The position numbers and the translations under genes are program-made. Below are positions 1 through 64,000 of a stretch of DNA of 64,000 bases, piece by piece. The notes under the pieces were generated by a model, which saw only the letters and a program-made list of their open reading frames with translations, had not been told where the DNA came from and did no database searches. The stretch lies in NCBI GenBank assembly GCA_001464455.1, contig LNEI01000019.1, positions 62,001 to 126,000 of the forward strand, given 5' to 3'. The DNA comes from Acidobacteria bacterium Ga0077534 (GTDB lineage Bacteria; Acidobacteriota; Blastocatellia; Pyrinomonadales; Pyrinomonadaceae). Positions within the stretch are counted from its first letter, which is position 1. Every line of letters begins with the position of its first letter.

Positions 1-942
1 TGACGACGCTATCACCTCAGGTTTCTGAAGCCCGTCGATAGTCGGCCCGTATGACGAACGGTACATACCGCGCTTTGCACGATTGATCGAATTATTATCA
101 TCCAAACCGCCGACCGCGATGCTCGAAGGTGCACTTGCCGGGGGAACAACCGGGTGATCCGGCAAATGGCCGGAATTTCCAACCGCACAAACAACCGTTA
201 TCCCGAGCTGCGAACACCGCTCGACCGCCTGCGACAGCGGGTCGTGCAGGTAGCTCAGCTCTTCGTCACCGCCGGCCGAGATATTTACCACACGGATGTT
301 AAACTTCTCGCGGTTTTCGATCACCCACTCGAGTCCCTCGAGAATGTTCTCGTCGGTGATCCGCCCCGTACGGGCAAGTTTGATAAGCACCACGTCGGCC
401 TCAGGAGCGATGCCGCGATAGAAACCGTTGGACAGCGACCCGTTTCCGGCGGCGACCACCGAGGTCATCATCCCGTGCCAACTCGCGACATCCGGCTGAA
501 AAAGCGACGACAGATCTCCGTCTTTATCGATCAGGCTGCGATAAGCGAGTATCCTGTTTCGCGGTGTGGTCAGATCGACGTGCGGGTAAAAACCCGAGTC
601 GAGAAACGCGATAGTCACGCCCTTTCCCGTAAACCGCTCATCCGCATCGAGCCGCAAAGGGGTCGAAAGCACATGCGAGCCGTCCTTCTGCATCGCGGCG
701 TCGGCGACAATATGGTCCTTTGCCCGCTCAAAAAGCCGAATGCACCGGGCACACACAGCCTGAAACTCAGCCGTATTCGGTGCGTTTGCACAGATCAGCT
801 TCGCAAGGTCCTCATCGACCGACAGCAGCGGAACGTATTCGTCCTGAGCCTCACGCGAACAAACAGGACAAACCTTCTCGCCCGCCGCAATATCGGCGAT
901 AGTACTCTCACGTGGAAAAGAAACAGATTCGTGCAGGGTCAT
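1..942 (-). CDS. Subtilase (S8) family serine peptidase, C-terminus cut by the window edge; N-terminal CxxC...CxxC zinc-ribbon-like segment
   Basis: Reverse-strand frame open from ATG at 942 to the window edge (missing from the ORF track because it is open-ended). Reads MTLHESVSFPRESTIADIAAGEKVCPVCSREAQ...VCARCIRLFERA...VTIAFLDSGFYPHVDL...WHGMMTSVVAAGNG...VNISAGG...VVCAVGNSG, matching the subtilase Asp and His regions. Confidence 0.88.
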   Translation of the reverse strand, partial: MTLHESVSFPRESTIADIAAGEKVCPVCSREAQDEYVPLLSVDEDLAKLICANAPNTAEFQAVCARCIRLFERAKDHIVADAAMQKDGSHVLSTPLRLDADERFTGKGVTIAFLDSGFYPHVDLTTPRNRILAYRSLIDKDGDLSSLFQPDVASWHGMMTSVVAAGNGSLSNGFYRGIAPEADVVLIKLARTGRITDENILEGLEWVIENREKFNIRVVNISAGGDEELSYLHDPLSQAVERCSQLGITVVCAVGNSGHLPDHPVVPPASAPSSIAVGGLDDNNSINRAKRGMYRSSYGPTIDGLQKPEVIASS

Positions 943-992
943 TTTAGGCGTTTAAGTTTTTCATAATGAACAGTTAAAATCAATCCCGTCCT

Positions 993-1769
993 ATGGCGAG
1001 AAAAAAGATCGGAATTGCACTTTCAGGCGGCGCTGCCCGCGGGTTTGCTCATGTCGGCGTGCTGAAGGTGCTGGTGGAGAACGACATACCCATCGATATG
1101 GTTGCCGGAACTTCGGCCGGTTCGATCATCGGTGGTGCAATTGCCTCCGGGATGAGCATAGACGAGATCGAGAAGATGGCTCGCAGCGTTGGCTGGACGG
1201 ATATCGGTCGGCCGTCGCTGTCGCCGTTGGGACTATTGTCCAACGAACCGCTCGGACGCTATTTGGCAAGGCACTTTCCTGTCACGCGATTTGAGGAAAT
1301 GCCGATCCCTTTCGCCGCGATCGCCTGTGATCTGCAAACAGGGGACGAGGTCGCACTGAAAGATAAAGGCGACGCGATCTTTGCCATTAAAGCAAGCTGC
1401 GCGGTGCCCGGCATCTTTACCCCTTCCACCGACGAAGATGATCGGATGCTGGTAGACGGCGGAGCAGTCAGGCCGCTGCCATGCAGCATTCTGACCAAGA
1501 TGGGAGCCGACGTAATTATCGCAGTAGATGTACTTGCGTGCGGGTCGACCTTCCGTTCGAAGCCGCGAACCGCCCTCGGCGTGAGCATCCAGGCCGCAAT
1601 GACGATCATCCGCACCGTATCCCGCAATCAGCACTACCGAGCCGACATCGTGATCAAACCCGAGATCGCCCACCTTCGGCCCGATGAGCTCAGCAAACGC
1701 GATGAGTTTATAAAACTTGGAGAGGATGCAGCTCTCGAGATGATCGAAAGTATCGGCTCATTGCTTTAG
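993..1769 (+). CDS. Patatin-like phospholipase family protein (RssA-like)
   Basis: IALSGGAARGFAHVGVL, GTSAGS (GxSxG) and DGG motifs. Confidence 0.92.
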   Translation: MARKKIGIALSGGAARGFAHVGVLKVLVENDIPIDMVAGTSAGSIIGGAIASGMSIDEIEKMARSVGWTDIGRPSLSPLGLLSNEPLGRYLARHFPVTRFEEMPIPFAAIACDLQTGDEVALKDKGDAIFAIKASCAVPGIFTPSTDEDDRMLVDGGAVRPLPCSILTKMGADVIIAVDVLACGSTFRSKPRTALGVSIQAAMTIIRTVSRNQHYRADIVIKPEIAHLRPDELSKRDEFIKLGEDAALEMIESIGSLL

Positions 1770-2061
1770 AATTTCACATCCATCGCCCTAACAAACGATA
1801 AATCAACGTTGTTTATTTGCAACAATCCTTGAAACCGTGCATCATAAAACTCGTTAATCCTGCTCTCGCGCATCAACGGTGATGCGCCCGATCTACACGG
1901 TTGATTAGCTGGCGTAAGGTAAGTTCGAGGGTTGGTTGGTTTTTTGGTTTGAAGTAGTTCTCTCGAGACTTTCGAAGGCCGGATCAGTTTCTTCTGAGTA
2001 ATAAGTCCGACAATTCGATGCTTCTGTGAAGGGCCCGTCATTTCGGGTCGATAATATTTTA

Positions 2062-2406
2062 ATGTCTATGAAACTGTATGTAGGTAATCTCTCGTTCCAG
2101 ACTTCGAGTCAGGATCTAGAAGAGCTTTTTGCCGGTATCGGCACTGTTGAGTCGGCTAGCGTCGTCGAAGATCGCGAAACCGGTCGTTCGCGTGGTTTTG
2201 GTTTTGTCGAAATGGCAAATCAGGCTGACGGCGAAAAGGCGATCGCTGATCTTGATGGTCAGGAATTTGCTGGCCGCAATCTCAAGGTCAACGAAGCAAA
2301 ACCGCGTGAAGACCGAGGCGGAAGCCGCGGCGGCGGTGGCGGTTATGGTGGTGGCGGTGGTTACGGTGGGGGTGGCGGCGGTGGCCGTCGTGAAAGCCGC
2401 TGGTAA
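2062..2406 (+). CDS. RRM-domain RNA-binding protein with glycine-rich C-terminus
   Basis: KLYVGNLSF (RNP2) and RGFGFVEM (RNP1), then GGGGGYGGGG tail. Internal start MSMKLYVG preferred over the 2026 start. Confidence 0.93.
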   Translation: MSMKLYVGNLSFQTSSQDLEELFAGIGTVESASVVEDRETGRSRGFGFVEMANQADGEKAIADLDGQEFAGRNLKVNEAKPREDRGGSRGGGGGYGGGGGYGGGGGGGRRESRW

Positions 2407-2426
2407 ATTGCCAAGTGGTCATAACA

Positions 2427-2466
2427 AAATGCCCGTGGAGTCTTCGACTTCACGGGCATTTTTTTG
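2427..2466 (+). terminator. Rho-independent terminator after the RRM gene
   Basis: ATGCCCGTGgAGTcttcgACTtCACGGGCAT followed by TTTTTT. Confidence 0.85.
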
Positions 2467-2561
2467 CTACCTAGTTTCGGGGATTCATAAAGCGGATATT
2501 ACAAGAAGAACGACTGTCGACCAACTGCTAACAGCCTGTTCTCAGTCTCCAATACGACTCG

Positions 2562-4334
2562 CTAGAACGTATAGGTATTCGCCGTGATCAGTGTCTCAGC
2601 AATTCTCTGTCTTGCGGCAACCGTATTTACTGGTGAATTGTTCTTCGTAAATCGCTTTAGAGCCACGAGCAGCGTACGCATTTCGTCTCCGTCGGTCATG
2701 GCGGCGATGGCGTTTTTGGCTTTGGCTTCGACGCGTTGGATGGCGTCGTTGCAGTAGACCTGGGCCATATCGGCGTAGCGGTCGGCGTTTGACGAGCCTT
2801 GCAGCTTTTGGGCACGCAGGACGGCGGTTTCCATGGCGTAGGCTTCGATGATGATGTCGGCGGCATACATCAGGAGTTCCTGCTGTTTGTCGAGCTCGAG
2901 CATGTATTTCTGAGCCGCAGTTCCGACGACCATCAAGGCTGCTTTCTTGGCGTTTTGTGCTAATTTCAGCTCCATCGCGAGCGGTGAATCATCTTCGTCG
3001 AACGACATCTGCGAATTCAGGATCTCGTCCATCAGGGCTTTGGCTGCCGGGATCAAACCGATCTCGCCTTTCATCGCACGTTTGAGGAGCATGCCCGGGA
3101 TGAGCAAACGGTTGATCTCGTTCGTTCCCTCGAAGATACGGTTGATGCGGGCATCGCGGTAGGCACGCTCGGCAGGGTAATCGGCCGTGTAACCGGCTCC
3201 GCCGTAGATCTGGACCATTTCGTCGACGACGTAATCGAGTACTTCGGAACAGAAAACCTTATTGATCGAGCTTTCAACCGCGTATTCCTCGATCGATTTG
3301 AGCTTGGTCTCATTGTCTGCATTGGTGCCGATCAGCGAATCGATCATGCCGACTGTGCGATAGGTCATCGATTCGCCAACCCATGTGCGGGTGGCCATTT
3401 CGGCGAGTTTGAACCGCATCGCTCCGAACGTCGAGATCGGCGTGTTGAACTGCTGCCGCTCATTCGCATAGCGGACCGAATCGTGGATCGCGAGCTTGCA
3501 GCCGCCGATCACCGAAGCTCCGAGTTTGAAGCGGCCGACGTTGAGAATGTTGAACGCGATCTTTGCACCATCGCCAACTTCGCCGATGATGTTGCCAACC
3601 GGAATTCGAGCATCGGACAGAATGATCGGTGTCGTGGACGAAGATTTAATGCCCATCTTGTGCTCTTCGGAGCCCGGGCGGCAGTTTTCACTGCGTTCGA
3701 CCACGAAGGCGGAGAACTTTTTCTTCTCGCCGTCAACCTTGGCAAAGATGATGTAAACGTCGGCAAAACTGCCGTTCGTGATCCACATTTTTTCGCCGTT
3801 GAGGATCCATTCGGTGCCGTCTTCGCTCAGGCGTGCCGAGCATTTTGCACCGAGAGCGTCCGAACCAGAACCGGCTTCGGAGAGGCAATAGGCAGTGACT
3901 TTTTCGCCGGAAATGATCGGCGGTATCCATTTATGCTTCAGTTCCTCGGAACCAAAATAGAGTATCGGAAGCAACCCGATCGACGTCTGAGCACCAAAGC
4001 TCACGCCGAATCCCGAGCCGCGGCCCATCATCTCAGCCACGACCACGCCGGTCGTCTGGTCGAGCTCAAGCCCGCCGTATTCCTCAGGAATGGTCGCACC
4101 GAGCAGGCCAAGTTCGCCAGCTTTCGAGATCAACTCACGGGAGATCTCCCAGGCATGCTTCTCCATCGCGTCGATCTGCGGCAGCACCTCGTTGTCGATG
4201 AATTCCCGCGTAGTATCGCCGATCATCCGCTGCTCGTCCGACATATCCTCAGGCGTAAAAACCTCAGCCGGGACACGCTGCTCGATCAGGAACGAACCGC
4301 CTTTGATATATTCTTTCTGCATTTGTGCTTCCAT
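2562..4334 (-). CDS. fadE: Acyl-CoA dehydrogenase (FadE-like)
   Basis: Full-length ACAD motifs (AYCLSEAGSGSDA, WITNGSFADVYIIFAK, QIYGGAGYTADYPAERAYRDARINRIFEGTNEINR). Start moved to ATG 4334 (AGGAG upstream); the 4391 start lies inside a palindromic operator. Confidence 0.93.
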   Translation of the reverse strand: MEAQMQKEYIKGGSFLIEQRVPAEVFTPEDMSDEQRMIGDTTREFIDNEVLPQIDAMEKHAWEISRELISKAGELGLLGATIPEEYGGLELDQTTGVVVAEMMGRGSGFGVSFGAQTSIGLLPILYFGSEELKHKWIPPIISGEKVTAYCLSEAGSGSDALGAKCSARLSEDGTEWILNGEKMWITNGSFADVYIIFAKVDGEKKKFSAFVVERSENCRPGSEEHKMGIKSSSTTPIILSDARIPVGNIIGEVGDGAKIAFNILNVGRFKLGASVIGGCKLAIHDSVRYANERQQFNTPISTFGAMRFKLAEMATRTWVGESMTYRTVGMIDSLIGTNADNETKLKSIEEYAVESSINKVFCSEVLDYVVDEMVQIYGGAGYTADYPAERAYRDARINRIFEGTNEINRLLIPGMLLKRAMKGEIGLIPAAKALMDEILNSQMSFDEDDSPLAMELKLAQNAKKAALMVVGTAAQKYMLELDKQQELLMYAADIIIEAYAMETAVLRAQKLQGSSNADRYADMAQVYCNDAIQRVEAKAKNAIAAMTDGDEMRTLLVALKRFTKNNSPVNTVAARQRIAETLITANTYTF

Positions 4335-4374
4335 GGTGTTCAATTGCTCCTCTGAATTTCGCTCTCGATATTGT

Positions 4375-4396
4375 ACTGAATGAATACTCATTCAGT
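4375..4396. promoter_or_regulatory. FadR/TetR-type palindromic operator upstream of fadE
   Basis: ACTGAATGA-ATAC-TCATTCAGT, 9-bp perfect arms. Closely related copy upstream of fadN (14767..14788). Confidence 0.8.
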
Positions 4397-4443
4397 CAAT
4401 GTTTTCTGGTCATCCTGAGTTGAAATCGTCTATAACTGTTGAC

Positions 4444-4743
4444 TCAAGCTGCTATCTTTTCAATACGCTGATAGGCTGACCGATTTTTCAAACGCGAATC
4501 ATACAGATCAACGGCCTGCTGAAGACGGAGCCATATCTCTGGAGACATGCCAAGAGCCAAACCGATCCGCTGAGCAAGATCAACACTAAGACGTGACCGT
4601 TCCTTTAGTAATTCTCCAATGGTACTACTTGAAACGCCCAAAACTCTCGCGAACTCGGCCTGTGACAATCCAATCTCCGGTAGTGTGTCTTCGCGAAGAA
4701 TAGCTCCGGGGTGAGTAGGCCTTCGGTTTACTTCAATCTTCAT
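4444..4743 (-). CDS. higA: HigA-family XRE addiction-module antitoxin
   Basis: RPTHPGAILREDTLPEIGLSQAEFARVLGVSSSTIGELLKERSRLSVDLAQRIGLALGMSPEIWLRLQ is a canonical HigA/VapI HTH. Confidence 0.9.
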   Translation of the reverse strand: MKIEVNRRPTHPGAILREDTLPEIGLSQAEFARVLGVSSSTIGELLKERSRLSVDLAQRIGLALGMSPEIWLRLQQAVDLYDSRLKNRSAYQRIEKIAA

Positions 4744-4766
4744 AAAACCCCGACATTTTGTACTTA

Positions 4767-4988
4767 CTACGCAGCGATTGCTTCTGGTTCATACTGCAAA
4801 ACCATCAACTTCGACGGTTCGACAGCTAACATTTCATACGTGCGTCCATTGAGGTCGGCGAAATCGACCTCGAAGGCCTCACCGTCGTTAAATACTTCGA
4901 CAACAGTGCCAACTTGTCCGCGGTACAGTTTATGTTCCGGTATGTCTTCGGTTAAGGCGACGGCGTCAAGAAGTTCAATTTTTTTCAT
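4767..4988 (-). CDS. DUF4926 domain-containing protein
   Basis: MKKIELLDAVALTEDIPEHKLYRGQVGTVVEVFNDGEAFEVDFADLNGRTY resembles the DUF4926 pattern. Confidence 0.8.
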   Translation of the reverse strand: MKKIELLDAVALTEDIPEHKLYRGQVGTVVEVFNDGEAFEVDFADLNGRTYEMLAVEPSKLMVLQYEPEAIAA

Positions 4989-4992
4989 ATCG

Positions 4993-5325
4993 TCACCTCG
5001 GATATGCGGTTGTTAGCCGGGGAGTTTTTGTCCCGTGCGAAATTATCCATCCGCTTCTGATTATCGCAGTTTTACCGTTCCATTCAAGAGAAAAATCAAC
5101 TGTATAGCGTTGGCCAAATCTGTCAAATCTTCCCGCGACAGCATCATTTTCAGCAACTGCAAGGAGCAGTTTACGGCTAATCTCCTCCGCATCTTCCGCA
5201 GTTATTCCGAGTGCCGACTTCCACAAAATTGCTTTGTGTTTTCCATTCGGGTGTGATGGATCGAGAACGTAATCACGAAGCTTACGCATATCGATCTCCG
5301 CCAAGTCAGCATTCGGAACACGCAT
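4993..5325 (-). CDS. DUF6883-like protein (toxin-like small protein)
   Basis: LRDYVLDPSHPNGKHKAILWKSALGIT...DRFGQRYTVDFSLEWNGKTAIIRSGWII resembles DUF6883. Starts 6 nt after the fadA stop. Confidence 0.7.
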   Translation of the reverse strand: MRVPNADLAEIDMRKLRDYVLDPSHPNGKHKAILWKSALGITAEDAEEISRKLLLAVAENDAVAGRFDRFGQRYTVDFSLEWNGKTAIIRSGWIISHGTKTPRLTTAYPR

Positions 5326-5331
5326 CGCTCA

Positions 5332-6510
5332 TTAATCCAAGCGCTCAAAGATTCCAGCCGCGCCCATGCCGCCGCCGACGCACATTGTGACCATGCCATA
5401 GCGGCCTCCGGTGCGTTTTAGTTCTTGCAGGACGGTCGCGGTCAGTTTTGCTCCTGTGCAGCCGAGCGGGTGGCCGAGGGCGACTGCACCGCCGTTGACG
5501 TTGACCTTAGCGGGGTTCATTTCGAGCACTTTCATTACTGAAAGGCCTTGTGCAGCGAAGGCCTCATTCAGCTCGATCACGTCGATCTGATCAAGCGTCA
5601 ACCCGGCCATTTTGAGGGCCTTCGGGATCGCGTAGACCGGGCCGATGCCCATTTCTTCGGGCAGGCAGCCCGCGGTGGCGAACGAGATAAATCTCGCAAG
5701 CGGCTTGAGGCCGAGTTCGGCGGCTTTGTCGGCGGACATCACAACTGCGGCAGCGGCTCCGTCGGACATCTGCGAAGAGTTTCCGGCGGTTACAGTTCCG
5801 TTGACGTGAAATACAGCTCGTAGCTTCGCCAGACCTTCGACCGAGGTATCGGCACGCGGGCCTTCGTCCTGGGCGAAGACAACTTCCTTGCGGCGAACGC
5901 GGCCTTTTTCGTCCAGTTCATCAACGAAGATGGTCATCGGCACGATCTCGTCCGCGAATCTGCCTTCGGCAATCGCGGCGAGGGCTTTGCGGTGCGAATT
6001 GTATGAAAATTCGTCAGCCTGTTCGCGGGTGATCTCGTATTTGCGTGCGAGATTCTCAGCGGTGAGGCCCATGTTGAGGTAGTAATCCGGGTATGTGTCA
6101 ACGATCGCCGGATTGGGCCGCACAACGTTGCCGCCCATAGGGATCATCGACATCGTCTCGAGCCCGCCCGCTACGATCGCATCAGCCCCGCCCGTCATAA
6201 TGCGTTCGGCAGCGAGAGCGATGGTCTGCAAACCCGAAGAGCAATAACGATTGACCGTCATCGCCGAAATCTCGACCGGCAAACCCGCCGCGATCGCCGA
6301 TGTGCGAGCCACGTTCATCCCCTGCTCCGCCTCAGGAAAAGCGCAGCCCATGATCACGTCATCTATCAATGAAGGGTCAACACCCGAACGCCTGACCGCT
6401 TCCTTGATAGCCGCTGCCCCGAGATCATCAGGACGAGTATTTCTCAGCGTTCCTTTCGGAGCCTTTCCAACAGCCGTACGTACGGCTGATACGATTACTG
6501 CTTCTTTCAT
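5332..6510 (-). CDS. fadA: Acetyl-CoA C-acyltransferase (thiolase, FadA)
   Basis: Thiolase motifs [51 protein letters not shown]. Confidence 0.95.
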
Positions 6511-6797
6511 ATGCTTTCCTCACCGATAAATTCGCCCGTAGGGGCAATAATAAAATCGCTCGATACTGGGGCAAAACTAGTCCATAAACTAAAACTGATC
6601 ATTGCCGCTACCCGAATATTCTTGTTTTCCGAATCATCGAAAAAATAATCGAATTCGACTTGGTATGGTTCTCCGCTCTCGCTTGTCCTCTCATACCCTT
6701 CGGCATGGCCTATTTTCGACAGAATCTCTTCATATGGTAATGCCCTAAACAACTCCAATTCCTTCTCAGCGAGTCGAAATGCTTCATCTTTATCCAT
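6507..6797 (-). CDS. Hypothetical protein (96 aa), stop overlaps fadA start (ATGA)
   Basis: Intact ORF coupled to fadA by a 4-nt overlap. Confidence 0.7.
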
Positions 6798-6824
6798 GCC
6801 TAATTTGCCGCCGATTGATAACCT

Positions 6825-7436
6825 TTAGTCCTCAATAAAATACTTTCCCGGCTCGTCTGTTCTGCCGTCCGCCAAATTGCACAGCCGTCTAAAGTTCGCC
6901 ATCGTTGCGAGCCACGCATCTTCGCCGGCAACGCCGACGATGTTTGCTTTGACCTTGGGGCGATCTACCAAGCCTTTTTCTTTCAACAAAAAAACTGCAT
7001 CGTCATAGTCTTTCTGCCGTCCTGCAAACATTTTGAGTATCAAAAGCCATTCCGGAGAAATCAACTGAAATCCGTTCGGAAAGCTGACGGCCTCGGCCAA
7101 AGCCTTTTGATAGTATCTCGCGTACCCGTCGTTGCGGACTATCCAGTCAACCGCAACCTTGTACTTCCCGACCTCGACCGTATAGTTGCTGCCGCCGAAC
7201 GTTAACGGTGCATCTTCTTTTAGCGAAACGTTTCCTGAAGCGATGATATCAACGTCCTTCGTCAATCTAGGACTGCCGTAAAGGTACATAGCGATGCCGC
7301 CGGCAATAGCCCATTCGACCTTTTCGGTCTCGGCCAGATCGCCGATCTGACGAGCTGCGGCGAGTCCAGTGTCGGTCGAGATCGTCGGACTATCTACGTT
7401 CCGTTGAACCCTTTCGATTATCTCCTGATCGCTCAT
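6825..7436 (-). CDS. Nucleotidyltransferase-like protein (AbiEii-like fold)
   Basis: VEWAIAGGIAMYLYGSPRLTKDVDIIAS resembles the GG...DxD nucleotidyltransferase core. Confidence 0.65.
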   Translation of the reverse strand: MSDQEIIERVQRNVDSPTISTDTGLAAARQIGDLAETEKVEWAIAGGIAMYLYGSPRLTKDVDIIASGNVSLKEDAPLTFGGSNYTVEVGKYKVAVDWIVRNDGYARYYQKALAEAVSFPNGFQLISPEWLLILKMFAGRQKDYDDAVFLLKEKGLVDRPKVKANIVGVAGEDAWLATMANFRRLCNLADGRTDEPGKYFIED

Positions 7437-7951
7437 ACTGCCTCAGCCTTTCGCTTGATTGTCTTCAGCATCTCCATCCTTATCAACCCGCTAAATGGCT
7501 GAACGAATGTCCAGTAAAATCCGAAGCTCCTGCGGCTGCCTTCGTCGAGGCATTTGATCCGCGTTTCGGTTGTTAGCCGGGTGTTTTCACCGTCTTGATC
7601 CAGCGAAAAATTCCACACCGCCTTCGCATAGCCGCTTTTGTCGAACGCCTTGAAGTTATCGGTGTTCACATCCTGCAGATCGCCCCACGGCGTCCAGAAT
7701 TTTCCGGCGAGGCCGATCAGCAATTCGCTTGCGGGTCGCTCGCCGAGGATGCGGAATTTGGAATAGCTCAAATTCCGCAGCGTCAGAGCATCCGCTGACA
7801 TTCCGCGAAGTGTTAGCAGCATTCGCACGACCCATGATTCGCCAAAATTAGCATTTTGGGCCGCTTCGTATACGGTCGAGGCATCAGCTTGGATCGATAT
7901 CGAGTGCGTTTCCTCAAAATCGAACTCTGGTAAAAAATCGTCGATCAGCAT
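7433..7951 (-). CDS. SRPBCC-like hypothetical protein
   Basis: Intact ORF overlapping its neighbours; N-terminal 'IDDFLPEFDFEETHSISIQADASTVYEAAQNA' pattern. Confidence 0.65.
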   Translation of the reverse strand: MLIDDFLPEFDFEETHSISIQADASTVYEAAQNANFGESWVVRMLLTLRGMSADALTLRNLSYSKFRILGERPASELLIGLAGKFWTPWGDLQDVNTDNFKAFDKSGYAKAVWNFSLDQDGENTRLTTETRIKCLDEGSRRSFGFYWTFVQPFSGLIRMEMLKTIKRKAEAV

Positions 7952-8238
7952 TTCAGGCCCTCGATTTTCTTCAACAGACGTTTAACGTCCATCATCCTTG
8001 CCGTTCCCTCACCACCGCTTGTTGACCATGAGGCGTAGTCTGCCCAGTAGCTGTGCGATTGCCAGTACCGCTTCTCCGCCTCAGCTCCGGATCGAAGACT
8101 GTTACCCCAATCCTCGTAAAATCCGGCTCGAGTTACAGTCTCGCCGCCGTAGCCATCGCGTTCCTCAGTGTCGGCCAGCATCACCGGCTCAGCCTCTTCA
8201 AACCTTCCCTGCAATACCAAGTCACGCCAATATGTCAT
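7945..8238 (-). CDS. Hypothetical protein (97 aa)
   Basis: Intact ORF overlapping the next gene in the run. Confidence 0.6.
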   Translation of the reverse strand: MTYWRDLVLQGRFEEAEPVMLADTEERDGYGGETVTRAGFYEDWGNSLRSGAEAEKRYWQSHSYWADYASWSTSGGEGTARMMDVKRLLKKIEGLKC

Positions 8239-8239
8239 C

Positions 8240-8719
8240 TCAATTTTCGATACCGACCGAGACTTCCTCGAGTTTCAGCACAGTCTTCAAGACTTCCGGA
8301 TCGATCTCAACCAAAAATCCGCGTTTCCCGCCGTTGATATAGATCTTATCTAGCTCAAAAACACTCGCCTCCACATACACCGGCATCGCCGTTCGCGTGC
8401 CGAATGGCGACGTGCCGCCGACCAGATAGCCTGTATGTTTAGATGCACGTTCGGGCCTTGCGGGTTCCACGCTCTTGACGCCGATATGGCGGGCAAGATT
8501 TTTAGTCGAAACCAGCCTGTCGCCATGCATCAGTACGATCAGGGGCTTTTTCTCATTCGTTTCAAATATCAAGGTCTTAACGACCGCGTGCTCATCCACA
8601 CCCAACTGCCGGGCCGATTCGCCCGTGCCGCCTTTCTCAATGTAATCGTAAAGCCGAGGCACGAACTCGACCTTTTTCTCTCTCAAAAACCTGACCGCCT
8701 GCGTGATCGGAAAATCCAT
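8240..8719 (-). CDS. ybaK: YbaK/EbsC-family aminoacyl-tRNA deacylase
   Basis: VDEHAVVKTLIFE, HGDRLVSTKNLARHIGVKSVEPA, GYLVGGTSPFGTRTAMPVYVE. Confidence 0.9.
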   Translation of the reverse strand: MDFPITQAVRFLREKKVEFVPRLYDYIEKGGTGESARQLGVDEHAVVKTLIFETNEKKPLIVLMHGDRLVSTKNLARHIGVKSVEPARPERASKHTGYLVGGTSPFGTRTAMPVYVEASVFELDKIYINGGKRGFLVEIDPEVLKTVLKLEEVSVGIEN

Positions 8720-8730
8720 AAGAATTTTAA

Positions 8731-8813
8731 CCGCGAAAAACGCGAAATGAACGAAAATAAGAGCTTTCTATCCGGCCTTTCGCGCACTTTCGCGTGTTTC
8801 GCGTGTTTCGCGG
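8731..8813. repeat. Intergenic inverted repeat of 'CGCGAAA' units
   Basis: CCGCGAAAAACGCGAAATGAACGAAAA ... TTTCGCGCACTTTCGCGTGTTTCGCGTGTTTCGCGG; right arm lies in the 3' end of tag. Confidence 0.75.
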
Positions 8814-9367
8814 GCAATATCTTCGTATCTAAAACACGTCACCAAATGATCATTCACCATCCCGGTCGCCTGCATAAATGCGTACATGATCGTCGAGCCG
8901 ACGAACTTGAAACCGCGTTTTTTCAGGTCTTTTGACATCGCATCCGATATTTCCGTTTTTGCCGGAACGTCGCCGTGCAGCATACGCTTGCCGTCAATCG
9001 GTTTGCCGTCAACGAACGACCAGATGTACTTATCAAATGAGCCGAACTCTTTCTGCACCGCGAGAAAGGCTTTTGCGTTTTGTACCGATGCCGCTACCTT
9101 CAGACGATTGCGAACGATCCCCGGATTCTCAAGCAGCTTCGCACACTTGGCATCGGTATATTTCGCCACCTTAGCCGGGTCGAAATTGTCGTAAGCCTTT
9201 CGATAATTCTCGCGCTTTACGAGTATCGTATCCCAGCTCAATCCGGCCTGCGCCCCTTCCAAGATCAGAAACTCGAACAGCCGATTGTCGTCATGCACCG
9301 GCACGCCCCACTCTTCATCGTGGTACGGAATGTTTACCTCTTTTTGCGACCAGTCGCAGCGTTTCAT
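8768..9367 (-). CDS. tag: DNA-3-methyladenine glycosylase I
   Basis: KRCDWSQKEVNIPYHDEEWGVPVHDD, LILEGAQAGLSWDTILVKRE, GSTIMYAFMQATGMVNDHLVTCFRY. Confidence 0.95.
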   Translation of the reverse strand: MKRCDWSQKEVNIPYHDEEWGVPVHDDNRLFEFLILEGAQAGLSWDTILVKRENYRKAYDNFDPAKVAKYTDAKCAKLLENPGIVRNRLKVAASVQNAKAFLAVQKEFGSFDKYIWSFVDGKPIDGKRMLHGDVPAKTEISDAMSKDLKKRGFKFVGSTIMYAFMQATGMVNDHLVTCFRYEDIARETRETRESARKAG

Positions 9368-9434
9368 ATTGTCTTCAAGACTATTACCGGCGCCAATCTG
9401 TTTCTAACAGTTGCTAGTTGAAAGTTTAGAGTTG

Positions 9435-9971
9435 CTAGTTCGATCTTTTTTCGAGCCTGGACACGATCAATCCTTTTTCCGGTTCCCGGTTGTCAAACTT
9501 TAGTTCCAGGTCTTGCGTACCGCCGTATTTCGCTATCAGACCGTTCTTAGTGACATCAAGCTTGCTATCGAAATAGTTGTACGAGCACGAAGCGTATATC
9601 TCACTTCGCAATTCGCGATTCTTCAAGGTCTTGTCCGCCTTGATCCAAAGGATCGACTGCGGGCTATCGCCGCCGCACGGGGCCATAGGGTTTGTTATCG
9701 TCGAAGCGCTGCGAACGTTCGCGACGAGATATACAAACCCGTCCTTTTCCGCAGTGAACAGCGTCCGATATTTGTGCGGCGGATTGCCGGGTAAACTGCC
9801 ATTCGAACCAATAAGAGCGTCTTCCAGGTCAAAAATTACCGAGCGTTTGGCATAGGCAAGTTCTACCTCGGAAAACTTGCGCCCTACTAGCTTTATCTGC
9901 GAGAACGCAGCGGATGACGACAGAATTACCGTCGCCATCACCGCCGCTATCCATTTTCCGTTTGCTCTCAT
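9435..9971 (-). CDS. Hypothetical secreted protein
   Basis: Signal peptide MRANGKWIAAVMATVILSSSAAFSQ from the internal ATG at 9971. Confidence 0.65.
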   Translation of the reverse strand: MRANGKWIAAVMATVILSSSAAFSQIKLVGRKFSEVELAYAKRSVIFDLEDALIGSNGSLPGNPPHKYRTLFTAEKDGFVYLVANVRSASTITNPMAPCGGDSPQSILWIKADKTLKNRELRSEIYASCSYNYFDSKLDVTKNGLIAKYGGTQDLELKFDNREPEKGLIVSRLEKRSN

Positions 9972-10414
9972 AGCTCGATCTTGTCTACTTGCAGATAGCA
10001 CACGCCGCCGTTCGGGTCGGTCGCGTCCTTGGCGACGGTTATTTTACCCGTCAGTTTCACTTTGTCGCCTATTTTTACGAACTCGCCCGCATTGTCACGG
10101 ATCTTAATGTCCTCGGGTTTGAAACTCTTTTCGATCTTCTCTACCGTATTGGCAGAAGATCCGACTGCTAGGTCGGCGGTAAAACCTTCGGTATCCGCTT
10201 CATCCTTCATCAGTTTGAAACCGCATTCCATCCTGCCGCTTGTGTTTGAACAGAAGATCCCGCCTTTGTTCTTGAGGATTCCTGAAACTTCAATGTATTT
10301 CTTATCATTCGCGTTGCTGCACGCGCTCGCATGGTCGACAAGCTCGCTCTTGTAATTACAGCCCGCGGCGACGGTCATTAGAGAGGTAATTAACAGAAAT
10401 ATTGTCTTCTTCAT
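9968..10414 (-). CDS. Hypothetical lipoprotein
   Basis: MKKTIFLLITSLMTVAAGC lipobox; OB-fold-like 'IEVSGILKN...VKLTGKI'. Confidence 0.7.
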   Translation of the reverse strand: MKKTIFLLITSLMTVAAGCNYKSELVDHASACSNANDKKYIEVSGILKNKGGIFCSNTSGRMECGFKLMKDEADTEGFTADLAVGSSANTVEKIEKSFKPEDIKIRDNAGEFVKIGDKVKLTGKITVAKDATDPNGGVCYLQVDKIEL

Positions 10415-10435
10415 TTTACCTGGTCATTCCTTATT

Positions 10436-11134
10436 CTATTGATTTGTTGTTCGAACAGATAAGGGAACGTACCTCTCAACCAAATCTTGCGGGCTCATTG
10501 TCGTAAAATCCGCGTGAGCCTCAACGACCGAATCACATTTCAAAATATCTTCAGCAGAATTCACCGTTGTAATGCCTATCGAGACCATACCCGCCCGATG
10601 GGCGGCCTCAAACCCGCCGATCGCGTCCTCGAAAACTATGCAATTCCTAGGTTGAACGCCGAGTTTTTCCGCCGATACCAGAAACATCGCTGGGTCGGGT
10701 TTTCCTTGCTTTACATCGTTAGCCGTCGTCACCGCGTCGAAAAATCGTCTTAGATCGAGCCCGTCGAGAATAAACTCCATGTTCGGATTCGCCGAGGCGG
10801 TAGCGACCGCCATCTTTATCCCGAGTTCCTGCGACTTTTCCAGAAACTCGATGAGTCCGTCGACCGGCTTTCGTATCGGCAGGAACATCTCGCGATAGAT
10901 CGACTCTTTTCTAGCAGCGAGTTCGGAGATACGCTCTTCGGAAATGTCGCCGAAAACAGTCGGAAGTATTTCGCGATTCGTTTTTCCCGCCGTCGCAACC
11001 AGGAACTTGTGCCGGTCCATCTCGACACCATTTTCCTCGAGAAGCTGGGCCCAAGCCTCAGTATGCACGTGCATGTTGTCAACGAGCGTTCCGTCCATAT
11101 CAAAAATGAACGCCCTGCTTGAAAGATCTGTCAT
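10436..11134 (-). CDS. HAD family hydrolase (beta-phosphoglucomutase-like)
   Basis: FIFDMDGTLVDNMHVHTEAW, VATASANP, KQGKPDPAMFL, VFEDAIGGFEAAHRAGM. Confidence 0.93.
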   Translation of the reverse strand: MTDLSSRAFIFDMDGTLVDNMHVHTEAWAQLLEENGVEMDRHKFLVATAGKTNREILPTVFGDISEERISELAARKESIYREMFLPIRKPVDGLIEFLEKSQELGIKMAVATASANPNMEFILDGLDLRRFFDAVTTANDVKQGKPDPAMFLVSAEKLGVQPRNCIVFEDAIGGFEAAHRAGMVSIGITTVNSAEDILKCDSVVEAHADFTTMSPQDLVERYVPLSVRTTNQ

Positions 11135-11590
11135 TTACTTCTTCTTGGCGATGTATAGCGTTTTCTCAATAGTCGCGTGTACTTTGCCTTCTTTATCCTT
11201 TAGCTCGACTTTGTAGATCCTGTCGACCGAACGCTCCGTTTCCGCCAGCCGCCTTATCTCAGCGATCTCGTCCCGCGTCAACAAGAAATCGGCGTGAAGC
11301 GTCGTCTTTCCCGGTTTCCTGAATCTGACCGTAGCCGCCTTGTCCCACACCACATAGCCTTTGCCTAAAATGTTCATCAGCATCAGCATGTAGATCGGGT
11401 CGATGCTCGCGTAGATGCTGCCGCCGTAGATCGTGCCGACATAATTTCGCGTGCGCCACGATAACGGCAATCTAACGCGGGCCTCGTGCCAGTCATCCGA
11501 GATATAAGCAACCCGCCCGCCCGTTCCACGATAAGCCGGGAAAAAGTTGAACCCCCACCTAAAAAGCCGGCTCTTAAAACTCTCGGGCAT
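11135..11590 (-). CDS. DUF4442 domain-containing protein (hotdog thioesterase-like)
   Basis: RNYVGTIYGGSIYASIDPIYMLMLMNILGKGYVVWDKAATVRFRKPGKTTLHADF. Confidence 0.85.
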   Translation of the reverse strand: MPESFKSRLFRWGFNFFPAYRGTGGRVAYISDDWHEARVRLPLSWRTRNYVGTIYGGSIYASIDPIYMLMLMNILGKGYVVWDKAATVRFRKPGKTTLHADFLLTRDEIAEIRRLAETERSVDRIYKVELKDKEGKVHATIEKTLYIAKKK

Positions 11591-11594
11591 AGGT

Positions 11595-12149
11595 CTAAGA
11601 CGGAAAACCCTCCGTCTCCATCACACGTTTTGCCTGACGAATGTGCCGCTTTGTATGCTCGACCAAAACCGTAAAAGCATCGTCAAGCCTGTACGTAAAG
11701 ATCGCCAAAAATGGCGACGTCACGACCGTTTTCTCGCGGTCTGCACCGGCGCATGCCTCGACCTTTTTATTGACCTCCGCGATCTCGTCGACAAACTGTT
11801 TGACGATGTCGTCAGGCAGGTCGCTCGGCGGGACGATGCGTTTCGACGGAGCCTTTGCTTTCTTCGAATCGGTCGATACCGCATTAACGAGGAAACGGCC
11901 GCCCCAGCCCGTGAGCGGTGAATAATTCTCCCAAAACGAATTCTTTCGCGTGCCCGACGCGATCTTTGCGAATTCCGCATCGAACTCATGATTCGTCAAA
12001 ATAATGTGCTCAAGACACTGCGCAACGCTCCAGCCCTTTTCCGAAGGCTTCCAGTTCAACTGCTCCACCGAAAGCCCGCCAAATGAAGCAAAAACATCGG
12101 TCGCAACCGCCGACATCTCAGAAGTAATGCTCTTGATTCGATCATCCAT
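11595..12149 (-). CDS. DinB family protein
   Basis: LNWKPSEKGWSVAQCLEHIILTNHEF ... EHTKRHIRQAKRVMETEGFP. Confidence 0.88.
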   Translation of the reverse strand: MDDRIKSITSEMSAVATDVFASFGGLSVEQLNWKPSEKGWSVAQCLEHIILTNHEFDAEFAKIASGTRKNSFWENYSPLTGWGGRFLVNAVSTDSKKAKAPSKRIVPPSDLPDDIVKQFVDEIAEVNKKVEACAGADREKTVVTSPFLAIFTYRLDDAFTVLVEHTKRHIRQAKRVMETEGFPS

Positions 12150-12169
12150 ATGACTGGAACTCCTATGCC

Positions 12170-12305
12170 GGGAACGCAGGCGCCCTCGCCTGCAACGCCG
12201 GTGCCTCCGGCGTGACGTGGTTTAGGTCTCTTCAACTTGAACGGTCGTCACGTTCGTCAGCGTTCGCAAAAGCCGAACGCTTGCAGGCGAGGGGCCTGCG
12301 TTCCC
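12170..12305. repeat. Structured palindromic element (REP/MITE-like) with ~26-bp terminal inverted repeats
   Basis: GGGAACGCAGGCgCCCTCGCCTGCAA (12170-12195) against TTGCAGGCGAGGGGCCTGCGTTCCC (12281-12305), one 1-nt indel; internal hairpins. Confidence 0.85.
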
Positions 12306-12309
12306 TGCA

Positions 12310-14715
12310 TTAATTCCTCAACGGCTTGCCCGTTTTCAGCATTCCCGCGATCCGTTCCTGCGTTTTTCGCTCACCACAGAGCGAGAGGAAAGCCTCTCTT
12401 TCGAGATCGAGTAGATATCGTTCGGAGACATAGGTCTTATGATTCAGATCGCCGCCGCTCATGATCTTCGCGAGTTTCTTGCCGATCAGGACGTCGTGAT
12501 CTGAAACGAAACCGCCCTGCTTCATCATGTGTAAAGCTAGCTTCATCGCCGCTTGAGCCGATTCGCCGAGGGCTAGAATGTCGGTCTTTTCAACCGGTTG
12601 AACGTAGCCCGAGGCAACGAGATTCAATACTTCCTGCTTTGCGTCCGCAATCAATCGGTCGCCGTTCATCGATATCGCATCGATATCGCGGATCAAGCCC
12701 CAGTTCTGAGCTTCCTGCGCGGAAGTCGCAACCTTGCCCATGCCGATCATCTCGAATGTCTTTTTGAGAAACGCAAGAGGGTCAGCATCCGGAGCCTGAG
12801 CTGCGGCGTTCATCGCACGCATGGTCATTTCTTTAGTTCCGCCGCCGGCAGGGATCAGCCCGACACCGACCTCGACAAGGCCGATGTAGGTTTCCGCTGC
12901 CGCCTGCACCCGGTCGCCGTGCATCGAAATCTCACAGCCGCCGCCGAGCGTCAGTCCATACGGCGCCGTGACGACCGGTTTCGGCGAATATCGCTGCCGC
13001 ATAACGGCGTTCTGCAGGCCGCGGATCATGATATTTATGTCGTCCCATTCCTCTTCCTGAGCGGCGAGCAGCAACATCATGATATTCGCCCCAGCCGAGA
13101 AATTACCGCCCTGATTACCGACCACGAGGCCGACGTAATTTCGTTCAACTTCGTCGAGAGCGAAGTTCAGCATCGATATCGTATCGCCACCGATGGAGTT
13201 CATCTTCGAGTGAAATTCCAGACACGCAACGCCGTCGCCTATGTCGATTAGCGAAGCTCCGGGGTTCGATTTGATAACGCCGCTGCGTTCCTTAATATCC
13301 TTGAGGATCATCACGCCCGGACGCTCGGGCATCGGTTTGTATTCGCCCGCGACAAGGTCGTAGAACGAATGATGCCCACCTTCGTTCTTGTAGAACGAGG
13401 TCGCACCCGATGCAAGCATCGCTTCGACATTTGCCGGTATCGCTTGGCCTTCCACACGCATCCGCTCGACAGATTCCGCAACACCGATCGCATCCCAAGC
13501 CTCAAAAACACCGATCTCCCAGCCGAAACCCCACTTGATCGCGTTGTCGATCTCGACGATCGTATCTGCGATCTCAGGGATGCGGTTCGCGGCGTAACGG
13601 GAAACACGCGAGGTCGTTTTCCATAGGAATTCGCCAACACGGTCGTCGCCCCACACGAGCGTTTTCACACGTTTCGCACGATCCTCGATGCCTTTCGCGG
13701 CATCGAGCGATGGGAATTTCGTCTTGACCTGCGGCTTGTATTCAAAAGTGGCCAGGTCTAGTTCGAGAATTACGCGTTTTCCGTCAGCATCCTTTGATTT
13801 CTTAAAGAATCCGCCGCCGGTCTTGTCGCCAAGAAGCTTCTTATCCAGCAGGGATGTGATCAGCTCCGGGATCTGAAAAACTTCACGGTCTTCATCGTCA
13901 GGAACGGCGGGATAGAGATTGTTAGTAACGTGAGCCGTTACGTCGAGACCGACCAGATCAGACGTTCTGAACGTCGCCGACGATGCGTGGCCGATGGCTT
14001 TGCCCGTCATCTGATCAACCTCGGTCGGTGTCCAGCCGCCCGAGATCATCTCGTGGATGGTCGCCATCATGCCGAAAACGCCGATGCGGTTCGCGATAAA
14101 ATTCGGCCGGTCTTTTGCCGGGACAACGCCCTTCCCAAGTCGCCTATCTAGAAAACCCGACACCGCACAGGCGATCTCGCCGCTTGTTTTTGTTCCCGGA
14201 ATAACCTCGACGAGCTTCATGTATCGCGGCGGGTTAAAGAAATGAATGCCGACAAAGTGTGCCTTAAAATCATCGGAAAATGGCTCAGCGATCGCATCTA
14301 TCGGAATCCCGCTCGTATTCGAAGCGATCACTGCTCCGGGCTTGCGGTGGCGGTCAACGTCCGCAAAAAGCTTGTGCTTGATCTCAAGATTCTCAACCAC
14401 CGCTTCGATCACAAAGTCGCAATCCTTGATCTTCGCGAGATTGTCGGTGAAATTACCAGTCGTGATCAACTTCGCATTATCACCCAGCATAAACGGAGCA
14501 GGCTTGAGTTTTTTCGCCGCCGCAAAAAGCGAATCGACGATGCGGTTTCGCACCTGCGGCGATTCCAGCGTCAAGCCATTTTTCTCCTCATCCGGGGTCA
14601 ATTCGCGTGGAGCGATATCCAAAAGAAGCGTCGGGATACCCGCGTTCGAAAGATGTGCAGCAATGCCCGCACCCATTGTTCCAGCCCCCAAAACAGCTGC
14701 TTTTGTGATGTTCAT
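12310..14715 (-). CDS. fadN: 3-hydroxyacyl-CoA dehydrogenase/enoyl-CoA hydratase fusion (FadN/FadB-like)
   Basis: AAVLGAGTMGAGIAAHLSNAGIP Rossmann motif, HFFNPPRYMKLVEVIPG, crotonase segment GGNFSAGANIMMLLLAAQ and PYGLTLGGGCEISM. Confidence 0.95.
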   Translation of the reverse strand: MNITKAAVLGAGTMGAGIAAHLSNAGIPTLLLDIAPRELTPDEEKNGLTLESPQVRNRIVDSLFAAAKKLKPAPFMLGDNAKLITTGNFTDNLAKIKDCDFVIEAVVENLEIKHKLFADVDRHRKPGAVIASNTSGIPIDAIAEPFSDDFKAHFVGIHFFNPPRYMKLVEVIPGTKTSGEIACAVSGFLDRRLGKGVVPAKDRPNFIANRIGVFGMMATIHEMISGGWTPTEVDQMTGKAIGHASSATFRTSDLVGLDVTAHVTNNLYPAVPDDEDREVFQIPELITSLLDKKLLGDKTGGGFFKKSKDADGKRVILELDLATFEYKPQVKTKFPSLDAAKGIEDRAKRVKTLVWGDDRVGEFLWKTTSRVSRYAANRIPEIADTIVEIDNAIKWGFGWEIGVFEAWDAIGVAESVERMRVEGQAIPANVEAMLASGATSFYKNEGGHHSFYDLVAGEYKPMPERPGVMILKDIKERSGVIKSNPGASLIDIGDGVACLEFHSKMNSIGGDTISMLNFALDEVERNYVGLVVGNQGGNFSAGANIMMLLLAAQEEEWDDINIMIRGLQNAVMRQRYSPKPVVTAPYGLTLGGGCEISMHGDRVQAAAETYIGLVEVGVGLIPAGGGTKEMTMRAMNAAAQAPDADPLAFLKKTFEMIGMGKVATSAQEAQNWGLIRDIDAISMNGDRLIADAKQEVLNLVASGYVQPVEKTDILALGESAQAAMKLALHMMKQGGFVSDHDVLIGKKLAKIMSGGDLNHKTYVSERYLLDLEREAFLSLCGERKTQERIAGMLKTGKPLRN

Positions 14716-14766
14716 ACTTTGTCTCGAAGTTCCTGTTTTCTAGCGTTTTGTATTACGAAGATTGTA

Positions 14767-14788
14767 ACTGAATGAATGCTCATTCAGC
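14767..14788. promoter_or_regulatory. FadR/TetR-type palindromic operator upstream of fadN
   Basis: aCTGAATGA-ATGC-TCATTCAGc, 8-bp perfect arms; near-identical to the fadE operator. Confidence 0.8.
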
Positions 14789-14871
14789 AAGCAATATCTT
14801 TGACATTCTTACATTTTCATTGTGAGTGCCGCTGCCAATTAGCAGTTCAGCAATGTACAATTGCTGGTAAA

Positions 14872-15909
14872 ATGATCGATCTCAGAAGCGATACAGTTAC
14901 AAAACCCAGCGATGGAATGCGTCGTGCGATGGCCGAGGCCGTGGTTGGCGATGACGTTTACGGTGAAGACCCGACCGTGAACCTTCTGCAGGAGCGTTCG
15001 GCCGAGACGTTTAGCAAAGAGGCGGCATTATTTGTTCCGTCCGGGACGATGGGTAACCAGATCGCCGTCAAGGTCCACACGCGACCCGGCGATGAGATGA
15101 TCATCGAGGAGCGGTGTCATATTTTCAACTACGAGGTCGGTGCATCCGCGATCATCGCTGGCGTGACGATCCGGCCGGTGAAAAGCGGCGACGGGTCTGG
15201 AATCCTGACCTGGGACGACGTCGAATCGGCGATCAGTACCGACGGCATTTACGACCACACCCAAACCGGCCTGCTGTGCCTCGAGAACACGCTCAATCTC
15301 GCTGGCGGCCGCGTGATGTCGGCGGAACGCTGTGCGGAACTCGCAGAAAAAGCACATGAACGCGGCATACCTGTTCACCTCGACGGCGCGCGGATATTCA
15401 ACGCCGCAGTTGCCAGTTCGACGACCGTGTCGGAACTGACGAAGAATTGCGATTCCGTGCAGTTCTGCCTGTCAAAAGGCCTCGGCGCACCAGTCGGCTC
15501 GGTGCTAGTCGGGTCGCACGAATTTATCAATGAGTCTCGCGTCTGGCGAAAGCGCCTCGGCGGAGGGATGCGTCAGGCTGGCGTCCTCGCGGCTGCAGGC
15601 ATCATTGCCCTCGACGAATCACCCAAACGCCTGCACGAAGACCACACCAACGCCCGCACACTCGCCGAAGGCATCGCCGAAATCCCCGGAATAGCCCTCG
15701 ATCTGAGAACCGTCGAGACGAACATCGTCATCTTCGACGTGGCGGGAACCGGCCGAACCTCGGCGGAGATCTGTTCCGATCTAAAGGAGAAAGGAATTCT
15801 GGCCAGCGGATTCGGAACGCGGATCAGGATCGTCACCCATTTGGATTTTCATGCAGATAAGATTCAAACGGTCCTTGATGGCATGAGGGTAAGCTGCGCC
15901 GGATCCTGA
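14872..15909 (+). CDS. ltaE: Low-specificity L-threonine aldolase
   Basis: [69 protein letters not shown]. Start refined to ATG 14872. Confidence 0.94.
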
Positions 15910-16265
15910 CCCGATCGAGGCCGTCAAGAGGCTGTATTTTAGTGGCTTTTCTGCGGGTCGATGGCCTTGAAACACCCAGAAAAGCTTGACATTTACCGCC
16001 TAAATGTGCTATCAATAGGTATTCGTATAGTTAATAAAACAATTTTTTGAAAAGTTATAAAATTGGGCTAAAATTGAGCAGTAACTGTTGAAAATAAAGA
16101 TACTTATTTGTCCCACGGGATGCGTGGGACACCCGTGGGACAGTGGGACAGCAACTTTGAGGGGAGATCGTCTAAGTGCCTGAAACTCAACAGATTACGG
16201 CGATGCGGAAAGCAATAGCCCAAACGCCTGTCCCAGCGATATCGGGTATATGTGAATAAATCGTC

Positions 16266-16616
16266 ATGGATCTGGACCAACTCCGCGCATACTGTCTTGC
16301 ATTTTCGGGTGCGACCGAGGACATCAAATGGGAGAAAGACCTCTGTTTCTGCGTCGGGGAAAAGATGTTTTGCGTCACCGATGTCGACGGCAGTGGTCAC
16401 TTTTCGTTCAAATGCACACCCGAGAGATTTGCCGAGCTGGTTGAGTTGGACGGCATCATTCCGGCTCCGTATGTCGCGAGGTACCACTGGGTCGCGGTAG
16501 AGCGAGCGGACGTTTTGCCACAGACCGAGCTGAAACGTCTTATCGCGGATTCCTATAGACTCGTGTTTGAAAAGCTTCCGAAACGCGCTCGCGATATGCT
16601 CATTGCAAAAGCCTGA
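16266..16616 (+). CDS. MmcQ/YjbR family protein
   Basis: LRAYCLAFSGATEDIKWEKDLCFCVGEKMFCV ... PYVARYHWVAVE. Confidence 0.9.
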   Translation: MDLDQLRAYCLAFSGATEDIKWEKDLCFCVGEKMFCVTDVDGSGHFSFKCTPERFAELVELDGIIPAPYVARYHWVAVERADVLPQTELKRLIADSYRLVFEKLPKRARDMLIAKA

Positions 16617-16694
16617 GCTCTCGGGCTTTTGGCAACTGCACCAGCTCAGTTCCTTCTTCCAATTTCCGGCCGACAAAACTATTATCTAACTTGT

Positions 16695-19016
16695 ATGAAA
16701 ATAAGGTATTTCGTCCAGTCGATAGCGTTTTTGTTTTTGGTTTCCGGCATCTACGCATTTGATGGGTACGAATTTCATCGCCTGCCCGGCGAGCCTTTGA
16801 TCCGCATCGGACTTTCTACGAACGCCAGTTCAGTGTCGATCACGACGGCAGACTCGTCTCTAGTTGCGGTGAGTCCGGACGAGACGAGCAAGCTTCTCGG
16901 CACCGCTCGAGTATCTGTTTCGGTCCGAGCCTATCGGCCACCCGAGGTTGAAAATTTCCGGATCGAATTTCAGGATTTTCCGACTCAGAACGATGCCAAT
17001 TCGATCGCTCGCGATATTCGTGAGGCAACGGGCGAGACTGCTCTGACGAGCCTAGACCCCGCATCCAACACCTGGAAGATCTGGGTCGGAAAGGTTTTCG
17101 GCTCCGAGATCGAGGCCGATGAGTTAAAGGCCAAACTAGCTGAAAAGGGCTTTGAGGATGCTGTCGTGGTAGCTGAGACGAAGGCAGTCATCTCACCCGA
17201 CGCGATCGCTCTATCGCAGCAGCTCAGGGCCGCGGGCCCGAGCGAAGTCAGGAGCCTGGTCAGGACGACCACGTCAACCCAGCCGAATGCTTCCGGACCT
17301 GTTGCTTCTAACCTTCGCGAAGTCATGGTTAACGGCCCGAGCCCGGTAGCACGCTATTCGTCATTAAAATCGATCGCATTCGGCTCGGTAAACGAACGGC
17401 TCAACCCGGTGCGCTTAAATGGCAAGGCGTATCGAGGAAAGATCGAGGTTTTTGTAAATTCACGCGGCACTCTGACAGTCGTTAATGTTGTGCCTCTTGA
17501 AGATTATCTGCTCGGCGTAGTTCCGGCGGAACTAGGTCTGCCGCAGCTCGAGGCGCAAAAGGCCCAGGCAGTCGCCGCTAGAACTTATGCGGTCGCAAAC
17601 ATCGGCCATTTTGGAAAGCAAGGTTTTGACATGGTTCCCACGGTTTCATCCCAGGTTTACAAGGGCGTATCGATCGAAAACCGAATGGGTACCGAGGCAG
17701 TTCGGCAGACCACGGGGATCATAGCTACCTATAAGGGCAAGCCTATAACTGCATATTACACATCAACCTGCGGTGGCAGGACGGAGGATGGAAAACACAT
17801 CTTTGAGGACGAGCCTTACCTGAAAGGTGTCGAATGCTCGCTTGAGGGCCGACGGCATTTCGAGCCATTTTTGATCAAAACATCGCGCACGCCCGCAAAA
17901 CTTCGTGACGAAGGCCACCTCGAACTAGTTCGTCTGATGTCGCTGCTCGCCTCGAACGGTTTCCAGCTTTCAACCGGCCAAATGACCGATGAATGGTTCG
18001 AAGACGTCCCCACACCCGGCGAGATGTCGAACTGGCTAAACAACCTCGCCGGCCGCTTTGGCAAGACGTATCCTAACGTCGATCGAAATTCAGCAAACCC
18101 AGTTGAGCTTGCCCGTATCATCGCCGGTTTTGTGTATGCTCCCGGCTATGCCGACACGATGCTGAGCGAGTCGGACATCAATTATCAGCTTTCATTCGAT
18201 GACGCGACTGAGATCCCGAAGGATCGACGAGCAGATTTCGCATTGCTGCTGCGTGACGGTCTGTTTTCCATCCACCCGGATCTGACGCTCAAACCAAATC
18301 GTCCTTTCTCACGTGCGCGCATGCTCCGGCTGATCAAGCAGATCTATGAGAAAAGGAAGTGGCTTGCAGAGACATCGACGGCTACAACGAAAGCATCTGT
18401 TGACGGCAAACTCGTACTTAGACAGGGAAAGACGGAACGGCAGCTGGCGATCCGTCCGGATGTATTTCTGTTTCGGGAGTTTGGATCGACAATGTATCCC
18501 GTTCGCGAGGCCGCCCTGGTCGGCGGGGAAACGGTCGCGTATCAACTCGACGCACTCGGCGCCGTCAAGTACCTGGAAATAAGACCAACCACCTCTCCGA
18601 CAACGGCCGAGAATATGTCTTCATTTGTTCTATGGAGCCAGTCGCTTTCTGCCGGTGCGGTCCAGAGCCGCCTTTCACGATATGTTCGTGGTATCGGTAC
18701 GCTGTACGACCTGAACATTAAGAAACAGGGCTATTCCCGCCGAGCCGTCGAACTCGAGATCATTGGCTCGAACGGAACCAAAATTCTTAGGGGCGGCAAG
18801 ATACGCTCGGCACTACGACTAAATGAACAGCTCTTCGTCATTAACAAACGTTATTCGGGATCGAATGTTGTAAGTTACACATTCACTGGCCGCGGCTGGG
18901 GCCACGGTGTCGGGATGTGCCAGTACGGGGCATTTGGCCTCGCCAAGATGGGTGTAAAATACGATGAGATCGTCAAGCACTACTATAGCGGGGTCGATTT
19001 GACTAAAGCGTATTAG
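16695..19016 (+). CDS. SpoIID/LytB domain protein with SPOR-like repeat
   Basis: Signal peptide MKIRYFVQSIAFLFLVSGIYA; VPLEDYLLGVVPAELG...EAQKAQAVAARTYAV; YYTSTCGGRTED; GRGWGHGVGMCQYGAFGLAKMG. Confidence 0.93.
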   Translation: MKIRYFVQSIAFLFLVSGIYAFDGYEFHRLPGEPLIRIGLSTNASSVSITTADSSLVAVSPDETSKLLGTARVSVSVRAYRPPEVENFRIEFQDFPTQNDANSIARDIREATGETALTSLDPASNTWKIWVGKVFGSEIEADELKAKLAEKGFEDAVVVAETKAVISPDAIALSQQLRAAGPSEVRSLVRTTTSTQPNASGPVASNLREVMVNGPSPVARYSSLKSIAFGSVNERLNPVRLNGKAYRGKIEVFVNSRGTLTVVNVVPLEDYLLGVVPAELGLPQLEAQKAQAVAARTYAVANIGHFGKQGFDMVPTVSSQVYKGVSIENRMGTEAVRQTTGIIATYKGKPITAYYTSTCGGRTEDGKHIFEDEPYLKGVECSLEGRRHFEPFLIKTSRTPAKLRDEGHLELVRLMSLLASNGFQLSTGQMTDEWFEDVPTPGEMSNWLNNLAGRFGKTYPNVDRNSANPVELARIIAGFVYAPGYADTMLSESDINYQLSFDDATEIPKDRRADFALLLRDGLFSIHPDLTLKPNRPFSRARMLRLIKQIYEKRKWLAETSTATTKASVDGKLVLRQGKTERQLAIRPDVFLFREFGSTMYPVREAALVGGETVAYQLDALGAVKYLEIRPTTSPTTAENMSSFVLWSQSLSAGAVQSRLSRYVRGIGTLYDLNIKKQGYSRRAVELEIIGSNGTKILRGGKIRSALRLNEQLFVINKRYSGSNVVSYTFTGRGWGHGVGMCQYGAFGLAKMGVKYDEIVKHYYSGVDLTKAY

Positions 19017-19024
19017 TTTTCGGA

Positions 19025-19630
19025 ATGGATGCTTTTTCGGCCGCACTACTATTGTTTTTCGTGATGGACCCGCTCGGTAACATCCCGCTTTTCATGACCA
19101 CGCTAAAAAAGGTGGACGAACGGCGGCGGCGGCTGGTAGTTGTGCGCGAATTGCTCATCGCCCTTGGAGCCCTCATTGGCTTCTTGTTTCTCGGGCAGTA
19201 CTTGCTGAGATTGCTGCAGCTTTCCGAAACGGCTCTGACGACCGCCGGCGGCATTATCCTAATGATCATTGCCCTAAAGATGATCTTTCCCCGACGCGAT
19301 AGTTCGCTCGAAGAAGAGGTTGATGGCGAACCTTTTATCGTACCGCTTGCGATACCATACGTCGCCGGGCCGTCGGCCATGGCGACAGCTCTCCTGCTGA
19401 TGAGCCGGGAACCCCTCCGCTGGCCGGAATGGCTATTGGCAGTCATATTAGCGTGGTTCGCCTCTGCCGTTATCATCTATTTTTCCGGCTATTTTGCACG
19501 ATTCCTGGGGGAAAAAGGCCTTGTAGCGATCGAACGTTTGATGGGAATGCTTTTGATCACGGTCGCCGTCCAAATGCTGTTAAACGGTATCGGCGAATTC
19601 ATTAACGCATCAAAATTGCCCCAGCCTTGA
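19025..19630 (+). CDS. MarC family integral membrane protein
   Basis: FFVMDPLGNIPLFMTTLK; PLAIPYVAGPSAMATALLL; VAVQMLLNGIGEF. Confidence 0.93.
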   Translation: MDAFSAALLLFFVMDPLGNIPLFMTTLKKVDERRRRLVVVRELLIALGALIGFLFLGQYLLRLLQLSETALTTAGGIILMIIALKMIFPRRDSSLEEEVDGEPFIVPLAIPYVAGPSAMATALLLMSREPLRWPEWLLAVILAWFASAVIIYFSGYFARFLGEKGLVAIERLMGMLLITVAVQMLLNGIGEFINASKLPQP

Positions 19631-19756
19631 GCCGACGCGCAGCCAGCCTCACAGAGAGAAAAATGTTGACTACTAATGTATATCAGTGTTTAATACCTAG
19701 AGCGTAACTGATACGCCCCGCCTTTTTTTGGTTCTTGATCTTCCCCCCTCGCCCCG

Positions 19757-22735
19757 ATGAGAACGTGCCTATTCATAAGCTTATTCCTCCTACTTGGGCT
19801 CTCCGTGCCTGCGTCTGCCCAGTACCGCTTTGATACATGGACGACGGATAACGGCCTCCCGCAAAACGGCATCCGTCAGATAACGCAAACTCAGGAAGGT
19901 TACTTGTGGTTTACGACATTCGACGGTCTTGTACGCTTTGATGGCGTGCGATTTACGACATTCAATAAGAGCAATACCCCGGGCATAATCAACAATAGGT
20001 TTACCGGCATTTTCGCCGACAAGGACGGAACGATCTACGCCACAACGATGGAAGACGGCGTATTGACGATCTATCACGATGGCGTGTTCACGTCGATGAC
20101 ATCCGACCAAGTGCCCGGCCACTACATCGGCAAGATCGAACCGGGGGCTGATGGAAGACTGCGGTTCCTATCGGAAGACGAAGACAGAAAAGGGAAAAGC
20201 TGGTATCACCTGACCGACGGGAAGTTCGAATTTGTCGAAAAACAGGCAAGTATCGAAGCCGACATAACCTTAGACGAGAAGTACGGAAGCCGATGGGGTG
20301 TCACACGCGAGTCGGTCACTCAGTCCAGTCAAACGGAAACTTTTCGGGTTTCGCTCGACACTTCCGAGCTGAAATTTCGACCGGCTTTTTTTCAGTCAAG
20401 CGATGGTTCGCTCTGGATCGGGGAGAACCGAGTTCATCGAGTTCGGAACGGAACTATCCGAACGTTCGGTGAAAGTGATGGATTGCCAAAGAGATCTATC
20501 TACCATTCGTTTTGGGAGACCGCTGACGGCAGCGTATGGTTCGCCAGCGGCGGCGGCGCGAGTTTTACCGTTGGTATGGTACAGATCAAGGACGAACAGG
20601 TATCGATCTGGGGAAAAGATCACGGATTGACCGGGTCGATGATCCAGGACCTATACCATGACCGCGAAGGCACTACTTGGCTAGCGACCGACCGCGGACT
20701 AGCCCGTATGCGGCGCCAAGTTATCGAGGGGTTCACGACAAAAGACGGATTGGACTATTCAGAGGTCTATCCGCTTTATCGACGCCGGAATGGCGACATC
20801 TGGATCGGCAGCACAAAAGGCCTTAGCGTTTACCACAATGGAAAATTTGCTCCGTTAACACTGAAACCGCCTCCGCCGGGTACGAGCGAAAAACAGACTT
20901 GGAATTCGGGTCGCATGTCCGTTCAATCTCTCTTCGAGGACGAGCGAGGCGTAATGTGGGTCGGCCTGAACGGTGGTCTTTATCTTATCGAGAACGAAGT
21001 GCCTCGAATGATCCTCGAAGGATCTCACGTTTTCGCTATCCGGAATGACAGTCGCGGGAACATCTGGCTGGCCACGAACAAGGGACTTTTGGTCTACGAC
21101 CGCAACTATGCGGTGACTGCCCGGTACGCGACCGAGGACGGTTTGCCGAGCGAGTTCATGACGTTCATTTTCGAGGATTCTAAGGGCGTTATGTGGTTTG
21201 GCGGCCACGGCGGCCTTACCCGGTTTGAGAATGGAATATTCAAGAATTACACGAAGTCGCACGGCCTAGTGGGCAATTACGTCAGAACGATCTACGAAGA
21301 TGCCGACGGGGCGATGTGGATCGGCACTTATGATGAAGGAATGAGCCGATTCAAGGACGGCGTTTTCTTCAACTATGAGGAGGAGCAAGGCCTCTACAAC
21401 AGTGGCGTTTTCGCTATCGAGGAGGACGCGGCTGGATTTTTCTGGATAAGTTCTAACCGCGGCATCTATCGCGTCCAGAAGCAGGAACTGAATGACCTGG
21501 CGGCTGGAAAGATATCAAAAATAAATAGCGTAGGTTTTGGAAAACAGGACGGCATGCTAAATAACGAATGCAACGGCGGCAGACAGCCTGCGAGCGTTCG
21601 CGACGAGCGTGGCCGCATTTGGTTTCCAACGCAGGAAGGGGTCGCGATAGTCGATCCGACAGCGGAACGGACCAACCTTCTTCCGCCGACCGTCGTCATT
21701 GAAGACGTTATTGCGCAGCGGCAGAATGTGAATTTTCGGAGCGGAGCTACGATCGCTCCGGGTGAGAGGGACATCGAGATCCGCTACACCGGTATCAGCC
21801 TTATCCACTCGGACCAGATCAAGTTTCAGTATAAGCTCGAAGGGCATGACAATGACTGGATAGATGCCGGAACGCGGCGAACGGCACATTATTCATACTT
21901 GCCGCCGGGAAGTTATTCATTTCGCGTACGAGCCGCCAACAGCGACGGCGTCTGGAGCACAAAAGATGCGGCGGTATCGGTCGAGCTGTCGCCCTTCTTC
22001 TACCAGACCAAAGCGTTTGTACTAATTTCAATATTGGCTGCGGCTGTCTTGCTACTCGTCGTATGGAAGATAAGCGTACACCAACTGGAGGCTAGAGAAC
22101 GGCGATTGACACGGCTCGTAGCAGAGCGAACGTCTGAATTAGCAAGGGCCAACGACAACCTAACCGCGTTGGCAAATTCCGATGGTCTAACAAACATCGG
22201 CAACCGGCGAAGGTTTGAGAGCTTCCTGACCGACGAATGGCACCGAGCTGTCCGGTTTAAGACCGAGATCTCACTAGTCCTTTTCGATATCGACCATTTC
22301 AAGCTATTCAACGACACCTATGGCCATCAAGCGGGGGACGAATGCCTGCAACGAGTTGCCGAGGCATTTGCTGCAACCATTAAGCGCCCGACTGATCTGG
22401 TCGCTCGTTTTGGCGGGGAAGAATTTGCGATGGTACTCGGCGGAACGGATGCAGCCGGAGCCCTTCAGCTTGCGGAAGACGCGGTCGATAATGTGAGGCG
22501 AATGCAGATCCGCCACAGCGAATCATTGACGAGCGAATTTTTAACCGTTTCCGTCGGTATCGCGACGGTTTTTCCAAACTTCGACATGACGGAGAATGAG
22601 CTTATCAAACTCGCCGACTCAGCACTTTACAAAGCAAAACAAGACGGCCGAAATCGGATCTTTGTTTACGATCAAATAAGTCGCGGCTCGTTAAACGCTG
22701 ACCTCCTCGCTCGCGATATTCTTATCGCCAGTTGA
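19757..22735 (+). CDS. Two-component-regulator propeller / Y_Y_Y / GGDEF diguanylate cyclase
   Basis: Many 'G..WIGT..GL.R' propeller repeats, Y_Y_Y segment, TM helix, then DGLTNIGNRRRFE ... ARFGGEEFAMVL. Confidence 0.93.
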   Translation: MRTCLFISLFLLLGLSVPASAQYRFDTWTTDNGLPQNGIRQITQTQEGYLWFTTFDGLVRFDGVRFTTFNKSNTPGIINNRFTGIFADKDGTIYATTMEDGVLTIYHDGVFTSMTSDQVPGHYIGKIEPGADGRLRFLSEDEDRKGKSWYHLTDGKFEFVEKQASIEADITLDEKYGSRWGVTRESVTQSSQTETFRVSLDTSELKFRPAFFQSSDGSLWIGENRVHRVRNGTIRTFGESDGLPKRSIYHSFWETADGSVWFASGGGASFTVGMVQIKDEQVSIWGKDHGLTGSMIQDLYHDREGTTWLATDRGLARMRRQVIEGFTTKDGLDYSEVYPLYRRRNGDIWIGSTKGLSVYHNGKFAPLTLKPPPPGTSEKQTWNSGRMSVQSLFEDERGVMWVGLNGGLYLIENEVPRMILEGSHVFAIRNDSRGNIWLATNKGLLVYDRNYAVTARYATEDGLPSEFMTFIFEDSKGVMWFGGHGGLTRFENGIFKNYTKSHGLVGNYVRTIYEDADGAMWIGTYDEGMSRFKDGVFFNYEEEQGLYNSGVFAIEEDAAGFFWISSNRGIYRVQKQELNDLAAGKISKINSVGFGKQDGMLNNECNGGRQPASVRDERGRIWFPTQEGVAIVDPTAERTNLLPPTVVIEDVIAQRQNVNFRSGATIAPGERDIEIRYTGISLIHSDQIKFQYKLEGHDNDWIDAGTRRTAHYSYLPPGSYSFRVRAANSDGVWSTKDAAVSVELSPFFYQTKAFVLISILAAAVLLLVVWKISVHQLEARERRLTRLVAERTSELARANDNLTALANSDGLTNIGNRRRFESFLTDEWHRAVRFKTEISLVLFDIDHFKLFNDTYGHQAGDECLQRVAEAFAATIKRPTDLVARFGGEEFAMVLGGTDAAGALQLAEDAVDNVRRMQIRHSESLTSEFLTVSVGIATVFPNFDMTENELIKLADSALYKAKQDGRNRIFVYDQISRGSLNADLLARDILIAS

Positions 22736-22753
22736 CATGGTAAGGTCTGCATG

Positions 22754-23068
22754 TCAAGCCGTCTTTCGAATTACTTTTTTTAACGCGGCTTTCCATTTTG
22801 CCCCAGTCGCCCTGCCGTCCGAAATGCTTGCGTATTCGTTGTGGGGCTGCATGAATGAAAATCGATAAGTCTCTGAGCCGATAATGACTTTCATTCCCCC
22901 GCCGAAATAATGCCAGGGGAACTTAACCGCCGCGATCGTTTCCGGAGAAACATCGAAGCGGGTACCATTCTCGCCCAGGAATGAAAAGTTCTTTTCGGAA
23001 AGTTGCAAACGGCCCATCTCGCTGCCAGAAATGCCGACCATCAGCCAGACCGTATCTTCGATTCGCAT
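22754..23068 (-). CDS. Hypothetical protein (104 aa)
   Basis: MRIEDTVWLMVGISGSEMGRLQLSEKNFSF..., internal start of the longer ORF, adjacent to the DUF1304 gene. Confidence 0.6.
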   Translation of the reverse strand: MRIEDTVWLMVGISGSEMGRLQLSEKNFSFLGENGTRFDVSPETIAAVKFPWHYFGGGMKVIIGSETYRFSFMQPHNEYASISDGRATGAKWKAALKKVIRKTA

Positions 23069-23070
23069 AT

Positions 23071-23436
23071 TTAGTGAAGATGAAGCAAGACCAGAGCGAC
23101 CAAAGCGGGCAATGCCTGGATGAAAATGATCTTTCTGCTGACCGTGATCGCTCCGAAAACGCCGGCGACGATCACGCACGACAAAAAGAAGATCTGAAAA
23201 TGAACGCCATCCTGCCCGCCCTCGTATAAACCGACAAGCAATCCTGCCGCTAGGAATCCGTTGTAAAGGCCCTGATTCATCGCTAGCTTCTTGGCACGTG
23301 TTGCCTGCTCGATCGAGTGCCCAAATGCCCGAAGTCCGGGGCCCTTGTCCCACAGGAACATCTCGAGGGCCAAAAAATACACGTGCAAGAGGGCTACAAG
23401 AGCTACAAGGAGTTGGGTCAGTATGTTGATACTCAT
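23071..23436 (-). CDS. DUF1304 family membrane protein
   Basis: HVYFLALEMFLWDKGPGLRAFG...AMNQGLYNGFLAAGLLVG. Confidence 0.88.
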   Translation of the reverse strand: MSINILTQLLVALVALLHVYFLALEMFLWDKGPGLRAFGHSIEQATRAKKLAMNQGLYNGFLAAGLLVGLYEGGQDGVHFQIFFLSCVIVAGVFGAITVSRKIIFIQALPALVALVLLHLH

Positions 23437-24089
23437 TTGCCAGAGTTTCTGCACAACGGCGGCACCGGAATGCTGAAAGAATTGAAGACAGCGTCAGCCG
23501 CTTCGATACTCGCCTCGAGTAATAGGATCTGGTCACCGTATATTCCCGGGTAGCAGGTGTAAAGAAGATTTTGTGAACCCGGCAGACGTGTAGAATTCTG
23601 GCCGACCGATAGTGAGCGAGTTACCTTAACCTTGGCGGTGACCGGATTATAAACTGTCAGGACAATAGTCGATGCTCGTGCCGAGGTTCCAGAAAACATA
23701 TCGTTACGTAGTTCGACAAGAACGACGTAGCTTTCGGATTCCGATTTAGCAAGTTTGATCGCATCTCGTCGGTTCATCGAACCAGAATCCTTTACTTCGA
23801 CGAGGGATGACCGTCGAAGGCGCTCTAGGGTCCAGGAGTGAATGCTTTGCGGCGAGATCAATCGCGAAGGGCCAGCGAGCGGAATATCAGAGACGAATCT
23901 TAGGTTGTGGTCAGGCTTTGGCGGCTTCTTGCTCTCCGTGGCAAGTTCCGGAGTCGGAGTAGGCGTTGCAACGGCCGGACTGCCCTTCGGCAACCGCCGT
24001 CCGCTCTGCGCGGTAATCAGGGTCGATGCCAAAAGACAAAGCCCAATAACAACAAAAGCTTTCGCTAAGCGGAAGGATCTGATCGACAT
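23433..24089 (-). CDS. Hypothetical secreted protein
   Basis: Internal ATG 24089 with AAGGAG upstream; signal peptide AFVVIGLCLLASTLITAQ. Confidence 0.7.
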   Translation of the reverse strand: MSIRSFRLAKAFVVIGLCLLASTLITAQSGRRLPKGSPAVATPTPTPELATESKKPPKPDHNLRFVSDIPLAGPSRLISPQSIHSWTLERLRRSSLVEVKDSGSMNRRDAIKLAKSESESYVVLVELRNDMFSGTSARASTIVLTVYNPVTAKVKVTRSLSVGQNSTRLPGSQNLLYTCYPGIYGDQILLLEASIEAADAVFNSFSIPVPPLCRNSGK

Positions 24090-24164
24090 CGTAATGCTCC
24101 TTGAGACCGTTTCATTGAAATTACGCCAAAAGTCGCATACTATCAAGCAAAATATCGGCACACA

Positions 24165-24989
24165 ATGTTAGATAGATTTATCAGGATCGTCTTTTCGCTG
24201 CTTCTGCTTACCGCTGTCTGTGTTACGTGGGGAGCGGCTCAAGTTGCTACCTCAGACAAAGCGGCTCTCGGGTCTAGTACCGCGAAGAACGGCTTCAAAA
24301 ACGAGAATGAGATCCGCGATAAATTTAATAATTGGCGAATCGACAAGGACGCTCAGGAATGGCTGGCCGCAATGAATTACCGTATCGCGGAGGTTGATAA
24401 CGTCGTAGCCGCAAAGCCCCATGGCCAGAAATCAGATGTCGAGGTACGCGTCACGACCAAATCGGGCGAAAGGAAAGAAGGAATCTCAATAAAGCTCGTT
24501 TCGAGCCCAAATGGTTTCAACCAGATCGACAAACGTTGGCTCGCGACCTACGCGAAGATGTGGAAAATGCCGCCCGAACTGCATACATCCCTTAAGCTCT
24601 TTGTCGGCGAAACGCCGCCAAGGCCAACCGGTCGGGACAAGAAGAGGATGTACTTGACCGAACTCACTCCGGCCGAACAGGCTGCGGTGCTTGATTTCTT
24701 TAGCTCCAAGCGTGATGAGATCATCTCAGACCTCTTCTCCGGAGACGGGGCGCACGCGGCAGACTGGATAATGGTCGCGTTCAAGTCGACGGCAAATACG
24801 CGCTGGATCATCCGCTCATTGGCAGATGCGATCAAGCATTTTGCCGACGGAAAGGTCGAAATAACGCGGGCCGGCAACTTAAAGATCGGACGGATCACAA
24901 TGCAGCGAAAGGGTGGAGACGGTGGCCGCGAAACTGCGAAGATGCTTCAATTCAAAATAAACCCGGTACACCTCTTTGACGCAAAATGA
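24165..24989 (+). CDS. HinP1I-like type II restriction endonuclease homologue with N-terminal signal peptide
   Basis: LGSSTAKNGFKNENEIRDKFNNWRIDKDAQEWLAAMNY...KLVSSPNGFNQIDKRWLATYAKMWK...RRKRMYLTEL...GRITMQRKGGDGGRETAKMLQFKINPVHLFD closely matches recalled R.HinP1I. N-terminal MLDRFIRIVFSLLLLTAVCVTWGAAQ is a signal peptide; no in-frame ATG/GTG/TTG lies between it and the conserved start. Confidence 0.85.
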   Translation: MLDRFIRIVFSLLLLTAVCVTWGAAQVATSDKAALGSSTAKNGFKNENEIRDKFNNWRIDKDAQEWLAAMNYRIAEVDNVVAAKPHGQKSDVEVRVTTKSGERKEGISIKLVSSPNGFNQIDKRWLATYAKMWKMPPELHTSLKLFVGETPPRPTGRDKKRMYLTELTPAEQAAVLDFFSSKRDEIISDLFSGDGAHAADWIMVAFKSTANTRWIIRSLADAIKHFADGKVEITRAGNLKIGRITMQRKGGDGGRETAKMLQFKINPVHLFDAK

Positions 24990-25072
24990 GATTTTCGCGG
25001 ATGCAGGTGATAGGTGCGGCGGTGATAGTGACACTTCTGATCGCCGCTGCACTCATCCGTTTGCTGGGGTGA
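24986..25072 (+). CDS. 28-aa single-TM micro-ORF overlapping the endonuclease stop (ATGA)
   Basis: MRFSRMQVIGAAVIVTLLIAAALIRLLG*; basic N-terminus then a hydrophobic helix. Confidence 0.5.
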   Translation: MRFSRMQVIGAAVIVTLLIAAALIRLLG

Positions 25073-25114
25073 ACTCTGGCCTCCAAATTGCCACCTGTTT
25101 TGCGGGGTGACCTT

Positions 25115-25702
25115 ATGGGATACAAAAAGATCTTATTTTTTTCCGCTGTCCTTTTCTCAGTTCTGACTTTTTCGGAATTAGTTCATGGGCAGAACGCGGC
25201 TGTTTTAGCCCGCGCACAGCAGATCTCGGGCGACCGATTTACGTTTGTAACACGCACGCCGAGGGGGGCTGCCGTCTATGGCGTTAGCCGGCCTTCGCGG
25301 GCTATGCTTGCGGCGATCGACCAGGGCTTGACCGACCTGTTTGCCGTAGCCCGAAGGAATCGCTATCGAACTCGGCTAAATTACGCTGATTACACGATCT
25401 ACATCGCAAAAGCTGACCGGACTAAGAACGCGGATGGTCAGTATTCGCCTGATATAGCGGTCGGGGCGGCCCAGTACGCGGGAAGTGAATATGACAAAGG
25501 TGGTTACATCTACGCGGCTGGAATGGTCGTGGCGTTCAGCCCGTCGGCATTTCTGATCGGCGAACACACGACAAATTTCGCACGCGTTTCGGAGGTCGTC
25601 CGCTACGAAGGAGAGCATATTGTGCTATATCATAACGACCGGCGACGATACCAAGCCACCGCCGACCACAGTCAGGGCGGCGGGCATCCGATACTCCAGT
25701 AG
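25115..25702 (+). CDS. Hypothetical secreted protein
   Basis: Signal peptide MGYKKILFFSAVLFSVLTFSELVHGQ; same strand as the endonuclease. Confidence 0.75.
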   Translation: MGYKKILFFSAVLFSVLTFSELVHGQNAAVLARAQQISGDRFTFVTRTPRGAAVYGVSRPSRAMLAAIDQGLTDLFAVARRNRYRTRLNYADYTIYIAKADRTKNADGQYSPDIAVGAAQYAGSEYDKGGYIYAAGMVVAFSPSAFLIGEHTTNFARVSEVVRYEGEHIVLYHNDRRRYQATADHSQGGGHPILQ

Positions 25703-25967
25703 TCATCCTCGTTATGGACAGGAAAGTGCTTTCTGTCGATCACGGACACCTTCGTTGCCACGCCCGCGGCAAACATTCCCCCATTTCGTGCATCCAATAC
25801 CCGAAACGGTAGTAATTTACTTTGTGTAGTATCCGAAAGAATGCGCAGAACCGCGATTTTTGTTGATATTTGCGCATTTTTGGTGCGTTGGCCGCTGAAT
25901 GGTACGCACCTTGCAAAATGGCTTTGTGGGTGGACGAAATCGCCCGGCGAAGCGGGAGGATGGACGA

Positions 25968-26579
25968 ATGAGACGCTTTGCTGGGATGGGAAAATTATCG
26001 GTTTTGTTCGTCTTGGTCTTTGCAAATTTGACTCTTTCGCACGCCCAGCCTGAATCGATCTATCGCCTGCCTGAGGGTACTCGGATTTCGATCAAGCTCG
26101 ATGTCGACCTCAGTTCAAAGGTCGCCAGCGTCAATGACACGTTTTTGGCTTCGGTAGCGAAGCCTGTGTCGATAAGAGATCGCGTGGTCATTCCGATAGG
26201 AACCGTCCTCGAGGGTCGCGTGATGAAGGTCGAGCGTGCTGCCGCAGGCAGCCAGAACGGAGAGCTCAAAGTCGTTTTTGAAACGCTCAAGATCGCCGAT
26301 CAGACTCGCAGGATCGAAGGCGTTCCGGTTGTGCCGGTAACGGTAAGCTCTTCAAAAGGTTTTGCGTTCCTGAGCATTGTCGCCGGAACCGTCGTTGGAG
26401 CAGCACTGGGCACGACATCAAACTCCACGAGCGGAGTTCTGCTCGGTGCGGCCGTAGGAGCCGGGGCAGGATCGGGCGTCGCTCTTCTGAGGAAGGGCAA
26501 GGAAGTAAGGATAAGAAAGGGCGAAGAGTTTGAGATCGAGCTAAAACGCGAAGTAACGCTTCCCGTTCTCGATTATTGA
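25968..26579 (+). CDS. Hypothetical secreted protein with glycine-zipper-like segment
   Basis: Signal peptide, 'VIPIGTVLEGRVMKVERA', 'GTVVGAALGTTSNSTSGVLLGAAVGAGAGSG'. Confidence 0.75.
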   Translation: MRRFAGMGKLSVLFVLVFANLTLSHAQPESIYRLPEGTRISIKLDVDLSSKVASVNDTFLASVAKPVSIRDRVVIPIGTVLEGRVMKVERAAAGSQNGELKVVFETLKIADQTRRIEGVPVVPVTVSSSKGFAFLSIVAGTVVGAALGTTSNSTSGVLLGAAVGAGAGSGVALLRKGKEVRIRKGEEFEIELKREVTLPVLDY

Positions 26580-26669
26580 AAATAAAAGTTCTGTCAGTAC
26601 CGGACGATAGTGATCGGATCCACTGACGCCAAGTGTGGCCGCGACGTTATAGCCGCGACCATAACGAAG

Positions 26670-26709
26670 AAGCCCGACGTGAAGGGGAGAGCACGTCGGG
26701 CTTTCTTAT
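26670..26709 (+). terminator. Rho-independent terminator
   Basis: AGCCCGACGTG-aaggggaga-gCACGTCGGGCT followed by TTCTTATTT. Confidence 0.75.
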
Positions 26710-26853
26710 TTCTGCGTCTCAGAACCGGGAAGAATACCGACCCGAAAGCTCATTTCCACCCATCTAACTGTATCAAAGCGACACAAGTTGTTCCTCGAAC
26801 AGCACCTTTCGCACCCTTAGTCACCCAAGTAGCACCGGAAAATGCGATTGCCC

Positions 26854-27105
26854 TTAATATTTGTTCAGTTGCTCCATAAAGTATGCCGGAATAGAGAGGT
26901 TCGCGTTTGCGGCATAGCCCAGAAAGTCGTCGATCGATCTCTTGGAGTAAGTTCGCCCGTATTGGCATTTGCGATCTTCTTCATACGAGTAAACATACCC
27001 GTCGCAAAGCAGATACCCGCTCTCGCCCCATTGATCGACATGCCCGACCGCGAAATGCGGGTGATCCAGGTAATAGATGCTCTCGTAGTTCTCGATGTCA
27101 TTCAT
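26854..27105 (-). CDS. Hypothetical protein (83 aa)
   Basis: Intact ORF MNDIENYESIYYLDHPHFAVGHVDQWGESGYLLCDG. Confidence 0.55.
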   Translation of the reverse strand: MNDIENYESIYYLDHPHFAVGHVDQWGESGYLLCDGYVYSYEEDRKCQYGRTYSKRSIDDFLGYAANANLSIPAYFMEQLNKY

Positions 27106-27140
27106 TATGGGGTCTCCCCATTGACGAGTCGCCGACCCGA

Positions 27141-27743
27141 CTAAACTATATCGTTTTCCTCTATCTTCGGTGCTCCGGTTTTTACGTCGCCGTCGCGTGT
27201 GTAGGTGATGCAGATGTTGCCGTTCGGTGAGATCAGGCTGTCGGTCACCTTGAAGGACGCGGGGATGGTGCCGTTCTGGAAGAGGCGTTTGCCCTCGCCG
27301 AGCGTGATCGGCATTATCATCAGTTCCAACTCATCGACGAGATCGTTTTTGAAAAGCGTCTGAAGCAGGTCCGCACTTCCGAAAACGTACAGGTCGGGCC
27401 CGTCGGTTTGTTTGAGTTCGCGTACCTTTTCCGCGAGATCACCGCCCAAAAAGACCGTCGGTTGCCAATCGCTTGAGGTGCGTGTGTTCGAAGCGACGTA
27501 CTTCGTCGCGGTCATCACATTCGGCCAGAAATGCGAATGCGTCGGCCAATACGGCTCCCACATATCAAACGTCTTCCGCCCCAACAGCAGATCGACCTCT
27601 TTCCCCAGCCGCCTCTGTATCACCGCCCCGGCTTCCTCGTCCGTATATCCGAAAAACCACCCTTCATACTTAAACCCGTCCTCCGGGCTCGACTGTATGA
27701 CACCATCGATCGTCATGAATTCTGCTGCAATTATTTTTCTCAT
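27141..27743 (-). CDS. Dihydrofolate reductase family protein (RibD-C-like)
   Basis: [71 protein letters not shown]. Confidence 0.93.
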
Positions 27744-27770
27744 TTTATTTTTCTTCCGTTGCTTCAAACA

Positions 27771-28187
27771 TTATTCTTCAACCAAAACAAAGTAGACATT
27801 TTCGCCTCCAGCATTTGCGGTCCTGCATAACTCGCCAAACTCAAGCAAGAATCCGGCAAGATCCATTCTGTTCACGTCGGTATCCTGCCACGCACCTTCA
27901 TCCCACGGTACGGACGCGTCGAGCAAGTCATCGTGCTCGGCTGCGGCGATACGTCTCACAAGTGTCGAATCGATCTGAAAGAACTGGGAACCGGCCTCAA
28001 GTTTCTCGGGAGTAGCTATTGACCTCCGTTCTTCCTTCAGGAAGACCAACGACAAATAGTCGATTCGTTCACGACTGTAGAAGCCGCCGATCTGCGTTTG
28101 AAGCTTCTCTATCAACGACAACACATCAGATTCGTTTCGCAATCCTGCGATCTCGTCCGGCTGAGCTATTAGGAAATACGTGTACAT
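27771..28187 (-). CDS. Hypothetical protein (138 aa)
   Basis: Intact ORF in a co-directional gene run. Confidence 0.65.
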   Translation of the reverse strand: MYTYFLIAQPDEIAGLRNESDVLSLIEKLQTQIGGFYSRERIDYLSLVFLKEERRSIATPEKLEAGSQFFQIDSTLVRRIAAAEHDDLLDASVPWDEGAWQDTDVNRMDLAGFLLEFGELCRTANAGGENVYFVLVEE

Positions 28188-28188
28188 A

Positions 28189-28638
28189 CTACGGCCTCGG
28201 CGTTTCCTTCATTTCATTCGTATTCTCAAACCCAAAACGTATCGCCGCTGCGAGAACGTCGGTATTTATATCTTTCAGAGTTTTGAATCGTATGCAATAG
28301 CCGGTCACGGTCGCTTTGCCGAGGGTGCTGGCGTATGTTTCGGCCAGGTACTTTTTGTCCTCGATACCGAGAATATAGACGGAGATGCCCGTTTTGTTTG
28401 GGCTCAGGCCAATCTGATAGAACTCGCTGATCGAGCCATCGGCGTATTTGTGGTCGCGAGAGCCATAGCCGATATCCGGATTAGAAACGACCTTGCCTTC
28501 GCGGTTTTTGCCATCGAGAAACCACAGTTTACCTCCCCGACTGATTTGTAGGATCAGGTCGTGCAGCGCTTGAACCTCCCTGAGTTTTGGATCGGGGTGG
28601 CTGGCAATAAACTCTTTGATTTGTTCTTTTACGTTCAT
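28189..28638 (-). CDS. DUF1801-type (YdhG-like) protein
   Basis: LREVQALHDLILQISRGGKLWFLDGKN...GLSPNKTGISVYILG. Confidence 0.75.
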   Translation of the reverse strand: MNVKEQIKEFIASHPDPKLREVQALHDLILQISRGGKLWFLDGKNREGKVVSNPDIGYGSRDHKYADGSISEFYQIGLSPNKTGISVYILGIEDKKYLAETYASTLGKATVTGYCIRFKTLKDINTDVLAAAIRFGFENTNEMKETPRP

Positions 28639-28655
28639 AAAGAAATAAAGATTGT

Positions 28656-28722
28656 TTAGCCACGAATGGCACGAATAGCACGAATTTTTCTATTAGTGAT
28701 ATTCGTGTTATTCGTGGCTAAA
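28656..28722. repeat. Intergenic palindromic repeat of 'CACGAAT' units
   Basis: TTTAGCCACGAATGGCACGAAT...ATTCGTGTTATTCGTGGCTAAA, 22-bp arms, 2 mismatches. Confidence 0.85.
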
Positions 28723-28726
28723 ACTC

Positions 28727-29209
28727 TTAACTCTCCTTTAATGTCGCGAGCAACTCTTCCAGATTCTTCAACTGAGCTTCCGTTCCTTCGACGAAGCCGA
28801 ATTCGATCATACGCTCTAGGCGTTCGAGGGATTCGTTGTAGATGGAAACGTGAACCGTCGTCTTTCCGTCTTGCTCGCTGAAATTCAGGTCCCAATCGGA
28901 GCCGGGCAATTCCACATTTTCGTCGGCGTCAGCGAAGGTGTTGAAGAGCTTGAAATTCGTCTTTGGCGTGATCGAAGTATATTTCTGCAAAACCCAACGC
29001 TCGACGCCTTCGGGGCTGACCATTGCGTAAAATCTTTTGCCGCCGACGGTAAAGTCCATCACCTTTGTCCGTGAAGCGAAAGGTTTCGGCGCCCACCACT
29101 GGTCGAGCAGTTCCGCGTTTGTATATGCGTCCCAGACGAGCGACAGCCCGGCGTCAAACTCTTTGGTTATCGTGACCGTTTTTGTTTCTTTATTGACTAT
29201 AAAATCCAT
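28727..29209 (-). CDS. SRPBCC/AHSA1 family protein
   Basis: [31 protein letters not shown]. Confidence 0.9.
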
Positions 29210-29223
29210 ATTCGTCTAACGAT

Positions 29224-29298
29224 GCGGAAGCCCGCGCGTGAGCAAGGGCGTAATACGAACGTTGAGTGTTACGCCCTTACTTACGTGCGGGCTTCTGC
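29224..29298. repeat. REP-like palindromic element, 30-bp arms
   Basis: GCGGAAGCCCGCGCGTGAGCAAGGGCGTAA (29224-29253) against TTACGCCCTTACTTACGTGCGGGCTTCTGC (29269-29298), 26/30 complementary. Confidence 0.9.
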
Positions 29299-29781
29299 AA
29301 TTAGTAATTCGTCGAGCTGCGCATAACTTGTCTCCATACCGTCTGTCATGCCGGTTTCGAGGGCCGCGTCGCGGTCGGTTTTCGAAGCATATTTTATTGT
29401 GGTCGCGACATTCGTGATGCCGTCGATCTCGTCGAACGTCACGGTGATGATCGACGGTTCGCCGCCCATGGAAATGCCCATGTTGCCCGGATCGAAAGCT
29501 TGTGTATGAACGATCTTGGCGTGCGGAATGACCTCCAAGACCTCGCCGGTGAATCCAAACTCCATGCCGTCTTCGTCATTGCGCCAACGCCATTGATACT
29601 CGCCGCCGACGCGCATATCCATATCGCAGACAGGCATCGACCAATTAGGCGGACCTGTACACCAGCGACGCAGTAGATCAGGTTCCATATAGGCCCGCCA
29701 CACCAGAGTGGCAGGGGCATCAAAGCTCCGTTTCACTAGCACCTCGGTTTCTGACGGCAGGCTTGCTTCGGCGGGGTTCAT
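29281..29781 (-). CDS. SRPBCC/AHSA1 family protein
   Basis: VKRSFDAPATLVWRAYMEPDLLRRWCTGPPNWSMPVCDMDMRVGGEYQWRWR. Confidence 0.9.
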   Translation of the reverse strand: MNPAEASLPSETEVLVKRSFDAPATLVWRAYMEPDLLRRWCTGPPNWSMPVCDMDMRVGGEYQWRWRNDEDGMEFGFTGEVLEVIPHAKIVHTQAFDPGNMGISMGGEPSIITVTFDEIDGITNVATTIKYASKTDRDAALETGMTDGMETSYAQLDELLIAEART

Positions 29782-30113
29782 ATCTTTTTCTCCTGTTTAT
29801 CTTTTTGTTTTAACTCTGCAAGCAAAGTATCGAGCTGCTCGTACCTCGACTCCCAGATCTTCCTGTATTGCTCTAACCACTCGTCGAGCTCTTTCATTTT
29901 GCCTATTTCGAGCTGGTAATAGATCTCGCGCCCTTTTTGCTCATGTCGCACAACTTCGCACTCGGTCAGAATGCGCAGATGTTTCGAAACCGCCTGCCGC
30001 GAGGTATCAAAATGCTCCGCAATAGCATTCGGCGTCATCGCCTGCAAAGCGATCAAAGCAATGATCGCCCGCCTGGTCGGATCAGCTATGGCCTGAAAAA
30101 TGTCTCGTTTCAT
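29778..30113 (-). CDS. ArsR-family winged-helix regulator
   Basis: MKRDIFQAIADPTRRAIIALIALQAMTPNAIAEHFDTSRQAVSKHLRILTECEVVRHEQKGREIYYQLE. Confidence 0.92.
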   Translation of the reverse strand: MKRDIFQAIADPTRRAIIALIALQAMTPNAIAEHFDTSRQAVSKHLRILTECEVVRHEQKGREIYYQLEIGKMKELDEWLEQYRKIWESRYEQLDTLLAELKQKDKQEKKI

Positions 30114-30180
30114 AACTTTGAACAGCAGTATGCAACCATTCAGTTGCATATGTCAAGTGCAACCGAACGGTTTCAGGAAG

Positions 30181-30328
30181 TCAGAACCGGGAGCGATAGC
30201 GACTGGGTTCTTGATAAAGATGAGTGACGATCGAGCAAAGAAGGCTCGAGCGATGGGAGTAAGACTATCTATAGACCTGTGTGTTGCCGAAGCCGAAGAA
30301 CCCAGTCGCTATCGCTCCCGGTTCTGAC
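30181..30328. repeat. 148-bp MITE/REP-like element with perfect 33-bp terminal inverted repeats
   Basis: GTCAGAACCGGGAGCGATAGCGACTGGGTTCTT (30181-30213) and its exact reverse complement (30296-30328). Confidence 0.93.
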
Positions 30329-31095
30329 CTGAGCCCACTCCAGCCCATTCGAGAGCCTTTTGTTCCTCGGCAAAGGTGCGGAACTCGATGACCTTGCCAT
30401 CGCGGAATGTGAATACGTCACCGGTGCGGCCTTCGAGCCAGTTGGTTTGGTCTTTTAGTCTAACGCGGACGTGGCAGGACACGACTATTTTGTCGCCAGT
30501 GACGACGAAGCGTTCCGGTTCGCAGGCACCTTCGGCCCATGTCGAACGGCCTTGATGCGACGTGTTCCCTGACGTCTTCGATGCCGTGAAATTCTCCGGC
30601 CATCGGTGATCCTTCGAACTCGATACGCACGATCTGCTCGTCGAAATCTCGAACGAACCCGTCAATATCACCGCGATTGAGTGCGGCGTAGGCGGCTTTC
30701 ACGGTTTCCGTCAAAGCGGTTCTCTCGACCATTTCGTTTATCGTTGCGGTCTCGCCGATCTCATAAAGACTGATCAGGCCATCCTCGATGGTGAAGATCT
30801 GGCGAACGGTCATATCGGCGAGCACGTTGCCCTGCAGATCTTTGACGATCTGGTGAACGGTGACGATGTCGCGGCCGTTCTCGTCCGTTTCGAAGTTTAG
30901 GGTCTCAAGCTCGGGCAGGATATTTTGGAATTGAGCAGTCCAATATTCGCGGACGGCATCGCGTCCGTAAATAAAACCGCCTTCCAGGCCGTTCGCCCAT
31001 TTCACGTCGGGCCGCATCAGCGAGATGATCGTCTCGATCTCACGTTTATTGAACGCATCGTACAGGCTTTGTAAAAATTCTTGATTCGTACTCAT
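30309..31095 (-). pseudogene. Duplicated SnoaL/NTF2-like protein, frameshifted in the second domain
   Basis: ORF 30460..31095 (…GIEDVREHVAS) continues in another frame as QGRSTWAEGACEPERFVVTGDKIVVSCHVRVRLKDQ...DVFTFRDGKVIEFRTF; the shift falls near 30550-30570. Confidence 0.75.
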
Positions 31096-31096
31096 A

Positions 31097-31570
31097 TCAA
31101 TCCCAATCGTTCTTGAGCATTAACTGTTCTAGCAAGTAAGCGTGATGCATCTCGTGAACGTAAAGATGGCGGAACATTATGAATACCGAATAGTGATCGA
31201 ACGCCTCGTGCACAGCGGATTTTTGCCATTCGGCGGGAGAAAGCTGTTGTAACCGCGTCACAAGAGCGGCACGTTCGCGGACGTACCGGTCGAGGCTTTC
31301 GTCGAGGTCTATGTCGAGCAGCGCTCCTGCTTCGTCTTCAGCCGAATTCTCGATAGTTTTGATGATCGGCTCCGGCGTAGATAAGATCAGATCAAGCCTG
31401 GCCCGAAACGCCACATCCGACTGCGACAAATGAACCGCGTGCTCATAAGCCGACCATTTACCCGCACTCGGCCGGCACTTCAGTATCTGCGGCGGCACCT
31501 CGCGGATCAGAGGAATGATCACGCCGGGCGCCGTTTCCAAGGCCAAAATTAAGGCGGCGGTAGAGTTCAT
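31097..31570 (-). CDS. DinB family protein
   Basis: LKCRPSAGKWSAYEHAVHLSQSDVAFRARLDLI ... MFRHLYVHEMHHAYLLEQL. Confidence 0.88.
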   Translation of the reverse strand: MNSTAALILALETAPGVIIPLIREVPPQILKCRPSAGKWSAYEHAVHLSQSDVAFRARLDLILSTPEPIIKTIENSAEDEAGALLDIDLDESLDRYVRERAALVTRLQQLSPAEWQKSAVHEAFDHYSVFIMFRHLYVHEMHHAYLLEQLMLKNDWD

Positions 31571-31582
31571 GGAGTTATAACA

Positions 31583-32218
31583 CTACCGGTATGCCGAAGC
31601 GGGAGGGTCGCCGCAGTAGGCCTTTTGGGTCGTGCCGAGAAGCTTGTGCTGGGCGTCAAAGGTATAGCGGCGAACGGAGCTGCGTTTGCCGCCGTTTAGG
31701 CAGTACTGACTCTCGTTTGTCGCCGCTCCGATATCCAAAAACCAAACGCGGGCAGCGGCGAGTTGCTTGGCATCGCTCGTATATTTGCCGCCGGCTAAGG
31801 CGTACGAATAAACGGCTCCGGTCTTGTCATCGATAACCAGTCGGAGTTTGTCGGCTTTTAGAGCGGCCTTATACGGAGCTTGTTTGGCAATGATGTCTTC
31901 GCTAAGTTTCTTTTGCCCGCCCGAGCACAACCTGTCATTTAGTTCTTTGACCGTGCCTTTCCACTCGATCTTGGGGAAGTCGATATCCTCCGACATGATC
32001 TCCTCAGGCACCTGCGTCGAAGGTAAAACGCCGCTCGCGATCATCTTGTTGTAAGACTCCACGCACCATTCGTACACGATCGGCGTCGGCCTTTTATGCT
32101 GCGCAGCCACGGTCCATTTCTTGAATTCACGGTAATGCGAATTCTCCTCAATGCCCTGCGCCCAGACTGAAAAGGGAAATGCCGCAAGCACCACTAAGCA
32201 AAAGAAAGCTCTCTTCAT
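31583..32218 (-). CDS. Hypothetical secreted protein
   Basis: Signal peptide MKRAFFCLVVLAAFPFSVWAQ. Confidence 0.7.
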   Translation of the reverse strand: MKRAFFCLVVLAAFPFSVWAQGIEENSHYREFKKWTVAAQHKRPTPIVYEWCVESYNKMIASGVLPSTQVPEEIMSEDIDFPKIEWKGTVKELNDRLCSGGQKKLSEDIIAKQAPYKAALKADKLRLVIDDKTGAVYSYALAGGKYTSDAKQLAAARVWFLDIGAATNESQYCLNGGKRSSVRRYTFDAQHKLLGTTQKAYCGDPPASAYR

Positions 32219-32330
32219 CTCAGTTCTCCTTATGCCAATTTAGATGGTCGTCGATTATATTCCCGAATTGGACTCTAATCAATCATTTTGATCCGGTCTA
32301 GGCACCGAATTCGGATCGCCGCTCTAACTT

Positions 32331-33437
<1,107 letters not shown>

Positions 33438-33530
33438 CTCAATTCTAACAAATTATCCTCGGTCAAACCGCTTGACACCTGTCGCCGGTCGAGAATACTA
33501 TTCGGCATCTCTATTATTGCTTTCGAATTT

Positions 33531-34496
33531 ATGAGGAAAGCCGTTTCAATATCTTTAATTCTTTTGTGTACCTCGTTTGTTTTCGGACAAACGAGACTTG
33601 CCGATACGACGGATGGGCATGTTCATATCCTGAGCGCGGAGTTGATAAGGATATGGAAAAAACTTGGTATCCCATTCTCGCGGCCCGACGAATATTACTC
33701 TGACATAGATGTCATTCTCAAAAACACGGCCGTCAAACGCATTGATCTGATATCGATGGGGCACGTCTACTCGTCAGCAGAATTTGGCGGGTTTAAGAAC
33801 GAGCGCGAACTGGTTGAGAACGAGAACAGTTACGTCGCGGCCAGCAGAGACAAGTACCCGAAGAAAATAAGGGCTTTCTGCAGTGTCGATCCGCTTCGGG
33901 ATTATGCGTTAGAGGAGCTAAACCGATGCCGAAGCAAGCTCAAGATGGACGGCGTAAAGCTCCATAATAACGCAAATCAGGTTTACCTTACCGTTCCCGC
34001 ACATCTGGAAAGGGTGAAGAAGGTCTTTGAATTTGCGGCGAAGTATCAGATGCCAATCTTGATGCATTTTGACAATGGTCACCGACGTTTTGGCGGACCG
34101 GACGTAAAGCTGCTCATTGATTCGATACTAGAAGATCTGCCGCCGGTGAATTTGCGGATCGCACATTTCGGCACATCGGGAGGATTTAACCCAAGGACGA
34201 AGGCGGTGATCGACGCCTTTCGCGAGCAGTTTCGCAATAATCCGCGGCTCCGAAAGCACACGATAACGTTTGATATCTCCGCCGTCGCTCTCGACAAGGA
34301 CAGTGAGGGCGTCCGCAGATTGACCGATGGAGAATTCGAAGAGCTTGCGATCTACGTACGTCGACTCGGGTTTGAACGGATCACGTTCGCGACCGATTAT
34401 CCGCTCTACACCCCGACGGAGTATCTCAAGATACTGCGAACCCGGCTAAAGCTGTCCGAGGTTGAGACCAAATTATTACTCATGCCAAAAAATTGA
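33531..34496 (+). CDS. Amidohydrolase family protein (secreted)
   Basis: Signal peptide, TTDGHVHIL, MPILMHFDNGH, ITFATDYPLYTPTEYL. Confidence 0.85.
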   Translation: MRKAVSISLILLCTSFVFGQTRLADTTDGHVHILSAELIRIWKKLGIPFSRPDEYYSDIDVILKNTAVKRIDLISMGHVYSSAEFGGFKNERELVENENSYVAASRDKYPKKIRAFCSVDPLRDYALEELNRCRSKLKMDGVKLHNNANQVYLTVPAHLERVKKVFEFAAKYQMPILMHFDNGHRRFGGPDVKLLIDSILEDLPPVNLRIAHFGTSGGFNPRTKAVIDAFREQFRNNPRLRKHTITFDISAVALDKDSEGVRRLTDGEFEELAIYVRRLGFERITFATDYPLYTPTEYLKILRTRLKLSEVETKLLLMPKN

Positions 34497-34522
34497 TACC
34501 CTGACCACAAGGCGGATCATTT

Positions 34523-35395
34523 ATGAAATTCGGACAAGTGCCAAATCCTGAGGAGATCGATTTTACGATCCCGACGGACCATGTTGACACGAAACGCGTG
34601 CTCGCAAGCTCCAACGCTAAAGATCTAAAGATCTACGTCGGCTGTGCTAAGTGGAACAGCAAGGATCTCAAGGGGTTTTACCCAAAAGGAGTGAAAGACG
34701 AGCTCGCGTATTACGCTTCACAGTTCAATTGTGTCGAGCTGAACGCGACGTTTTATAAACGCTACTGGGAGAAGCAATACACGGCTTGGCGCGAAGGCGT
34801 TCCGGATGGATTCAGATATTTTCCAAAGTTCACGCAGAGCATTACGCATTTTTCGCGGCTCAAGGACGTCGAGGAAAAGGTCGAGGAATTCATGGAGAAC
34901 GTCGTGTTCCTAAGGGAAAAGCTAGGCGGCCTCTTTCTGCAGATGCACAATAATTTCGGCGCGAAAGACTTCGACAGGGTTCAACGGTTCGTGGATAACT
35001 GGACGTATGACGTTCCGCTGGCGATGGAGTTTAGAAAGCAGGAGTGGTACGGCGACCCTGAGATCTCGGCTCAGCTTTATCACCTGCTCGAATCGAATGG
35101 CATTACAAACATTCTCGTCGACACCGCCGGCCGTCGCGATCTGATGCACATGCGGCTAACGACACCCAGGGCGTTTATTCGTTGGGTCGGTGCCAACGAT
35201 CCGGAATCTGATCGAGAAAGGCTAGACGAATGGGTCGAGCGGATCGCAGTTTGGAAAGAGCAGGGTCTCGAAGAGCTGGATTTCTTTGTCCACCAGAATG
35301 TCGAGAAAGAATCCCCGCTCCTCTCGGCATATTTCATCGAAAAGCTTAATAAAAAGATCGGGTCAAACCTGATACCGCCAAAGACTCTCGTCTGA
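34523..35395 (+). CDS. DUF72 domain-containing protein
   Basis: IYVGCAKWNSKDLKGFYPKG...YASQFNCVELNATFYKRY...RYFPKFTQSITH. Confidence 0.92.
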   Translation: MKFGQVPNPEEIDFTIPTDHVDTKRVLASSNAKDLKIYVGCAKWNSKDLKGFYPKGVKDELAYYASQFNCVELNATFYKRYWEKQYTAWREGVPDGFRYFPKFTQSITHFSRLKDVEEKVEEFMENVVFLREKLGGLFLQMHNNFGAKDFDRVQRFVDNWTYDVPLAMEFRKQEWYGDPEISAQLYHLLESNGITNILVDTAGRRDLMHMRLTTPRAFIRWVGANDPESDRERLDEWVERIAVWKEQGLEELDFFVHQNVEKESPLLSAYFIEKLNKKIGSNLIPPKTLV

Positions 35396-35400
35396 GAACG

Positions 35401-35853
35401 ATGCTAAAACTGGTTCGTACTGATGCAGATGACGCTGACCTTCATTCCCTTGTCGCACTCCTCGACGAGGAACTGAAATTGCGCGATCGCGACGATCATT
35501 ACTTCTTTGCGCAATTCAATAAGCTTGCTGGCCTGATCGGCGTGGTCGTCGCATATATCGATGACATTCCAGTCGGTTGCGGGGCTTTCAAGCAATTTTC
35601 AGATGCCGCGGCTGAGATCAAGCGAATGTTCGTCCAACCTGATCATCGCGGCAAACGCATAGCAGGACAGATCCTGACCGAACTGGAATCCTGGATCCTC
35701 GAATCAGGATTCACCGCCTGCGTCCTCGAAACCGGCTTCAAACAACCCGAAGCGATCGCCCTTTACAAACGCTCAGGCTACACCGAGATCCCGAACTACG
35801 GCCAGTACGCAGATGTCGCTTCAAGCGTTTGCATGAGAAAGACCCTTGGTTAA
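35401..35853 (+). CDS. GNAT family N-acetyltransferase
   Basis: EIKRMFVQPDHRGKRIAGQILTELESW...GFKQPEAIALYKRSGY. Confidence 0.93.
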   Translation: MLKLVRTDADDADLHSLVALLDEELKLRDRDDHYFFAQFNKLAGLIGVVVAYIDDIPVGCGAFKQFSDAAAEIKRMFVQPDHRGKRIAGQILTELESWILESGFTACVLETGFKQPEAIALYKRSGYTEIPNYGQYADVASSVCMRKTLG

Positions 35854-36021
35854 GCCGGTTATCCTAAATTGAGCTACCCGCCGCAGAGCACGTGCGATAC
35901 CGCACAGAATGTATTCCCGTTCGCACATACCCTTCCTACAGTGGGATCCCCAAAAAGTTCAGTTTAAAGAGCGCCGTGCCCTCGCGGCCCGCATCTACGA
36001 TCAAACATGGATCTCATTTTT

Positions 36022-36035
36022 ATGATTGAGATCAT
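36022..36035. promoter_or_regulatory. FNR/DNR-like box upstream of the cupin-qNOR cluster
   Basis: ATGAT-TGAG-ATCAT, matching TTGAT-N4-ATCAA at 8 of 10 specified positions; cupin start is 48 nt downstream. Confidence 0.55.
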
Positions 36036-36082
36036 TTTTTTCGATGCCGCCGGCCATTAGTGTTCAGATGTGGGGAAAAAAT

Positions 36083-36415
36083 ATGAAGCATGTACAACTA
36101 ATTAAAGAACTTGATCTCAACGCAGTGTCCGGCCTGCAAAGCGATAAAGAGGTGAGCGAGATATTCCGGGGACCTTTCCGCCGGATCGTGGAGGTGCGGC
36201 TGCAGAATGGCGCAGTGCTGTCGCGGCACAAGGCTGATGTACCCATCACGGTGCTGTGTCTATCGGGAAGCGGAACTTTTACCGCCGGCACGGATCTCGA
36301 GGATTCACAAGAACTGCGTGCCGGCACATTTCTCACATTAGAGTCGGGCATCGAACATGAAGTAATTGCCGCCCCCTCGCTTCACGTTCTTGTTACCAAA
36401 TTTACCGGCAGCTAA
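36083..36415 (+). CDS. Cupin domain protein
   Basis: PITVLCLSGSGTFTAG...ELRAGTFLTLESGIEHEVIA. Confidence 0.8.
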   Translation: MKHVQLIKELDLNAVSGLQSDKEVSEIFRGPFRRIVEVRLQNGAVLSRHKADVPITVLCLSGSGTFTAGTDLEDSQELRAGTFLTLESGIEHEVIAAPSLHVLVTKFTGS

Positions 36416-36435
36416 ACGGTTGCCGCGGAGGGAAA

Positions 36436-38682
36436 ATGAAAAAACTTTGGATCATATTTGGTGCAGTTTTTATCTTGTCGTTTGCAATTTTGGGATGGGT
36501 CGGCTCGGAGATCTTTCGTCAGGTGCCGCCGATCCCCAATCAGGTCGTCACGACGGACGGCGTTGTGTTGATCGTGCCTGAGCAGATCTCTGACGGCCAG
36601 AACGTCTGGCAGGCGATGGGTGGAATGCAGGTTGGTTCGATCTGGGGGCATGGTTCGTACGTCGCACCTGATTGGACGGCGGACTATCTACATCGGGAAT
36701 CACTATACATCCTGAATGAGTGGACGGCCGGCCGTTTCGGAGCAGATGGAAGCACGATGCCGAGCGAAGAGCGCGCCGCAATGGTTCAACGCCTTCAGGA
36801 CACCATGCGAAAAAACAGCTACGACCCGGCAACCCAAAAGCTAACGGTCGACCCTGTCAGAGCCAGAGCATTCGAGAATAATCTTGCTCATTACTCGCTT
36901 ATCTTCACCAATGGAAGCGACGAATATGCGATCCAGCGTAATGCACAATCCGATCCTACGCGGCTGCGACACCTAACATCATTCTTCTTCTGGACCGCAT
37001 GGGCGTCAGCGGCGAACCGGCCGGACAATACGATCTCGTATACGAGCAACTTCCCCTCCGAGCCGTTGGTCGGAAATTTCCCGACCAGCAGCTCGATAAT
37101 CTGGACGGGCGTCAGCGTGATCGCATTGATCCTGAGCATCGGAGCAATGGTCTGGTTCTACGCCGGATGGCACAAAGAAGCGACCTCGCCCGACACGCCA
37201 GACAGCGATCCACTCATTGGAGAGACGATCACGCCCTCGCAGAAAGCAACCGTTAAGTATTTTCTCGTCGTCTCGCTGCTCTTTCTGCTGCAAATAGTGA
37301 TGGGAATAATTACTGCGCATTACGGGGTGGAAGGCGGCGGATTCTACGGATTCCCGCTGGCCGACTATTTACCGTACGTCGTGACGCGCACGTGGCATGT
37401 GCAGCTGGGGATATTTTGGATAGCCACTGCATGGCTCGCGGCGGGCCTCTTTATCGCACCGTATATTTGCGGATATGAGCCGAAATTTCAACGCCTGGGC
37501 GTAAACGTCCTGTTCAGCGCATTGCTGATCGTCGTGCTCGGATCGATGGGCGGCCAATGGGCGAGCGTGATGCATCTGCTGCCGGGCGACCTTTGGTTCT
37601 GGTTCGGTCATCAGGGTTACGAATATGTCGACCTTGGCCGCGTCTGGCAGATTGCCCTGCTGGTCGGATTGCTCTTGTGGCTCGGCTTGGTCGCGAGGAG
37701 TGCGATCCCGGCGCTCAGGGCAGACGGCAGCCGGTCGCTGGTCGTGCTCTATTTGGTGACGACGGCGGGAATCGCGTTCTTTTACGCTCCCGGACTTTTC
37801 TGGGGAATGCGTTCACACCTGACGGTCGTCGAATATTGGCGATGGTGGGTCGTTCATCTGTGGGTCGAGGGCTTTTTTGAGGTCTTTGCGACCACCGTTA
37901 TCGCGTTCCTGTTTGCACGGCTAAAAGTGATAAGGGCCGATCACGCGGCATATGCTGCTCTATTTTCTGCGGCGATATACCTGAGCGGCGGCATCATCGG
38001 GACGCTTCATCACTTGTACTTCGCCGGTACGCCGACGGTAGCGATCGCATTCGGAGCGGTATTTAGCGCTCTTGAGATCGTCCCGCTTGTCTTTATCGGA
38101 TATGAGGCAATGGAAAATATCCGCCATTCGAGGGCGAGGCCGTGGCTCGCTCAATATAAGTGGATCGTTTACTTTTTTGTCGCGGTCGCATTCTGGAATC
38201 TGGTTGGTGCCGGTGTTTTTGGATTTATGATCAATCCGCCGATCGCCCTCTACTATATGCAAGGATTGAACACGACTGCGGTTCATGCCCATGGTGCGCT
38301 GTATGGCGTGTACGGGACCTTGGGTCTAGGGTTGCTGCTATTCTGCATGCGTGCGATGCAGCCACAGAGGATCTGGAATACAAAGCTGCTTGCTTTCGCT
38401 TTCTGGGCGATCAATATTGGAATGATGCTCGAGATACTGCTCAGCTTGCTTCCGATCGGCCTCCTTCAAACGTACCAATCGGTGTCGGTCGGCTATTGGT
38501 CGGCACGTAGCCCGGAATTCATGCAGACTGCGTTAATGTCGAATCTGCGATGGATGCGATTGTTTGGCGACACGATATTTGCGGTCGGCGCTGTGGCATT
38601 TGTTTGGTTCGCTTTACAGCTTATGCTTACACGCGGCAAGAACGGTCCAGCGAATGACGCATCTATCGCCGGACTCGAATAA
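36436..38682 (+). CDS. norZ: Quinol-dependent nitric-oxide reductase (NorZ/qNOR)
   Basis: ISDGQNVWQAMGGMQVGSIWGHGSYVAPDWTADYLHRES; ARTWHVQLGIFWIATAWLA; GIIGTLHHLYFAGTP; TTAVHAHGALYGVYG. Confidence 0.95.
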   Translation: MKKLWIIFGAVFILSFAILGWVGSEIFRQVPPIPNQVVTTDGVVLIVPEQISDGQNVWQAMGGMQVGSIWGHGSYVAPDWTADYLHRESLYILNEWTAGRFGADGSTMPSEERAAMVQRLQDTMRKNSYDPATQKLTVDPVRARAFENNLAHYSLIFTNGSDEYAIQRNAQSDPTRLRHLTSFFFWTAWASAANRPDNTISYTSNFPSEPLVGNFPTSSSIIWTGVSVIALILSIGAMVWFYAGWHKEATSPDTPDSDPLIGETITPSQKATVKYFLVVSLLFLLQIVMGIITAHYGVEGGGFYGFPLADYLPYVVTRTWHVQLGIFWIATAWLAAGLFIAPYICGYEPKFQRLGVNVLFSALLIVVLGSMGGQWASVMHLLPGDLWFWFGHQGYEYVDLGRVWQIALLVGLLLWLGLVARSAIPALRADGSRSLVVLYLVTTAGIAFFYAPGLFWGMRSHLTVVEYWRWWVVHLWVEGFFEVFATTVIAFLFARLKVIRADHAAYAALFSAAIYLSGGIIGTLHHLYFAGTPTVAIAFGAVFSALEIVPLVFIGYEAMENIRHSRARPWLAQYKWIVYFFVAVAFWNLVGAGVFGFMINPPIALYYMQGLNTTAVHAHGALYGVYGTLGLGLLLFCMRAMQPQRIWNTKLLAFAFWAINIGMMLEILLSLLPIGLLQTYQSVSVGYWSARSPEFMQTALMSNLRWMRLFGDTIFAVGAVAFVWFALQLMLTRGKNGPANDASIAGLE

Positions 38683-38685
38683 CAT

Positions 38686-39132
38686 ATGACAATGCGCGTC
38701 TTACAGATCGCGATACCGTTTATCTGGTTTGGGACGGTCGGCGCCATATCCTTTATGGAGGCGCCGCTCAAATTCCAGGCTCCGGGTATAACGATACCTC
38801 TCGGATTGGGGATCGGGCGGCTGGTATTCTTCACGCTCAACAAGATGGAGATCGTCTGTGCGTTACTGTTGCTTATCGCATTTTTTCGTGTCCGCAATAG
38901 CACGCGGACTATGCTCGTTGCCCTCGGCTTAGTTTTGCTTATCTTGCTTCTCGAAACGATCTGGCTGCTGCCCGTACTTGACGCCCGGGCCGAAATGGTG
39001 ATTGCGGGAACGGCACCGCCCTTCTCCAATTCTCATATTGTCTACATTGTTTTTGATGCAATTAAATTGATCGCTTTGGCAGTGCTAGGTATTGCGACGA
39101 CCCGGCGACTGATCTCAGGGAGTTCTGTATGA
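38686..39132 (+). CDS. Hypothetical integral membrane protein
   Basis: Multiple hydrophobic helices; sits between qNOR and truncated haemoglobin. Confidence 0.75.
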   Translation: MTMRVLQIAIPFIWFGTVGAISFMEAPLKFQAPGITIPLGLGIGRLVFFTLNKMEIVCALLLLIAFFRVRNSTRTMLVALGLVLLILLLETIWLLPVLDARAEMVIAGTAPPFSNSHIVYIVFDAIKLIALAVLGIATTRRLISGSSV

Positions 39133-39545
39133 GGCCGGACATTGAAAACCGTGTCGATATTGATCGGCTAATGCAGAGCTTTTACGAGCGAGCTTTGATC
39201 GACGAGGTTATCGGCTATATTTTCACCGACGTTGCTCATCTCGATCTAAATTCACACTTGCCGATCATTGGTGATTTTTGGGAGGCGATGTTGTTTCGCA
39301 CGGGCGATTACGCCGCACGCGGACGTAATCCGATGGAGGTACATCGACAACTGCATCTCAAATCGGCGTTCAAGCCGATTCACTTTTCTCGTTGGCTTGA
39401 AATGTTTGTGTCTTGTGTTGATGAGCAGTTTACGGGGCCGCGAGCTGAGTTTATTAAGATCAGAGCCCACGCGATCGCTAACCGCTTTCAGCAAAACCTC
39501 GGTTTGTCGGCTAGTCCCGAAGAAGCGTTTGGAGCGGAGCCGTAG
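39129..39545 (+). CDS. Group III truncated haemoglobin
   Basis: MQSFYERALIDEVIGYIFTDVAHLDLNSHLPIIGDFWEAMLF...HRQLHLKSAFKPIHFSRWLEMF. Confidence 0.88.
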   Translation: MRPDIENRVDIDRLMQSFYERALIDEVIGYIFTDVAHLDLNSHLPIIGDFWEAMLFRTGDYAARGRNPMEVHRQLHLKSAFKPIHFSRWLEMFVSCVDEQFTGPRAEFIKIRAHAIANRFQQNLGLSASPEEAFGAEP

Positions 39546-40158
39546 AGTCGATAAATATCTTTCCGTGAACGATGCGCACCAGGCCTTGATCCGAAAAACG
39601 CCGGATAACACGAATGGTAGTCTCGGTGGTAAGACTCGCCATTTCGGCGATGTCCTGGCGGCGGACAGCGATCTTTACCGGACCATCCCCACCTGATTCA
39701 GCAAAAAGCTTTAGCAGAACGCGGCCGACGCGGTGTTCGGGTGAAGCGCTCGAGAGCGTGCGGATCATAGACGTTTTCTCGCGAAGCATGTCGCACGTCC
39801 AGCCGATCACCTCGAATGCCAACTCGGGGGATTCACGTATTATGGCAAGAAAGTCTTCCCGTCTGACTTGAAGTAACTCCGTGCGCTCCGTCGCGATCGC
39901 GGTCGAGGGATACGGCTCTCCGTCGAAGACGGGCGGTACGGCGAACATCTCACCCGCGTGAAATGTTCCAATAATGACCTCTTTACCCGGCTCGGGCATT
40001 CTGATCATCTTTACCGAACCGGAGATGATGATGGGAAGAAAGTCGGGGCTTCCGCCCCGGTCGAAAACGATGCTTCCCGTGTCGAACACGCGACGGCGAC
40101 CCAGAGCGAACAGGCGTTGGGTGAGTTCGGGCCCAATATTTTCAAGCAATGGCTTCAT
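39511..40158 (-). CDS. Crp/Fnr family transcriptional regulator
   Basis: cNMP-like domain (GEMFAVPPVFDGEPYPSTAIA) plus HTH (RQDIAEMASLTTETTIRVIRRFSDQGLV). Confidence 0.93.
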   Translation of the reverse strand: MKPLLENIGPELTQRLFALGRRRVFDTGSIVFDRGGSPDFLPIIISGSVKMIRMPEPGKEVIIGTFHAGEMFAVPPVFDGEPYPSTAIATERTELLQVRREDFLAIIRESPELAFEVIGWTCDMLREKTSMIRTLSSASPEHRVGRVLLKLFAESGGDGPVKIAVRRQDIAEMASLTTETTIRVIRRFSDQGLVRIVHGKIFIDSTAPLQTLLRD

Positions 40159-41021
40159 CGCTGAAGAAACACGCTACCGCCGAAGGTTGCCAGCAATATC
40201 ACACTAACGAAAGCATTTGTTGTAAAAAAGGCGGCGTTCATTCGCGAGAGATCGTGTGGCTTGACTAGCGTATGCTGATAGATCAGCAGACAACCGACGG
40301 CTATTACGCCAGCGAGAGCCAACATCCCGAGTTCGGTAACAAAATAGAGTAATACGAGAATAACAAAGGACTGCACATGAAAAAGCCGAGCGATGTAGAG
40401 CGAGTTCTTGATCCCGAACCGTGCCGGTATCGAGCGTAGTCCGCTTTTGCGGTCATATTCGTAGTCCTGACATGCGTATAGTACATCAAAACCAGCGGTC
40501 CACATCAAAACTATCACCGACAGAAGGACAGGCACTTCGCTGTCGAGAGCCCCGCGCACCGCGATCCACGCCGCTGATGGCGAGATCGCTAGAGCGATGC
40601 CGAGAATTACATGTGCAAAAGCCGTGAATCGTTTGGTGTAAGAGTAACCAAGAACGAAAAGAAGCGCGACGGGAGAAAGTGCGAAGGTCAGCCAGTTCAG
40701 CGAGTAAGACGCGATCAGGAACAGTCCGATAGAAACGTAGAGGAAAACCCAGGCGAAGCCGATCGGGAGTTTGCCACTCGGAAGTTCGCGGTTCGCTGTC
40801 CTCGGGTTTTTTGCATCGATATCGCGGTCGACTATGCGATTGAACGTCATCGCGGCGGAGCGAGCCCCAAACATCGCTACTGTTATCCAAAGGAGTTGCC
40901 ACCAGGACGGCAGTCCGTTTGCCGCGAGTATCGCTCCGAGAAACGCGAACGGCAGGGCGAACAGCGTATGCTCGAATTTTATCATCGCGAGCGTCGTACT
41001 TAGTTTTTCAGCAAAAGATCC
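40155..41021 (-). CDS. UbiA-like polyprenyltransferase (MqnP/UbiA)
   Basis: MIKFEHTLFALPFAFLGAILA; AMTFNRIVDRDIDAKNPRTANRELPSG; YACQDYEYDRKSGLRSIPARFG. Confidence 0.93.
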   Translation of the reverse strand, partial: GSFAEKLSTTLAMIKFEHTLFALPFAFLGAILAANGLPSWWQLLWITVAMFGARSAAMTFNRIVDRDIDAKNPRTANRELPSGKLPIGFAWVFLYVSIGLFLIASYSLNWLTFALSPVALLFVLGYSYTKRFTAFAHVILGIALAISPSAAWIAVRGALDSEVPVLLSVIVLMWTAGFDVLYACQDYEYDRKSGLRSIPARFGIKNSLYIARLFHVQSFVILVLLYFVTELGMLALAGVIAVGCLLIYQHTLVKPHDLSRMNAAFFTTNAFVSVILLATFGGSVFLQR

Positions 41022-41125
41022 CATCGTGGTTCCCGCCAACAAACTTGTAACTATAAACTATCTACCTAAACTAATTAAGCTGGAAGTTCCTATATTAGAA
41101 TGTAGTCAAACGTTTCTACTAACCT

Positions 41126-41659
41126 ATGCCGAGCGGACGTACACATGACGCGATCACTTTCCTACTCGCGGCTCCTGCATTTGCATTGACGTACGGAGTT
41201 ATTGGAGGCATTCCAGAGGCATCAACGGTCGCCGGAGCATTTATTTTCGGAGGCTTGATGTTCGGGCCGGATCTGGATACGGTTTCGCGCCAATACTCCC
41301 GTTGGTCTATTTTCCGCCTCCTTTGGTTTCCCTACAGGTCTTTTTTCAAGCACCGTTCAAGGTTTTCGCACGGGCTCCTGTTCGGAGCGCTCATTCGCGT
41401 GGTTTACTTTCTGGGTATTATCACACTTATCGGATTTCTTGCCGTCTATTGTGCAGCGGCTTTTTCAGGCGGGCAATTACCGGGCGTTGAGCAGATCGCG
41501 AACGTCTGGCGTCCGGTCGGCGACATGACAAGGGATCTGCTCGGGCAGAATTTTCCAGTTCTGATCTTTTTTGGACTTTGGCTGGGAGCGGCGAGTCACA
41601 CGTTTACCGATATGGCTGGGTCATACGTCAAAACAGGCCGCGTCGCCAAATTTCTCTAG
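41126..41659 (+). CDS. DUF2227-type putative metal-binding membrane protein
   Basis: MPSGRTHDAITFL...GLMFGPDLDTVSRQYSRW...RSRFSHGLLFG...AASHTFTDMAGSYVK. Confidence 0.87.
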   Translation: MPSGRTHDAITFLLAAPAFALTYGVIGGIPEASTVAGAFIFGGLMFGPDLDTVSRQYSRWSIFRLLWFPYRSFFKHRSRFSHGLLFGALIRVVYFLGIITLIGFLAVYCAAAFSGGQLPGVEQIANVWRPVGDMTRDLLGQNFPVLIFFGLWLGAASHTFTDMAGSYVKTGRVAKFL

Positions 41660-42882
41660 CCGCGGCCGCCGCCCGTGCGCGCCGTGTGAAGTCTGAGAGC
41701 TTGCCGCCTTACGGCGTCAGAAACATTTCGATTTTTTGATAGAGCGATGAGGTCGCGCAGCTGCAGCCGATTCATGATCGTTATAGCGTTGGCAATCGGC
41801 GTTCGAGGGTTTCTCGCCAGATTGTGCATGATGGGATAGCTGCGGCTCCATTGACGATTAGCCGCGAGCTGGCGAAGTATTTCTTCGGACATCGAGCGCA
41901 TTGCCGCAATATTCTCGACTTCTTTTTCAGTAATGCGCGGATTGTTTACGACCGCGGTCGAAACGAGCTTGTTCGGGTCGCGGATTAGAATGTTTCTTGC
42001 CTCGCGGTCGCCTTTCATCGCCAGTTTTACGCGATCTTTCACGCCCATTCTCATGATGCGATTGAGCATGGAAACGCGTTCGCTGGTAGCTTCGTCGTTC
42101 GCCTGGAGTTCGCCGAGCATTACCTTAAGCGCTGCCTGACGCTGTTCTTCGGACTCCTCGTAGATCTCCTCGATGTACTCGAGGGCGAGCCATGAATCGT
42201 CAGTTTCCTGATCAGGGACCTCGATATGCTGCGCGATGAACAACGCGTCTTCGAGGCTCATTCCAGTCTCGGATCCGAGTTCATCCGAAAATTCAGCCTG
42301 TTCGACAAATTCTGCAGCCGCCTCATTTCCCTGCGCTCGAAGCTCGCTGGCGATCTGCTGTGCTCCGCGTTCTTTCTCAAAGAATTCGCGTTTTAGTTCC
42401 AGCACCCGCCGTTCAGCATCAGGCGTTCGGTTCGGATTAGCGACTATTGCGTCGATGATCGAGGGGTTTTGGATAAGCAACTGCTGATTGAACGATATAA
42501 GTTCGAGCAGCGGAGCGTTTTGAGTTCGCCGCGCAAAGTGAGCGATCGCGTCAGGCGGCGTGGCGGCATTCGTAACGATCGCTTCCTGGATCGATGGCGT
42601 AAGATCGGTTCGCGTTGAAAAATGGGCGAGCACTCGCGGGGCAACGGATGAACTTCTGATCGTCGATTCGAGCGATTCCGGGGACTGCGCCGATAGCGTT
42701 TCGCTCGCGGCTGAGCGCAATTCCTCGTCGGCCCCCTCGAAGAAATTCACTAAGATCTCGAGCAAGTCATTCTGCGGTAGCGGCAACGCCCCGCGAGCGG
42801 CCGCAAGCTGAGCAGGCCGAGGGGCCGTACCATCGACCACGGCCTTGACTACGGGATTGTCGGAAACTAAGTCACTGCTCAT
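41656..42882 (-). CDS. Hypothetical protein with HEAT-like repeats
   Basis: Intact 408-aa ORF with repeated helical motifs (NPNRTPDAERRVLEL, NPRITEKEVENIAAM, NPRTPIANAITIMNRL). Confidence 0.8.
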   Translation of the reverse strand: MSSDLVSDNPVVKAVVDGTAPRPAQLAAARGALPLPQNDLLEILVNFFEGADEELRSAASETLSAQSPESLESTIRSSSVAPRVLAHFSTRTDLTPSIQEAIVTNAATPPDAIAHFARRTQNAPLLELISFNQQLLIQNPSIIDAIVANPNRTPDAERRVLELKREFFEKERGAQQIASELRAQGNEAAAEFVEQAEFSDELGSETGMSLEDALFIAQHIEVPDQETDDSWLALEYIEEIYEESEEQRQAALKVMLGELQANDEATSERVSMLNRIMRMGVKDRVKLAMKGDREARNILIRDPNKLVSTAVVNNPRITEKEVENIAAMRSMSEEILRQLAANRQWSRSYPIMHNLARNPRTPIANAITIMNRLQLRDLIALSKNRNVSDAVRRQALRLHTARTGGGRG

Positions 42883-43073
42883 TTTATTGCGGAAGAATAC
42901 CGCCCATTAAACATTTTGTAATGCGAGAGGGTTATCCGAACTGGCTGACCGCTATCTTAGCATAAAACTGAATACTATCTTGACTAAGGTCAACCGCATA
43001 ACTTAGCTTACTTATGGACGACAAATTATCCTGCACCAGCTTTACACCGCTCACCGACAACAAACAAGACGTA

Positions 43074-44411
43074 ATGATAAAAGAAGAATTGACAAGACTG
43101 ATCGACGCAAAAAGCGCTCGAATTGGCGTGATCGGCCTCGGTTATGTCGGACTACCGCTGATAATCGAATTTTGTCTTAAAGGCTTTAACGCTGTTGGTT
43201 TTGAGGTAGATGAGAATAAAACCGGCGAGATCAACGCCGGACGTTCGTACATCGTCGATGTCACCGACGAGAATGTAAAGGCCTGTGTCGACAATGGCAA
43301 ACTGACCGCAACCACGGACTTCAGCCAGCTTGAGGGCTGCGACGTGATCATCATTTGCGTTCCGACACCGCTCCGCAAGACAAAAGATCCCGACATGTCG
43401 TACATCCTGACTGCCGGCGGCGAGATCCAAAAATACATGCGCCGCGGGCAGTTGATCATCCTTGAATCGACGACCTACCCCGGAACGACCGATGAGGTGT
43501 TGCAGCCTATGTTTGAGGAAATGGGCTTTAAGCTCGATGAAGATTTCCTTCTCGCCTTCTCACCCGAACGCGTCGACCCTGGCAATCCGCAGTTTCAGAC
43601 ACACAACATTCCAAAGGTCGTAGGTGGCGTCGGAGCCGATTCGACCGAGGTTTCTGCGTTTCTTTACGGCCAGATCGTAGATCAGGTTCATCCCGTTTCG
43701 TCGGCAAGAGTGGCCGAAGCGGCAAAGCTTTGGGAAAACACTTTCCGCGCTATCAACATCGGGATGGCGAATGAGATGGCGAAGCTCTGCAATGCCCTCG
43801 GCATCGATACATGGGAAGTCGTCCGTGCGGCGGCGACCAAGCCGTTTGGCTTTATGCCCTTTTATCCCGGCCCGGGAATCGGCGGCCACTGTATTCCGCT
43901 CGACCCGCATTACTTGTCGTGGAAGGCGAGGCAGCACGGCTTCGATTCGCAGTTCATATCGCTGGCTGAGCAGGTCAATTCGACGATGCCGAATTACGTC
44001 GTCGAACTCGCTACGGCCGCCCTGAACGACGATCGCAAAGCCGTTAACGGCTCGAAGATACTGATCCTCGGCGTCGCGTACAAAAAAGACATCGACGACA
44101 TGCGCGAGTCACCCGCTCTCTCGATCATCGACCTGCTGAGAGCCGACGGAGCCGACGTTTATTACCATGACCCGTTCGTGCCGGAAGTAACATTCGACCA
44201 CGCCTACACGATCGGCAAAGGCGACCCGCTGTTCAATAAAGAACTGACCGACGAACTCATCACCGGATCAGACTGCGTGATCATCTGCACCGAACATACG
44301 ACGGTCGACTACAGCCGGGTTTGCTCGCTGGCTAAACTCGTTGTCGACACGCGAAATGCATTGACGCCGGAGGTCCGCGGCGGCTGCAGTGCCAAGGTCG
44401 TCAGGCTCTAG
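43074..44411 (+). CDS. Nucleotide sugar (UDP-GlcNAc-type) 6-dehydrogenase
   Basis: RIGVIGLGYVGLPLIIEF; ESTTYPGTTDEV; PGPGIGGHCIPLDPHYLSWKAR; AYKKDIDDMRESPALSI. Internal start MIKEELTRL. Confidence 0.93.
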   Translation: MIKEELTRLIDAKSARIGVIGLGYVGLPLIIEFCLKGFNAVGFEVDENKTGEINAGRSYIVDVTDENVKACVDNGKLTATTDFSQLEGCDVIIICVPTPLRKTKDPDMSYILTAGGEIQKYMRRGQLIILESTTYPGTTDEVLQPMFEEMGFKLDEDFLLAFSPERVDPGNPQFQTHNIPKVVGGVGADSTEVSAFLYGQIVDQVHPVSSARVAEAAKLWENTFRAINIGMANEMAKLCNALGIDTWEVVRAAATKPFGFMPFYPGPGIGGHCIPLDPHYLSWKARQHGFDSQFISLAEQVNSTMPNYVVELATAALNDDRKAVNGSKILILGVAYKKDIDDMRESPALSIIDLLRADGADVYYHDPFVPEVTFDHAYTIGKGDPLFNKELTDELITGSDCVIICTEHTTVDYSRVCSLAKLVVDTRNALTPEVRGGCSAKVVRL

Positions 44412-44428
44412 GGACCAGACGGCTAGAT

Positions 44429-44478
44429 AGCAAAATTGCCCGCGAGATCGTAATTTACGGTCTCGCGGGTTTTGCTTT
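44429..44478 (+). terminator. Rho-independent-like terminator
   Basis: CCCGCGAGA-tcgtaatttacgg-TCTCGCGGGTTTTGCTTT. Confidence 0.75.
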
Positions 44479-44537
44479 GAGAGCGGCTTTCGTGACCGCG
44501 TCGCAGATCGCCGCGATCATCGCATGCGTCGCAAAAC

Positions 44538-44600
44538 TCCGAACCGTTTTCGTTGAATTCCGAACCGTTTTGATTCAACTCCGAACCGCTTTTTTCGACG
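44538..44600. repeat. Three tandem 21-bp repeats
   Basis: TCCGAACCGTTTTCGTTGAAT / TCCGAACCGTTTTGATTCAAC / TCCGAACCGCTTTTTTCGACG. Confidence 0.8.
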
Positions 44601-44702
44601 ACGCAAGAAATTTCACCAGCACATTCACATCGCCGCCTACCGCCAGTCACTCTTTGATTTAATATTGCCGTTAACTGCGTTTTGCACGGCGGCAATTTGG
44701 GT

Positions 44703-44750
44703 CGTTTCTCTTTGCGTTTTCTTTGCGTTCTTTGCGACCTTTGCGTTAAA
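44703..44750. repeat. Tandem 'CTTTGCGTT' decamer repeat
   Basis: TTTCTCTTTGCGTTTTCTTTGCGTTCTTTGCGACCTTTGCGTTAAAG. Confidence 0.8.
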
Positions 44751-44841
44751 GATCTCTTCTTAAAGCCAAGGCGGCAAAGAAAGTTGAGACAATTGTTGTT
44801 GCATACTTGATACGTACAACATGATATGATACATTTCCAAC

Positions 44842-45252
44842 ATGAAAGCTGAATGGGAAGAATGTCCACGCGGCGATCTGCCGCCACAGTACGCCGGGAT
44901 CTATGTAACGATGAACCGAAAAGGCGAGATCATGTTGAGCAAAAATACTTATAACATGCTCGACCAACCCGCCGCGGTGCTCTTACTCTTCGACCGCACG
45001 AACCGTCGGATCGGCCTGAAACCGACCGGCAAGAACGTGCGAAACGCCTACCCACTCCTCGTCTCAGGCCGCTGCGGAGCCAAAAAGGTCCACGCCTTCC
45101 GCCTGATCCGCGAATACAACATCGACCTCCCCGCCTCGATAAAATTCGAGAACCCCGAGATCGACGACGACGGCATCCTCCGCCTCGACCTCAGAACCGC
45201 CCAAATTCCGCTACGGGTGCAAAATCACTGGAAGAACCGCCAGAAACTGTAA
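44842..45252 (+). CDS. Hypothetical protein (136 aa)
   Basis: Intact ORF MKAEWEECPRGDLPPQYAGIYVTMNRKGEIMLSKNTYNMLDQPAAVLLLFD. Confidence 0.75.
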   Translation: MKAEWEECPRGDLPPQYAGIYVTMNRKGEIMLSKNTYNMLDQPAAVLLLFDRTNRRIGLKPTGKNVRNAYPLLVSGRCGAKKVHAFRLIREYNIDLPASIKFENPEIDDDGILRLDLRTAQIPLRVQNHWKNRQKL

Positions 45253-45308
45253 GCACTGGCCACAGTCAAAGCCGCGTAAGTTCGAGGCGGTTGTGAGAGA
45301 TGCCGGTG

Positions 45309-47027
45309 TTAATTGGTGAATGGCGTAAAAGTGTTGAGTACATCGATGACTTTCTGCTCATCATTTGCATCGGCGTACCCTCCCATTATTTGATATCCGC
45401 GATCGCCGATGAGGAAAACCCTGTTGATGAAGCGAACGCCGTTTGAACTGGAATAGCGAAACTCCGTCCCTCGATGTTTCCCAAGTTGAATTGGTTTTTC
45501 GGACTGGAGCGTTGCTCCCGCATTTAGGACGCCTTTGCGAGTACCCGTTTCGATGTCTTCAAACAACTGCGGCGTTGGGTCGCCATCGTGATTAACCGGT
45601 GTCGTGTAATAGGCCGTATAAAAGGTACGACCAAAATTCCAAACAAACTGTTTGCCTACGTCAACATTCAGTATCCGGGCCTTTGTCGTCGCATTATCGA
45701 GCGTTCGAGCCGGCAACGCAGGGATCGCGATGGAGAATTTTCCGGTTGTTGATCGGAAGACCCCATTTTCGAGTCCGCCAACCGGATTCGCGGTCTTTAC
45801 GAAAACAAATGAATCAAAGGCCTTATGAATGGCGGATACACCTTCGTCAATTTTGGGGCTCGCCAGCAGAACGTACCAAACGTCATCCTTGATGAATGTG
45901 CGTCCGAAAAACTTCTTGCCATCCTTCGTCATCTCGTACCTTGTTGCAGAGACCCCGTCGACCGTCGCGTCCTTCCCGACCAATCCTTCCGCTCCACCTT
46001 TTAACATACTAGCCTCGAACATTTTCGCGGCCTCTCGTTTACTTTCATCGGGCGAGGCCGGAAACGAGCCTGCCGCATATTCGAAGAATTGAACCACAAG
46101 GTCTGCATCCGGATAATAGGACCAGATATACTGATGGGCTTTCGGATCATTGCCTGTCTTCGGGACCGAATATGTCCCACGCGCAAACCTGACGTTCATC
46201 TGAAAGAGCCTTGAGCGAGGCTCGACTTCAGAGGACAGAATCTCATCCTTGAGTAATGGTCTGTTCAGCCCTGGCTCCGAATCGCTGTTTCCGAGACGAC
46301 CGATTCGTTGGGGTGTCGAGGCAGATGGCATGTTCTGCTTCGGCGCTAAAACTGGAGCGATCTTGGTTTTAAAGTCCCACGTTTGTGTTCGGATCAGCGT
46401 GATGGTCTTGGGATCAAGGGTGCCCTCGGAGTCTACGACTGAAACGAAGAAGCCGCGCGAATCGATGGTAGCGATCTCTTCTTGGAAGTCTTTTTTTCCG
46501 CCGGGACTAGAGGCCGCATAGACTGCGTATTTTCGATAAACTTTCACGGGCTGTCCGCCAAGCGTCTTTTCTTCGACCGAATATTCAACGGATTCGGGCT
46601 GCCGTGGCCGTGGTCCAAGCAGGCGGACCTGTCCAGTTTCGTCTGGGCCGGGACAGACGAATTTTTGAGGTCCGGTCCATTTTTCGCCGTCTGTGCTGCA
46701 ATACGTTGCGTTCCCGAAACCGACCTGGATCGAGAAACTGCGAAGTGTCTTTCCGCCCTTTTTTAGCGTGCTGGTTTCACGTTCTATTCCCTGTGCTTGT
46801 CGCTCGGCAACTTCCGTCTTAGTTGATACTAACTTCCCGTTATTAAAGTTTTCCGTGATAACCGTAAAGATGAACGGAAACGCCGCATTTGTCTCGCTTA
46901 CCGCATACTGCAACGTGCCGTTGTAATCAGCTGCGGTTGTCGGCTTAGCCTGGGCACTGAGCGTCACTGCGGAGCAAAGCACAAGTATGAGATGAGCAAT
47001 GGTCTTCACTCTCTCATGATAGCGCAT
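45309..47027 (-). CDS. Hypothetical secreted protein (572 aa)
   Basis: Long intact ORF with signal peptide VKTIAHLILVLCSAVTLSAQA. Confidence 0.8.
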   Translation of the reverse strand: MRYHERVKTIAHLILVLCSAVTLSAQAKPTTAADYNGTLQYAVSETNAAFPFIFTVITENFNNGKLVSTKTEVAERQAQGIERETSTLKKGGKTLRSFSIQVGFGNATYCSTDGEKWTGPQKFVCPGPDETGQVRLLGPRPRQPESVEYSVEEKTLGGQPVKVYRKYAVYAASSPGGKKDFQEEIATIDSRGFFVSVVDSEGTLDPKTITLIRTQTWDFKTKIAPVLAPKQNMPSASTPQRIGRLGNSDSEPGLNRPLLKDEILSSEVEPRSRLFQMNVRFARGTYSVPKTGNDPKAHQYIWSYYPDADLVVQFFEYAAGSFPASPDESKREAAKMFEASMLKGGAEGLVGKDATVDGVSATRYEMTKDGKKFFGRTFIKDDVWYVLLASPKIDEGVSAIHKAFDSFVFVKTANPVGGLENGVFRSTTGKFSIAIPALPARTLDNATTKARILNVDVGKQFVWNFGRTFYTAYYTTPVNHDGDPTPQLFEDIETGTRKGVLNAGATLQSEKPIQLGKHRGTEFRYSSSNGVRFINRVFLIGDRGYQIMGGYADANDEQKVIDVLNTFTPFTN

Positions 47028-47122
47028 CGGTAGGACCTATAAGAGACGAAGAACCGTGACCGCGATGAAAAATCGGATATCTTACATCTTTCGATGTATA
47101 CTATGGGCGTCGACTTACAGAT

Positions 47123-47371
47123 ATGATCAAGACCGAAGAAAGACCAGACATTCGAACCGTCTCCGTACAGAAAAATACGTGGGTGCTGGAAGTGCCGGAT
47201 GAAATTTGCGAGCGAGAAGGTTTCGCGAAGGGGACTCTCGTCAGTTTGACCATTAAAGATGGAGCTATTCAGAGTACGTTTATTCGACGATCTGAAGAAG
47301 CGCGGCTTGCAGTGAAACGTTTTAGTGAAAAATACGGCGATTTTATGAGGGAGATCGCTCCCATTGACTAA
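47123..47371 (+). CDS. AbrB/SpoVT-like antitoxin-type small protein
   Basis: KNTWVLEVPDEICEREGFAKGTLVSLTIKDGAIQSTF; overlaps the downstream doc-like gene. Confidence 0.7.
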   Translation: MIKTEERPDIRTVSVQKNTWVLEVPDEICEREGFAKGTLVSLTIKDGAIQSTFIRRSEEARLAVKRFSEKYGDFMREIAPID

Positions 47372-47765
47372 GCGCGACGTTCTCTACATCGATTATATTC
47401 ACGCTGTCGATCTTCATTTTGAACTTATGCACGTCTGGAATGAGACGCGTTTTGGTGTGGGAGATCGGGAGTTGATCGAGTCCGCTCTTGCCCGCCCAAG
47501 GCACTCGGCTGTTTATGAAAACGCCGACATAGTGCGTCAGGCAGCAACGCTTTGTTTCGGTCTTATAAAAAATCACCCTTGGATCGGCGGAAACAAACGT
47601 ACGGCGACTCTTCTGATGGAAGAATTCCTGTACATAAATCGGCTCGACCTTGTCGCTTCCCCTCAAGAACTTTACAAAATGTCTCTCGCCGTCGAATCGA
47701 ATAAATGGAAGGTCGATGAGATAGAACTGTGGTTGAGAGAAAAGGTAAGAAACTTAGAGCCATGA
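47364..47765 (+). CDS. doc: Doc/Fic family (death-on-curing) toxin
   Basis: LIKNHPWIGGNKRTATLLMEEFL matches the Doc HPFxxGNKRTA motif. Confidence 0.92.
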   Translation: MTKRDVLYIDYIHAVDLHFELMHVWNETRFGVGDRELIESALARPRHSAVYENADIVRQAATLCFGLIKNHPWIGGNKRTATLLMEEFLYINRLDLVASPQELYKMSLAVESNKWKVDEIELWLREKVRNLEP

Positions 47766-48859
47766 TAAAAGTCATGCTAATTGCGGGTGCACGGCCTAAT
47801 TTTATGAAGGTGGCGCCGATATATGCCGAGATGAAGCGGCGGCCGGGTGAATTTGTGCCGATGATCGTGCATACGGGACAGCATTATGATGCGGCTATGT
47901 CGGATGCTTTTTTTGACGATCTCGGGATGCCGAAGCCGGATATTCACCTCGGCGTTGGGTCGGGGTCGCATGCGGTTCAGACGGCGAAGATAATGACTTT
48001 GTTCGAGCCGGTGGTGCTCGAGCATAAGCCGGACTGGGTTTTGGTTGTGGGTGATGTTAACTCGACTATCGCCTGTGCTTTGGTCTGTTCAAAACTCGGG
48101 ATCAAGATCGCTCATGTCGAGGCTGGCCTGCGTTCGCGGGACCGGGCGATGCCGGAGGAGATAAACCGTATTTTGACCGATTCGATCTCAGATCTACTGC
48201 TTACGACCTCGCAGGATGCGGACGAGAATCTTAGGGCCGAGGGCGTTCCGTCGGAGCGGATCAGGTTTGTTGGCAACGTAATGATCGATTCGCTGCTCGA
48301 GCACCTGAAGATTGCGGAAAACTCGACCATTCGCGAAGATCTAGGCGTTTCAGCCCGCAATTATGCGGTGATGACGCTGCATAGGCCTTCGAATGTCGAT
48401 GACAAAGCGACATTCGGCGGCTTGCTCGAGGCGTTGATAGAGATCGCTCAGGAGCTGCCGATCGTCTTTCCTGTCCATCCGCGAACGCGGGCGAAAATGG
48501 AAGAGTTCGGATTCGACAAATTAGTTGCGGGTTCGAATATTCGCCTGATCGAGCCGCTCGGCTATCTCGACTTTATGAGGCTCTACAGCGGAGCCAGGCT
48601 CGTGCTCACGGATTCCGGCGGATTGCAGGAAGAGACGACCGTCCTCGGCATTCCGTGTTTGACGCTTCGCGAAAACACGGAAAGGCCCGTGACGATCGAG
48701 CTTGGCACGAACGTTCTTGTCGGCACCGATCCCCAGAAGATAAGACGTGAGGCAAGGGCGAGCTTGGCCAGCGACACAAAACGCGAATTGCGTGTTCCGC
48801 CGCTTTGGGATGGAAAGGCGTCGGGGCGGATCTGCGACGAGTTGATCAGGGAATCATGA
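47762..48859 (+). CDS. wecB: Non-hydrolysing UDP-N-acetylglucosamine 2-epimerase
   Basis: GARPNFMKVAPIYAEM, VHTGQHYDAAMSDAFFDDLGMPKPD, VEAGLRSRDRAMPEEINR, LTDSGGLQEET, LRENTERPVTIELGTN. Internal start 47762 overlaps the doc stop. Confidence 0.95.
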   Translation: MIKVMLIAGARPNFMKVAPIYAEMKRRPGEFVPMIVHTGQHYDAAMSDAFFDDLGMPKPDIHLGVGSGSHAVQTAKIMTLFEPVVLEHKPDWVLVVGDVNSTIACALVCSKLGIKIAHVEAGLRSRDRAMPEEINRILTDSISDLLLTTSQDADENLRAEGVPSERIRFVGNVMIDSLLEHLKIAENSTIREDLGVSARNYAVMTLHRPSNVDDKATFGGLLEALIEIAQELPIVFPVHPRTRAKMEEFGFDKLVAGSNIRLIEPLGYLDFMRLYSGARLVLTDSGGLQEETTVLGIPCLTLRENTERPVTIELGTNVLVGTDPQKIRREARASLASDTKRELRVPPLWDGKASGRICDELIRES

Positions 48860-48862
48860 ACA

Positions 48863-48895
48863 AAAGGCCGAGTCATCGCGACCCGGCCTTTTTTG
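48863..48895 (+). terminator. Rho-independent terminator after wecB
   Basis: AAGGCCGaGTcatcgcgACcCGGCCTTTTTT. Confidence 0.85.
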
Positions 48896-48902
48896 ATCCA
48901 GC

Positions 48903-49316
48903 TTACTTTTTTGAGGCTGTCGGGAAGCCTTCCTGCTTCCAGCCTTGAAAACCGCCTTTTAGTGCAAACACATTCGTGATACCGCTTTGGTGAATTTGGA
49001 ATGCCAGCCTGGCACTCGAGTTTTCGTTCGGTCAGGAACAATAAACGATTATCTTCTTTCCTTTTGGCAGTTTGCTGAAGCGGTTGCTCTCAGCACCCTC
49101 GATGATCACAGCGCCTTTGATGTGTTCTTCCTTGTAAGCCTCAACGGAACGCGAGTCAACAAAGACGGCGTTGCCCTCATCAAGAGCCTTCTTGGCATCC
49201 TCGATAGTTATGCGCGGGACATCAGAGTCGCTGGCGATCTTCTTGGTTTCGGTTGATTGGCCCAGAGCAAGTATGCTCGAACCCAGTAAAAGTGCTAATG
49301 CGATGAGCAGTTTCAT
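48903..49316 (-). CDS. Rhodanese-like protein with predicted selenocysteine (in-frame UGA at 49034..49032)
   Basis: ORF track stops at 49032, but the same frame continues to TAA at 48903: ...GKKIIVYCS-U-PNENSSARLAFQIHQSGITNVFALKGGFQGWKQEGFPTASKK. This completes a rhodanese fold. SECIS-like hairpin follows the UGA. Confidence 0.85.
48999..49017 (-). promoter_or_regulatory. bSECIS-like hairpin (first rhodanese)
   Basis: GAGTGCCA-GGC-TGGCATTC, starting 14 nt after the UGA. Confidence 0.75.
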
Positions 49317-49325
49317 TCCAGCCTC

Positions 49326-49763
49326 CTATTTTTGTTGTGGTGTGACGACTGGATAGCCCGCAGCCTTCCAGGCGTTTGGCCCGCCGACCAGTGCGTAAGT
49401 TCCCGGGATCTGTTTCTGGTTCATTTTGAGTGCCAAACTGGCACTCGTGTGCTCGCCCCCTCAGGAACAGTAGAGGATTATCTTTTTCCCCTTTGGAAGC
49501 TTAGCGTATTCGGTTTCAGGAGCGTTCAGGTCGATCACTACGGCTCCCGGCAAATGTTCGACGTCAAATGCGCCCTGGCCCCGCGTGTCAACAAAAACAA
49601 CGTTTCCCGCATCGAGATCCTTCTTCGCGTCCTGAACGGAAATTCGGGGAACCGCTAGTTCGTTTTCGTATTTTACGTACTCGATCACCGGAGCACTCTG
49701 ACAAGCAAAAACTACTGCTGAGAGCAGAGATGCAATGACAAACAGAAACTTTTTCTTCATCAT
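49326..49763 (-). CDS. Rhodanese-like lipoprotein with predicted selenocysteine (in-frame UGA at 49463..49461)
   Basis: Frame continues past the UGA to TAG at 49326: ...GKKIILYCS-U-GGEHTSASLALKMNQKQIPGTYALVGGPNAWKAAGYPVVTPQQK. SECIS-like hairpin follows the UGA. Confidence 0.85.
49428..49446 (-). promoter_or_regulatory. bSECIS-like hairpin (second rhodanese)
   Basis: GAGTGCCA-GTT-TGGCACTC, perfect 8-bp stem, starting 14 nt after the UGA. Confidence 0.78.
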
Positions 49764-50218
49764 TTTTCTCCGAAGGCTGCGAGAACTTCGTCAGCATGTT
49801 TTGCCACGTCGACCTTTTCAAAGATCTTGACGATCTTGCCGTCGTCGATCAAAAAAGTCTTTCGAAATGTGCCCATGTACTTTTTCCCATACATGCTCTT
49901 TTCGCCCCAAACGCCGTACTCTTCGACGATCTTCTTTTCCGTATCGGCGAGTAGGTCGAACGGGAGCTGATACTTCGAGATAAATTTCTGATGTGACTTT
50001 TCGCTGTCAGTAGAAACGCCAAGCACTGTTATGCCTTTTTCACGATAAACGGCATCGGCGTCACGGAATGAACAAGCCTCTTTTGTACAGCCTGGCGTGT
50101 CATCTTTCGGGTAGAAGTAGAGCACGACGCGTTTACCTTTGAAATCTGAAAGGTTTACGGTGTTGCCGTTCTGGTCATTAGAAGAAAAATCCGGAGCCTT
50201 GTCACCCTCTTTCAGCAT
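49760..50218 (-). CDS. bcp: Thioredoxin-dependent thiol peroxidase (Bcp/PrxQ)
   Basis: GDKAPDFSSNDQNGNTVNLSDFKGKRVVLYFYPKDDTPGCTKEACSFRD. Confidence 0.96.
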   Translation of the reverse strand: MLKEGDKAPDFSSNDQNGNTVNLSDFKGKRVVLYFYPKDDTPGCTKEACSFRDADAVYREKGITVLGVSTDSEKSHQKFISKYQLPFDLLADTEKKIVEEYGVWGEKSMYGKKYMGTFRKTFLIDDGKIVKIFEKVDVAKHADEVLAAFGEK

Positions 50219-50293
50219 TTAAAAAACCTCACAATAATTGCTAGACCCAACTTTCTAAGTTTCTATCAACGCACGAACGATTGCAATAGAGGG

Positions 50294-51286
50294 CTATTTC
50301 TTTTTCCCGAAATTCCACCGCATCCCGGTGGTGAATAGAAAATCGTTCTTTTTCGAAGTACCGAACGGATCGCTGTTAAATCTATCGCCAACCGAAATAT
50401 AAAAGCCGACCTTTTTCGTGGCGTCGATCGAAAGTGTCGCGTCAAAGATCGCTCGAAACTCATTCACATCGGTCACGTTCTGAAAGAATGTAGTCGCGTT
50501 CTGAAACCGCAGCTTGTCGTTGATGCGATGGCGAAACGTCATCCCGGCAAGAGCCTCGGGCGTATTTGTATCGATATTTGTTTGCCAGGTACGGTTCCAC
50601 GCAATGCCGCCGAGAAATTCCAGTTCGGTGCGGTCGTTCTTGATCGTCCGATGTCCAAGCCCGCCGCCGGCAACAGAACGGAACTTGAGATTCTTAGGCT
50701 TATCACGTTCGAAATCATAGGAAACAAAGCCAAACAGTCTCTTATCGATTGTCCGGTCGTATCGAGCTCCGCCCCAGAATGCATTTTGCGTCGTCGAACT
50801 TACAACGTGGTTACTATTCCAAAGACTGCGGGCGTAGATCGTAAAACCATCCTGCGGCCGCGATTTGCTAGCACGCAGCCCGGTGGTCATGGTTATGTTG
50901 TTTGAATTGCCCGAAGTGTAGCTAAAGCCAATATTCGCATTGCCATCCCAGCCCGTCGCGATGGCTTTCATTTTCCCGACGAAGCCACTAGACGGCTTTG
51001 CCTTAATGACAGCAGGAGCGGAACGACTGGACGAAGGGGCTGGCTGGGGAACGTCCAAATTTGCCGTCTTTGGTAGTGTGACTGGCCGACTTACCTTTTC
51101 GATGTGCTTCCGCTCGATCTTGAGCTTTCCGGCGTACGCGGTCTCGATGACGATCGCATCATCACTCTCTTCGACGATGTTGCCTGTCAGTCTATCGCCA
51201 TTCTTTAATGTTATTTCACCCGCAAACCCAACCGAACACAATGACAGGATAAGGGCGAAGACCAGCAAACGCGACACTTGTTCCAT
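50294..51286 (-). CDS. DUF481 outer-membrane-type protein
   Basis: Signal peptide, ITLKNGDRLTGNIVEESDDAIVIETAYAGKLKIERKHIEKV, beta-barrel-like C-terminus ending MRWNFGKKK. Confidence 0.88.
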   Translation of the reverse strand: MEQVSRLLVFALILSLCSVGFAGEITLKNGDRLTGNIVEESDDAIVIETAYAGKLKIERKHIEKVSRPVTLPKTANLDVPQPAPSSSRSAPAVIKAKPSSGFVGKMKAIATGWDGNANIGFSYTSGNSNNITMTTGLRASKSRPQDGFTIYARSLWNSNHVVSSTTQNAFWGGARYDRTIDKRLFGFVSYDFERDKPKNLKFRSVAGGGLGHRTIKNDRTELEFLGGIAWNRTWQTNIDTNTPEALAGMTFRHRINDKLRFQNATTFFQNVTDVNEFRAIFDATLSIDATKKVGFYISVGDRFNSDPFGTSKKNDFLFTTGMRWNFGKKK

Positions 51287-51373
51287 AACATTAATAAAAT
51301 ATCATTATGAAAAATAGAAGTGAATTATCGCGGGTAATGATACGAGTTGACGCTTCCGCTCTCGTTGACGAGA

Positions 51374-51922
51374 ATGATGGAAGACGTGAAACTTCTATCC
51401 GAAAAGAAAGCCCTTGAGACTCTGCGAGATCTGCGGGACGGTTTCTCGAAACGCATTCGGGATGAGTACGAGCATCGTGCAGCATCGTGCCTAACCTGCT
51501 CGACACCCGGAGCGTGTTGCCTCGATGCTCATTTTGTGAACGTCCACGTGTCAAAACTGGAAGCGGTCGCGATCTCCAAAGCGCTCGAAAACGTGGAGGA
51601 TGACCTAAGAGAAAAGGTGATCGATCGGATCGATTCTACGATCGATACCTATAACATTTCGTCCGAGGGGGATACATTTCAGCAGAAGTTTGCCTGCCCG
51701 CTGTTTGAGAAAGGCTTTGGGTGCCTGGTTCACGACACGGGTAAACCGGTTGCGTGCACGGTGCACGCCTGCTACGAGAACGCCGAAGATCTGCCCCCGA
51801 ATGAACTGCAGTTCGCACAGGAACAATTGATCGATGACCTCAACGCCCGCACGTACGGCCGGCAAAATCCATGGTTGCCGCTGCCGCTCGCGATAAGGAA
51901 AGTAATGTTTACTTCCGAGTGA
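51374..51922 (+). CDS. YkgJ-type cysteine cluster protein
   Basis: CLTCSTPGACCLDAHFVNVHVSKLEAVAI...CPLFEKGFGCLVHDTGKPVACTVHAC. Confidence 0.8.
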   Translation: MMEDVKLLSEKKALETLRDLRDGFSKRIRDEYEHRAASCLTCSTPGACCLDAHFVNVHVSKLEAVAISKALENVEDDLREKVIDRIDSTIDTYNISSEGDTFQQKFACPLFEKGFGCLVHDTGKPVACTVHACYENAEDLPPNELQFAQEQLIDDLNARTYGRQNPWLPLPLAIRKVMFTSE

Positions 51923-53831
51923 TCTCGACGAATTCCTCGCTCTCGTTACCCGAATAATCGGTCACCAGAAATCCGAGCAAATAATCGCCAGCCGCCACCT
52001 CGGTCATCCCGATCGCAAGCCCATCGTCTACCGTGACGCGCAGGATGTCCGCCGGATCGGTGTGGGCCACCTCTTCGACTTCGCCATCGGCATCGACCAT
52101 CAGATACACCGGCCTAACAAGATCGCCGACGTTTATATCCACTTCGCGAAGCTGCCCGTTCCTCTCGCGGAATGCATAGACAAACTCTCCGGTTACATCA
52201 TCCTCACTAAAGTCGAGGACGAAATACATTGTAATGTCTATCCACTCACGACGGCCCTTGAACTGGACCTGGCCCGGAACTTCGGCGTAATAAATGTCCT
52301 TCTCGTCTTCAAGTTCGCTGAAATCGGTTATCGGGCAGATCAGTTCGTTCTTGCCGTCAGTGATCGCGAACCACGTGCCGTCCCATTCTTCCCGAAGGAC
52401 GCCTTTCTCATCCGGTTCGGTCGGGACCGCACCGATTATCAGGGCGCTTTCTCCATCGCTTTCGGCAAGAACAAACGTAGCTTCGGCGATGTCGTCTCCC
52501 TTGACGCTCGAAGTTACCGTTGCGACGGCATTTGCTGCAAGATTCTGGGTGTTTGTGGTCGCGGGCGTTAGCTGCGGCTTACTCGTATCGGCAGTGACGA
52601 TGCCCGTATAATCCATCAGAAGTCCGCTCCACCTTAGGTTTGCGGCAAATGGAGCCTTTGCATACCCGCTGTCAATAACGCTCTTGGCCTTGTTTGGGAA
52701 GTATATCGAGATACCGTTTGCGTTCGGCCGTGCGGCACCATTGGCCTTGTACAAAACTGCCGACCTCGTCGCTGCGATCACCGCATCGGCGGCCTTTGCG
52801 ACGTTCGGGTCATTTGAAGCAGCTTTGACGTTCTGAGCGTAATGGACGAGATCAAAAAACTCCGCCGCACTCTTGCCTCCTTCTTCCTGACCGTAATCTT
52901 CAGTTCGCCAACGTGCCCCGGCTACTTTGAGGATGTTTGGCCTGCCGCCGACCTTGATGAAAGCCTGTTTATGCGTGCTCAGGTCATTCACTGCCGAGCT
53001 AAGAGCATCGATCTTGCTGAGGTCCGTCAGACTGAGCGTAATGCTCGAGTCGCGGTTTCCCTGGTCTTTCGTGTAATAGTCGCGGTACGTATCAACAATT
53101 ATTCGTCCGAAAGCAAAGCCATCGCTCGCGGGGTTCGCGACGAGCCGGGTGAAAGCCGGCCGGTAGTTCCACCCGTCTCCCGGCTCAAGTTCCTCTGACG
53201 CGACCATCGCCTTTGCGTATGGCGCAACGGTTCGCATTACCTCAAAATTCGCCATCAGACAGGCGTCGAAGCCGATCAGTTCGAGCTTTCCGGTGGTCTT
53301 TGTCGCTCGAGCGAGTGCCGAGCCAAGTTCAGCCATTGTCAGACTGTCCTTATTCGCTTCGTCACCGAGTATGCCGGGCCAGCCGCTGCCGTGATCACCG
53401 AAAACGAGGCCGTATCGTTTTGCGGGGAGATTCTTGGCAACGTCCTCAATGAATTTGACGAGATTCTCGGGGTCGCCCATGTTTAGCTCGCCCTGGTCCG
53501 CCAGTTCGAGTAGTCTTCCTTTCTCGACTCTCAACAGCTTTGCTGTAGTCCAGTTCTTGATTCCTCCAACGTCGCGATTGGTGTAACCCCTGCCGGCGTC
53601 TTGTTCACCGCCGACGTGCCGGTCGGCGAGGACGATGATATTTACGGCTGTAGTCGAACCAACTGACGCCATCTCTATCAGATCCTGCATCTGAGGATCC
53701 TCGAGGTCGTTGTCCGCGTCCATGTAAAACATGAGCGTCCATTCGGCCTGAACTGGCGATTGTGCCCAAAAAGTGTTTGGAAAAAACGAAAATAACCCAA
53801 GCAGAAGCAGCAAGAGTAATGGAATTCTCAT
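51909..53831 (-). CDS. Clostripain-related (C11) cysteine peptidase family protein
   Basis: WTLMFYMDADNDLEDPQMQDLIEMASVG; YGLVFGDHGSGWPGI; LELIGFDACLMANFEVM. Confidence 0.93.
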   Translation of the reverse strand: MRIPLLLLLLLGLFSFFPNTFWAQSPVQAEWTLMFYMDADNDLEDPQMQDLIEMASVGSTTAVNIIVLADRHVGGEQDAGRGYTNRDVGGIKNWTTAKLLRVEKGRLLELADQGELNMGDPENLVKFIEDVAKNLPAKRYGLVFGDHGSGWPGILGDEANKDSLTMAELGSALARATKTTGKLELIGFDACLMANFEVMRTVAPYAKAMVASEELEPGDGWNYRPAFTRLVANPASDGFAFGRIIVDTYRDYYTKDQGNRDSSITLSLTDLSKIDALSSAVNDLSTHKQAFIKVGGRPNILKVAGARWRTEDYGQEEGGKSAAEFFDLVHYAQNVKAASNDPNVAKAADAVIAATRSAVLYKANGAARPNANGISIYFPNKAKSVIDSGYAKAPFAANLRWSGLLMDYTGIVTADTSKPQLTPATTNTQNLAANAVATVTSSVKGDDIAEATFVLAESDGESALIIGAVPTEPDEKGVLREEWDGTWFAITDGKNELICPITDFSELEDEKDIYYAEVPGQVQFKGRREWIDITMYFVLDFSEDDVTGEFVYAFRERNGQLREVDINVGDLVRPVYLMVDADGEVEEVAHTDPADILRVTVDDGLAIGMTEVAAGDYLLGFLVTDYSGNESEEFVEITRK

Positions 53832-53920
53832 CAGAGCCCTCAATTGTTTAAGCGGAATTCGAATAGAACAAAAGCAGTCTACGCGAATTCCGGCAAAAAC
53901 AAAAAGGCTCAGACGGCGGG

Positions 53921-56212
53921 TCATCGTGCGTCTTTCCAAGACGTGACGATCGCTCTAAATTCCATCTCGCCCGTGTTTTCGAGCCTGAGTTTCCAAACTC
54001 CGGCTGTTGTAGGCTTGTCATAGAATAGTGAGCGAAACCATCCTCTCGACGCGGGCGATCTTGCCTCACTCTTTGCCATCTCAACGCCGCGATCGTTTAG
54101 GAGCGTTGCCGCGACATTCGGATCCGCCATGAACGTGACACCGAAATTCAGTGCGGTGTCTACTGGTATATCGATCTCGACCGTCTGCTTCGGAGCCAGT
54201 GCCAGGGCCTTAGCAAACGGCCTGGACGTCGGGGTCTCGAGCGTACGGGTGTTCTCAAGTGAGAATTCACGGGCACCGTAAACTCGTGGCGAATCGTAGA
54301 GTCCGGTGAACTGCGACGGGTCGGGTACTTCGGGATTGTGGTCACCGCGAGGGCCGATAGCAAGTCTCGGCTTCACGAACGACGAGAAGTCCGAGGTCCC
54401 GGTAAGGTCCGTGTGTAGGCTCGACGATTCGGCAGTGTCTTTTATTTTCCACTTGGCGGACGCAACCGGCACTACGCCGTCGTTCCAGACGACCTCTTTG
54501 CACATCGTCGGCAGAGGATTGCCGGCGAGTGCCGAGAACTTCACACCTTTACGGGCGATGTTCGCTCGGTTAAAGTTTGCGACCTGATCCTGCCTAAGTT
54601 GCCTAACTGCTTCGACATTCTCGCCAAGCATCTCAAAGGCGACGTTCATCACATCAGCACATGGCGAACCCAGATTCGGCGTGCCAAGCATGATGAGATG
54701 AGCGACCTTCGGTCGCGGATCTTCAGGGGTGTTAGGCACCATCTGTTGAGCAATATGGTATCGCGAGATCAATCCCCCCATCGAATGGGCGACGATGTCG
54801 ACATGCCACGCATTACGGTCTTCCTGAGCATATCTGATATATCTCCCGAGCTGGTCGGCGTTCTCGCCGATCGAGTTCGTCGGTTGAGTCGATAGAAAGG
54901 AGCCCCCAGTGTTCATCAGCCCTTTCTCCGGTTTTTCGCCGACGGGATACGCTTTCCAATCATAGGAATGTGACGTGGTCAGAATATTCTGCCAGCTTTC
55001 CCACGCTCGCCAGCTGCTCCACAGTCCGTGAACCAGCACGAGCGGTTTGGGTGCGATCTTTAAATTCTTGGTGATCTCATCGATCTTTTTGTTGTTCTCC
55101 TCAAGTTCTGCCTTTACCCGCTGGAGTAGCCGAGGACGTCCATCGTCGAACCACGCGTAGCCGCTCGAATCCCAAATGAGTTCAACCGTTTGTTCCGAAT
55201 TCGCGTCGATCCGCACGCCGATTTCCGCGTCCTTCATCTCGGCATCTGGCATCGATCCATTCCATTTGTCGCCTTTGAATGTTTCCTTAAATCGAACGTT
55301 GGCGTATTTCGTGTCTCCGGATTCGTTAAGGACCTTGGCTTTGATCTTGACGAGGTTACCGTCTATTGTTCCAGTCTGTTCGGTGATCGCTCGCCAGTCG
55401 TTCCAGTTCGGGAATTTCATATCCTCAAACTGCAGGTCTGTAATGCGTAGCGGAGCACCGCACTTCTTTAAGCTCCACGTTATCGTTTCGGAAACGCCGT
55501 TGCCCGATAATGTATAGCTGCCGCTAAGGCTGTTTGGATCCTGTGGATCTATGCGATCGCGGCCGTCCGACCTGAGTGAGTTGCCGTCGATATTTGTCGG
55601 GGTTGGAGGCATTGTTAGCGACTTGCCCTCTTTCGGTGTGCACTGTCCCGAGTATGAAGATTTATCCTCACCCTGCGTGATGCCCTGGATCTGCGGAATA
55701 CCCACACTGACGGCATAAGTGCCGTCGCTATTGACGCCGACATGTACATTGGCCGCGACGCCCGTGGCCTGTCCGCGTGTCTCACTTTTTGACTCAAAGA
55801 TACCGTACATCACCCGCCACGTCTTTCCGCGGTCGCACGAATTCTCCTCCCGGGCCTCGGTATTGTCGGAACTTGTCATTTTGTGGTCAATGTTCGCTTT
55901 TCCGACATTCGAGCCATCGCGTTCAGGGGATTCGAGCACCGCGACGGAGGCCTTATAGTTATAGTTCAGCTCGATCTTTCGAGTATCTTTGCCCCGGTTA
56001 CTCACCCGCTGAGTCGTCTTGGTCTCGCTCATAGACTGGGTCCGCGTGTAGGTAACGTTACCCGTCCATGCACCGGAGCACGTTGCTTTCGGCCTGGCCT
56101 TCGCTCCGCCTTGATTGCCCTTCGGAACCTGTCCCAAACCTGCCAACGGCGAGATCAACATGCTCGTAAAGAACATTACGCAGATTATCCGGCGGCTTTT
56201 GCTGACTTTCAT
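53921..56212 (-). CDS. Secreted alpha/beta-hydrolase (PGAP1-like lipase) with large N-terminal region
   Basis: KPLVLVHGLWSSWRAWESW ... VDIVAHSMGGLISRYHI. Confidence 0.9.
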   Translation of the reverse strand: MKVSKSRRIICVMFFTSMLISPLAGLGQVPKGNQGGAKARPKATCSGAWTGNVTYTRTQSMSETKTTQRVSNRGKDTRKIELNYNYKASVAVLESPERDGSNVGKANIDHKMTSSDNTEAREENSCDRGKTWRVMYGIFESKSETRGQATGVAANVHVGVNSDGTYAVSVGIPQIQGITQGEDKSSYSGQCTPKEGKSLTMPPTPTNIDGNSLRSDGRDRIDPQDPNSLSGSYTLSGNGVSETITWSLKKCGAPLRITDLQFEDMKFPNWNDWRAITEQTGTIDGNLVKIKAKVLNESGDTKYANVRFKETFKGDKWNGSMPDAEMKDAEIGVRIDANSEQTVELIWDSSGYAWFDDGRPRLLQRVKAELEENNKKIDEITKNLKIAPKPLVLVHGLWSSWRAWESWQNILTTSHSYDWKAYPVGEKPEKGLMNTGGSFLSTQPTNSIGENADQLGRYIRYAQEDRNAWHVDIVAHSMGGLISRYHIAQQMVPNTPEDPRPKVAHLIMLGTPNLGSPCADVMNVAFEMLGENVEAVRQLRQDQVANFNRANIARKGVKFSALAGNPLPTMCKEVVWNDGVVPVASAKWKIKDTAESSSLHTDLTGTSDFSSFVKPRLAIGPRGDHNPEVPDPSQFTGLYDSPRVYGAREFSLENTRTLETPTSRPFAKALALAPKQTVEIDIPVDTALNFGVTFMADPNVAATLLNDRGVEMAKSEARSPASRGWFRSLFYDKPTTAGVWKLRLENTGEMEFRAIVTSWKDAR

Positions 56213-56389
56213 AACATTAAAAACTCCTTAGCGATGGATAGTAAAAACGCTATCTGGTAAGGCGGCGTTCGACTCCAAAACGTATCAGTCCAGGGATGTT
56301 TTTCTTAGTCCGCAACTCAGGTCGCGTGTTGACTTGGCGGGGCGAAACGTACAAAATATAGTGCTCTTCACAGATCACGGTACTATAGA

Positions 56390-59300
56390 ATGTTTAAGCT
56401 TCAACGTCTCGAAATTTCAGGCTTTAAGTCATTTGCGGATTACACGGAAATAGTTTTTACGGGTAGCGGGATAACTGCGGTCGTCGGGCCGAATGGCTGT
56501 GGAAAGTCGAACGTGTCGGATGCGATGTCGTGGGTCCTTGGCGAGCAGCGTGCAAAATCGTTGCGCGGCGGAGAGATGAAGGATGTTGTCTTTGCCGGAA
56601 CCCGCAGCCGTAAACCCGGCGGGATGGCCGAGGTTGTTTTGCATCTAGTTCGTGACGACTCGGTATTTGACGCGGATGACAACGAGCTTTCGGACATCGA
56701 TCAGGCGTTGTCCGGCATTGATGAGGCCGCCGTCGACATGGACGAGATCGAGGGCGTGGAGGAGATCGAAGAGATCGTTGCCGAGGTGCCCGAAGAGATG
56801 AACGGCCACCAGTCCGACCAGGCTGCCGACGGTGAACTCGCCGAAACGGCTTTGGCAATGGCGGTCGGATCAGCGCAAGTCGTCGAAACAAAGGTCAAAA
56901 CTAAACGTCACTGGCGGCCACGGTCCTTTGCTCTAGATTTTGCTCCCGGCGAAGCGGTGTCAGTGACGCGAAGGCTGTATCTATCGGGCGAGAGCGAGTA
57001 CCAACTTAACGGAAAGACCTGCCGGCTTCGCGATATAACAGATCTTTTTGCCGGAACCGGACTTTCCGGGGCTCATTACGCCATCATCGAGCAGGGCCGT
57101 ATCGGCCAGATCCTTTCCGCGAAGCCCGCCGACCGGCGAAACCTTATCGAGGAAGCCGCTGGAATATCCAAGTTTCGTGCTCGCCAGCGTGCCGCCGAAT
57201 CGAGACTGGACTCAGCAAAAACAAACCTTAGCCGCATATTCGATATCATTTCGGAGATCGAAACTCAGGTAAACTCGCTTAGAAGACAGGCAGCGAAAAC
57301 GCGTCGGTTCAAGATCCTGCAGGAAGAATTTCGCAGTTTACTTCGTCAGCTTTACGCCGCTGAGGGCAAGTATTTATCGGATCTTTCGAACCAATTGAAA
57401 CTTGAACTTGGCCGTGCAGAGGAGACCGAAACGGAACTCCACGCCAAAGTAAAGGCTCAGGAAGAAGCTACCCGCGAAGCGACCCAGCAAGCACGCGATG
57501 CCGAGGAAAACCTCGCCGAGCTTCGCAAGATACACGCAAACAACATCCTCGAGCGCGACCGGGCCGAGCGTGAGCATCTTTATAAATCGGATCAGATCGT
57601 CTCTTTAAATAGCCGGTGCGATACGCTCAGGTCCGAGATCGCAGCCAGCAAAGACCGCCTTCGCTCGCTCGAAGGCGAACTAGCAAATCTGAAAGAGGAC
57701 GAGCGAAAGGAGACCGAAGCCTACGCTCAGGCAGAAGCCGAACTGCGAAGTTCAGAAGACGCTCACCGCGAGGAATCATCAGCTCTTGCGGCGATCGAAT
57801 CTTCGATCGACACATTGCGTGCTGAACTAATGCAGCACAACGCAGCGGCTGAGCGGTTCGATGAGATCGGCAGACAGCTCACCAACAACCTCGAACGCCT
57901 TGAGATGCGAGCCGACGGCCTGGAACGCGAAGGAGCAAGAGCCGAGGAAACCTTTGAAGCAAATCAAAAGCAGGCAGAAACGCTCGCCCGTGATCTCGCC
58001 GCGGAAGAACAAAAGCTTGCCGCACTGAACGCCGAAAAAGATGTACTGATCGCCGACACGACCGAATCGCGATCTTCTCTCCGCACGGCCGAAGAATCAC
58101 TGAGAGTGCTGCACGACGAGCACGCCGCAAAGCGTCATCGGCTCGAAACGCTGCGTGAGCTTGAGGAAAAAAAGGCTGTTTACGCTCCGCAGGTGCAGAA
58201 GCTTTTTGCCGAGCAGGCAAAGATCGGCGTGCGGTTCGCGGGCGTTCTTGCCGACAGGTTAAATGTCGCCAGCGAGGCCGAAACCGCAGTCGAAACACTT
58301 TTCGGGCCATTTCTCGAGGCGATCGTCGTTGAGTCAAAAGCTGATGCTAAAGCCGTTGCCGATTGGATGCGTCAGAACGACATCGGGCGTACCGCGATGA
58401 TCGTGCTTCCAACAGATACAAATGCGGACGGTGCTCTGACCCCAAATGGAACGATCGCGAGCCACTTGGGGGTCTCGAAACTTATTGCGGACGCTCTCAG
58501 CGAGATCTTTCCGCGTGAAATGTCTGCCCGGTTGGTCGACGCGATGGATGGAGTTTCGGCAAAGCCCGGTGAAATGATCATCGACCGATCCGGTGACCTC
58601 GCTCTCGGCGGCCGTATGTTCGTCAGCGGAAAACGAAAGACCGACGGCAAGAACACGTCGCTGCTCGCGTTCAAGCGCGAACTAAATCAACTCGCGAAAG
58701 AATGCTCGAGACTAGATAACGCCATCGAAAGTGCAAAGATCGATGTCGAGAAAGCCCGTGCGGTGCTGGTCGAAAATGAAAGCAAGACAGTTGACCTTCA
58801 ATCGCTGATCATCAAGGTCGATCGCGGCATTCACGGATTGCAGATCCAGGTGCATTCGGCTCGCGAGGAGATCGCCAGGGCTGAACGCCATCGAAAGGTC
58901 GTAGCCGATGAAACGACACAGATCGCATCAGAGATCGCAGATCTCAAAGAGCGTCGTGAAGAAGCCCTTCAGAACAAAGTAAGTGCCCAGGCCGCCCGAT
59001 CGCAAACAGAAGCGGCCCTCGACACCGTTGGTCTAGACCTTGCAACTGCACGTCAAAAGGCCGAGGCGGCGATCGGTGTCCTGAATGAGAAAAGAATGAT
59101 CGCGGCAACCTCCGACGAGCGACGACGATCTGCAGTATCCGCCCTCAGACGAGTTGAGAATGAAACCCGCGAGATCGAATCGCGGATCGCCGTGCTCGAC
59201 CTCGAGCTTTCCGAGAATGACGCGAAGATCAAGGCTCTGCACGAATCGATCATCGAGATCACGGACAGAATTGCCTCGTCCGGCGAAGATATCGCTAAAG

Positions 59301-60193
59301 AAGACTCCGATCTGGCAGCAGCTGTCACGGCTTTAGCAGCCGCACGTGACCTTTCGGACACCATGAGCGAAGGCCTTGCCGAGCTGAATCGCCAAACCGT
59401 GGAGGCTCGCAGCCAGAAGGCCGAGATCGAGATAAAACAGGCTGAAGCGGTAACCGAACTTCGAAACACAAGCGAGAATTGCCAGCAGGAACTAAACGTT
59501 TCGCTCGTCGAACTCATCGACACGGTCGAGCTCGATGCGATTTTCTCTCTCGAAACTGCCCGACGTGACGCAGACGATCTGAGGGAAAAGCTGGATAATT
59601 TCGGGGCAATAAACATGCTCGCCCTGGAGGAACTTGCTGAGGCCGAAGAACGCCATCTTTTCCTAACTTCGCAGCGCACCGATATCGTAGACAGCATTGC
59701 GGCGACCGAGGAAGCCCTTCGCGAGATAAAACAGCGTTCTCGTGAGCGTTTTAAAGCTGCTTTTGAAGCGATCAATGAGAATTTTAAGGAGTTCTTTGTT
59801 GAACTTTTCGGAGGCGGACGCGGTGAGATGACGCTCCTTGAGGCAGATGACATTCTTGAGGCCGGCATCGAAGTGGTTGCTCAACCACCGGGCAAGCGGC
59901 TGCAGAACATCATGCTGCTCTCAGGCGGCGAGAAAGCAATGACGGCGATCGCACTGGTCCTCGCGATCTTCAAATATCGCCCTTCGCCATTCTGCCTTCT
60001 GGATGAGGTCGATGCTCCACTGGATGATGCGAACGTCGGACGTTTCGCAGCAAAGATCGCGGAGATGTCTGAAAAGACACAGTTTATCGTGATCACTCAC
60101 AACAAGCGTACCATGGAGTCAGCCCGTGCTCTTTATGGCGTCACCATGCAAGAAGCTGGCGTCTCAAAGATCGTCTCTGTTAAATTCGAGTAG
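56390..60193 (+). CDS. smc: Chromosome segregation protein SMC
   Basis: [54 protein letters not shown] ... [47 protein letters not shown]. Confidence 0.97.
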   Translation: [1267 protein letters not shown]

Positions 60194-60272
60194 AAGCGCC
60201 AACCGTAGACACTCGAGCCGCATCAGACTGAGTTCAGTCGTCTCGCTAGTTCGAATTTAGGCTGGTCTTAGT

Positions 60273-61040
60273 ATGATGAGCTTTTCTTATAGGGCATTAC
60301 TCTTGTTTCTGGCGTTATGCCTATCGGCATTTGCGGCGCTCGCTCAGGAAAAGAAGAATTCAAAACCCGCGCGATCGCCGGAACCGACTATTGAGAATCC
60401 TTCGAAACGCAATGAGCGGCCTAGCGCGCTATCGCCAATAGAGGCTCCATCTAAATCGGAGATCGCTACACACATCTATGAGTTTGTAAGGCCCGGGTTT
60501 TCTTACGGCCGCATCATCATAGAGCACGACGATGCCGGAAAAGGTAAGATCTCGTTTTTGAAAGATGGACACGATGACCTCTTGACCGATCCGATCGAGC
60601 TATCGAAGGTTACGATCGCAAAGATCCACGAAGCACTATCTACACTCAGATTTTTGGATTCAACCGGAGAATATCAGTACGCGAAAGACTACTCTCACAT
60701 GGGAAACGTGACGTTTACTCTGACCAGAGGCGGCCGATCGCGAACAGTGAAATTCAATTGGACGGATAACCCGGCGGCGAAGACGATAATGGACGAGTAC
60801 CGCCGCATCAGCAACGAATACACATGGCGGTTTGAAATGCTGCTAGCCAGGGAGAACATGCCGCTGCAGACTCCCGGACTCATGGAAACGATCGAGGCGT
60901 ATGTGCGACGTAATGAAATACCCGACCCGCCGCATATGGTTCCGTTCCTCACGCAACTTTCACTGGACGAGCGTCTGCCGCTAATGGCGCGAAATAAGGC
61001 TCTAAAGTTGATCAAGAAGATCGAAGAATCAAAGAAGTAA
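60273..61040 (+). CDS. Hypothetical secreted protein
   Basis: Signal peptide MMSFSYRALLLFLALCLSAFAALAQ; intact 255-aa ORF. Confidence 0.75.
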   Translation: MMSFSYRALLLFLALCLSAFAALAQEKKNSKPARSPEPTIENPSKRNERPSALSPIEAPSKSEIATHIYEFVRPGFSYGRIIIEHDDAGKGKISFLKDGHDDLLTDPIELSKVTIAKIHEALSTLRFLDSTGEYQYAKDYSHMGNVTFTLTRGGRSRTVKFNWTDNPAAKTIMDEYRRISNEYTWRFEMLLARENMPLQTPGLMETIEAYVRRNEIPDPPHMVPFLTQLSLDERLPLMARNKALKLIKKIEESKK

Positions 61041-61064
61041 TTCTCCGACTCTATTCGTTCAAAA

Positions 61065-61586
61065 TCAGTTTCCAACCGGTACCCCATCAGAAGGAGATCG
61101 AGTGGACGAACTCAGTCCGGCAGTTGGAGCGGTTGCTCCTGCCTTGTAGTAGATCGATCCGACCTCATTGGAATAGTAGGACATTGAACCAGTCTGCGTC
61201 GCTCCAGAGGGCGTTGACGGTTGTGCATACAGATTCCAAAGCGGGGGATGGGTAGCTGGCGAACCCGGAAGGGCGTCGAGGTCAAATGTGTAGCCCGACT
61301 TAGAACAAGGATCGGCAGAGCAACCCAAAAGCGGGTCGATGATGCCGCTGGTGCGAAGTTCTGTTAGCTCGCCGGCGTAGTAGCCGTTTCCCTCTGTAGA
61401 ACGATATGTGGCCTGCGCTCCGAAAATAACTCTTATCGAGCTCAGAGCACTCGCTTCATTCGCCGACCGCCGTGACGCCATAAGATTTGGGATCGCGATA
61501 GCGGCAATAATCCCAATGATCACAACAACGATCAGCAACTCGATGAGCGAGAAACCACGCTGGATACCAGAGTTTGATTTAAACAT
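61065..61586 (-). CDS. pilA: Type IV pilin-like protein
   Basis: QRGFSLIELLIVVVIIGIIAAIAIPNLMASRRSANEASALSSIRVI. Confidence 0.92.
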   Translation of the reverse strand: MFKSNSGIQRGFSLIELLIVVVIIGIIAAIAIPNLMASRRSANEASALSSIRVIFGAQATYRSTEGNGYYAGELTELRTSGIIDPLLGCSADPCSKSGYTFDLDALPGSPATHPPLWNLYAQPSTPSGATQTGSMSYYSNEVGSIYYKAGATAPTAGLSSSTRSPSDGVPVGN

Positions 61587-61764
61587 GTTACATTCTGGCT
61601 TCTGTTAGAAGACAAGCCCCCAATAACACGTGTATTACAAGAGCTATGCCACAGCCAACCGCAATTCAGGCAATAGTTTAAAGTGAAGGAAGTATAGGAA
61701 ATGCAACTAAATGACAGAAAATGGTACCTAGTTGGTGACAGGCAGCGACATTGCTGAGCTCGGG

Positions 61765-62877
61765 TCAAGGTGCGGAAATGGTGCCGTCATCACTGATCTT
61801 AGGAGCATTTTGCCCAAAATCCATATTTGAAAGATTCCTTACGAGTCGGATAGATGCTCCGGTTGGATCTAACATCGGTATCCCCCGTCCTTCCAGTCTT
61901 ACGCTGTTTATCTTGCCGCCAAGAAACTTTCCATCCGCATCTAGCTTTGCCTCGAGTATCAGGCTCATGCCAGTCTCACCCGCAAGTTGAAACCAGCCGT
62001 AAGTTGCAAAGTTGCCGAGGGAATAGGCTATCAGGCGCTCTTTGTAGATCTCGATGCCGCGCATGACGTGCGGGCCGTGACCGAGAACTATGTCGGCTCC
62101 GGCATCTATGACGGCCTTTGAAAATGCAGGAAGATTGCCGCGGTTTTCGCCGAGAAACATCTCCGTCGCGTTTGGGACACGCTGTTTGTCAGTGCCTTCG
62201 GCTCCGCCGTGGAATGAAACGATAACAATGTCGGCCTTCTTGTCTGCTTCCTGAACGAGCTGCCGCGCCGCCGCCAGATCGGTAACGCTGGGCATACCAC
62301 GGTTATGTCCAAAAGCAACAAGGGCAACCTGTTTTCCTCGAACCGTCAAGTATGCGATCGTTGCGGGCGGGTCGAAACTTCCCGCGTACTTAATGCCTAG
62401 TTCGTCCAGAACCCGCTGTGTACTCGCCCTGCCCGGCAGTCCAAAATCGCCTGCGTGATTATTCGCTACACTCAACATATCGAAGCCTGCGTCCTTGAAA
62501 TATTTGCCGTAGCGAGTCGGCGTTCGGAATGAAAAACATCGGGTAGAGCCCGGACGGCACTTAGCAGAGACGCCGCCATCGATGATCGGACCTTCGAGAT
62601 TACCGAACGCAACGTCGGCCGCACTGAGGATCGGGGTCACATCCTTAAGAAGGTCGGCCCCGTCATTGGGCGGCATGCGGGATTCGTTAGGAAAGGTCGA
62701 CGCAAGCATGATATCGCCAACAGCGGCGATCGTTATCGGTTCGTTGTTTCGCGGCGTGGCTTGGGCCGAGGGCTCTATAACAGGCTCTTCACTCTTAACC
62801 TCTTTTGGCTGGCACGCAAATGACGTCAAAGTCACTGCAAACAAAAGAAATGACGCAAATACCCACCTGCTCTTCAT
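61765..62877 (-). CDS. CapA family protein (PGA biosynthesis-like)
   Basis: ITIAAVGDIMLAS, FGNLEGPI, MLSVANNHAGDFG, VIVSFHGGAEGT, VLGHGPHVMRGIEIY. Confidence 0.93.
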   Translation of the reverse strand: MKSRWVFASFLLFAVTLTSFACQPKEVKSEEPVIEPSAQATPRNNEPITIAAVGDIMLASTFPNESRMPPNDGADLLKDVTPILSAADVAFGNLEGPIIDGGVSAKCRPGSTRCFSFRTPTRYGKYFKDAGFDMLSVANNHAGDFGLPGRASTQRVLDELGIKYAGSFDPPATIAYLTVRGKQVALVAFGHNRGMPSVTDLAAARQLVQEADKKADIVIVSFHGGAEGTDKQRVPNATEMFLGENRGNLPAFSKAVIDAGADIVLGHGPHVMRGIEIYKERLIAYSLGNFATYGWFQLAGETGMSLILEAKLDADGKFLGGKINSVRLEGRGIPMLDPTGASIRLVRNLSNMDFGQNAPKISDDGTISAP

Positions 62878-62892
62878 ATAGTTTCTTACCCT

Positions 62893-64000
62893 TTATGCAC
62901 TAGCCGGAGCAATCTTTTCCGAGACTTCCGGATCGCTTGCCGGAGACATCTCATCGTTCTCGCCAATTAGAGCCTCATCGATGAACTTTCGTTGCTCAAG
63001 TTCATGGATCGCATACGAGCCCGTCGCCGGTGAGGCCGAAGCCGCTCGACCGATGTACCTTAAACGAATCGCGTCAGGCTTGATCGCCCTCAAACGAGGT
63101 TCCACAAACATCCAGCCGCCCATATTCTGCGGCTCTTCCTGCGTCCAAAATATCTCGGTCGCATTTGGATACGATGCAACGATCTCCTTAAGCTTCTCGG
63201 TTGGAAACGGATAAAATTGCTCCAGCCGAACGATTGCGACTGATCCATTGCCCGAACCTTCACGAGCGGCTTCGAGATCATAAAAGACCTTTCCGCTGCA
63301 CATAACGATCCGTTTGATCGCTGCGTGATCAGCTACGGTCGCGTCGTCGATCACCGGTTGGAAGCCGCCCGACTCAAGTTCCGCCATTGTCGAACTAGCC
63401 GCCGGTAAACGCAGCAGACTCTTCGGAGTCATAACGATCAGTGGCCGGACAATTTCCTGCTTCGCCTGTCGTCTCAATAGATGAAAATACTGGGCCGGCG
63501 TCGTCGGATAGCAGACCTGCATATTGTTCTCGGCGCAGAGCTGCAAGTATCGCTCGAGACGTGCCGACGAATGCTCAGGCCCCTGACCTTCGTAACCGTG
63601 CGGAAGAAGCATCACAAGACGCGATCGTTGCTGCCATTTATCCTCGGATGAGGAAATGTACTGATCGATCATTATCTGCGCTCCGTTCGAAAAGTCTCCA
63701 AACTGAGCTTCCCACGCAACGAGATGATCCTGCGATACGACGGAATATCCGTACTCAAACCCTAACACGCCGTACTCGGACAGTGAACTATCGAAAATGT
63801 ACGCTCTAGCATGCGGATTTGCATCATTTCGCAATTCATTGAGCGGAGCCCAGCGATCGCCGGTCATCGTGTCGTACATCGAAGCGTGACGCTGCGAGAA
63901 GGTCCCTCGGCCCGAGTCTTGACCGCTAAACCGAACCGGCGTTCCCTCGAGCACCAGCGACCCGATCGCCATTGCCTCACCAAAGCCCCAATCCATTGGA
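62893..64000 (-). CDS. sucA: 2-oxoglutarate dehydrogenase E1 component, C-terminal part (window edge)
   Basis: MDWGFGEAMAIGSLVLEGTPVRFSGQDSGRGTFSQRHASMYD; VMLLPHGYEGQGPEHSSARLERYLQLCAENNMQVCYPTTPAQYFHLLRRQ. Confidence 0.95.
   Translation of the reverse strand, partial: PMDWGFGEAMAIGSLVLEGTPVRFSGQDSGRGTFSQRHASMYDTMTGDRWAPLNELRNDANPHARAYIFDSSLSEYGVLGFEYGYSVVSQDHLVAWEAQFGDFSNGAQIMIDQYISSSEDKWQQRSRLVMLLPHGYEGQGPEHSSARLERYLQLCAENNMQVCYPTTPAQYFHLLRRQAKQEIVRPLIVMTPKSLLRLPAASSTMAELESGGFQPVIDDATVADHAAIKRIVMCSGKVFYDLEAAREGSGNGSVAIVRLEQFYPFPTEKLKEIVASYPNATEIFWTQEEPQNMGGWMFVEPRLRAIKPDAIRLRYIGRAASASPATGSYAIHELEQRKFIDEALIGENDEMSPASDPEVSEKIAPASA

Follow-up and report, generated by a model that had tools for sequence, protein, structure and literature searches.

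Two tandem rhodanese genes with in-frame TGA codons are predicted to encode CxU selenoproteins in a Blastocatellia genome

In the 64,000-nucleotide stretch of the Acidobacteria bacterium Ga0077534 genome analysed here (hereafter the window), two neighbouring minus-strand genes, rhodA (48903..49316) and rhodB (49326..49763), almost certainly encode a tandemly duplicated pair of true CxU rhodanese selenoproteins, as judged from their sequences. Standard ORF calling cuts rhodA to 49032-49316 (94 aa, ending in ...KIIVYCS) and rhodB to 49461-49763 (100 aa, ending in ...KIILYCS). As originally predicted, both ORFs stop at a TGA placed at the same active-site codon (YCS-TGA; 49034-49032 in rhodA, 49463-49461 in rhodB, both on the minus strand), and in both the same frame then resumes with the missing C-terminal half of the rhodanese domain. 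When this TGA is read as selenocysteine (Sec), rhodA would yield a single-domain rhodanese of 137 aa, with Sec as residue 95 (C93-S94-U95), and its paralogue rhodB a protein of 145 aa, with Sec as residue 101 (C99-S100-U101); the identity between the two proteins is 43-45%. The read-through ends, ...YCSUPNENSSARLAFQIHQSGITNVFALKGGFQGWKQEGFPTASKK in rhodA (stop TAA) and ...YCSUGGEHTSASLALKMNQKQIPGTYALVGGPNAWKAAGYPVVTPQQK in rhodB (stop TAG), each form a complete rhodanese C-terminus. A 33-nt pattern following the TGA, TGANNNNNNGANNANNCGAGTGCCAGNNTGGCA, is common to both genes and, even when as many as 3 mismatches are tolerated, matches nowhere else in the window, 0.00 sites being expected from shuffles.

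The region past the TGA behaves like a protein-coding one. Compared with the orthologues of the related genome G097, its dN/dS is about 0.20 in rhodA and about 0.06 in rhodB, rough figures because dS is large, and this agrees with the purifying selection that had been anticipated for the downstream codons. The read-through products match PF00581 (cut-off 22.2) with 66.2 bits for rhodA and 54.8 bits for rhodB. In an AlphaFold2 model built with Cys at the Sec position, pLDDT is 88-97 in each ten-residue block past the TGA, and the active site has the arrangement typical of rhodaneses, with a strand (88-92), a loop (93-98, from C93 to E98) and a helix (99-110). Foldseek and phmmer both return rhodaneses, which are also the best PDB matches.

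The TGA codon is conserved among homologues. Within a class sample of 162 Blastocatellia genomes, a homologue is present in 134, mostly with one in-frame TGA, and 96 distinct homologues were extracted. At the Sec position, 86 of the 96 have TGA and 10 have Cys, and nothing else is found, so that the search for Cys or U at this position gave only these two states. In the window's own family, nearly every sampled genome contains a homologue, mostly in the TGA form. The Cys form is scattered on the protein tree, where about 7 changes are needed, at least 3 of them forced by well-supported branches.

The distribution of the two forms was compared with that of tRNA-Sec, which is found in 145/162 class genomes. 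Those that are at least 92% complete and have no tRNA-Sec contain either the Cys form (four genomes) or no homologue (three genomes). Eight genomes combine the TGA form with no tRNA-Sec match, and all of them are at most 90% complete. In a phylum-wide sample, tRNA-Sec is found in 32/32 genomes with the TGA form, against a base rate of 238/396, while 3 of the 6 genomes that contain only the uninterrupted form are without it. In one relative, four tRNA-Sec loci exceed the cut-off and two of these lie 2 kb apart, which is unusual for a bacterium.

The source assembly (4.2 Mb, 97.9% complete) has the machinery that such genes would need. Looking for selA, selB, selC and selD, we found SelA (546 bits), SelB (381 bits) and SelD (363 bits), together with a tRNA-Sec with anticodon UCA (71 bits), located on the window's own contig. 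In the selD gene of this genome (L019, G000:C28:52253-53176), too, a TGA lies in frame close to the N-terminal end (MVDCAG-TGA-VAKL), and selenophosphate synthetase is therefore also a predicted selenoprotein (DCAG-U-VAKL). The UGA codons of rhodA and rhodB would be decoded by SelB and tRNA-Sec with the help of a short SECIS hairpin located just 3' of the UGA.

A bSECIS-like hairpin is indeed present in both genes, as had been suggested, and it covaries. It is formed by GAGUGCCA-GGC-UGGCAUUC in rhodA (48999..49017, minus strand; apical-loop G at +23) and by GAGUGCCA-GUU-UGGCACUC in rhodB (49428..49446, minus strand). Both hairpins start 15 nt past the TGA and have an 8-bp stem, a 3-nt loop and a UGA-to-loop spacing of 22 nt; folded alone, they reach -10.2 and -13.4 kcal/mol, respectively, and they match the published bSECIS model (PMC13188914). 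When 61-nt stretches were folded and compared with dinucleotide shuffles, the hairpins were not unusually stable (z -1.34 and -0.50). Thermodynamic stability was therefore set aside as sole evidence, being uninformative at 61 nt, and synonymous-recoding and covariation tests were used instead.

In all 86 TGA genes the pairs 19-29, 20-28 and 21-27 are intact, +20/+28 and +21/+27 being invariant C-G pairs, and a G occupies position +23 of the apical loop. The stem draws on an Ala codon, and this codon is GCC in 85/86 TGA genes (the exception being ACC), compared with about one third GCC across the same genes as a whole; it is GCC in only 1/10 Cys genes, in which this stretch is free to vary. Synonymous recoding likewise gives a fold z of -1.65 for TGA genes versus -0.01 for Cys genes. 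The pair 18-30 is C-G in 42, T-A in 28 and otherwise in 13 of 83 class sequences. It is C-G in 87, T-A in 23, a T-G wobble in 5 and broken in 3 of 118 cross-phylum sequences among the matches listed. Partner-shifted controls are at chance in both sets, and position 30 lies outside the DNA pattern used for the cross-phylum scan. The p-values of this covariation are indicative only, because related sequences are not independent. In TGA genes, synonymous codon choice thus preserves the stem-loop located 19-29 nt past the TGA, whereas Cys genes have lost it; the stem-loop also shows covariation between phyla, and the case for it rests on positional covariation, not on stability. A whole-genome search for further sites with the SECIS pattern gave 15 matches versus 7 in the reversed control and is too unspecific without protein context.

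Two readings without selenium were weighed against these data. That the TGAs could be ordinary stops in decaying copies is suggested by both genes being cut short in standard ORF calling. Such a pseudogene or nonsense-mutation reading was rejected on homologue conservation and selection data and is vanishingly improbable, as 86 homologues share the same codon, purifying selection acts past the TGA, the hairpin covaries and the Sec machinery is complete. With the other 10 of the 96 homologues having Cys, it also holds that a UGA shared by two paralogues is hard to explain by independent nonsense mutations. Reassignment or suppression of TGA (for instance to Trp or Cys) would also account for frames that are open across the TGA in both genes. 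The substitute residue is, however, always Cys and never Trp, TGA serves as an ordinary stop nearby (in bcp, at 49760-49762, and in the wecB-like gene, 47729-48859), and a SelB-type hairpin follows the TGA in a genome that has a tRNA-Sec(UCA); given the Cys alternative and the nearby TGA stops, we rejected this reading as well, at a probability that is close to nil. A genome without Sec machinery, homologues having neither Cys nor U, or an absence of selection downstream could have contradicted the original prediction; each was looked for and none was found, which supports the selenocysteine reading of both rhodaneses. The sequence evidence for the predicted Sec coding, SECIS, fold and conservation is strong.

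Both proteins have N-termini that point to export. That of rhodA is hydrophobic and signal-peptide-like, with no clear lipobox, whereas that of rhodB has a lipobox-like VFA|C at residues 18-21. We infer that mature rhodA and rhodB are exported, rhodA probably being cleaved by signal peptidase I and rhodB probably being a lipoprotein. A lipobox-like N-terminus is found in 85/105 entries including rhodB, by a regular-expression scan only and with some entries duplicated; lipoproteins appear to make up most of the Blastocatellia homologues.

Upstream of rhodB, on the same strand, lies a gene for a bcp/PrxQ-type thioredoxin-dependent peroxiredoxin (49760..50218, minus strand; NF006960 with 171 bits, above its cut-off, and PF00578), which overlaps rhodB by 4 nt (ATGA). 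The rhodB stop in turn shares bases with a ribosome-binding site, GGAGG, that closely precedes the rhodA ATG. Because of these two overlaps, bcp, rhodB and rhodA look like one operon, from which they are probably translated together; a promoter and terminator scan found nothing above chance for it. Among the homologous loci compared, none of the neighbouring genes is widely conserved beyond the genus, and only bcp recurs: it is upstream in 24 homologous loci, almost all from the window's genus, out of 71 for which an upstream gene was called, while loci of other genera have a different upstream gene (purF-like in 16 loci, others elsewhere). Inferring function from neighbours was rejected as a guide, since bcp alone recurs and does so almost solely in this genus. 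The downstream genes of homologous loci are mostly convergent. In the window, the gene convergent to the pair is a wecB-like UDP-GlcNAc 2-epimerase gene (47729-48859, named from its sequence), and the same downstream neighbour is found in 22 homologous loci.

The position of Sec suggests a redox function. It lies two residues past the classical catalytic Cys, within a six-residue loop, C-S-U-P/G-x-E. In 13/13 structured rhodaneses surveyed, this loop ends with Arg, Thr or Ser, and mutants of this last residue in the enzymes tested take up sulfur from thiosulfate poorly or not at all (PMC8533005). The loop-end residue is instead Glu in 96/96 of the homologues from Blastocatellia, which were extracted with a motif that accepted Glu or Gly, and these proteins therefore lack the Arg, Thr or Ser of active thiosulfate sulfurtransferases. 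Because of this Glu, we consider a thiosulfate sulfurtransferase less likely than a periplasmic thiol/persulfide reductase of the Cys-x-Sec type; taken with the lipoprotein-like N-termini, the Glu favours a Cys-Sec redox centre in the periplasm, whose substrates would be disulfides, persulfides or polysulfides. The redox chemistry and the substrate that we infer would be as follows: Cys and Sec could form a reversible selenenylsulfide (Cys-S-Se-Sec), one of the two could accept the substrate's sulfane sulfur or oxidised thiol, and its partner could then resolve the adduct, releasing sulfide or a reduced product. We tentatively propose, at somewhat under an even chance, that rhodA and rhodB are periplasmic thiol/persulfide reductases and not thiosulfate:cyanide sulfurtransferases.

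Two other functions were considered. The rhodanese fold and the catalytic Cys would also suit a Sec-containing sulfurtransferase, in which PspE-like periplasmic sulfane-sulfur carriers would use Sec to speed sulfur release from the Cys persulfide, and PspE is described as a periplasmic single-domain rhodanese (PMC2593051). This is rather unlikely in view of the invariant loop-end Glu, which contrasts with the Arg, Thr or Ser of active rhodaneses (PMC8533005), an argument that applies to thiosulfate as donor. A pairing with Bcp in peroxide metabolism, the rhodaneses for example regenerating oxidised thiols or clearing hydroperoxides through their selenol, is suggested by bcp being the overlapping same-strand neighbour and by its recurrence upstream, and yet it is less probable still: the upstream gene differs in other genera, and no signal peptide is seen in the Bcp sequence, which makes Bcp an unlikely direct partner of exported rhodaneses. 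Returning to the reductase, it is conceivable, and again only tentatively proposed, that exported CxU rhodaneses form a broadly distributed class of periplasmic thiol or persulfide reductases that depend on selenium, in which Glu replaces the sulfurtransferase-type loop end and which the lineage of the window has duplicated into lipoprotein and soluble copies.

As the SECIS of the family holds a fixed position and shows covariation over many phyla, a single 41-nt DNA pattern (YC, TGA, E and the SECIS core) retrieves the family: when about 85,000 species genomes were scanned, a CxU rhodanese was encoded at 118/119 sites among the matches listed. The residues written into the pattern, including Glu, are fixed by construction in this set. 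The matches listed come from records titled Acidobacteria, Chloroflexi, Deltaproteobacteria, Nitrospirae, Gemmatimonadetes, Rokuibacteriota and Gammaproteobacteria.

The duplication is likewise found elsewhere. The same tandem pair is present in the related genomes G097 and G098, and each copy groups with its own orthologues on the tree; the duplication is therefore older than the window's species. Three more tandem CxU rhodanese pairs are found in other Blastocatellia genera, and the duplication may therefore have occurred more than once. That rhodanese-type selenoproteins were already reported in bacteria, as the original prediction stated, is confirmed; the novelty that it left to the duplicated, exported form is weaker than claimed, given these other pairs in the class and the mostly lipoprotein-like homologues.

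The family of rhodA and rhodB is already catalogued, and the two proteins should be placed beside NCBIfam NF041203 (rhodanese_LYCAU, "rhodanese-related (seleno)protein"), which is by a wide margin the best family for both and matches 55/55 scanned members of a broad alignment at E<=1e-10. Both nevertheless miss its curated cut-off of 115 bits (rhodA 97.6, rhodB 76.8); the CxU rhodanese selenoprotein family thus extends well under this cut-off, and two genes misread by ORF calling are now corrected. The loop starts with Cys-x-Sec or its Cys equivalent throughout (CSU in both window proteins, U or C in 96/96 homologues), and predicted selenoproteins of this kind are listed as "Rhodanese-like domain-containing protein form 3, CxU" (PMC13188914) and "COG0607 form 2, CxU" (PMC9312934). 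The window proteins share fold and CxU position with NF041203 but differ from it by their loop (CSU instead of CAU), their sub-cut-off scores and their tandem arrangement. TsoB (NF045694, UxxxxU, Rhodanese/DsbD fusion-like) is also a rhodanese-domain selenoprotein and gives a weak match here (28.2 bits), but it is a 572-position fusion with two Sec, whereas rhodA and rhodB are single-domain proteins with one. The rhodanese-like selenoprotein forms 1, 2 and 4 (UxxS, UxxG; PMC13188914) have the same rhodanese fold, but their motifs open with Sec, whereas the window proteins keep Cys there and have Sec at +2. Finally, E. coli PspE and GlpE, the latter matching by sequence, resemble the window proteins in consisting of one rhodanese domain whose loop opens with the catalytic Cys; they differ in having no Sec, and the window proteins in ending their loop with Glu.
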